A stretch of DNA of 32,629 nucleotides from Candidatus Sulfotelmatobacter sp. (GTDB taxonomy: Bacteria > Eisenbacteria > RBG-16-71-46): contig DATKAB010000131.1 of assembly GCA_035498555.1 (NCBI GenBank), positions 1 to 32,629 of the forward strand. The letters run 5' to 3'. Below, piece by piece: positions 1 through 32,629 of this stretch. Every line of letters starts with the position of its first letter. Position 1 is the first letter of the stretch. The translations under genes were made by a program, and so were the position numbers. Under the pieces are notes generated by a model. That model was not told the DNA's origin. It searched no databases and was given only the letters and a program-made list of their open reading frames with translations.

Positions 1-581
1 TCCAGGTGGTAGACCTCGCCCTGCGACAGGCGCTTCATGAGGTCGAGATACTCGCCGCGCATGTGCGACAGGATCCGCAGGTACTTGTCGAAGCCCACCG
101 AGAGCTTCTCGAGCACCTCGGACACACCCGCGTTCTTGCGGTGCATCTGCTGCGCGTAGGTGTAGGCGAAGTGGTAGTAGGTCTTGCCGCGGCCGATGTA
201 GGTCTCTTCGCTGGGCTGCAGCTTCTTCTGACCCGAGGGCAGCATGGGGTTGTCGAAGATGCCGATCGACACCAGCAGGAAATCAGCGTTGGTCTTGTAG
301 ATCTGGTACTTGAGCCGCGCGTCGGTCGAATTCGCGAGGCGGCGGAACACGTCAGTGTCGTACTTGGAGAGGAAGCGTCGCGACTGCTCCACGTACTCGG
401 GGTTGATGAACGAGTGGAGCAGGTGAGCGAGGTAGACGTTGACGTCCTCGTCGTAGAAGTCCTGGTTCGAGACCAGACCGGTCTCCATCCTGGAGTAGAG
501 CAGGCAGTTGACCATGAAGTAGTAGGTCGGCTGCAGCTCCCGGCTCGTGTCCTTCAGGTCCACGTAGTGACGCGGATTCAT
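1..581 (-). CDS. Conserved-looking protein of unknown function (partial, C-terminus beyond window)
   Basis: An open frame on the minus strand runs from an ATG at 581 to the window edge without a stop (193 complete codons). It begins MNPRHYVDLKDTSRELQPTY and is rich in Tyr, Leu and charged residues. It looks like a soluble, mostly helical protein: no signal peptide, no membrane segment and no Cys cluster. Codon use is that of a genuine GC-rich gene, and the opposite-strand frames give low-complexity protein. A weak Shine-Dalgarno-like GGGGA lies about 8 bases before the ATG. I do not recognise the family. The gene is divergent from the signalling cassette at 1134, with 552 bases between them. 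That it is coding is fairly sure; its function is open. Confidence 0.75.
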   Translation of the reverse strand, partial: MNPRHYVDLKDTSRELQPTYYFMVNCLLYSRMETGLVSNQDFYDEDVNVYLAHLLHSFINPEYVEQSRRFLSKYDTDVFRRLANSTDARLKYQIYKTNADFLLVSIGIFDNPMLPSGQKKLQPSEETYIGRGKTYYHFAYTYAQQMHRKNAGVSEVLEKLSVGFDKYLRILSHMRGEYLDLMKRLSQGEVYHL

Positions 582-1133
582 GATGCGTTTCCCCGGGCAT
601 CCAGGCCCATGTGGTCTCGTGAGGAGCGGACTTCTCACCACCCAGAGACGCATCCGGCATGCCACGTCCTTGAAAAGGGGCGAGGGGCCCAGCACCCGCG
701 AGGGGCGCGGCCGAAGTCGGGCAAACCGAACGATCCGGAACCCACGTTCTCCCCGGAACTTCGCGAGGATTCCCGCAATGTCTGGGGCACATGCCCCGAA
801 ATTGGGGCCCCTTTCGCAGCCCCCTCGGGACCAGTCCAAACTTGTACTCCACGCAGGTCGCACGCCTTTCAACCTGCAATTCGCTTGAGTCCACTTCAAA
901 ATGTTTGATAGCGGCGAGCCGCTAGTCCGCTGGTATCGCCCCGTCTGCAGCCGCGATTGCGGCGCGCGAATCCGCTTGCCTTCTGCACGTCACGGGCCCA
1001 CGGTGCGGTTTCGAGGCGCGGCCGTTCGCGTCGAGGCCGCCGTTTCGACGCTCGCCGAGGCAGGGCATGTCGCTTGCGAAATGGTCATTCGTCGCCACGC
1101 CCCTCTACGTCGCTCGAGATCGGACAGCACCCC
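582..1133. other. 552-bp divergent intergenic region without a convincing gene
   Basis: Short open frames occur here, but they are Arg/Pro-rich and lack a ribosome site or family resemblance. The stretch separates the divergent starts at 581 (minus) and 1134 (plus), so it should hold the promoters of both. No strong -35/-10 pair stands out. TTGAGT (885-890) followed 16 bases later by GATAGC (907-912) is a weak plus-strand candidate. Positions 784-811 contain three alternating GGGGC/GCCCC blocks that can form mutually exclusive hairpins. Confidence 0.5.
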
Positions 1134-2633
1134 ATGACCGAACGTGACCCCAGCGCGGTCCCCGGCGGGCCCGCGGCGCCGCCCGCACATTTCGTGGGGC
1201 TTCGGCTGCGCCTGTGGATCGCCTGCCTGGCCGGCGTGGTGGTGATCGCGCTCGGCCTGTGGTGGATCGCGGGCCACGAGCTCGGTCCGGATTCGGATCC
1301 GGCGCGCGTGCTCGGCTGGCTCGCCGGCATCGGCGGACTCGGGGTCGCCGTGGCCGGCGGATTCGCGCTGTGGCTCGATCACGCGATCGTCGGGCACCTG
1401 CGCGGGCTCTCGCAGAGCCTCGCTTCGGGTCGCGTGCAGGAGCTCCGCGGGCTTCCGGCGGGCGCCGGCTGGGGGGAGCTCTCGGAGCTCTCGGTGATCA
1501 CGCAGGACGTGATCACGCGCCAGCGAGTGACCGAGCAGGCCGCCGCCGAGCTCGAGCAGCTCGAAGCCCGGCTCGCGGCCATCACCGCGCGGCTCGAGCG
1601 CTGGCGCTCGACCGAGCGCTGGCAGTCGCTCCCGGCCGAGGGCGGCCGGGCCGACGCCCTGGTCGCCGAGCTCAACGCCTCGTTCGCGCGTGCCGCCGAG
1701 ATCGGCGAGCAGAATCTCGAGGCATCGCGCCGCCTGCGCGAGGATCTGGGGAGCGCGGCCGACGACGCCCGCGAGTCCGCGGCGCAGGCCGAGCGTGGCT
1801 TCGTCGAGGCCACCGCGCTGCTCACCACGGTGCGCGAGCTGCAGCGTCTGGCCGGAGAGCTGCGCGCTTCGTTCGCGGAGGTGGGCGCGGCGGGATCGCC
1901 GGGCGGCGACGAGCGCCTCGAGCGCTATCGCGAGACCGTCGGGCTCGCGCTCGAACAGTTGATCACCGCTTCCAACGCCAGCGTCGAACACCTCGGCTCC
2001 GCGTTGCTTCGCGCGCAGGAGATCGCGAGCCTGGTGCAGGTGGTGTCGAATCGCGCCACTCTGGTGGCGCTCCACGCCGCGACTCTCGAGGCCCGACTGC
2101 CGAGCGAGGAGCGTCGTGGCGAGGATCTTTCGCGCGAGCTGCGGCAGCTCACCTCCGAGGTGCGCGAGGCTTCGCTGCGCGCCGACCAGCTGGCCGGCGA
2201 AGTGGATCGGCAGGCGCGCGCCGCGGGCGAGCGCATGCATGCGCTGCGCGACCACGTCGCGCGCCAGCTCGAGCCGCCGCCGGCGATGGCCGCGAGCGCC
2301 GCGCTTCCCGAGAACACGCCGCGCCTGCTCGAGCGCGTGCGCGAGATGATCCAGGACGCGACCCAGAAGGGCGAGCGACTCTCTTCGGCGGGCGAGCGTG
2401 CCTCACGCGCCGCCGCGCGTCTCATGCGCCGGCTCGACGAGGAGGGGCAGGAGATCGACGGCCTGATCGTTCGCCTCACCCCGTCGGGCGACGAGCTGGA
2501 GCAGTCGGCTCACGATCCGACCGCGATACTCGAGCCGCGCGGCTCCGGCCTGCGTTTGCTGGACGCGGAAGCCGACCCGCGAGTCTCCGACGCGGGCGGC
2601 TCGAGCGCCGAGCGCCGCGAGGAGCGGCCATGA
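1134..2633 (+). CDS. Membrane-anchored chemoreceptor-like coiled-coil protein (degenerate MCP)
   Basis: 499 residues. I chose the ATG at 1134 (MTERDPSAV) because the longer in-frame extension back to 957 is Arg-rich and not protein-like. Two membrane segments (about residues 25-48 and 60-85) flank a very short outside loop, followed by a HAMP-like stretch. The rest is a long helical coiled coil rich in Ala, Glu, Arg and Leu. Around residues 300-370 it resembles the signalling hairpin of methyl-accepting chemotaxis proteins (LVALHAATLEARLPSEE is comparable with the usual NALNAAIEAARAGE). The hairpin tip is poorly conserved. There is no sizeable ligand domain, so it probably senses through the membrane or a partner. 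Its stop overlaps the start of the CheA-like gene (ATGA at 2630). Role as a receptor scaffold is inferred. Confidence 0.7.
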   Translation: MTERDPSAVPGGPAAPPAHFVGLRLRLWIACLAGVVVIALGLWWIAGHELGPDSDPARVLGWLAGIGGLGVAVAGGFALWLDHAIVGHLRGLSQSLASGRVQELRGLPAGAGWGELSELSVITQDVITRQRVTEQAAAELEQLEARLAAITARLERWRSTERWQSLPAEGGRADALVAELNASFARAAEIGEQNLEASRRLREDLGSAADDARESAAQAERGFVEATALLTTVRELQRLAGELRASFAEVGAAGSPGGDERLERYRETVGLALEQLITASNASVEHLGSALLRAQEIASLVQVVSNRATLVALHAATLEARLPSEERRGEDLSRELRQLTSEVREASLRADQLAGEVDRQARAAGERMHALRDHVARQLEPPPAMAASAALPENTPRLLERVREMIQDATQKGERLSSAGERASRAAARLMRRLDEEGQEIDGLIVRLTPSGDELEQSAHDPTAILEPRGSGLRLLDAEADPRVSDAGGSSAERREERP

Positions 2634-4549
2634 GCCGGCCGAGTGAGATTCCGCCGGACGTCGGCGCGGCCAGGATGCTCGCCGAGGCGTTGCGCGCGGC
2701 GCTCGCCCCGGGCGCCGACGCCGAGAGCTTCGCTGCGGCGCGCACCGCGGCGCAGATCGCCGGGCTCGACGGGCTCGATGCGTGTCTGGCCGCGCTCGAG
2801 CCGCATCGCGGCGCCCCGTGGCCGCCGCCGTTCGCGGCGATCGCCGATCGCGTCACGCGCATCACCAGCGCCGGCAGGCTGCAGGGGTTCCGCGACGCCG
2901 ATCGCGAGCTGGGCGCCCATGCCGCCGAAGTGAGCGGCATGCAGTGGGAGCGCGCCGCGATCGTGCTCGCGACCTCGAAGAGCGCGGCCGAGGCGGCTGC
3001 CGAACCGAGGCCCGCGGAACCCGCGATCGCCAGCGTCGCTACCGTGAGCGCGGCCGAGGCGCTCGAGGAGCTGCCGCTGGCGGGCGCCGCGTCCGAGGAG
3101 GTCGCGAAGAAGACGCGCCTCACCGTGGCGGTGGCGGCCGCGCTGCGCGCCGCGCTCGAGTGGCTGACGCGCGAGACGCCGCAACCGAAGCCCTTCGTTC
3201 TGCGCGGCGAGGACTCGGTGCTCGAGGTGATGTGCGAGGCGATTTCCGCCTCGGGGCTCACGCCTGCGAGCGAGGCGCTGGCCGCGGCCGACGGCAACCT
3301 CTCGCCGGTCGGCGATGGCCCGGCTCGCGCCGGCGGCGCGTGGCTGGTGCGCGTGCCGGCGTGGTCGGCGCGCCCGCTGCACTTGATGTTCGAGCAGGGC
3401 CCGCTGCGCCTCGCGGTGCCGTGGCATTCGGTCCTGCGCATGTCGCTGGTGCCGGCGATCGAGCTGGAGCTGCGCCGCGAGAGCCTCGCGACCCCGATGA
3501 TCGCGCCGCTCGCCCCGCTGATCGAAGGGATCGGCGAGCGACCGGTGATCGCGATCGCGAGCGGCGGGAGGCGCGGGCTGCTGGTGGCCGACCGGCTGGT
3601 GTGGCGACTGGCCGGCGAACCGCTCGCGGCTTCCGATCCCTCGCCTCATCGGCTGCTGACTCATGCGGTGCGCAGCGAAGAGGGCGACTGGTTCTGGTTG
3701 ATCGAGCCGCGGCTCCTGCTCGAGGGCCTTCCGGTTCCGGTGCTGGCGGCGCCGGCGGAGAAGCCGAAGGTCGAGAAGCGGCCAGGGGCGACGCCGCCTT
3801 CCGCGCCGAAATTCGCGGCCAAGCCAGCGGAGATGAAGCCACTCAGTTCCACGCGTCCGGCACCCCTCGTGCTGCAACCGACCGATGTCGAACCGCTCCT
3901 GCTGGGAGCCGCCGACGTCGTGCCGCTCGAGCCCGCACCACGTCTCGAGCCGAGGCCGGCGCCCGCGCCCGCGGCGGCGATCGAACCGGCGCCGCGACCG
4001 AAGTCGGCGCCCGCGCCCGCGGCGGCACCCCAAGCTCCGCCCGCGCCCGAGTCTTTCCCCGCGTATCGGTTCCCGGCGTGGATGGAACGCCTGGGTTCGC
4101 CGCTCCCGCTGCCGGCGGACGATTCCGAGCACGTCTTGGCGGCGCCGGTGGTGGTGCGCTCGGAGTCGCTCGCGAGCCGGCCGGTGCTGATCGCAGAGGA
4201 TTCGCTCGCGGCCCGCCACTTCCTGGCGCGGCTGTTCGAGCGCGAGGGTTTCGAGCCGCAGGCGGTGGCGTCGGCCGGCGAACTGTGTCGCGCCCTTGCC
4301 ACGCGACCGTGGTCGCTGGTGGCGGTGGACGTCGAGCTGCCCGACGCGCACGGCGCCACCTGGCTCGCCGAGGTGCGCGGCGAGCTCGAGCGCGCCGAAG
4401 TGCCGTGCGTGGCGCTGGTGCGTGACGATCAGGACGCTGAGCTGGCCCGCGAGGCCGGCATCCTGCGCTGGCTGCGCAAGCCGTTCGACCGCGAAGAGCT
4501 GGCGCACCTGTTGCGAGTGACGCGACTGATCCCGGGAGAGTCGGCGTGA
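2630..4549 (+). CDS. CheA-like protein without a recognisable kinase: Hpt-like remnant, CheW-like domain, C-terminal receiver
   Basis: 639 residues, ATG at 2630 overlapping the upstream stop. Order of parts: residues 10-50 are helical and Hpt-like, but the phosphorylated His of the HTLKG motif is replaced by Arg38 (FAAARTAAQIAGLDG). Residues about 165-245 look like the shrunken end of a CheA ATPase domain (VLEVMCEAIS at the N-box position, then GGAWLVRVP where CheA has GTxFxxRLP), with the ATP-binding glycine boxes not found. Residues 249-370 are CheW-like (GPLRLAVPWHSVLRM, GGRRGLLVADRL). A Pro/Ala-rich linker spans about 375-500. Residues 517-635 are a receiver with Glu523/Asp524, phospho-acceptor Asp567 and Lys617 intact. 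This gives a coupling/output protein rather than a kinase. The GTG of the next gene overlaps its stop. Confidence 0.75.
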   Translation: MSRPSEIPPDVGAARMLAEALRAALAPGADAESFAAARTAAQIAGLDGLDACLAALEPHRGAPWPPPFAAIADRVTRITSAGRLQGFRDADRELGAHAAEVSGMQWERAAIVLATSKSAAEAAAEPRPAEPAIASVATVSAAEALEELPLAGAASEEVAKKTRLTVAVAAALRAALEWLTRETPQPKPFVLRGEDSVLEVMCEAISASGLTPASEALAAADGNLSPVGDGPARAGGAWLVRVPAWSARPLHLMFEQGPLRLAVPWHSVLRMSLVPAIELELRRESLATPMIAPLAPLIEGIGERPVIAIASGGRRGLLVADRLVWRLAGEPLAASDPSPHRLLTHAVRSEEGDWFWLIEPRLLLEGLPVPVLAAPAEKPKVEKRPGATPPSAPKFAAKPAEMKPLSSTRPAPLVLQPTDVEPLLLGAADVVPLEPAPRLEPRPAPAPAAAIEPAPRPKSAPAPAAAPQAPPAPESFPAYRFPAWMERLGSPLPLPADDSEHVLAAPVVVRSESLASRPVLIAEDSLAARHFLARLFEREGFEPQAVASAGELCRALATRPWSLVAVDVELPDAHGATWLAEVRGELERAEVPCVALVRDDQDAELAREAGILRWLRKPFDREELAHLLRVTRLIPGESA

Positions 4550-6039
4550 GCCTGGCACCGCTCGAACCGCGCGCGCCCGCTCCGGGGCAGAGCATCTTGA
4601 TCGTGGACGACGACAAGCGCGTGGTCGAACTGCTCGAGATCGCCTTCAGCACCCAGGGCTTTCGCGTGCTCACCGCGTGCGACGGCGATGAAGCGGTACG
4701 CAGCGCCTCGCAGGACAAACCCGACCTGATCGTGCTCGACGTGCGGCTTCCGCGCCGCAGCGGGCTCGACGTGTGCGAGATGCTGCGCCGCGATCTGCCC
4801 GAGCCCGGCGTGCCGATCGTGGTGGTGTCGGCCGCGGTCGAGACCGAGACGCGCCTGCAGGCATTCGCCCGCGGCGCCGACGATTTCCTGGCCAAGCCGT
4901 TCTCGCCGAAAGAACTGGTGGCGCGCGTCCGGCGCCTGCTGGCGCGCACCACCGAAGCGCGGCAGGCCAAGCAGCGCGTGGTGGAGCTGGAGCGCGATCT
5001 GGGCCGCGCCAAGGACGCGCTCGAGCGCGCGCACGGCGAGGCGCGGCGCGAGCAGCGCCTGCACGAGCTGGCGAGCGGTCCCGGTCAGGCGCTGCACGAG
5101 AGCCTCGACGCCGACGAGATCGTGGGTCGCCTGCTGTTCGACGCCCAGGTACGGCTAGGCTCGAGCTTCGTCGCGCTGCTGTGGTCCGAGCGGCCCGGGC
5201 AGCCGCTGCGTCCGTGGGCGGCGCGCGGCGAGACGCTCGATCGGATCGCCGCGCTCGAGGTGCGCCCCGAGGGTCCGCTCGGCACCCTGCTCGACGGCCT
5301 CGGCCGGCCGGTGCTGCGCCGCGAGCTCGACCGCTTCCGCGAATTGCGCGCCGAGCTACCGGCGTTCCTGGCTCACGCGGTCACCGTGCTCGCGCCGATT
5401 CCGGGACCGGGCCGGCTCGAGGGTCTGCTGGTCGCCGACGAGCGCATGGACGGCGGTGAGCCGCGCCCGGCCGAGGTCGAGCTGCTGGCGTCGCTGTGCG
5501 CGATGGCCGGCGCTTCGCTCGCCAACGCCGCCCGGGTGCGCGAGCAGCTGATCCAGGCGCTCACGCGTCTGGCCGAAACCCTCACGCCGGTCGCGCCCGA
5601 TCTCGCCCGCCGCCGCGACGAAACCGGCGCCTTGCTCGAGCACGCGGCGCACGCCCTGTTGCTGCCGCCGCGCCAGCGCATGCTGATGTCGCTGGCGCTG
5701 CGCCTCGGCAACGGCTCGCCGAACGATCCGATTCGCGACGTGCTGCTGAGTCTGCGCGACGAGGACGCGACCGGGCTGGTGCGCGACCTGCTGTCGCTGG
5801 AGGAGCGCTCGGAATCGCCCGCGCTGCCGGATCGCGATGCCCTCGCCGAGGAGTGGCGCCCGCCGCTGCTGCTGCGCATCGGACGCGATTACGCCTCGGC
5901 CCGCGGCGACGGCGACGGTCGCGAGCTCGCGCTCGAGCGCGCGGCGGCCGCGGCCGGAGAAGCGCTCGATGCCGCGACCGCGCGCGCCCTCGACGAGGCG
6001 CTGCGCGAGACCGCGCACCTCGCTCACCAGAACTCCTGA
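4546..6039 (+). CDS. Response regulator: receiver, GAF-like domain and degenerate HD-GYP-like tail
   Basis: 497 residues, GTG start inside the previous stop (GTGA). The receiver (residues 16-130) is complete: Asp21-23 acid pocket, Asp65 acceptor, Ser95, Lys117. A coiled coil (about 135-180) leads to a GAF-like region (about 185-330, ending SLCAMAGASLANAARV). The last 165 residues follow the outline of an HD-GYP phosphodiesterase: an opening helix, ALLLPPRQRMLMSLALRLGNG at the place of the HD-bearing helix, and ALERAAAAAGEALDAAT at the usual closing helices. The His-Asp metal ligands and the GYP motif are absent. If that reading is right, the output is a non-enzymatic, protein-binding one. The receiver call is firm, the GAF call likely and the HD-GYP call tentative. 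The phosphate donor is not encoded nearby. Confidence 0.78.
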   Translation: MSLAPLEPRAPAPGQSILIVDDDKRVVELLEIAFSTQGFRVLTACDGDEAVRSASQDKPDLIVLDVRLPRRSGLDVCEMLRRDLPEPGVPIVVVSAAVETETRLQAFARGADDFLAKPFSPKELVARVRRLLARTTEARQAKQRVVELERDLGRAKDALERAHGEARREQRLHELASGPGQALHESLDADEIVGRLLFDAQVRLGSSFVALLWSERPGQPLRPWAARGETLDRIAALEVRPEGPLGTLLDGLGRPVLRRELDRFRELRAELPAFLAHAVTVLAPIPGPGRLEGLLVADERMDGGEPRPAEVELLASLCAMAGASLANAARVREQLIQALTRLAETLTPVAPDLARRRDETGALLEHAAHALLLPPRQRMLMSLALRLGNGSPNDPIRDVLLSLRDEDATGLVRDLLSLEERSESPALPDRDALAEEWRPPLLLRIGRDYASARGDGDGRELALERAAAAAGEALDAATARALDEALRETAHLAHQNS

Positions 6040-6053
6040 GGCTTCTTTCGTTG

Positions 6054-6059
6054 TAGGCT
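6054..6059 (+). promoter_or_regulatory. Candidate -10 element of a near-leaderless promoter for the SulP gene
   Basis: TAGGCT lies 9 bases before the ATG at 6069, so transcription would begin only one or two bases before the start codon. No good -35 hexamer is seen 16-18 bases upstream and there is no Shine-Dalgarno sequence. The same layout (TAAGCT, 9 bases, ATG) precedes 22896. Confidence 0.35.
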
Positions 6060-6068
6060 GCCGGCCGG

Positions 6069-7766
6069 ATGAATCGGCTCGCGCGCTGGATTCCGGCCGC
6101 CGGTTGGCTCCGGCACTATTCGCGCGACTGGCTCGCCGGCGATCTGGCCGCCGGCGTCACGCTGGCCGCCTACCTGCTGCCCGCCGCGCTCGGCGACGCG
6201 ACGCTCGCCAATCTTTCTCCGCAGGCCGGCCTCTACGCTTGCCTGTTCGGTGGCGCGCTGTTCTGGCTGTTCTGCAGCTCGCGCTACACGGCGGTCTCGA
6301 CCACTTCGGCGATCTCGCTGCTGATCGGCGCGACGCTGGGTGAGATCGCGCACGGCGACCCTGGCCGCTTCGAATCTCTCGCCGCCGCCACCGCGCTGCT
6401 GGTGGCGCTGATCGCGTTCCTCGCCTGGCTGGTGCGTGCCGGAGTGATCGTCAACTTCATCTCCGAAAGCGTGATGGTCGGCTTCAAGTGCGGCGTCGCG
6501 CTGCTGCTCGCCAGCACGCAGCTCCCCAAGCTGTTTGGCTTCCACGGCGGTCACGGCGATTTCTGGGTGAACGCCGGGTTCTTCCTCGGCCATCTCGCCG
6601 ACACCCAGCCCATCGCGTTGACGGTGGGGCTCGTGGCCCTCGCGGTGCTGATTGTCGGCCGCATCTACTTCAAGACCCAGCCAGTGGCGCTGCTGGTGGT
6701 CGCAGGGGCGATCGTCGCCGCCGCGGCGCTGCATCTCGATCGGCGCGGCGTGAGCCTGATCGGCCACGTGCCGACCGGTCTGCCGCCGCTCGGCCTGCCG
6801 CAGGTGCAGCGCGCGGATCTCGCGCCGCTGCTCTCGCTCGCCACCGCCTGCTTCCTGCTCGGCGCGGTCGAGACCGCGGCGATCGGGCGCACGTTCGTGG
6901 CCAAGCACGGCGGCCGCCTCGACGCCAATCAGGAGTTCCTGGCGATCGCGGCCGCCAATCTGGCCGCGGGCTTCGGACGCGGACTCTCGGTGAGCGGCGG
7001 TTCGTCGCAATCGCTGGTCAACGAGAGCAGCGGCGCGCGCACTCCGCTGTCGGGCGCGCTCGCGGCCGGCGTGATCCTGATCGTGGTGCTGTTCTTCTCG
7101 CCGGTGCTGCGCCTGCTGCCGCAGCCGGTTCTGGCCGCGATCGTGCTTGTCGCGGTGGCAGGATTGTTCCAGGTGTCGGCGCTGATCGCGCTGTGGCGCT
7201 CGAGTCGCGCGGAGTTCCTGGTGGCGGTCACGGCGTTCGCCGGAGTGCTCACGTCGGGATTGCTGCGCGGGGTGGCGATCGGTTCGGTGTTGTCGATCGT
7301 CCAGCTCCTGCGCCGCGTCTCGGGGCCGCACGTCGCGATCCTCGGCCGCATTCCCGGCACCGAACGCTTCTCGGATCTCGAGCGGCACCCGGACAATCAG
7401 GCGATCCCCGGCGTGCTGATCGTTCGCCCCGAGGTGAGCCTGGTGTACTTCAACGTGGACGGCGTGTGCGATCGGATTCGCGAGCGACTCCGCCAGGCCT
7501 CACCCGCGCCGCGACTCCTGGTGCTCGATCTCTCGGCTTCGCCGAGCATGGATCTGCAGAGCGTCCACACGCTGGCCGGAATGGCCAAGGAGCTGGAGGA
7601 GGACGGCGTGCCGGTGCGCGCGGTCGAGACGCACTCCTCGGTCCGCGATATCCTGCGGCACGAGGGGGCCGACGCCCTGCTCGGCGGTGTCAATCGGTTC
7701 AAGACCGTGGCCGAGGTGGTGAGCGAGTTCCAGCATCAGAAACAGTACCCCGCGACGGATTCGTGA
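6069..7766 (+). CDS. SulP/SLC26-family anion transporter with C-terminal STAS domain
   Basis: 565 residues, the usual size for the family. The N-terminal two-thirds is highly hydrophobic, with about ten or more membrane helices. It opens with the SulP signature region (DLAAGVTLAAYLLPAALGDA, then a GLYACLFGG-type stretch) and contains the conserved GLSVSGGSSQS segment. Residues about 445-560 form a cytoplasmic STAS domain (LLVLDLSASPSMDLQSVHTL). These proteins move sulfate, bicarbonate, chloride or organic anions across the inner membrane. The substrate cannot be read from sequence; no carbonic anhydrase or sulfate-assimilation gene is adjacent. The gene follows the signalling cassette after 29 bases but appears to have its own start signal. 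The downstream GTG gene begins 19 bases after it. Confidence 0.9.
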   Translation: MNRLARWIPAAGWLRHYSRDWLAGDLAAGVTLAAYLLPAALGDATLANLSPQAGLYACLFGGALFWLFCSSRYTAVSTTSAISLLIGATLGEIAHGDPGRFESLAAATALLVALIAFLAWLVRAGVIVNFISESVMVGFKCGVALLLASTQLPKLFGFHGGHGDFWVNAGFFLGHLADTQPIALTVGLVALAVLIVGRIYFKTQPVALLVVAGAIVAAAALHLDRRGVSLIGHVPTGLPPLGLPQVQRADLAPLLSLATACFLLGAVETAAIGRTFVAKHGGRLDANQEFLAIAAANLAAGFGRGLSVSGGSSQSLVNESSGARTPLSGALAAGVILIVVLFFSPVLRLLPQPVLAAIVLVAVAGLFQVSALIALWRSSRAEFLVAVTAFAGVLTSGLLRGVAIGSVLSIVQLLRRVSGPHVAILGRIPGTERFSDLERHPDNQAIPGVLIVRPEVSLVYFNVDGVCDRIRERLRQASPAPRLLVLDLSASPSMDLQSVHTLAGMAKELEEDGVPVRAVETHSSVRDILRHEGADALLGGVNRFKTVAEVVSEFQHQKQYPATDS

Positions 7767-7785
7767 TCTCGAGGCAACCGCAGGC

Positions 7786-8649
7786 GTGAAGGCCCGAGCC
7801 GATCGGATCGTTTGGGGTGCCGCGCTGGCTGCGTTCGCTTGGGTGGTCGCCGCGGGTGCGGCGACCGCCGATGCCGAATTCCCGCCCGGGGTGCCCGATC
7901 GCTTCCAGCTCACCCTCGGCGGCATGGCCGCGATGTTCGACACCGGCGCCGGTCTCGAGAAGAGCACCGGAGCGGTGAGCCAGATGCTGGTGTTCGAGGA
8001 GTTCTTCGGCATTCCGGTTCACGATCAGTTCCTGCGCTTCGATGGGTCGTGGAGGATCCGCGGACGGCACCGGCTGGACGCCGGCTATCTGAACGTCTCG
8101 CGCACCGGAACGCGCGCGGTGGAGTCCGGCTTCTCGTTTGGCGACCACCTCTATCAGGCCGGGGCGGTTGTCACCGGCACGGCCGCATCGCGATTCACCT
8201 ACGTCGCCTATCGCTACGACTTCGTCGAGCAGCCGACGCTACGGTTCTCGGGTACGGCCGGAATCAGTTTCCAGCAACTGTTCGCGCGAGTGTCGGCGTC
8301 GGCGGGCGTCACCGATCAGAATGGTCAAGCGGTGACCGGGGAATCGATCGATGAGGAACGATTCTCGTTCCCGGTGCCACTGATCGGAGCGGAAGTCGAC
8401 TGGGAGTTCGCCCGGCATTTCATGCTCGAGACCTACTCGCGGTTCCTGGCCATCGACGCCTCCAGCGTGAGGGGCGGAGAGCTCGACTTCTCGCTGCACG
8501 GCTTCTGGTACTTCGACCGCCACGCCAGCGTCGGCCTCGGCTACGACAAGATCGGCATCAACTGGCCGCTCTATGTCTGGCAGGGCGACAAGGCCCGAAT
8601 CTCGTACGACATCGACGCCCTCACGCTCTATCTGCGGGGCTCCTTCTAG
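7786..8649 (+). CDS. Exported outer-membrane beta-barrel protein of unknown function
   Basis: 287 residues from a GTG at 7786. It opens with a signal peptide (KARADR, then a hydrophobic stretch ending near AGAATADA). The mature part alternates hydrophobic and polar residues, is rich in Tyr, Phe and Gly, and ends YLRGSF. A C-terminal Phe after an alternating strand is the usual BAM recognition signal of outer-membrane barrels. Segments such as HRLDAGYLNVSRTGTRAV and FTYVAYRYDFVE read as successive beta strands. No metal or nucleotide motif is visible. It sits 19 bases after the SulP gene, is probably co-transcribed with it, and is followed by a strong inverted repeat. The specific function is unknown; a porin or structural barrel is likely. 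Confidence 0.75.
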   Translation: MKARADRIVWGAALAAFAWVVAAGAATADAEFPPGVPDRFQLTLGGMAAMFDTGAGLEKSTGAVSQMLVFEEFFGIPVHDQFLRFDGSWRIRGRHRLDAGYLNVSRTGTRAVESGFSFGDHLYQAGAVVTGTAASRFTYVAYRYDFVEQPTLRFSGTAGISFQQLFARVSASAGVTDQNGQAVTGESIDEERFSFPVPLIGAEVDWEFARHFMLETYSRFLAIDASSVRGGELDFSLHGFWYFDRHASVGLGYDKIGINWPLYVWQGDKARISYDIDALTLYLRGSF

Positions 8650-8659
8650 CGCGAGAAAC

Positions 8660-8703
8660 GTCGCGTGGCGCGTCCGCCAAGAGGGCCGGCCGCGCCACGC
8701 GGC
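8660..8703. terminator. Bidirectional hairpin terminator between convergent genes
   Basis: CGCGTGGCGCG (8662-8672) and CGCGCCACGCG (8691-8701) are perfect reverse complements. The stem is extended by one G-T and one G-C pair at its base and by a further CCG/CGG pairing inside. It lies exactly between the stop of the barrel gene (8649) and the stop of LemA (8728). There is no T-tract, as is common for GC-rich genomes, so termination efficiency is inferred. Confidence 0.7.
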
Positions 8704-8727
8704 ATGCAGGGTAGTCGAGCGCTGCCG

Positions 8728-9315
8728 CTAGGGAGTCTTCTTCAATCCGCTGAAGTCCACCTTCGGCGTCTCGCGCGCCGTCTCGGGGATCTGATAGTAC
8801 GGCGCCTCCTTAAAGCCGAACGCCATCGCATAGAGGCTGGTCGGGAAGCGTTTCACCATCACGTTGTATCCCTGCACTTCCTGGTTGTAGCGCTGCCGCT
8901 CCACCGCGAGGCGATTCTCGGTGCCCGACAGCTCGTCCATCAGCTGGACGAAGGCGTCGTTGCTCTTCAGCTGCGGGTAGTTCTCGACCACCACCAACAG
9001 CCGCCCGATCGCGGTGTCCATGGCCTGCCCGGCCGCGATGCTCTGCTCGGTGGTCTTGGCGCCCGCCATTTTCGCGCGCGCGTCGGCGATGGCGCCAAAC
9101 ACGGCCTGCTCCTGGGTCGCCGTGCCCTTCACGGTCTCGACCAGGTTGCCGATCAGGCTCGCCCGCCGCTGCAGCTGATTGTCCACCTGCGCCCACCTCT
9201 GCTTCACCGCTTCGTTGGCGGTTACCAGCCGGTTGTAGTTGCCTACCAGGCAGCCACCCACCATCAGCAGCAGCAGCGCCACGACCGCGATCGCGATCAG
9301 TCCGCCACGTTTCAT
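8728..9315 (-). CDS. lemA: LemA family protein
   Basis: 195 residues, the usual LemA length. A single N-terminal membrane segment (GLIAIAVVALLLLMVGG) is followed by the family's NYNRLVTANEAVKQRWAQVD region and long helices forming an antiparallel bundle. The conserved LVETVKG and RYNQEVQGYNVMVKRFP segments are clear. VGGC at residues 19-22 is lipobox-like, but LemA proteins are normally membrane-anchored. A good ribosome site (AAAGGAGA) precedes the ATG. LemA genes are very often beside TPM-domain genes, as here (73 bases upstream). The biochemical role is not established; an envelope-maintenance role is usually supposed. Confidence 0.95.
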   Translation of the reverse strand: MKRGGLIAIAVVALLLLMVGGCLVGNYNRLVTANEAVKQRWAQVDNQLQRRASLIGNLVETVKGTATQEQAVFGAIADARAKMAGAKTTEQSIAAGQAMDTAIGRLLVVVENYPQLKSNDAFVQLMDELSGTENRLAVERQRYNQEVQGYNVMVKRFPTSLYAMAFGFKEAPYYQIPETARETPKVDFSGLKKTP

Positions 9316-9388
9316 GGCCCTCTCCTTTCGTTGCCGCGACAGCCGCGCGGCACGGTTCCGATCCTTCCTTCACACTCCGTCGCGCCGA

Positions 9389-10225
9389 TTACCAGCCGCC
9401 GCTGCCTCCGCCGCCTCCTCCGCCACCGCCGCTCGAGCCACCGCCAAACCCCCCGAATCCTCCGCCACCACCGCCCCCGAATCCGCCACCGCCCCAGCCG
9501 CCCATACCCATGCCGCCGAATCCGCCCGGACCCAGCCACCACCAGCCGCCACGGCCGCCGCGCATGCGGCTCCGGATGATGGCGAGGAAGATGATCGCCA
9601 CCAGCAACAGGATCAGCGGCTCGATCGGCAGGCGATTGCCGCCGCCGCCCGAGTCGTAGCGCAGCTCACTGCCGTCCCACTCGAGCGTGACGTTCTTCTC
9701 CTGCGCGATCTTCGCGGCGCACGCCAGCATGCCCTGCGTGATGCCGCCGTTGAAATCGCCCGCCTTGAGGTAAGGCCGCATCACCTCGCGGTAGATCCGC
9801 GACTCGAGTCCATCGGGAAGCGTGCCTTCGAGCCCATAGCCGGTCTCGAATCGCACCTCGGTCTGCTGCACCGCGACCAGCATCAGCAGGCCGTTGTCTT
9901 CGCCCTTCTTGCCGATCTTCCAGCGCTCGAAGACCCGCACCTTGTAATCGCTGGGCGACTCGGGCTCGGTGGACCTGACGGTGAGCACCGCCAGCTCGGC
10001 GCCGGTCTTCTCCTGCACCTGAGCGAGAAACGATTCGAGCTTGGCGCGGCTCGAGTCGTCCATGACGCCCGCGAAGTCGTTGACGTGCCCGACCGCGGCC
10101 GGAACCGCGGCGGTATCGGGTGCGGAGGCGTCCTGGGATCGGGCGGGCGAGGGGTGCGCCCACGCCAGCAGCGTGAGCGCGAGAGCGGCGACCCCCAGGC
10201 GCGCCCGTGCGCGCCCGTGGCTCAT
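9389..10225 (-). CDS. TPM-domain (YgcG/Psb32-like) membrane protein with glycine-rich tail
   Basis: 278 residues from the ATG at 10225, which overlaps the upstream gene's stop (ATGA). The frame is open further upstream, but that part is a shadow of the upstream gene. Parts in order: signal peptide (about 1-30); TPM domain (about 45-185, beginning HVNDFAGVMDDSSRAKLESF and containing GYGLEGTLPDGLESRI); a membrane helix (about 205-222, PLILLLVAIIFLAII); and a low-complexity Gly/Trp tail ending in a run of Gly and Ser. TPM domains act outside the cytoplasmic membrane and some have been reported to hydrolyse phosphate esters. It lies in an operon with the NT-like gene and lemA. Confidence 0.92.
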   Translation of the reverse strand: MSHGRARARLGVAALALTLLAWAHPSPARSQDASAPDTAAVPAAVGHVNDFAGVMDDSSRAKLESFLAQVQEKTGAELAVLTVRSTEPESPSDYKVRVFERWKIGKKGEDNGLLMLVAVQQTEVRFETGYGLEGTLPDGLESRIYREVMRPYLKAGDFNGGITQGMLACAAKIAQEKNVTLEWDGSELRYDSGGGGNRLPIEPLILLLVAIIFLAIIRSRMRGGRGGWWWLGPGGFGGMGMGGWGGGGFGGGGGGGFGGFGGGSSGGGGGGGGGSGGW

Positions 10226-10977
10226 GGCACTCGCAGTTGGTCGATCGCGCCGATCAGCCGGTCGATTTCGCAGAGGAAGCGCCGATAGGAGGGGGCGACG
10301 TCCTGCCGGTGAAGCGGTTTGCCGCCATAGCGCAGCAGGTGGGGCACCAGCAGGGCCTGGGCATCCAGCTTGAACAGGTCGGCGACTCGCTCGATCACGC
10401 GCGCGGACTCCGCCGGCGGCGTTTCGCCCTCGAGCCGGATCAGCGTGCGGAATAGCGTCGCGTAGCTGCTGGCCGCGGCCGCCAGCACGCGCGACAGCTC
10501 CACGTGGCGATTGGCGTTCATGAGCAGCGCCTGGCGAAGCTGGATGTGTTTGCCGCGCAGCTCGTGCTCGCACTGGAGCCGGAGATAGGTGCGGGGCACG
10601 TCGAGGCCGCGCAGCACGTCCTCGCCCTCGAGCAGCAGATGGCGCTCCTGCATCTCGAGCCACTCGATCGGGAAGACGTCGAGCGAATTCTCGATCTGGC
10701 CGTGCGTCATGAACAAGGGCTCGAAGTGCGGCGCCTTCTTGGTGACCGGGATGGCTTTCGCCAGTCGCTCGAGCATCTCGGCTCCCAGCGTGCGCGATAT
10801 CACCAGCACGTTGATCTTGGAATGGCGCGTATCGAAGCCCTGGGTCAGCACGCTGCCGGTGAGGTAGGCGGCGAGGAAATCGCCGCCGAGGGCCTGGCGC
10901 ACCGGCGCCAGCCAGTTTCTCGTGGCGGAGAGCAGCTCCGCCGACGGTTCGATGCGAAGCTCGCTGCGGGTCAGCAT
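10222..10977 (-). CDS. Nucleotidyltransferase-fold protein with a degenerate active site
   Basis: 251 residues. Residues 38-60 follow the minimal nucleotidyltransferase signature GSxxxGxxxxxSDxDxLV: GSVLTQGFDTRHSKINVLVI. The two metal-binding Asp are replaced by Lys54 and Asn56, so catalysis by the usual mechanism is unlikely. The remainder is helical with no motif I recognise. Frame, codon bias and a promoter-like pair ahead of it support a real gene. It is first in a minus-strand operon, its stop overlapping the TPM gene's start, with lemA following. The coupling suggests a shared envelope-related role, which is inference only. Confidence 0.7.
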   Translation of the reverse strand: MLTRSELRIEPSAELLSATRNWLAPVRQALGGDFLAAYLTGSVLTQGFDTRHSKINVLVISRTLGAEMLERLAKAIPVTKKAPHFEPLFMTHGQIENSLDVFPIEWLEMQERHLLLEGEDVLRGLDVPRTYLRLQCEHELRGKHIQLRQALLMNANRHVELSRVLAAAASSYATLFRTLIRLEGETPPAESARVIERVADLFKLDAQALLVPHLLRYGGKPLHRQDVAPSYRRFLCEIDRLIGAIDQLRVP

Positions 10978-10987
10978 GTCGGTGCAA

Positions 10988-11015
10988 ACGGTAGCACGGC
11001 CCCCGGGCGGGTCAA
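10988..11015 (-). promoter_or_regulatory. Near-leaderless promoter of the NT-like/TPM/lemA operon
   Basis: On the minus strand TTGACC (11015-11010) and TACCGT (10993-10988) are separated by 16 bases. Only 10 bases separate the -10 from the ATG at 10977, so the leader would be about 3-4 bases and no Shine-Dalgarno sequence fits. It is back to back with the FNR promoter. Confidence 0.55.
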
Positions 11016-11066
11016 GCCGGCCGCCGGCTCGAAAATCGCCGCGCCGGCCGGTTCTCGATGCGCCCG

Positions 11067-11096
11067 TTGACGCGCGCTCCGATGCCTCCTTATCGT
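11067..11096 (+). promoter_or_regulatory. Near-leaderless promoter of the FNR-AraC operon
   Basis: TTGACG (11067-11072) and TATCGT (11091-11096) are 18 bases apart. The ATG at 11106 follows the -10 after 9 bases, leaving a leader of two or three bases and no ribosome site. The position favours 11106 over the in-frame ATG codons further upstream as the true start. Confidence 0.55.
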
Positions 11097-11105
11097 GCGG
11101 CGACC

Positions 11106-12494
11106 ATGACCCTGCGCGTTGCCATCATCGGCTCGGGTCCGGCCGCCTTCTATGCCGCCGAAGCGCTGCTCAAGAGCGCTTCGCCCGCCTTCAGTGTGGA
11201 CATGCTCGAACGTCTACCCACTCCCTACGGCCTGGTGCGCGGGGGGGTTGCGCCCGATCACCAGAAGATCAAATCGGTGATCGCGATCTACGAGAAGATC
11301 GCGTCGAATCCCAACTTCCGCTTCTTCGGCAACGTCGAATTCGGCCGCGACGTCACCGTCGAGGATCTGGCACGACACTTCCATGCGATCCTCTACGCCA
11401 CCGGCGCCCAGACCGATCGTTCGCTCGGAATTCCCGGGGAGAATCTGAACGGCAGTCACTCCGCCACCGAGTTCGTCGCCTGGTACAACGGGCATCCCGA
11501 TTTCCGCGATCGCCAGTTCGATCTCTCGGTCGAGCGCGTGGCGGTGGTCGGCGTCGGCAACGTGGCGATCGACGTCGCGCGCATTCTCTGCCTCGCCCCC
11601 GAAGAGTTGCGCACCACCGACATGGCCGATCACGCCATCGAGGCGCTCTCCGCCAGCAAGGTGCGCGACGTGTTCCTGCTCGGCCGCCGCGGGCCGGTGC
11701 AGGCGGCGTTCACCACCGTCGAAGTGCGCGAGCTGGGCGAAATGCTCGAGGCCGAGCCGGTGGTGCGCGCCGACGAGATCGCGATCGATCCGCTGAGCGC
11801 CGAAGAACTGAGCGCGGCGCGCGCCGCCACCAAAGCCAAGGTCGAGATCGTGGAAGGTTTCTCGAAGCTCGCGCCCGCCGGCAAGCCGCGGCGCATCCAT
11901 CTGCGCTTCTTCGTCGCGCCGCAGGAGATCCTGGGCGACGAGCGCGGCCACGTCCGCGCCATCAGGCTCGCGCGCACGCGGCTGGCGAAGAACGCGGCCG
12001 GCGCGATCGTGGCCGAACCCACTGGCGAGACCGAGGAACTGGCGGTGGGGCTGGTGTTCCGCTCGGTCGGCTATCGCGGCGTGCCGCTGCCGGGCGTGCC
12101 GTTCGATCAGAAGAGCGGACTGCTGCCGAATGCCAGGGGCCGGGTGCTGCGGGAACCCGGCGGCGAGCCGCTCGCCGGCCACTACGTGAGCGGCTGGATC
12201 AAGCGCGGCCCGAGCGGCGTAATCGGCAACAACAAGGCCGACTCGGTCGAGACCGTGAACGCGCTGATCGAGGACGCCAACGCCGGCAAGTTGCCGTCGC
12301 CGGCATCGCCCGAGCCCGCGACGTTCGCGGCGCTGCTCGGGCAGCGCTGCCCGGCGTGCGTCGACTTCGCCGAGTGGCAGAAGCTCGATCGCCACGAGGT
12401 CTCGCGCGGGGCAGCCCAGGGTCGCCCGCGGGTCAAGTGCGTCAGCGTCGACGAGATGCTCGAGGCGATCGGCAAGCAACGGGTGGCGCGATGA
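11106..12494 (+). CDS. fprA: Ferredoxin-NADP+ reductase, adrenodoxin-reductase type
   Basis: 462 residues, typical for the FprA/adrenodoxin reductase family. The FAD-binding Rossmann motif is at the N-terminus (VAIIGSGPAAFYAAEAL), followed by the family hallmark TPYGLVRGGVAPDHQKIK. The NADP(H) site reads VVGVGNVAIDVARIL near residue 145, and the C-terminal FAD-contact segment GWIKRGPSGVIGNNKADS is intact. The cytoplasmic flavoprotein moves electrons between NADP(H) and ferredoxin. Plausible partners in this window are the ferredoxin at 19582-19791 and KorAB, which reduces ferredoxin. An extra C-terminal tail (CPACVDFAEWQKLD) contains a CxxC pair. Its stop overlaps the start of an AraC-type regulator. 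Confidence 0.95.
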   Translation: MTLRVAIIGSGPAAFYAAEALLKSASPAFSVDMLERLPTPYGLVRGGVAPDHQKIKSVIAIYEKIASNPNFRFFGNVEFGRDVTVEDLARHFHAILYATGAQTDRSLGIPGENLNGSHSATEFVAWYNGHPDFRDRQFDLSVERVAVVGVGNVAIDVARILCLAPEELRTTDMADHAIEALSASKVRDVFLLGRRGPVQAAFTTVEVRELGEMLEAEPVVRADEIAIDPLSAEELSAARAATKAKVEIVEGFSKLAPAGKPRRIHLRFFVAPQEILGDERGHVRAIRLARTRLAKNAAGAIVAEPTGETEELAVGLVFRSVGYRGVPLPGVPFDQKSGLLPNARGRVLREPGGEPLAGHYVSGWIKRGPSGVIGNNKADSVETVNALIEDANAGKLPSPASPEPATFAALLGQRCPACVDFAEWQKLDRHEVSRGAAQGRPRVKCVSVDEMLEAIGKQRVAR

Positions 12495-13312
12495 GCCTCT
12501 ACCTGCCGCACTCGGCCGCAGAGCGCTTCGGCCGCGTGGTGCGCGAGCGTCGGGCCGGTGACTTTCTGATCCGACTGTCGAGCTACACCGACCCCGTCCG
12601 CACCCCGACCCATCACCACGCGCTCGCCTACTTCAGCCACATCGTGCGCGGCGGACTCCACGAGCGATGCCGCGGAGTCGAGCGACTCTACGAAGCCGGC
12701 AGCCTGCATTTCCACGCGGCCGAAGAGCCCCACCAGGCGAGCTTCGGGCCCGACGGCGTGACCTGCCTCAGCATCATTCCCGGCGGCGAGATCGCGGGCT
12801 GGATTTCCAGCGCGCGCCCGGGGCACGACCCGGGCACGGTGCGCTCGATGGCCCGGCACGCGGGGCGCTGCTACGCCGCGTTTCGCGACGACGATGATGC
12901 CTCGACGCTCTCGCTCGAGGCGGCGGCGCTCGAGCTGGCCGCGGCGTGGCTGCGCGAGGGAGCGCCGGCCGGAGCACGACGGCCGGAATGGGTGGACGAG
13001 GTCTGCGCGCACCTTCGCGTCCGCTACCCGACGCCGGTGCGCCTCGCGGTGCTGGCGCGGCTTGCCGGAGTTCACCCGGTGCATCTGGTGCGGGCGTTCC
13101 GCCGTCACGTGGGCGCCACCCCCGGCGCCTATCTGCGCGGGCTGCGCATCGAGGCCGCGCGTGAGGCGCTGCTCCAATCCTCGCGGCCGATCGCCGAGAT
13201 CGCCCTGGCCTCGGGCTTCTCGAGCCAGGCGCACCTGACGCGCGTCTTCCGCCGCGCGGTGGGGGTGCCGCCCGCCCGCTACCGGCAGATTCACCGGCGC
13301 GGCCGCATCTGA
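12491..13312 (+). CDS. AraC-family transcriptional regulator
   Basis: 273 residues, ATG overlapping the FNR stop (ATGA). The N-terminal half is a small-molecule-binding, cupin-like region with a His cluster (PTHHHALAYFSHIV). The last 100 residues hold the two helix-turn-helix units of the family: VRLAVLARLAGVHPVHLVRA and IAEIALASGFSSQAHLTRVF, the latter the AraC signature with the PPARYRQ ending. It binds DNA and probably activates a nearby or redox-related gene. Co-translation with an FNR is unusual and suggests that it responds to, or controls, the same pathway. The ligand is unknown. Confidence 0.93.
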   Translation: MSLYLPHSAAERFGRVVRERRAGDFLIRLSSYTDPVRTPTHHHALAYFSHIVRGGLHERCRGVERLYEAGSLHFHAAEEPHQASFGPDGVTCLSIIPGGEIAGWISSARPGHDPGTVRSMARHAGRCYAAFRDDDDASTLSLEAAALELAAAWLREGAPAGARRPEWVDEVCAHLRVRYPTPVRLAVLARLAGVHPVHLVRAFRRHVGATPGAYLRGLRIEAAREALLQSSRPIAEIALASGFSSQAHLTRVFRRAVGVPPARYRQIHRRGRI

Positions 13313-13356
13313 CCACCCGCGCGGGCGCGCCGCGCTCATTTCGGGCGCTCGCGCTC

Positions 13357-13376
13357 ATCGCGGGAAAGACCGCGAT
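13357..13376 (+). terminator. Candidate rho-independent terminator after the AraC gene
   Basis: ATCGCGG (13357-13363) and CCGCGAT (13370-13376) form a 7-bp stem with a GAAAGA loop, followed by a short T-containing tail. It lies 45 bases after the AraC stop and about 50 bases before the next start. Confidence 0.5.
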
Positions 13377-13427
13377 TTCATTCACTCGTACGCTGCGCAT
13401 TCCACCCCGCGTGCGAGGAGAAATTTC

Positions 13428-14753
13428 ATGATGTGTCGCCTGAAGCGGCTGTTCTCGGCCACCGGTCTCATTCTGCTCGCGGCTCCGGCTCTCGCCGCTG
13501 CCCCGGTCTCCCCGAACCGGAACTCCGCCGCGCCGCCCGACGACGCGGCGCTGGCCCGCGCCATTGACGCCTACACGCGCCCGTTGGTCGAGCGCGGCGA
13601 TCTCTCCGGGCAGCTGCTGGTGCTGCGGCGCGGGCGCGTGGTGGTCGAGCGCTCGTTCGGCTTCGCGAATTTCGAGCTGCGCGCACCGGTCACGCCCGAG
13701 ACGCGCTTCGACATTGCCTCGGTGACCAAGCCGATGACCGGCGTGCTCGCCATTCAGCAGGCAGTGGCGGGACGTTTGAACACGCGCGACTCGATCACGC
13801 GCTGGTTTCCGGACTTCCCGCGCGGCGACTCGATCACGGTCTCGATGCTGCTGCGCCATCGCTCCGGGATTCCGCACGAGATCGTGCCCGACAGCGCGAT
13901 GACGCGCCCGTTCAGCGCCGCCGAGATCGTGGAGCGGGCCGAGCGCCTGCCGCTCGATTTCGCGCCGGGCACGCGCGAGAGCTACAGCTCGGGCGGCTAC
14001 GAAGTCCTGGCGCGCATCCTCGAGCGGGTGAGCGGGAAGAGCTACGCGACGCTCGCCGCCGACAGCATCTTCACCCCGCTCGAGATGACTCACACCTCGC
14101 ACGTCGACAGCCGCCAGATCGTGCCCGGGCGCGCCACCGGCTACGTTCCCGGCATCTACGGAATCGAGAACGCCCCGCTGCAGGATTTCTCGGGGCTGGT
14201 CGGCGCCGGCTCGGTGTGGTCCACGGCGCGCGACCTGCATCGCTTCGTCGCCGCGATCGTGGCCGGACGATTGGGCGAGGGGCCGCGCCTGTCCTACGTG
14301 CGCGGCGGGCGCGTGGATTTCAACGGCCGCACCGGCGGATTCAAGGCATGGGCGTGGTGGGACAGCACCAGCGGCATCGAGGAGATTCTCGTCAGCAACG
14401 TGGCTTCGGGCGCGCCGGACGTGCTGAAGGGCGCGATCCCGAGGCTCGCGAACGGCGAGAAGCTCGTGCCTCCATCGCCGCCGGCGCTACGCGCGGAAGC
14501 GGCGCCGCTCGAGGAACTAAAGCGCTGGGAAGGGGTCTACCAGATCGAGCACGGGCCGCGCCTCGACGTGCGCGTGCACGACGGAGCGCTCTACTGCAAC
14601 GACTGGCTGCTCCTGCCGGCGGCCGATGGGACGTTCTACTCGCCGCGCGACTATGGCCTGGTGCGCGGCGTACCCGGCGCGAACGGCCACCTCGCGCGCC
14701 TCGATTGGACGCAGGGCGGCGTCATCTACCCCGCGCCGCGCGTGGCGGATTGA
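13428..14753 (+). CDS. Secreted serine hydrolase, beta-lactamase/PBP4-like (class C fold)
   Basis: 441 residues. There are two adjacent ATGs (13428 and 13431) behind a good GAGGAG ribosome site. A signal peptide ends near ALAAAP. The family motifs are SxxK (Ser98-Val-Thr-Lys101, in DIASVTKPMTG), YSS at 186-188 in place of Tyr-x-Asn, and RTGGF as the third box. The domain resembles esterases and D,D-peptidases of the beta-lactamase (class C/CubicO) superfamily, with an additional C-terminal beta-rich domain (about 345-441). It acts in the periplasm or outside the cell. The substrate (peptide, ester or lactam) cannot be deduced, and being a beta-lactamase homologue does not imply antibiotic resistance. 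The gene stands alone. Confidence 0.9.
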   Translation: MMCRLKRLFSATGLILLAAPALAAAPVSPNRNSAAPPDDAALARAIDAYTRPLVERGDLSGQLLVLRRGRVVVERSFGFANFELRAPVTPETRFDIASVTKPMTGVLAIQQAVAGRLNTRDSITRWFPDFPRGDSITVSMLLRHRSGIPHEIVPDSAMTRPFSAAEIVERAERLPLDFAPGTRESYSSGGYEVLARILERVSGKSYATLAADSIFTPLEMTHTSHVDSRQIVPGRATGYVPGIYGIENAPLQDFSGLVGAGSVWSTARDLHRFVAAIVAGRLGEGPRLSYVRGGRVDFNGRTGGFKAWAWWDSTSGIEEILVSNVASGAPDVLKGAIPRLANGEKLVPPSPPALRAEAAPLEELKRWEGVYQIEHGPRLDVRVHDGALYCNDWLLLPAADGTFYSPRDYGLVRGVPGANGHLARLDWTQGGVIYPAPRVAD

Positions 14754-14782
14754 AGCGGCGGCGATCGATCGCGCCACCGAAC

Positions 14783-14825
14783 GGCCCCGCGCCCGGGCTG
14801 ACTTGACCCTCCCCGGCGCGGGGCC
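14783..14825 (+). terminator. Terminator-like hairpin interlaced with the kor promoter
   Basis: GGCCCCGCGCC (14783-14793) and GGCGCGGGGCC (14815-14825) are an 11-bp perfect inverted repeat with a 21-base loop, followed by TAGTTTTC. It would end transcription from the serine hydrolase gene (stop 14753). The -35 box of the kor promoter lies in the loop. Confidence 0.6.
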
Positions 14826-14831
14826 TAGTTT
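14803..14831 (+). promoter_or_regulatory. Sigma-70-type promoter of the korAB operon
   Basis: TTGACC (14803-14808) and TAGTTT (14826-14831) are spaced by exactly 17 bases and sit 51 bases before the korA ATG. The element starts TTGACCCTCC, the same ten bases found in the atp promoter at 30512. Confidence 0.55.
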
Positions 14832-14882
14832 TCAGGCACAAAGTTGGTTCATTCCCCTCGCTCGACTCGCGGCCAAGCGCGC

Positions 14883-16700
14883 ATGAAAACGATCGTCAAC
14901 GACTTCAGCATTCAGGTCGCCACCGTCAACGGCTCCGGCAGCCAGACGGCCAACACCGTGCTGCTTCGCGCCATCTTCCAGATGGGCATTCCGGTGAGCG
15001 GCAAGAATCTGTTCCCGTCCAACATCGCGGGCTTGCCGACCTGGTTCACGATCCGCGCCAGCCAGGACGGCTACATCGCGCGCCGGAAAGAGACCGACAT
15101 CACCGTGATCATGAATCCCGAGACCGCCGCCGACGACGCCGCGGCCGCGATCCCGGGCGGCGTGATCGTGCTCAACGACTCGATCAAGATTCCGCCGGTG
15201 CCCCCGGATCGCATCGTCTATTCGGTGCCGATGAGCAAGCTGATGGAGCCGATCACCAAGGACGTGAAGCTGCGCCGGCTGGTGGTCAACATGATCTACG
15301 TCGGCGTGCTCGCGCAGCTGATCGGCATCGAGGAGGCCGAGGTCGAGAAGGCGCTCGACGCCCAGCTCGGCCGCAAGCCCAAGGCCCTCGCGCTCAATCA
15401 TCAGGCGGTGCGCGCCGGCTTCGAATGGGCGGCGGACAATCTCGAGAAGCGCGATGCGTTCCTGCTCCAGCGCATGAACGCGAACGAGGGCAAGCTGCTG
15501 GTCGACGGCAACACCGCCGGCGCGCTCGGCGCGCTGTTCGGCGGCGTCACCGTCGTCACCTGGTATCCGATCACGCCGTCGTCGAGCCTGGTCGAATCGC
15601 TGATCGGCTTCCTCGAGCGCTATCGTCGCGACGAGCATGGCAAGGCGAGCTTCGCCGTGATCCAGGCCGAAGACGAGATCGCCGCCGTCGGCATGGTGAT
15701 GGGCGCCGGCTGGGCGGGCGCGCGCGCCATGACCTCGACTTCGGGCCCGGGCATCTCGCTGATGAGCGAATTCGCGGGCTACGGCTACTACGCCGAGATT
15801 CCCGGCGTGATCTGGGACATCCAGCGCGTCGGGCCGAGCACCGGGCTCCCGACGCGCACCGCGCAGGGCGACCTTTCATTCGTGGCGCGACTCTCGCACG
15901 GCGACACGCGCCATCCGGTCTTGCTGCCCTCGTCGGTCCGGGATTGCTTCGACTACGGGCTGATGGCGTTCGATCTGGCCGAGCGGCTGCAGACGCCGGT
16001 GTTCGTGCTGAGCGATCTCGATCTCGGCATGAACAACTGGATGAGCGAGCCGTTCGTCTACCCCGAGAAGCCGTGGGATCGCGGCAAGGTGCTCGATGAT
16101 CAGGCGCTCGAGCGCGTCGCGAAGTTCGAGCGCTATCGCGACGTGGACGGCGACGGCATTCCCTATCGGACGCTGCCGGGAGTGAAGAGCCAGAAGGGCA
16201 CCTACTTCACGCGCGGCTCGGGTCACGACGCGGCGGCGCGCTACAGCGAGAAACCCGAGGATTACGCCGGCAACATGGATCGGCTGCTCACCAAGTGGAA
16301 CACCGCCCGCACGCTGGTGCCGGCGCCGGTCATCGAGCACACCGAGGGCGCCGAGATCGGACTCATCGCCTACGGCTCGACGCACTGGGCGATGATCGAG
16401 GCGCGCGACCAGCTCGCCGCCGCGGGGGTGCGCACTTCCTACTGCCTGGTGCGGGCGCTGCCCTTCCACGCCGATCTCGCCAGGTTCATCGCGCGCTACC
16501 CGCGCATTTACGTGGTTGAGCAGAATCGAGACGCGCAGATGGCCGGCCTGATGCATCACGAGTATCCGGCCGAGGCCGCGAAGATCCGCTCGGTGCTCCA
16601 CTACGACGGCATGCCGATCGACGCGCGCTCGATCAGCGATGAGCTGTTGAAGCAGGAAGGCGCAGCCGAGCGCGTGATGGCGCAAGGAGCGGCGAGATGA
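14883..16700 (+). CDS. korA: 2-oxoacid:ferredoxin oxidoreductase, fused gamma-alpha subunit
   Basis: 605 residues from the ATG at 14883; an extension to a TTG at 14844 is possible but is not family-like. The first about 190 residues are the gamma domain (ATVNGSGSQTANTVLLRAIF). The rest is the alpha domain with the pyrimidine-binding region (TWYPITPSSSLVESL, SFAVIQAEDEIAAVGMVMGA, TSTSGPGISLMSEFAGYGYY). With KorB it forms the two-subunit enzyme that oxidatively decarboxylates a 2-oxoacid, probably 2-oxoglutarate, to the acyl-CoA and reduced ferredoxin. In reverse it fixes CO2 in the reductive TCA cycle. The Kor assignment rests on the fused architecture; other 2-oxoacids are possible. The stop overlaps korB (ATGA at 16697). 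Confidence 0.93.
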   Translation: MKTIVNDFSIQVATVNGSGSQTANTVLLRAIFQMGIPVSGKNLFPSNIAGLPTWFTIRASQDGYIARRKETDITVIMNPETAADDAAAAIPGGVIVLNDSIKIPPVPPDRIVYSVPMSKLMEPITKDVKLRRLVVNMIYVGVLAQLIGIEEAEVEKALDAQLGRKPKALALNHQAVRAGFEWAADNLEKRDAFLLQRMNANEGKLLVDGNTAGALGALFGGVTVVTWYPITPSSSLVESLIGFLERYRRDEHGKASFAVIQAEDEIAAVGMVMGAGWAGARAMTSTSGPGISLMSEFAGYGYYAEIPGVIWDIQRVGPSTGLPTRTAQGDLSFVARLSHGDTRHPVLLPSSVRDCFDYGLMAFDLAERLQTPVFVLSDLDLGMNNWMSEPFVYPEKPWDRGKVLDDQALERVAKFERYRDVDGDGIPYRTLPGVKSQKGTYFTRGSGHDAAARYSEKPEDYAGNMDRLLTKWNTARTLVPAPVIEHTEGAEIGLIAYGSTHWAMIEARDQLAAAGVRTSYCLVRALPFHADLARFIARYPRIYVVEQNRDAQMAGLMHHEYPAEAAKIRSVLHYDGMPIDARSISDELLKQEGAAERVMAQGAAR

Positions 16701-17788
16701 GCACCGAGACCACCAGGCCGGCCGGCGGCGCTCCCGCCAACACCAATCGCATCGGGCTCACGCGCGCCGACTACGACGGCAGCAAGACCACGCTCTGCCC
16801 GGGCTGCGGCCACAATGCCATCACCGGGGGCATCATCCAGGCGGCGTGGGAGGCGGGCCTCGAGCCGCATCGGGTGGCGAAGCTCTCGGGCATCGGCTGC
16901 TCGAGCAAGACGCCCGCCTATTTCCTCGGCCATTCGCACGGCTTCAACGCCGTCCACGGCCGCATGCCGAGCATCGCCACCGGCGTCCACGCCGCGAATC
17001 GAGAGTTGCTGCTGATCGGCGTCTCGGGGGACGGCGACACCGCCAGCATCGGCATGGGCCAGTTCGTCCACCTGGTGCGGCGCAACGTGCCAGTCGTGTA
17101 CATCGTCGAGAACAACGGCGTCTACGGGCTCACCAAGGGCCAGTTCTCGGCGACCGCCGACATCGGCAGCACGCAGAAGACCGGCAAGGCCAACGAGCTG
17201 ATGCCGATCGACCTGTGCGCGCTGGCGATCGAGCTGGGCTGCGGCTTCGTGGCGCGCTCGTTCTCGGGCGATCAGAAGCAGCTGCGGCCGCTGCTCAAGG
17301 CCGCATTCGCGCACCGGGGCACCGCGGTGCTCGACGTGATCAGCCCGTGCGTCACCTTCGCCGACCACGAGGGTTCGACCAAGAGCTACGCCGCCGTGAA
17401 AGAGCACGACGCGCCGCTCCACGACATCGAGTTCGTGCCCTACTTCGAGGACATCACGGTGGATTACGAGCCCGGCACCACGCGCGAGGTGACCATGCCG
17501 GACGGCTCGCAGATCTACTTGAAGAAGCTGACCGCGGACTACGACCCCACCAGCCGCGAGAACGCCCTGAGGGTGGTCCACGAGGCGCGGCGGGAGAACA
17601 AACTGATCACCGGGCTCCTGTTCGTGAGTCCCGAGGATCCGCCGTTCGACGCCGAACTCAAGCTGATGGACGAGCCGCTGGCATCGTTGTCGCTCGACCG
17701 CGTCCGCCCGCCGAAGCGGGTGCTGGACGAGATCATCGAGACGCTGCGCACCGGCAAGGGCGCGGCGTCCGCCGGCGGCGGGGGATGA
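16697..17788 (+). CDS. korB: 2-oxoacid:ferredoxin oxidoreductase, TPP-binding beta subunit
   Basis: 363 residues. Iron-sulfur ligands are visible as Cys34 and Cys37 (LCPGCGH), Cys68 (GIGCSSK) and Cys218 (ISPCVTF), the expected four for one [4Fe-4S] cluster. The thiamine-diphosphate motif begins GDGDTASIGM (111-120) and ends with ENN (138-140). It is the partner of KorA: TPP attacks the 2-oxoacid, and electrons leave through the cluster to ferredoxin. No delta ferredoxin subunit is encoded here, so a free ferredoxin must accept electrons; one lies at 19582-19791. A small membrane protein begins in its stop codon. Confidence 0.95.
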   Translation: MSTETTRPAGGAPANTNRIGLTRADYDGSKTTLCPGCGHNAITGGIIQAAWEAGLEPHRVAKLSGIGCSSKTPAYFLGHSHGFNAVHGRMPSIATGVHAANRELLLIGVSGDGDTASIGMGQFVHLVRRNVPVVYIVENNGVYGLTKGQFSATADIGSTQKTGKANELMPIDLCALAIELGCGFVARSFSGDQKQLRPLLKAAFAHRGTAVLDVISPCVTFADHEGSTKSYAAVKEHDAPLHDIEFVPYFEDITVDYEPGTTREVTMPDGSQIYLKKLTADYDPTSRENALRVVHEARRENKLITGLLFVSPEDPPFDAELKLMDEPLASLSLDRVRPPKRVLDEIIETLRTGKGAASAGGGG

Positions 17789-18186
17789 GCGAAGCGCCGA
17801 ACGCGGCCGGCGCGGGACCCGAATCCGCCGGCACTGCGGCGCCCGCTCGGCCACCCGCGCTCTCGATCCTGCTGCTGGTCTTCATGGTCGCCAACGCCGC
17901 ACAGCTCGCGGCCGGATTGCTTCGCCGCCGGCAGATGTTCCTCGACATCCCGCGCCTGACGCCGCTCGCCTACGCCGCGTGGCTCGCGGGGCCGGTCGCT
18001 GGCATCGCGGGGGCGATCGGCCTGTGGGCCTTCCGCCGCTGGGGCCTGATCGCGATCGCCCTCGGGTGGGCGATGGTGGCGGCGGTCGACCTGTGGCTCG
18101 GCGCCACGCCGCACGCCATCATCGCCACCGGCATGGTGTGGCTCATCATCCTGTTCAGCCGCTCGATTCGTGGGGCACTGCGCTAG
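17785..18186 (+). CDS. Small multi-helix membrane protein of unknown function
   Basis: 133 residues, ATG overlapping the korB stop (ATGA). A Pro/Ala-rich cytoplasmic start (1-25) precedes about four hydrophobic helices: near 26-46 (LSILLLVFMVANAAQLAAGL), 55-77, 80-103 and 108-125. It ends SRSIRGALR. No known family motif is visible. The overlap with korB indicates co-translation, but a link to the oxidoreductase is not shown. Its stop TAG is part of a TAGAAT -10-like element for the following remnant. Confidence 0.7.
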   Translation: MSEAPNAAGAGPESAGTAAPARPPALSILLLVFMVANAAQLAAGLLRRRQMFLDIPRLTPLAYAAWLAGPVAGIAGAIGLWAFRRWGLIAIALGWAMVAAVDLWLGATPHAIIATGMVWLIILFSRSIRGALR

Positions 18187-18189
18187 AAT
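18184..18189 (+). promoter_or_regulatory. Candidate -10 element TAGAAT
   Basis: TAGAAT matches TATAAT at five of six positions and lies 28 bases before the ATG at 18218, which has a good GGAGG site. No convincing -35 is seen. The same GCTAGA(A/T)TT core appears at 19982-19990 before the peptidase gene. Confidence 0.4.
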
Positions 18190-18217
18190 TTCTGCACCCA
18201 CCGCTTTCGGAGGCTCG

Positions 18218-18367
18218 ATGCACTTCAAGCAGTTCTACGGGGGCGGCCTCGCCCACGCGTCGTGCCTGATCGGCGATGCCGGCGTGGCGGCGGCGCACGA
18301 TGGCCTGGACGCGGCGCTGCAGGCGCATGCCGCGCGGGTGGGTGAAGCGGTTGCCGCGCGAGGCTGA
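18218..18367 (+). pseudogene. Truncated metallo-beta-lactamase-fold (persulfide dioxygenase-like) gene remnant
   Basis: The 49-codon frame begins MHFKQFYGGGLAHASCLIGD. This closely follows the N-terminus of MBL-fold persulfide dioxygenase/rhodanese-type hydrolases (typically MxFKQFYLxCLAHASYLIGD). The usual next element (AVVDPQRDVD) has become AAAHDGLDAAL, and the frame stops before any metal-binding HxHxDH motif, so no enzyme can be made. A ribosome site (GGAGG, 7 bases before the ATG) and a TAGAAT element remain. The frame overlaps the presumed start of the methyltransferase, so it may now act as a leader peptide for it. Confidence 0.6.
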
Positions 18368-19192
18368 GCCGGGACGCGTCCCCGCCGAGCGGCCGCCCAA
18401 ACCGGCCGACGCTGACGCCCATCGGCGCCACGTCGCGCGCCAGTTCGGCGAGAACGCCAGGGCCTATGCGGTGAGCCGCACGCACGCGGAAGGCGGCACT
18501 CGCGACCTGCTGCTCGAGCGCCTGCAGCCCGTCGCCGACGAGACGCTGCTCGACGTCGCTTGTGGCGCCGGCGGCATGACCCTGGCCGCCGCGCCGTTCG
18601 TGAAGCACGCGATCGCGCTCGATCTCTCGCGCGAGATGCTGGCGGCGGTGGCGCTGGGCGCGCGTCGTGCGAAGCTCGAAAACGTGACGCGGGTGCAGGG
18701 CGACGCACAGGAGCTGCCGTTGCGCGATCGTTCAGTCGAGCTGGTGACCGCGCGCATGGCGCCGCACCACTTCGCCGACCCCGCAACCGCGGTGCGCGAG
18801 ATGGCGCGCGTGCTGGCCCGGGGCGGGCGGCTCGGCGTCGCCGACGGCACCGTGCCCGACGAGCCCGCGCTCGATCAGTTCATCAACCGTGTCGACGTCC
18901 TTCATGACCCGACCACGGTGCGCAATTACTCGGCGCGCGAGTGGCGAGAATTCTTCGAGGGCGCGAGTCTGCGCGTGGATTCGGTGGAGGAGGAGGCGTT
19001 CGATCTGCCCGAGGGGCGGCTGCTCGGCGAGTGGGTGGCGCGTAGCTCGGGAGGAACGCCGGTGTTCGAAGAGATCCGGCGATTGCTGCTCAACGCCCCG
19101 AGCTCGATCCAGCGCGCGTTGCGCGTCCGCGCCGAGGGCGACGACGTCCGCTTCGATCTGCCCAAGATCGTGATCGTCGGAACGCGAGCGAC

Positions 19193-19196
<4 letters not shown>
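18327..19196 (+). CDS. Class I SAM-dependent methyltransferase (UbiE/YcgJ type)
   Basis: About 289 residues if begun at the ATG at 18327. ATG codons at 18276 and 18300 and a GTG at 18342 are alternatives; conserved sequence starts only near HRRHVARQFGENARAY. SAM motif I is LLDVACGAGGMTLAAA, motif II follows as AIALDLSREML, and the post-motifs ARMAPHHFADPATAVREMAR and ARGGRLGVADG are typical of UbiE/Methyltransf_11 enzymes. The substrate is unknown; quinone, lipid or small-molecule methylation are the common roles. Its first codons overlap the MBL remnant in another frame. It ends in a CTAG shared with the convergent ACT-domain gene. Confidence 0.85.
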
Positions 19197-19581
<385 letters not shown>

Positions 19582-19585
<4 letters not shown>

Positions 19586-19791
19586 GGGAAGATGAGATTG
19601 CCCTCGTCGTCGAGGATTTCGATCGCCTGACACGGGCACGTCTCGGCCGCCTCGATCAGTCGCTCCTCGGGCGCGGCCTCGGGGTCCAGCACCGTCACCT
19701 TCTGCTTGGAGTCGAGTGCGAAGACTTCGGGCGCGATCGCGACGCATTCGGCGTTGCCACAGCATTCCGTACGGCGGATGCGGATCTGCAT
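19582..19791 (-). CDS. Single-cluster ferredoxin with three canonical cysteines
   Basis: 69 residues from the ATG at 19791 (MQIRIRRTECCGNAECV). Ligands are Cys10, Cys16 and Cys52, the last in ETCPCQAIEI. The position that holds the fourth Cys in [4Fe-4S] ferredoxins (CxxC) is Asn13, while additional Cys11 and Cys54 sit beside the canonical ones. This is the layout of [3Fe-4S] or labile-ligand [4Fe-4S] ferredoxins often paired with P450s or FNRs. It is likely an electron carrier between KorAB and the FNR encoded at 11106; that link is inferred. It is the first gene of a two-gene minus-strand operon with the ACT protein. Confidence 0.9.
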
Positions 19792-19983
19792 GGAGAGAAT
19801 TCCCAGCGGTTGTCGAGTCGACGGCCGAATGAGCACCCGGAAGCGGTCGCGGCGGCTCGATCCGCCAGTGGAACACGATCCGCTCCTGCCGTCGAGTCAT
19901 CGGCACCTGAGCGCCGTTTCTGTGGCGCATTTCGCGGCGGGGTCGGACGGCAGGGCGGCTGGCGAGCCCCAAACGCGTTGCGC

Positions 19984-19989
19984 TAGATT
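19984..19989 (+). promoter_or_regulatory. Candidate -10 element TAGATT for the peptidase operon
   Basis: TAGATT lies 48 bases before the ATG at 20038, preceded by TTGCGC too close to serve as -35. The leader contains an AGGAG ribosome site just before the ATG. The hexamer is identical to the -10 of the atp promoter. Confidence 0.4.
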
Positions 19990-20037
19990 TCTTGCGCTCA
20001 CGCGAGATCCTCCCCCACAGCCGCCAGGAGTCCTCCC

Positions 20038-21405
20038 ATGGACCCGGTCACCCAGTACCTCGAGCAGCATCGCGACAAGTTCCTCGACTCGCTCAAAGCC
20101 GTCCTGCGCATCCCGAGTGTCAGCGCCCAGCCCGCGCACGCCGCCGACATGAAGCGCTGCGCCGAGCACGTTGCGCAGGATCTGCGCGCCGCCGGCATGA
20201 CCAGAGCCGAAGTCGTTCCCACCGCCGGGCACCCGCTGGTTTACGCGGAGTGGCTGGGTGCTCCCGGCGCTCCCACCGTGCTGCTCTACGGCCACTACGA
20301 CGTTCAGCCTCCCGAACCGCTCGAGCTGTGGAAGACGCCGCCGTTCGAGCCCACCCTGCGTGACGAGAAGCTCTACGCGCGCGGCGCGGTCGACGACAAG
20401 GGCCAGGTCTACATGCATCTGGCGGCGATCGAGGCGCACCTCAAGGCCCACGGCAGGCTGCCGGTCAATTTGAAGGTGGTGATCGAAGGGGAAGAGGAGA
20501 ACGGTGGCACCAGCCTGGACAAGTTCGTGCACGAGAAGCGCAAGATGCTCGACGCCGACGTGATCGTGGTGAGTGACACCGCGATGCTCGGGCCCGACCA
20601 GCCGGCGCTGACGTACGGCCTGCGCGGTATCCTCGCCGCACAGATCGAGGTGACCGGACCCGCCAAGGACCTCCACTCCGGCCACTTCGGCGGCGCCGTG
20701 ACCAATCCGCTGAACGCGTTGTGCGGGATCGTCGCGGCGCTCAAGGACGCCGAGCATCGCGTCACGGTGCCCGGGTTCTACGATCGCGTGCGGGCGCTGT
20801 CACCGGCGGAGCGCGAGCTCATGGACAAGGTTCCATTCGACGAGAAGGGTTTCCTGGCCGAGGCCGGAGCGCCGGCGGTGGGTGAGAAGGGCTTTTCGAC
20901 GCTCGAGCGCATCTCGGTGCGGCCGACGCTGGACCTGAACGGCATGTGGGGCGGCTACACCGGCGAAGGGAGCAAGACGGTGCTGCCGTCGTTCGCCGCC
21001 GCCAAGATCACCATGCGGCTGGTGCCGGATCAGAGCCCCACCGAGCTGTTCCCGCGCTTCAAGGGCTACGTCGAGAAGCTGGCGCCTGCGGGAGTGACGG
21101 TGAAGGTGATCGGCGGCCACGGCGCGATCCCGTTCCTCACCCCGCCCGATCATCCCATGCTCCAGTGCGCGCGCCGCGCCCTGGCCCGCGCATGGCCGAA
21201 GCCGCCGGTGATGATTCGTGAGGGCGGATCGATTCCGGTGATGGCGACCTTCCAGGAAACTCACGGTCTGCCCTGCATCCTGATGGGCTTTGGCCTGGAC
21301 GACGATCAGGTGCATTCGCCCAACGAGAAGTTCTCGCTGTCCTCGTACTTTGGCGGCATGAAGAGCGCGGCCTACCTCTACGAGGAGATCGCGAAGGGCG
21401 CCTGA
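20038..21405 (+). CDS. M20-family metallopeptidase (CNDP/dipeptidase type)
   Basis: 455 residues. Zinc-site motifs are in order: GHYDVQP (His86, Asp88), ARGAVDDKGQ with the bridging Asp, EGEEENGG with the catalytic and metal Glu, VVSDTAM, and a late HSPNEKF with the final His ligand. A dimerisation-domain segment, DLHSGHFGGAVTNPLNAL, is typical of carnosinase-like and acetylornithine deacetylase-like enzymes. There is no signal peptide, so it acts in the cytoplasm on dipeptides or N-acyl amino acids. The ribosome site is AGGAG. The next gene starts 2 bases after the stop, implying an operon. Confidence 0.95.
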   Translation: MDPVTQYLEQHRDKFLDSLKAVLRIPSVSAQPAHAADMKRCAEHVAQDLRAAGMTRAEVVPTAGHPLVYAEWLGAPGAPTVLLYGHYDVQPPEPLELWKTPPFEPTLRDEKLYARGAVDDKGQVYMHLAAIEAHLKAHGRLPVNLKVVIEGEEENGGTSLDKFVHEKRKMLDADVIVVSDTAMLGPDQPALTYGLRGILAAQIEVTGPAKDLHSGHFGGAVTNPLNALCGIVAALKDAEHRVTVPGFYDRVRALSPAERELMDKVPFDEKGFLAEAGAPAVGEKGFSTLERISVRPTLDLNGMWGGYTGEGSKTVLPSFAAAKITMRLVPDQSPTELFPRFKGYVEKLAPAGVTVKVIGGHGAIPFLTPPDHPMLQCARRALARAWPKPPVMIREGGSIPVMATFQETHGLPCILMGFGLDDDQVHSPNEKFSLSSYFGGMKSAAYLYEEIAKGA

Positions 21406-21407
21406 TC

Positions 21408-22883
21408 ATGCGGTCGCGAGCGCGGGCGGTCGGCTCCGGCGTTCGCCAGCGAGGGCGCGCAGCAGGCGCCTGCGCTCTGGCGCTGGCGGTTCTCGCGTCG
21501 ACCTGGGGGCAGACGCCGGCTGCCGCCGGGCCGTCGGATCACAAGTACCTGAGCGTGCGCGGGACCGTCGCCGACTCCGACGGCAATCCGCTTTCGGGCG
21601 TCGCGGTGGAGGCGAGCGGGACGCGCGAGGCGCGCGCGGTCACCGGGACCGACGGACGCTACCAGTTGTCGCTGGACCTGGGGACGCTCGCCACGTTGCG
21701 CGATCGCCCGGCCGCGATCTGGATTCGGGCGCGGCTCGAGGGCTGGCGGGTGCACGTGGCGGGCGGGGCCCCATCGCTCGCGATCGAGCTGTCGGTGAGC
21801 ACTAGCGGTTCCCAGCCGCAGATGGTGGCGCGCTCCAATTTCGGATTGATCGCCGACGCCATGCTCGATGCACTCGCCCCGGCCGGGGATCGCACCGCCT
21901 CGATTCAGGCGGTGTTCGTGGCCCAGCGCGGCGCAGCGGCCGACTCGACCGCGCCGCTGGCCGCCGAGCGCCGACTCGCCGTGCTCATCGAGCCGTGGCT
22001 GATGAAAGCGCCGGTGACGGCTGCGGAACCCGCCGCGCCCGGGCTGGCTGCACCCGTGAGGAAGTCCGCCGCGCCTTCGCCGTCCACCGCGGCGCGGGAT
22101 TCAGCCAGGCGCGCGCGCGATGCCGAGGAGCACCTGAAGAACGCGGCGGCCATCGCGGCGCGCGAGTCGGTGTGGATGGCGCAGCGCGCGGTCGCGCTCG
22201 CTCAGCGCATGCTGCAGGATTCGCTGCGCGCGGTGCGCGATGCCGCGGAAGACTCGGCGCGGCGGGGGCACGCGGCGCCGGCCGCGGCGGCCGCCGGCGC
22301 GAGCGCGAAGCCCGCGGCGCCGGTCAAGGCCGCACCGTCGTCGCAGAGCGCGAAGCCTTCGAAGACCTCCGCTTCACCGGTCGCGGCGGCCGCCTCGCCG
22401 GCTGCGAAGTCCGGCGCCGCCGATCATGACAAGCAAAGGAGCTCCGACCCCGCCAATGTGTTGCCGGTCCGGCCGCGCACCTCGTGGAGCGACTTCAGCG
22501 GTCTCACCCGCGTGCAGCCGGGTGGCGGCCGGCTCGACACGGTGGCGATCGATGTCGCCGGCATTCCGGTGACACCCGGCGGCGCCGAGTGCTCCTGTCG
22601 CGTCAAGGGCACCGTCGAGCTGGAGTTCCACCATCTGCTTTCGAGCCCGATGCGCGTCGAGGTGGCGATCATGGACGTGCCGGCGATGCGCGACACCGTT
22701 CAGCTGTTCATGGGCTCGCCGCGCGCATTCGACTTCCCGAATGTACCGTGTGGGCACCTCAGCATTCGGATCTCTGCGTTCTCGCAGCGGGAGTTCGAGG
22801 TCATCACGCCCGATCAAGTGGCGCCGTTCGAGTGTCGCGACGGCGGCCTGCGCCAGGTGCGCATCGTGATCGCGCCGAGGTAA
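21408..22883 (+). CDS. Secreted protein with carboxypeptidase-regulatory-like domain and Ala/Pro/Lys-rich middle
   Basis: 491 residues, with an N-terminal signal (hydrophobic ACALALAVLASTW, cleavage near AAAGP). Residues about 48-130 form a beta-sandwich of the carboxypeptidase-regulatory type (LSVRGTVADSDGNPLSGVAV, then GTDGRYQLSL). The middle (about 200-345) is low complexity: Ala, Ser, Pro and Lys with a charged helix. The C-terminal about 140 residues are compact, with four Cys (ECSCRVKG, VPCGHLSI, FECRDGG) that could form disulfides. The function is unknown; an envelope or surface role is likely. It is joined to the M20 peptidase gene by a 2-base gap. Confidence 0.75.
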   Translation: MRSRARAVGSGVRQRGRAAGACALALAVLASTWGQTPAAAGPSDHKYLSVRGTVADSDGNPLSGVAVEASGTREARAVTGTDGRYQLSLDLGTLATLRDRPAAIWIRARLEGWRVHVAGGAPSLAIELSVSTSGSQPQMVARSNFGLIADAMLDALAPAGDRTASIQAVFVAQRGAAADSTAPLAAERRLAVLIEPWLMKAPVTAAEPAAPGLAAPVRKSAAPSPSTAARDSARRARDAEEHLKNAAAIAARESVWMAQRAVALAQRMLQDSLRAVRDAAEDSARRGHAAPAAAAAGASAKPAAPVKAAPSSQSAKPSKTSASPVAAAASPAAKSGAADHDKQRSSDPANVLPVRPRTSWSDFSGLTRVQPGGGRLDTVAIDVAGIPVTPGGAECSCRVKGTVELEFHHLLSSPMRVEVAIMDVPAMRDTVQLFMGSPRAFDFPNVPCGHLSIRISAFSQREFEVITPDQVAPFECRDGGLRQVRIVIAPR

Positions 22884-22886
22884 GCT
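22881..22886 (+). promoter_or_regulatory. Candidate -10 of a near-leaderless promoter for the TylF-like gene
   Basis: TAAGCT lies 9 bases before the ATG at 22896 and includes the TAA stop of the preceding gene. The layout matches TAGGCT-N9-ATG at 6054. There is no Shine-Dalgarno sequence and no clear -35, so the call is weak alone and gains weight only from the repeated pattern. Confidence 0.3.
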
Positions 22887-22895
22887 GCCCGGCTC

Positions 22896-23591
22896 ATGGT
22901 CATCGATCAGCTCGCCGCCGCCATCTATCGCGCTTCGCCGGGCACTGCACCCGGCCTCGTGCTCAAGCGGCTGGGCATCGCCACGTCGCGGCGGCGCGAG
23001 GAGTTCTACACGCTCGAGCGCCTGACGCGCGAACTGAGAGCGCCGCGCGGCGCGGTCCTCGAATGCGGCGTCTATCGCGGCGCCACTCTGCTCGGAATGA
23101 CGCACATCCTGAATTGCCGGGGCATCAAGCCGCGCGTGTTCGGCCTGGACTCTTTCGAGGGCTTTCCCGAACCGACGCCGCAGGATGCTCAGGAGAGCGG
23201 CGCGATGCATCCCGACGTCCATGCGGGGGCGCTCGCCGACACCTCGTATCAGGCGCTCCTCGATCGGATCCGCCTGCTCCACTGGCAGGACCGGATCACC
23301 GTGATCAAGGGTTTCTTTGAGCGGACCCTGCCGGCGCTGGATCAGCAGCGATTCGACCTGGTTCACCTGGACTGCGATCTTTACTCGTCCTATCGAACTT
23401 GCCTCGAGTTCGTCTACCCGCGGATGCTGCCGAACTCCGTGATCGTGTTGGACGACTATAAGTTGCCCGCCAACGTCTACCCGGGCGCCGACCGTGCCGT
23501 GGACGAGTTCTTCGCCGACAAGCCCGAGAAACCCCAGCGCTTCGACCACCCCAAGGGGCTTCGGTCCTTCGTCAGGATTGCGGGGAACTAA
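22896..23591 (+). CDS. TylF/MycF-type O-methyltransferase family protein
   Basis: 231 residues. The SAM site is AVLECGVYRGATLLGM, followed by VFGLDSFEGFPEPTP, the family's second motif. Residues FDLVHLDCDLYSSYRTCLEF and SVIVLDDYKL supply the paired acidic residues that bind Mg2+ in TylF/MycF. These enzymes methylate hydroxyls of sugars in antibiotics and surface glycans. No other glycan or natural-product gene is nearby, so the acceptor is unknown. It is cytoplasmic, with no signal peptide. Confidence 0.88.
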   Translation: MVIDQLAAAIYRASPGTAPGLVLKRLGIATSRRREEFYTLERLTRELRAPRGAVLECGVYRGATLLGMTHILNCRGIKPRVFGLDSFEGFPEPTPQDAQESGAMHPDVHAGALADTSYQALLDRIRLLHWQDRITVIKGFFERTLPALDQQRFDLVHLDCDLYSSYRTCLEFVYPRMLPNSVIVLDDYKLPANVYPGADRAVDEFFADKPEKPQRFDHPKGLRSFVRIAGN

Positions 23592-23700
23592 CATCCCCCA
23601 GATGTCACACTTTTCGGGTATCCGGCGCCGCCGGGTTCGTGAATAATTCCCTGAGGGTCCCGAGGTTCAATCGACCAACCTGCCCAGGGAGACCGTCCCC

Positions 23701-26331
23701 ATGTCCTCCATCTTTGGCCCGCGCTCCGCCACACCTTCCCTCCCCCGGCAGCTCACCCGAACCCTGATCGGCGCGGCCGCACTCGCGGCTCTCGCCAGCC
23801 TCGCCCCGATCGCGCGCGCCGACGCGATCAACGGCCACTGGAACGAGATCGCGCAGCCTGCCGGGGCCCCCATCAGCAACATGTATCCGCGCGCGGCCGG
23901 CTCGATCGTCTACGACAGTTTTCGCGACCGGTTGATCCAGTTCGGCGGCGATCAGGGCCCGTCGAATCAAGTGTTCGTCTTGAATCTCTCGCCGGGTTCG
24001 AACTGGACGCGGATGTTTCCCCTCGGTACCCCGCCCTTCCCTCGCTACGGACAAATGGCGATCTATGACCCGGTCAACGATCGCATGATCGTGTTCGGCG
24101 GATATGCGCCCGATAGCTACGAAGGTCAGGTCAACGATGTCTGGCAGCTCTCGCTCTCGGGAGCTCCGACGTGGTCGCAGATCTTCCCCGCTGGAACGCC
24201 ACCCAGTCCGCGTCAGGACGGCGCGGCGATTTACGATCCGGTCGGCCAGCGGCTGGTGGTCTTCGGCGGCGCCTCCTCTGTCTATGGTTTTCAGAACGAC
24301 GTCTGGCAGCTCAACCTCACCTACTTTTCGACGTGGACGCAGCTCACTCCCTCGGGACTTCCGCCCTCGGCGCGCGACCTCTCGCAATACGCCTACGATC
24401 CGGATCACGGCAGCCTGGTGTTGTTCGGCGGGTGGGATGGCGCCAGTTTCCTCGGTGACGCGTGGGAATTGACGCTGGCGGGCGCGGGCAGCTGGGCGCC
24501 CGTCTCAGCCGGCGGCGCGCCTTCGCCGCGTCGCGAGGGCGTCTCGTGTTACGACCCCTCGAGCCAGAGCCTGGTGTTCTTCGGCGGACTGAACTCCGGT
24601 GGCTTCCTGGATGAAACCTGGCAGCTCTTGCTGTCTGGATCCCCGGCCTGGACTCATCTAACGCCTGGCGGCGTCCTGCCCTCCGCGCGCTCCGATGGTC
24701 GCGGATGCTACGACCCGGTGCGCAAGCGGCTGATCCTCTTCGGCGGCTATGACGGCGGCTACGACCGCGATACGCGCGCTCTTTCCCTCACGGGTTCACT
24801 CGAGTGGAAGAACCTGTTCGCGGAAGACGCCGGGCAGATCATGTTCCGCCGCGACAATGTCACCGTGATTCGCCCCGATACGCGCGACATGTTCACGTTT
24901 GGCGGGCTGAGTCCGAGCGGCAATGACAACAACGAGACCTGGAAGCTCTCGCTCGCTACGCCGAATCAGGTGTGGACGCAGGAGTCGCCCGGGGGCCTGA
25001 TTCCGACGCCGAGACATGGCCATCGCGCGGTGTGGGATCCGGTGCGCCAGCGCATGATCATGGTCGGCGGGTACGACTTCAACTACGAGAACGACGTCTG
25101 GGCGTACTCGCCGAGTCCATCGCCGACCTGGACGCAGCTCAGCATCGCCGGAACGCCGCCGCAGGGCCGCATGCTGTTTGGGCTTGCATATGATCCGGTG
25201 CGCGATCAGCTGATCTTGGTTGGCGGGCACTCAGGCTTCCCACCCAACTCGACGCACCCGTACTGGAACGACGTCTGGTCCATTCCGCTGAGCGGACCGA
25301 ACGCCAACACCTGGGTGCCGCTCTCGCCGAGCGGAACGCCGCCCGCTCCGCGCTGGATCTACGGCATGCAGTACGACGCGCCGCGCGACCGCATGGTGTT
25401 CTTTGGTGGGGTCACCGACGCTGGACGCCCCAATGATGCCTGGGCTCTCAATCTTGGCGGCTCGACCAGCTGGACGCAGATCCTCCCCCTCGGCGGTCCG
25501 CCGCCGGGTCGCAGCGATCACGGGATGGTGTACGACCCGTACGTCGATCGTATGGTGGTATTCGGCGGATACGATGGCGTGTTCGACAACGACGTCTGGG
25601 CGCTCAATTTTTCCGGCACTCCGAGCTGGATGCAGCTCCATCCCGATGGCGGTCCGCCGATCGGCCGCGACATTTTCATGGCGGCGTTCGATCTGGCTGG
25701 CGATCAGATGGTGTTCATGGGTGGGTTCGACGGCGACAATCTGATGCGTGACACGTGGGCGCTGACCTGGCTGCCGCCGATCGTCGCGGCGCAGGCCTCT
25801 CTCGTCTCCTCGAGCGCCACCCCGGAAGGCGTGCGCATCGAGTGGATGGTGCCGAACGCCTCGACCATGCAATTCCGCGCCGAGCGCGGCTCGAACGGCG
25901 GCTGGTCGCCGGTCGCCGATCCGATGCTGAGCGGAACCGACCGCGTGGTGCTCGACGATCCTGATGTGCCGGTGGGCGCGCACCTCACCTACCGGCTGTG
26001 GCTGCGCTCGTCCTCGGGCGAAAACCTCGCGAGCGAAGTGACGGTCGACGTGCCGCAGGGTTACCGTTTCGCGCTCGAGGGCGCGCATCCCAATCCTGCT
26101 GCCGGGGACCGGCTCATGATCGCCTACTCGCTGCCGCGCGCCGAGTCGGCCCGTCTCGACGTGCTCGATCTCGCCGGGCGGCGCGTGGCGTCGCAGGACC
26201 TGAGCGGTGCGGGAGCGGGACGACACGTGATCGCCGTCGCTCCGCTGCACGCGCTCGATCCCGGTGTTTACCTGGTGAAGCTCTCGGCGGGCGAAGGAAC
26301 TCGCACCGCCAAGGTGTCGGTCATGAAGTAG
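23701..26331 (+). CDS. Secreted 12-repeat kelch protein with FlgD-like C-terminal sorting domain
   Basis: 876 residues behind an AGGGAGA ribosome site. A signal peptide (about 1-41) ends near IARADA. Twelve kelch repeats of about 54 residues follow, each of the form W-x-x-x-x-P-x-G-x-P-P-x-x-R, then YDPxxDRMVVFGG, then NDVWxLxL, from about residue 47 to 690 (23842-25773). Twelve fits two six-bladed propellers. A fibronectin-like linker (about 695-785) leads to a C-terminal FlgD-like/type A sorting domain (HPNPAAGDRLMIAYSLP, GVYLVKLSAGEGTRTAKVSV), which directs export and surface attachment in FCB-type bacteria. Probably a surface or released binding protein; the ligand is unknown. A diverged partial copy of its tail follows at 26349. 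Confidence 0.92.
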   Translation: MSSIFGPRSATPSLPRQLTRTLIGAAALAALASLAPIARADAINGHWNEIAQPAGAPISNMYPRAAGSIVYDSFRDRLIQFGGDQGPSNQVFVLNLSPGSNWTRMFPLGTPPFPRYGQMAIYDPVNDRMIVFGGYAPDSYEGQVNDVWQLSLSGAPTWSQIFPAGTPPSPRQDGAAIYDPVGQRLVVFGGASSVYGFQNDVWQLNLTYFSTWTQLTPSGLPPSARDLSQYAYDPDHGSLVLFGGWDGASFLGDAWELTLAGAGSWAPVSAGGAPSPRREGVSCYDPSSQSLVFFGGLNSGGFLDETWQLLLSGSPAWTHLTPGGVLPSARSDGRGCYDPVRKRLILFGGYDGGYDRDTRALSLTGSLEWKNLFAEDAGQIMFRRDNVTVIRPDTRDMFTFGGLSPSGNDNNETWKLSLATPNQVWTQESPGGLIPTPRHGHRAVWDPVRQRMIMVGGYDFNYENDVWAYSPSPSPTWTQLSIAGTPPQGRMLFGLAYDPVRDQLILVGGHSGFPPNSTHPYWNDVWSIPLSGPNANTWVPLSPSGTPPAPRWIYGMQYDAPRDRMVFFGGVTDAGRPNDAWALNLGGSTSWTQILPLGGPPPGRSDHGMVYDPYVDRMVVFGGYDGVFDNDVWALNFSGTPSWMQLHPDGGPPIGRDIFMAAFDLAGDQMVFMGGFDGDNLMRDTWALTWLPPIVAAQASLVSSSATPEGVRIEWMVPNASTMQFRAERGSNGGWSPVADPMLSGTDRVVLDDPDVPVGAHLTYRLWLRSSSGENLASEVTVDVPQGYRFALEGAHPNPAAGDRLMIAYSLPRAESARLDVLDLAGRRVASQDLSGAGAGRHVIAVAPLHALDPGVYLVKLSAGEGTRTAKVSVMK

Positions 26332-26348
26332 CGCAGGAAGGGCCCCCC

Positions 26349-26501
26349 CGACGAGTCGCGTCGCGCGAGGTTGCAACGGCGGCCGCCGGGCGGCAGGTGA
26401 TCGCGATCACGCCGCAGCGGGCGCTGAATCCGGGCGTCTACATGGTGAGACTTTCGGCGAGCGAGGGAACCCGCACCGCGAAAATGTCCGTGATGCGTTG
26501 A
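26349..26501 (+). pseudogene. Diverged tandem remnant of the sorting-domain tail
   Basis: Fifty codons in one frame, ending in TGA, begin RRVASREVATAAAGRQVIAI. They follow the last 50 residues of the kelch protein: over the final 37 residues 26 are identical (for example GVYMVRLSASEGTRTAKMSV against GVYLVKLSAGEGTRTAKVSV). There is no start codon or ribosome site. Homology begins right after a C-run at 26343-26349, 18 bases past the kelch stop. It is either a partial tandem duplication or the last scrap of a deleted neighbour that carried the same sorting domain. Confidence 0.75.
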
Positions 26502-26505
26502 GCGG

Positions 26506-27012
26506 CTAGTTGGTCCGGTAGTTCCCGAACTTGAGCTCGACGCCGAAATCGTTCTGCTTGAGCAGAGTCATGACACCCTGCAGCTCGTCCTTGCTGGGCG
26601 ATGAGACGCGCACGGTGTCGCCCTGAATCGACGCCTGCACCTTGCGCAGCTTGGCGTCCTTGATCACGCGCACCACGTCGCGCGCCATGTCGGCGGTCAG
26701 CCCGTCCTGAATGGCGATTTCCTGGCGCGCGCTGCCCATCGAGGCGGGCTGAACCTCGCCGGGCTTGAGATTCTTGAGCGGCACGCCCCGCCGCACCATC
26801 TTGCTCTGGAGCACGTCCCAGATCGCCTTGAGCTTGAACTCGTCGGGCGCCGCCAGCGTGATCTTCTTCTCCTTCTGATTGAGGGTGATCTCGGTCTTCA
26901 GGCCCTTGAAATCGTAGCGCTGCGTGATCTCCTTGGTGGTCTGGTCCACGGCGTTGTGGGCTTCCATGAAGTCCACGCCGGTGGTGACGTCGAATGAGCT
27001 GGTGCTGGCCAA
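26506..27012 (-). CDS. yajQ: YajQ family cyclic-di-GMP/nucleotide-binding protein
   Basis: 168 residues. I chose the TTG at 27012 because GGAG lies 9 bases ahead and the protein then begins with the family's ASTSSFDVTT; no ATG serves. Characteristic segments are NAVDQTTKEITQRYDFKG, LKAIWDVLQSKMVRRGVPLK and the C-terminal LLKQNDFGVELKFGNYR. The family has two ferredoxin-like domains, binds nucleic acid or nucleotides and, in Xanthomonas, acts as a cyclic-di-GMP effector. Here it is a single gene, divergent from the CHAT protein. Confidence 0.95.
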   Translation of the reverse strand: MASTSSFDVTTGVDFMEAHNAVDQTTKEITQRYDFKGLKTEITLNQKEKKITLAAPDEFKLKAIWDVLQSKMVRRGVPLKNLKPGEVQPASMGSARQEIAIQDGLTADMARDVVRVIKDAKLRKVQASIQGDTVRVSSPSKDELQGVMTLLKQNDFGVELKFGNYRTN

Positions 27013-27054
27013 GCGGAATTCTCCAGGTCGAGGTGGGTTCGCGACTCGGTCCCC

Positions 27055-27060
27055 ACTATA
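27055..27060 (-). promoter_or_regulatory. -10 element of the yajQ promoter
   Basis: On the minus strand TATAGT (27060-27055) matches the consensus at five of six bases, 42 bases before the TTG start, leaving room for a GGAG-containing leader. The -35 is weak. Confidence 0.5.
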
Positions 27061-27091
27061 GCCGCGTGCCGCGCTGACCGGCGAGCGGGAG

Positions 27092-27120
27092 TTGGCCAAA
27101 GTGAGGCCTGCCGCTATCTT
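27092..27120 (+). promoter_or_regulatory. Leaderless promoter of the CHAT-protein gene
   Basis: TTGGCC (27092-27097) and TATCTT (27115-27120) are 17 bases apart. The ATG at 27127 follows the -10 by 6 bases, so the transcript should begin at the start codon itself. No ribosome site is present. Confidence 0.6.
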
Positions 27121-27126
27121 GGCGGC

Positions 27127-29925
27127 ATGATGCCGCGCCGCCGCGCCATCCTGCCGCTGCTCGCGATCCTGCTCGTTCCCTCCACCAGTTCCGGCGCCTG
27201 GACGCATCCCGAGTTCTTCGCGCGACTCGCGGCCGACTCCACGCGCTCGATCGACCTCATCGGCAAGGCGCTTGGCGACTCGGCGCTCGGGGTGATGGAC
27301 ACGACTGTGGCCGAGGTGCGCCGTCAGGGCGATCGCACCGAGCTCACCGCCGCGCTTCGGGTGCACGCCACGATCGCCTCCTACGTGCCGCGTCCGACGG
27401 CCGGGCTCGGCTCCGTCGCGGAGGCCGAATCGCTGGCGCTGGTTTCGGGCGACAGTCTCGAGGTGCTGCGGTGTGCGCGCGCCCGGGCGTCGCTGCTCGC
27501 GGCGAGCGGGCAGCTCGAGCCGGCCTACGCCGAGGCGCAACGCAGCCTGGCGATGGCGCGTCGGCTGGGCTACGACGACGAAATTGCGTGGAGCGCGTTC
27601 ACCGTCACCAGCTTCATGTTCCGCGAGGCGAAGTTCCAGGATGCGATCCCTTACTACCGCGAGGCCGTAGATCACGCGACGCGTGCCGCGGCGCCCCTGA
27701 TCCTGCTGCGCTCGCTGCGCTGGGAGCTGCTCTCGGTGGGCCGGCTCGGCGACATGGCCACCGCCAGGGATCTCTCGACCCGCTTGCGCGCCGAGATCGC
27801 CAGGTACCCCGACAACTACGAAACGCCCTACGCCAGGATCGCGGTCGCGTTCTACGAATCCCAGGCCGGCGACCCGGGCGAGGCGTTGAAGCTGATCCGC
27901 GAGGCCGCCGACACCTTCCGCGCCCGTGGGGCCGAGCTCTATCTCGCGTTCACGCTGCGCGAGCTGGGCGGCAGCGAGCTCGATCTCGATCAGCTCCAGG
28001 CGGCCGAGCAGCATCTGACCGAAGCGCGGGCTCTCGACGAGAAGCTCGGACTACGCGTGCCGCTCGCGCTCCTGCACGTCACCCTGGCCAATCTCTACCA
28101 GGCGCAGAACCGCTTCGTGGACGCCGAGCGCGAGGCCCGCGCCGGGCTCGCCGCCGGAGACACCATCGAGGTGCTGGGCCAGGCCCGCTCGCTGGTGTGG
28201 CTCTCGTACGCGCTGTGCGGCCAGGGTCGTGCCGGAGAAGCGGTGCGCGAAGTCGAGGCGCGCCGGCCGGCGCTGCTCCCGCGCGCCACCGGCGAGGCGC
28301 TGATCGCGCTCGACGTCGCCTACGGGCTCGCGCTGCTGCAGGCTGACCGGCCGAGCGAGGCGCTGCCCTATCTCAAGAACATGGTGGCGGTCGGTGAAGC
28401 CATGAAGACCGCACGCTACGGACCCTATCTGTGGGCGTTCATCGCCCGCGCCTACCGCCAGCTCGGCGACTGGAGCCACGCGGACTCGTCGCTGGCCATG
28501 GCCACGCAGGCTCTGCAGGCGCGGCGGGCGCAGACCCGCGCCGCCGAAGCTCGCGAGAGCTGGAACTCGATCGACGAGCTGTTCGGCGAGATGGTGCTGC
28601 ACGAGCTGGAGCGTCCGAACGCCAGCGCTCAGGCGCGCACCATCGCCGCGTTCGATTCGCTCCAGCGTTTCAGGACCCGCACCCTGATCGAGCGCCTGAC
28701 CGGCACAGTCGCGGACCCCGCACACTCGCCGCCGCCGGTCACGGTCACGCGGCTTCAGACCACCGTGCTCAGACCCGGCGAGCTGTTGCTGGAGTCGCTC
28801 GCGACCGACGACTCGTCGTGGGTGTTCGCGGTGACGCGCGACACCTGCGCGGTGGTGGGCCTGCCTCGGCTGCCGGTCCTGACCGAACGCATTCAGGTGC
28901 TGCGCGATCTGGTCGCCGCCCCACCGGCGGATTCCTCCACGCGATTGTCGCGCGAGACGCTGGCCAGCTTCGGCGAGGGTCTGTTCGGCCCGCTCGTGCC
29001 GCTGATGCAGCAGTCGCAGACCGTGCTGTTCGCTCCCGATGGACCGCTTCACCTGGTGCCGCTCGCGGCGTTGCCGCTCGGAGCGGGCGGCGCCGCGCTG
29101 CTCGAAGATCACCGCGTGATCCACGTGCCCTCGGCCACCATGCTGGCGCTACTGCGCGAGCGCGCTCCGCCCACCGCGCCCGACGCGCGGCTGCTGGCCT
29201 TCATCGGCGGTGGGACCGAGGGCCCGCAGGGCCTGGCCGGCGCCCGCGCCGAGGTCGAGCAATTGCGCAACTCGTATCGCGACGTCGAAGTGCGCGCGGC
29301 CTCCACGATCCGCGCCTGGGACGACGCCCCCCACTTCGATCGATACGCGGCGATTCATTTCGCCGGCCACACCGCCGTGGACGACGATCGGCCGTGGCGC
29401 TCGGGCATTCAGCTGCGCGGCGGCGCCGACTCGAGCGCGATGTGGCGCGCCGAATCGATCGCAGCGGTGCCGCTGCGCGCCACCCTCGTGGTGCTTTCGA
29501 GCTGTCAGAGCGAGGGCAATCGCGCGCTGTCCGGCGAGGGGGTCGCCGGGCTTTCGACCGCGTTCCTGGCCGCGGGCGTGCCGACGGTGGTGGCGACGCT
29601 GTGGCCGGTCGAGGATCGCGCCACCGCGAAATTCATGCAGTCGTTCTATGCCGCGCTCGCCGATGGCCAGACCGCCGAGGACGCGCTACGCGCCGCGCAG
29701 AAGATCATGCGCTCCGATCCGGCGACCGCGCACCCGTTCTACTGGGCAGGATTCGTGGTGGTGGGAGCAGACGGCGCGAAACTGCACCTCGAGCGGCTGC
29801 CGGCCGGCGCGCGTCCGGAAACAGCGGGCGGCCTGCCGCTCATACTGCTCGCACTGGCCGGCGCGCTCATCGCGGTCGGCGTGATCGTGTTTTTCGTGCT
29901 GCGCCGCCGCGCCGCGAGCGCCTGA
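27127..29925 (+). CDS. Exported, membrane-anchored TPR-CHAT protein (caspase-like protease fold)
   Basis: 932 residues. An N-terminal signal peptide (about 1-23, RAILPLLAILLVPSTSSG) is followed by helical TPR-type repeats (about 60-500: FQDAIPYYREAVDHA, LTEARALDEKLG, FVDAEREARAGLAAGD). A CHAT domain spans about 560-890 and keeps the caspase-like dyad: His748 in IHFAGHTAVDD and Cys793 in VVLSSCQSEG. The C-terminal helix (about 903-924, GLPLILLALAGALIAVGVIV) and RRR tail would anchor it in the membrane with the protease outside the cytoplasm. Most studied CHAT proteins are cytoplasmic. Target and activation are unknown. Its 3' end overlaps the convergent Nudix gene by 59 bases. Confidence 0.9.
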   Translation: MMPRRRAILPLLAILLVPSTSSGAWTHPEFFARLAADSTRSIDLIGKALGDSALGVMDTTVAEVRRQGDRTELTAALRVHATIASYVPRPTAGLGSVAEAESLALVSGDSLEVLRCARARASLLAASGQLEPAYAEAQRSLAMARRLGYDDEIAWSAFTVTSFMFREAKFQDAIPYYREAVDHATRAAAPLILLRSLRWELLSVGRLGDMATARDLSTRLRAEIARYPDNYETPYARIAVAFYESQAGDPGEALKLIREAADTFRARGAELYLAFTLRELGGSELDLDQLQAAEQHLTEARALDEKLGLRVPLALLHVTLANLYQAQNRFVDAEREARAGLAAGDTIEVLGQARSLVWLSYALCGQGRAGEAVREVEARRPALLPRATGEALIALDVAYGLALLQADRPSEALPYLKNMVAVGEAMKTARYGPYLWAFIARAYRQLGDWSHADSSLAMATQALQARRAQTRAAEARESWNSIDELFGEMVLHELERPNASAQARTIAAFDSLQRFRTRTLIERLTGTVADPAHSPPPVTVTRLQTTVLRPGELLLESLATDDSSWVFAVTRDTCAVVGLPRLPVLTERIQVLRDLVAAPPADSSTRLSRETLASFGEGLFGPLVPLMQQSQTVLFAPDGPLHLVPLAALPLGAGGAALLEDHRVIHVPSATMLALLRERAPPTAPDARLLAFIGGGTEGPQGLAGARAEVEQLRNSYRDVEVRAASTIRAWDDAPHFDRYAAIHFAGHTAVDDDRPWRSGIQLRGGADSSAMWRAESIAAVPLRATLVVLSSCQSEGNRALSGEGVAGLSTAFLAAGVPTVVATLWPVEDRATAKFMQSFYAALADGQTAEDALRAAQKIMRSDPATAHPFYWAGFVVVGADGAKLHLERLPAGARPETAGGLPLILLALAGALIAVGVIVFFVLRRRAASA

Positions 29926-30400
29926 GCTTCGCCAGCAGCTCGGTGCGATCGAGCGCCCGGATCCCGGTGCGCGAGCGCAGCACTTCGGTCTCGAGCGCCC
30001 GGAGGCCCCGGCGCTGAGTCTCCCAGTGAAACAGGGGGCCGGCCGCGCGCGGCGCGAGCCAGCGAAAGTCGTCGTGCTCGCGGGACAGCCGCACCGCTTC
30101 TCCGGCGCCGACCTCGCACGCGAACAGCGGTAGAGCGGCCAGTCGCTCGTTCGCCGACTCGAACCAGACCGACAGCGTTTCCAGCCCCCACCACCGCCGG
30201 GGTTCGAGCCCGGTCTCCTCGCGGACCTCGCGGGCGGCGGCGACCAGCGCCGGCTCGTTGCGGCGGATGCGCCCGGTGATGGGCTGCCATGCGCCGGGCA
30301 GCGGGGTGCCGGGCGCGCGGTGAAGGCAGAGGATCTCGACCCGCCGCCTCCGGCGGCGGAACACGTAGACCTCGACGTGAGTGACCTGCAGGCGGATCAC
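29867..30400 (-). CDS. Nudix hydrolase, NudB-like
   Basis: 177 residues from a GTG at 30400. The Nudix box is perfect: GRIRRNEPALVAAAREVREE followed by TGL, i.e. Gly-x5-Glu-x7-Arg-Glu-x2-Glu-Glu-x-Gly. The flanking WQPITG and DFRWL resemble NudB-type nucleoside/dihydroneopterin triphosphate pyrophosphohydrolases; the exact substrate is uncertain. The last about 20 residues are Arg-rich (LRRSRRGGAARKTRSRRPR) and are read from the antisense of the CHAT gene's 3' end, suggesting a tail acquired by read-through into the neighbour. TATGCT lies 6 bases before the GTG, a leaderless arrangement. Confidence 0.88.
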   Translation of the reverse strand: MIRLQVTHVEVYVFRRRRRRVEILCLHRAPGTPLPGAWQPITGRIRRNEPALVAAAREVREETGLEPRRWWGLETLSVWFESANERLAALPLFACEVGAGEAVRLSREHDDFRWLAPRAAGPLFHWETQRRGLRALETEVLRSRTGIRALDRTELLAKLRRSRRGGAARKTRSRRPR

Positions 30401-30406
30401 GGTCGA

Positions 30407-30412
30407 AGCATA
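30407..30412 (-). promoter_or_regulatory. Candidate -10 of a leaderless promoter for the Nudix gene
   Basis: TATGCT (30412-30407, minus strand) ends 6 bases before the GTG at 30400. The -35 is poor (TGGCCT at 18 bases). It belongs to the TA-N-GCT series seen at 6054 and 22881. Confidence 0.35.
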
Positions 30413-30511
30413 GGAGGGCTGGCCCGGGGCAGGCCAGTGACCGCTCGCTCTAATGTGGGCGCGAGGGCCCGGGACCGGCCGTCAAATCTCGGGGCAAGGA
30501 GCCTGATCGGG

Positions 30512-30540
30512 TTGACCCTCCTGCGGCCTTTCCTTAGATT
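30512..30540 (+). promoter_or_regulatory. Promoter of the ATP synthase operon
   Basis: TTGACC (30512-30517), exactly 17 bases, then TAGATT (30535-30540). The leader to the first start codon is about 50-60 bases. The -35 region shares TTGACCCTCC with the kor promoter. Confidence 0.65.
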
Positions 30541-30590
30541 CCTCCGGCTTTCGCGACACTCCCTGACCGGAATGAGCACGACCCACCGGG

Positions 30591-30854
30591 GTGCGCACTT
30601 TGAACGACCCTGGGCGGAAGAGCGGGCCGTACAGCACTCTGCGAAGCGCCGGGATGCTGCTGGCGATTCCCACGCTGCTGATCGTCGCTCCATTGGTGGG
30701 CTTCTTCCTCGGGGCCGCGCTGGACCGCCGGTTCAAGACTTCCCCGTGGCTGGGAATCATCGGTCTCGCGCTGGGGTTCGTGGCCGCGGCGCGAGAGACG
30801 AGCCAGATCTACAAGCGCTACCAAGACGAGGAGGAGCGAGCGAAGCGCGGATAA
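30591..30854 (+). CDS. atpZ: AtpZ/AtpI-like small membrane protein at the head of the ATP synthase operon
   Basis: 87 residues from a GTG at 30591; a TTG at 30600 preceded by GGGGTG is an equally good start (84 residues). There are two membrane helices (about 20-43 and 51-68) joined by a short loop with DRRFKTSPWLGIIG, and a charged C-terminus (QIYKRYQDEEERAKRG). This is the AtpZ (F0F1-ATPase subunit, putative) pattern: AtpZ and AtpI assist F0 assembly and ion (Mg2+/Ca2+) handling. The next gene begins 16 bases later and carries an AtpI-like domain. Confidence 0.85.
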   Translation: MRTLNDPGRKSGPYSTLRSAGMLLAIPTLLIVAPLVGFFLGAALDRRFKTSPWLGIIGLALGFVAAARETSQIYKRYQDEEERAKRG

Positions 30855-30870
30855 CTGCGCCTGCGCCGGT

Positions 30871-32220
30871 ATGGGTCTCGAGTTCCTGGTTCGCGTTCGG
30901 CGCACCGCGCTGATCTCCGGTGGACTGCTGTCGCTGATGATCGCGACCTACGGCCGCCTGCCGCTTGGCATCGCGTTCGCCGCCGGGGTCGCGTGGTCGC
31001 TGATCAACCTCTTTCTTCTCGAGCGGCTCGTCGTCACGCTGACCGGCGCGGACCGGCGCGAGACGTCGTCCTGGCTGCGCGCGGGAACGAGCCTCGCCGG
31101 CCTGCTGCTCCTGTTCGCGGCCGGCGCCTGGACGCTGTCGCACCTCTCGATTCGCGCGCAGCTGCTCGGCTTCCTGCTCCCGCCTGGCGTGATCGTGCTC
31201 AAGGCCCTGTCCACCGTCACCCTCCAATCAGGGGCATGGCGAGCGATCACGGCGTCGCGGTGGAGGGCGGCGGCGATCGTCGCGGTGCTGCTGGTCGCGG
31301 CCTGGTGGATCGTGCCGGCGGTGCTGCACGGCGCGCGCGCCGAAGACGCGCCCGACGTCTCGACGCAGCAGGCCGAGACTTCGCACCAGGCCGCCGCGCA
31401 CGGCGAACAGGAGTCGGGGCCCCAGAAGTTCCCGAGCGTGATCACGGTGCTGGCCCGCGCGTACCCCGAGGCCGGCTGGGCGCGCTTCCTCGACCGCAAC
31501 GAGGCGATCGCGTTCGCGCTGCTGGTCGCATTCATCCTGTGCCTGGTTTGCTTCGTCGCCACGCGCAATCCGCAGATGATTCCGACGCCACTTCAGAACG
31601 CGCTCGAGCTGGTGGTGGAGGGGCTCCACAACTTCATCGCCGGCATCATCGGTGAGAAGTACGCGCCGCGCTTCGTGCCCTTCCTCGGCACGCTCGGCCT
31701 CTACATCTGGCTCATGAACCTGTTCGGGCTGCTGCCATTCATGGACTCGCCGACCTCGAGCCTCAACGTCACCTTCGCGCTCGGTTTGATCGTGTTCGTG
31801 TACGCCCAGTGGATCGGGCTCCGCGAGCTGGGCCCGCTCGGCTACGTCGATCACATGCTGGGCTCGCCGCGCGATCTGACCGGCTGGCTGCTGGCGCCGC
31901 TCATGCTGCCGATCCACGTGCTCGGCGAGCTGGCCAAGCCGATCTCGCTCTCGTGCCGATTGTTCGGCAACATCTTCGGCGAGGACATGCTGCTGGTGGC
32001 GTTCGTGAGTCTGGGAATCACCTGCCTGGCCAGCCTGCACCTGCCGTTCGGCCTTCCGCTTCAACTGCCGTTCCTGCTGCTCGCGCTGCTCACCAGCACG
32101 CTGCAGGCGGCGGTATTCATGGTGTTGAGCACGATTTACTTCCTGCTCATGCTTCCGCACGAAGATCACGATCACGAAGAAGCTCATTCTCACTCGGCGA
32201 CACCCGCTCAGGCGCACTAA
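30871..32220 (+). CDS. atpB: AtpI-like domain fused to ATP synthase subunit a
   Basis: 449 residues in one uninterrupted frame, against about 240-300 for most a subunits. Residues 1-125 have four hydrophobic helices in the manner of AtpI/ATP synthase subunit I. Residues 131-150 (WRAAAIVAVLLVAAWWIVPA) look like the signal-type start that would open a separate AtpB, followed by a charged linker (about 155-185). The a subunit proper is about 190-435, with the PTPLQNALELVVEGLHNFI entry, the essential Arg363 in SCRLFGNIFGED, and the closing helices LLLALLTSTLQAAVFMVLST. A His-rich tail ends it. It forms the proton half-channels of F0. No in-frame ATG or ribosome site between the two parts suggests separate translation. 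AtpE follows after 15 bases. Confidence 0.9.
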   Translation: MGLEFLVRVRRTALISGGLLSLMIATYGRLPLGIAFAAGVAWSLINLFLLERLVVTLTGADRRETSSWLRAGTSLAGLLLLFAAGAWTLSHLSIRAQLLGFLLPPGVIVLKALSTVTLQSGAWRAITASRWRAAAIVAVLLVAAWWIVPAVLHGARAEDAPDVSTQQAETSHQAAAHGEQESGPQKFPSVITVLARAYPEAGWARFLDRNEAIAFALLVAFILCLVCFVATRNPQMIPTPLQNALELVVEGLHNFIAGIIGEKYAPRFVPFLGTLGLYIWLMNLFGLLPFMDSPTSSLNVTFALGLIVFVYAQWIGLRELGPLGYVDHMLGSPRDLTGWLLAPLMLPIHVLGELAKPISLSCRLFGNIFGEDMLLVAFVSLGITCLASLHLPFGLPLQLPFLLLALLTSTLQAAVFMVLSTIYFLLMLPHEDHDHEEAHSHSATPAQAH

Positions 32221-32235
32221 CCGGAGGAATCGGCA

Positions 32236-32466
32236 ATGGATCTCCACGCGGCATTGTCTCTCGGTCTTCCCCTCGGCATCGGCATCGCGGCGATCGGCTC
32301 GGGCATCGGACTCGGTCTGATCGGCCAGGGCGCGATGCAGGCGATCGGCCGTCAGCCGGAAGCTACGGCCAAGATTCAGCTGGCCATGATCATCATCGCG
32401 GCGCTCGCCGAGGCGCTGACGATCTACGCGTTCGTCACCATGTTCCTCCTGTCAGGCAAGATTTGA
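32236..32466 (+). CDS. atpE: ATP synthase subunit c
   Basis: 76 residues, a two-helix hairpin with the conserved polar loop GRQPEA (38-43). The ion-binding carboxylate is Glu59 in AALAEALTIYAF. The residue after it is Ala rather than the Ser of Na+-binding rings (EST), so protons are the likely ion despite Gln31 in helix 1. The GxGxGxG packing motif reads GSGIGLGLIG. A strong GGAGG ribosome site sits 9 bases before the ATG, fitting the high copy number of c subunits. Confidence 0.97.
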   Translation: MDLHAALSLGLPLGIGIAAIGSGIGLGLIGQGAMQAIGRQPEATAKIQLAMIIIAALAEALTIYAFVTMFLLSGKI

Positions 32467-32536
32467 CGATCGCAGACGGCCGCTTGTCACCCGAGATTGC
32501 GCCGGAGTACGCGGGGCAACTCGTCGGAAGGGGTCA

Positions 32537-32629
32537 ATGGGAAATCTGATCGACATCCGGCAGGTCGTCACCCAGATCCTCGGGTTTCTGATCCTGCTGT
32601 GGGGGATGCGGAAGTTCGCCTGGGGTCCG
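32537..32629 (+). CDS. atpF: ATP synthase subunit b, N-terminal part (cut by window end)
   Basis: Thirty-one codons from the ATG at 32537, with GGAAGGGG just upstream. The start MGNLIDIRQVVTQILGFLIL followed by LWGMRKFAWGP is the membrane-anchor helix that opens every b subunit, ending in the usual short basic/aromatic turn. It follows atpE by 70 bases, the expected order (a, c, b). The stalk part is outside the window. Confidence 0.9.
   Translation, partial: MGNLIDIRQVVTQILGFLILLWGMRKFAWGP

Follow-up and report, generated by a model that had tools for sequence, protein, structure and literature searches.

In the window, which is the whole 32,629-nucleotide stretch of DNA that we analyzed, the ATP synthase genes atpI and atpB form one gene: an AtpI-like domain and subunit a are encoded in a single open frame. 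The fusion is real and conserved, being common to 28 of 40 judgeable Candidatus Eisenbacteria genomes and present in two genomes outside that phylum. The reading we favor, with a probability of roughly 60%, is that AtpI and subunit a are produced as one cotranslated precursor in which a bridging, signal-peptide-like helix sets the topology of the second half and is putatively cut by signal peptidase I.

The fused gene and its operon

The fused atpI-atpB gene runs on the forward strand from an ATG at 30871 to a stop at 32220 and encodes a 449-aa protein whose AtpI-like domain of four helices is followed by a fifth helix, then by a flexible linker and a complete subunit a. The initial annotation had described a single frame joining an AtpI-like domain to AtpB, with a signal-like helix at the join, and both observations hold: the frame is free of stops inside, and the AlphaFold2 model of the protein (mean pLDDT of 82.3; pTM of 0.54) has a helix at residues 130 to 154, followed by a low-confidence stretch at residues 155 to 182.

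The core of subunit a (31510 to 32142, forward strand) corresponds to residues 214 to 424, which match Pfam family PF00119 with 169.4 bits (E = 1.3e-49; cut-off, 33.9 bits). NCBIfam models named the subunit a part alone; the other match to the window protein was weak and unrelated (E = 0.025) and fell far under its cut-off. The predicted fold agrees with solved ATP synthase chains: the best Foldseek match to the model was 9ito_T (E = 2.4e-8; TM score of 0.72 by target length), and further matches were to chains named a of the chloroplast, mycobacterial, and E. coli enzymes, which we take to be subunit a in those entries. The stator arginine, Arg363 (codon at 31957 to 31959, forward strand), sits in a CRLFGN motif and is invariant in 27 fused proteins (alignment A3); presumably, it is equivalent to E. 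coli aArg210. Both the linker (31342 to 31437) and the C-terminal tail of subunit a (32158 to 32217) are rich in His and Glu, as in HEDHDHEEAHSHS, and the same is seen in relatives; the last His of the tail is invariant in 27 aligned rows. Metal binding by the linker and tail is conceivable.

Directly upstream of the fused gene lies atpZ (ATPase_gene1; 30591 to 30854, forward strand), which encodes a small membrane protein (PF09527; E = 2.3e-11; score of 44 bits, cut-off 26.6). Downstream are atpE, encoding subunit c (32236 to 32466, forward strand; PF00137, 57.8 bits), with GGAGGA in front of it, and the start of atpF (subunit b; 32537 to 32629, forward strand, by ORF reading), which is truncated at the contig end, giving the order atpZ, atpI-atpB, atpE, atpF. 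Another contig of the same genome, C98, opens with the same atpF start and continues with ORFs that we read as atpH, atpA, and atpG, the last of which matches PF00231 (gamma subunit) with 309.1 bits. The window locus and its continuation on C98 (atpF, atpH, atpA, and atpG) therefore make up the main F-type operon of the organism. A second, divergent subunit a is encoded on contig C68 of this genome (locus L002), near ORFs interpretable as another subunit c, another subunit b, and the start of another alpha; the gene order suggests that this cluster is an N-type ATPase, and the organism seems to own two ATP synthases. Also upstream of the ATP synthase genes, the window encodes a 932-aa protein with a final membrane helix (27127 to 29925, forward strand), whose C-terminal part, as we judge it, resembles a CHAT peptidase domain, and on the opposite strand a 177-aa frame (29867 to 30400) that resembles a Nudix hydrolase.

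The junction between AtpI and subunit a

Residues 118 to 157 of the window protein have the features of a signal peptidase I substrate: a basic n-region, a hydrophobic core, and small residues at positions −3 and −1. The basic, n-region-like stretch covers residues 120 to 130 (31228 to 31260; this and the following coordinates are on the forward strand), and there are three Arg and no acidic residues in residues 118 to 134. The bridging helix (residues 130 to 154; 31258 to 31332), predicted to pass from cytosol to periplasm, has a hydrophobic peak of 2.85, calculated as the mean Kyte-Doolittle value over 13 residues; its core is longer than is typical of cleavable signal peptides. Then comes a signal-peptidase-I-type site, Ala-Arg-Ala (residues 155 to 157; 31333 to 31341), in the sequence ARAED that begins at residue 155, with the cut predicted before Glu158. 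The linker that follows (residues 158 to 189; 31342 to 31437) is rich in Ala, His, Glu, and Gln, is predicted to be periplasmic, and is modeled as flexible, pLDDT being below 50 at residues 155 to 182. Lys plus Arg counts are 3, 3, and 3 in the predicted cytosolic segments versus 1, 1, and 1 outside, which is a positive-inside pattern. In the fused protein of one relative (L019, from G021), AtpI is separated from the signal-like helix by a stretch reading PTPSPCPLPKGER, which resembles the translation of a dispersed repeat that entered the gene in frame.

Candidate cleavage sites recur in other fused proteins. Counted in the 26 residues around and past the helix end, the strict motif A-x-A-[QED] is present in 15 of the 29 fused proteins whose helix could be scored (L038 was left out here and in the start codon counts below, as it has no hydrophobic window above threshold) versus 5.8 in shuffled linkers, and none of 2000 shuffles, which preserve composition but not relatedness, was as high. 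By family, the motif occurs in 9 of 17 f1 proteins (3.3 expected) and in 6 of the remaining 12 (2.6 expected). Looser site motifs are less clearly enriched (20 versus 14.0, 20 of 2000 shuffles; 24 versus 18.5, 35 of 2000 shuffles). The strict motif is also denser near the helix than farther down the linker (13 of 464 versus 8 of 1075 positions; Fisher p = 0.0024), with both the motif and the 14-residue limit between near and far picked after the sequences had been inspected. In the split set, which included L029 (from G022) and loci of other phyla, this motif was at background (3 of 16 versus 2.5 expected). By our own reading of the sequences, the separate subunit a has a signal-peptide-like start in 8 of the 12 split genomes of the phylum, and that of the split genomes of families f8 and f2 has no clear leader of this kind. 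The window's own genome has one match to the signal peptidase I family (PF10502; E = 8.1e-50). Across nine pairs of fused genes, dN/dS, taken as the ratio of computed dN and dS, is about 0.3 to 1.0 for the signal-helix junction and about 0.25 to 0.7 for the linker where computable, one linker dS being saturated. The bridge evolves fast yet remains hydrophobic, in the manner of signal peptides.

The N terminus of subunit a lies in the periplasm, and the four helices of AtpI are predicted to leave both of its ends in the cytosol. Because a four-helix AtpI ends in the cytosol and subunit a starts in the periplasm, an odd extra crossing, the fifth helix, is needed. In the precursor that we favor, one ribosome would translate AtpI, the fifth helix, and subunit a in one pass; the signal-like helix would supply the odd crossing and place the start of subunit a outside; and signal peptidase I would cut between ARA and ED, after residue 157. 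After the cut, AtpI would keep an additional C-terminal helix, and mature subunit a would be left with a short, flexible periplasmic tail rich in His, Ala, and Glu. Synthesis as one chain would hold AtpI and subunit a to a 1:1 ratio and put the assembly factor beside subunit a during its insertion next to the c-ring, and we infer that its advantage lies in this ratio and co-placement. A more tentative extension, possible but doubtful, is that the locus encodes a natural ATP synthase polyprotein, AtpI having been repeatedly fused to subunit a via an internal signal peptide in several lineages, with release by signal peptidase I as a timing step: every new channel subunit would be born with its own assembly chaperone, and subunit a, once freed by cleavage, would close the proton channel, but not before AtpI had served the c-ring.

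The initial annotation instead envisaged a permanent link tying the assembly factor to the stator channel. Under such a lasting tether the chain would stay uncut, and the fifth helix and periplasmic linker would hold AtpI to subunit a as an extra stator domain. We consider this less likely than cleavage, but it is a live alternative and the best placed of them: the strict A-x-A-[QED] site is absent from 14 of the 29 fused proteins, the bridging helix, at 25 residues in the window model, could serve as a membrane anchor, and the linker is predicted to be disordered, so that assembly need not be blocked. The signal-peptide features of the junction, the enrichment of strict sites just beyond the helix, and the similar leaders on separate subunit a point instead to a link that is cut, and they make permanence doubtful. 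On these sequence features, a transient link, cut after membrane insertion, appears at least as likely as a lasting one, and we favor the precursor separated by signal peptidase I.

The AtpI half and the distribution of the fusion

The AtpI-like domain (residues 1 to 119; 30871 to 31227, forward strand) has four predicted membrane helices (residues 3 to 27, 30 to 58, 65 to 91, and 94 to 119), and AlphaFold2 gives block-mean pLDDT values of 92 to 97 over residues 11 to 110. Pfam found no match in this N-terminal part of the window protein, even at E ≤ 10, and the window's own genome, among the 59 searched, yielded no match to PF03899 (ATP-synt_I). In relatives, PF03899 matched just ahead of subunit a in 13 of these 59 genomes at E ≤ 0.001, with 6 over the cut-off, among them the fused frame of G003, a genome of the same family as that of the window, which at 25.1 bits is right on it; and 9 of 23 aligned N-terminal domains matched at E ≤ 0.01. 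One of the 23 matched CGL160_C (E = 6.8e-4), the AtpR family was likewise touched by single members, and a single E. coli AtpI sequence did not match the N-terminal alignment. Split relatives have separate AtpI ORFs upstream of subunit a. Because of the PF03899 matches in relatives and the gene order, we identify the N-terminal half as AtpI. Against solved structures, the profile of the N-terminal domain returned a weak match to a permease (E = 0.029) and nothing else; we regard it as a chance hit. Four fused frames of family f5 (L036, L037, L040, and L041) lack an ATG near the expected AtpI start; the earliest start-like codon in them is either a TTG or one within helix one.

Could this half be just an N-terminal membrane anchor that aids insertion of subunit a and has no assembly role? 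The missing Pfam match in the window protein fits that idea, as does the faster change of the AtpI half than of subunit a (dN/dS of about 0.1 to 0.4) in the nine pairs of fused genes. We give the idea little credence: dN/dS of the AtpI half is about 0.3 to 0.6 in all nine pairs (one with just 34 AtpI codons), which indicates that it is kept under purifying selection, and among 23 AtpI domains, fused and separate, G39 and G100 are invariant and R8, N46, L97, F101, and K111 nearly so.

A genome was scored as fused when a single frame without stops covers both AtpI and subunit a, and as split when AtpI ends in a stop. Contig ends or lack of a match left 7 of the 47 phylum genomes searched not judgeable (G012, G014, G016, G022, G041, G042, and G043). 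The 28 fused genomes comprise 17 of family f1, 7 of f5, 3 of f9, and 1 of f3 (two f1 frames, L015 and L043, are truncated by a contig end elsewhere than at the join), and the 12 split ones belong to families f2, f6, f7, f8, f10, and f11. In G022, AtpI runs off the end of contig C237 (L046), and the end of contig C377 (L029) holds the start of a subunit a that has a signal-like helix; from these contig ends, family f4 may be fused too. A contig scan with the window protein alone confirmed nothing, and a scan with the alignment returned 30 loci, 18 of them labeled Candidatus Eisenbacteria (groundwater, sediment, lakes, and other sites). Outside the phylum, a survey of 385 genomes (the window's own included) gave stop-free, full-length matches only in G058 and G346 among the matches listed, using a profile that was tuned to Eisenbacteria and included G058; further fusions may exist elsewhere, as other phyla also have several long frames, those of G332, G269, and G231 among them. 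G058 and G346 are both of family f23, and a third f23 genome, G207, is split.

On a tree of subunit a (49 cores, 231 columns), the fused or split state needs at least five changes, three of them forced by well-supported branches alone. A single fused clade was rejected (p-AU = 3.9e-8) in a test whose 19 nonfused rows included L029 (from the nonjudgeable G022) and L030 (from G025, which is split, its AtpI having its own stop). Gains and losses look alike on this tree, which does not fix the root. Since most bacteria keep AtpI apart from subunit a, repeated gain is the more economical interpretation; the history is probably one of recurrent gene fusion of known parts. Loss of the fusion is possible in f2 (G020, of the same order as the window genome).

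As for two proteins arising from one frame, with subunit a initiated at an internal codon, in-frame ATG, GTG, or TTG codons do occur near the join in 26 of the 29 fused loci. A Shine-Dalgarno core accompanies 8 of these 81 codons versus 25 of 29 atpE starts (a set that includes L038, excludes L043, and shares 28 loci with the internal-start set; the starts of L019, L023, and L040 were taken, with some uncertainty, at GTG or TTG), and 15 of the 29 loci have no ATG, and 3 no start codon of any kind, near the join. The window gene had been described as having no internal start, which stands as far as Shine-Dalgarno cores are concerned but not for codons: three in-frame GTG codons lie near its join, none with such a core. 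Separate initiation is unlikely on these sequence grounds, and we regard the two-protein alternative as very improbable.

An artifact or a chance lack of a stop has next to no probability: the fused genomes other than the single-contig G058 are multicontig drafts and G+C is high, but a sequencing or assembly frameshift is ruled out because the fusion recurs across many separately assembled genomes, and a chance absence of stops is ruled out by conservation and by the coding signature of the 30 fused junctions (0 in-frame stops in 2573 codons versus 30 and 23 in the other two frames; G+C of 0.77, 0.61, and 0.84 at codon positions 1, 2, and 3).

Comparison with known systems

Plant papers use "atpI" for subunit a itself, which clutters literature searches; in a search by titles and abstract starts, a fusion of AtpI and subunit a was absent among the matches listed. 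In the portion consulted of a survey of ATP synthase evolution in 272 species, "fused" does not occur, "fusion" occurs once, in a reference to b/delta, and AtpI is called the least studied subunit (PMC4154653). How AtpI acts and which subunit is its partner are poorly settled. Repeated fusion to subunit a points to action at the interface of subunit a and the c-ring and to a need for a 1:1 ratio, and the internal signal site offers a clean way to ask whether the two proteins must be parted.

FbcH of Bradyrhizobium is a precursor of two respiratory membrane proteins, cytochrome b and cytochrome c1, one chain that is separated at an internal signal peptide; it belongs to a different complex, and its cleavage was shown by experiment, whereas that of the AtpI-subunit a precursor is putative. 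The mycobacterial b-delta protein is a lasting natural fusion between ATP synthase proteins; it joins two structural subunits and involves neither an assembly factor nor a signal helix.

The N-terminal half resembles AtpI (UncI, PF03899), a factor for c-ring assembly whose gene lies upstream of atpB, in its place between atpZ and atpB, its four predicted helices, and the profile matches in relatives; AtpI is usually a free protein, whereas in this gene it makes up the N-terminal half of the polypeptide that carries subunit a. In Acetobacterium woodii, AtpI is described as required to assemble an unusual c-ring (PMC8904574). The ATP synthase assembly factor CGL160 of plant chloroplasts likewise combines a membrane domain of the AtpI type with a fused CF1-recruiting domain and links assembly steps (PMC9806626). 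The one match to CGL160_C among the 23 domains adds to this likeness; the difference is that CGL160 is an auxiliary factor with a CF1-recruiting partner, whereas in the fused protein AtpI is joined to the channel subunit. In yeast, the mitochondrial subunit a, Atp6, is synthesized as a precursor whose N-terminal leader is removed by Atp23, a protease that also aids assembly; in a proteolytically inactive atp23 mutant, the uncut Atp6 precursor is still able to form a functional enzyme (PMC8877559). Atp6 thus offers a subunit a precursor whose N-terminal part is cut off, as we propose here, although by a metalloprotease acting on a leader peptide, with neither an AtpI domain nor signal peptidase. 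A processed AtpI-subunit a precursor would be the bacterial parallel of yeast's Atp6 precursor.
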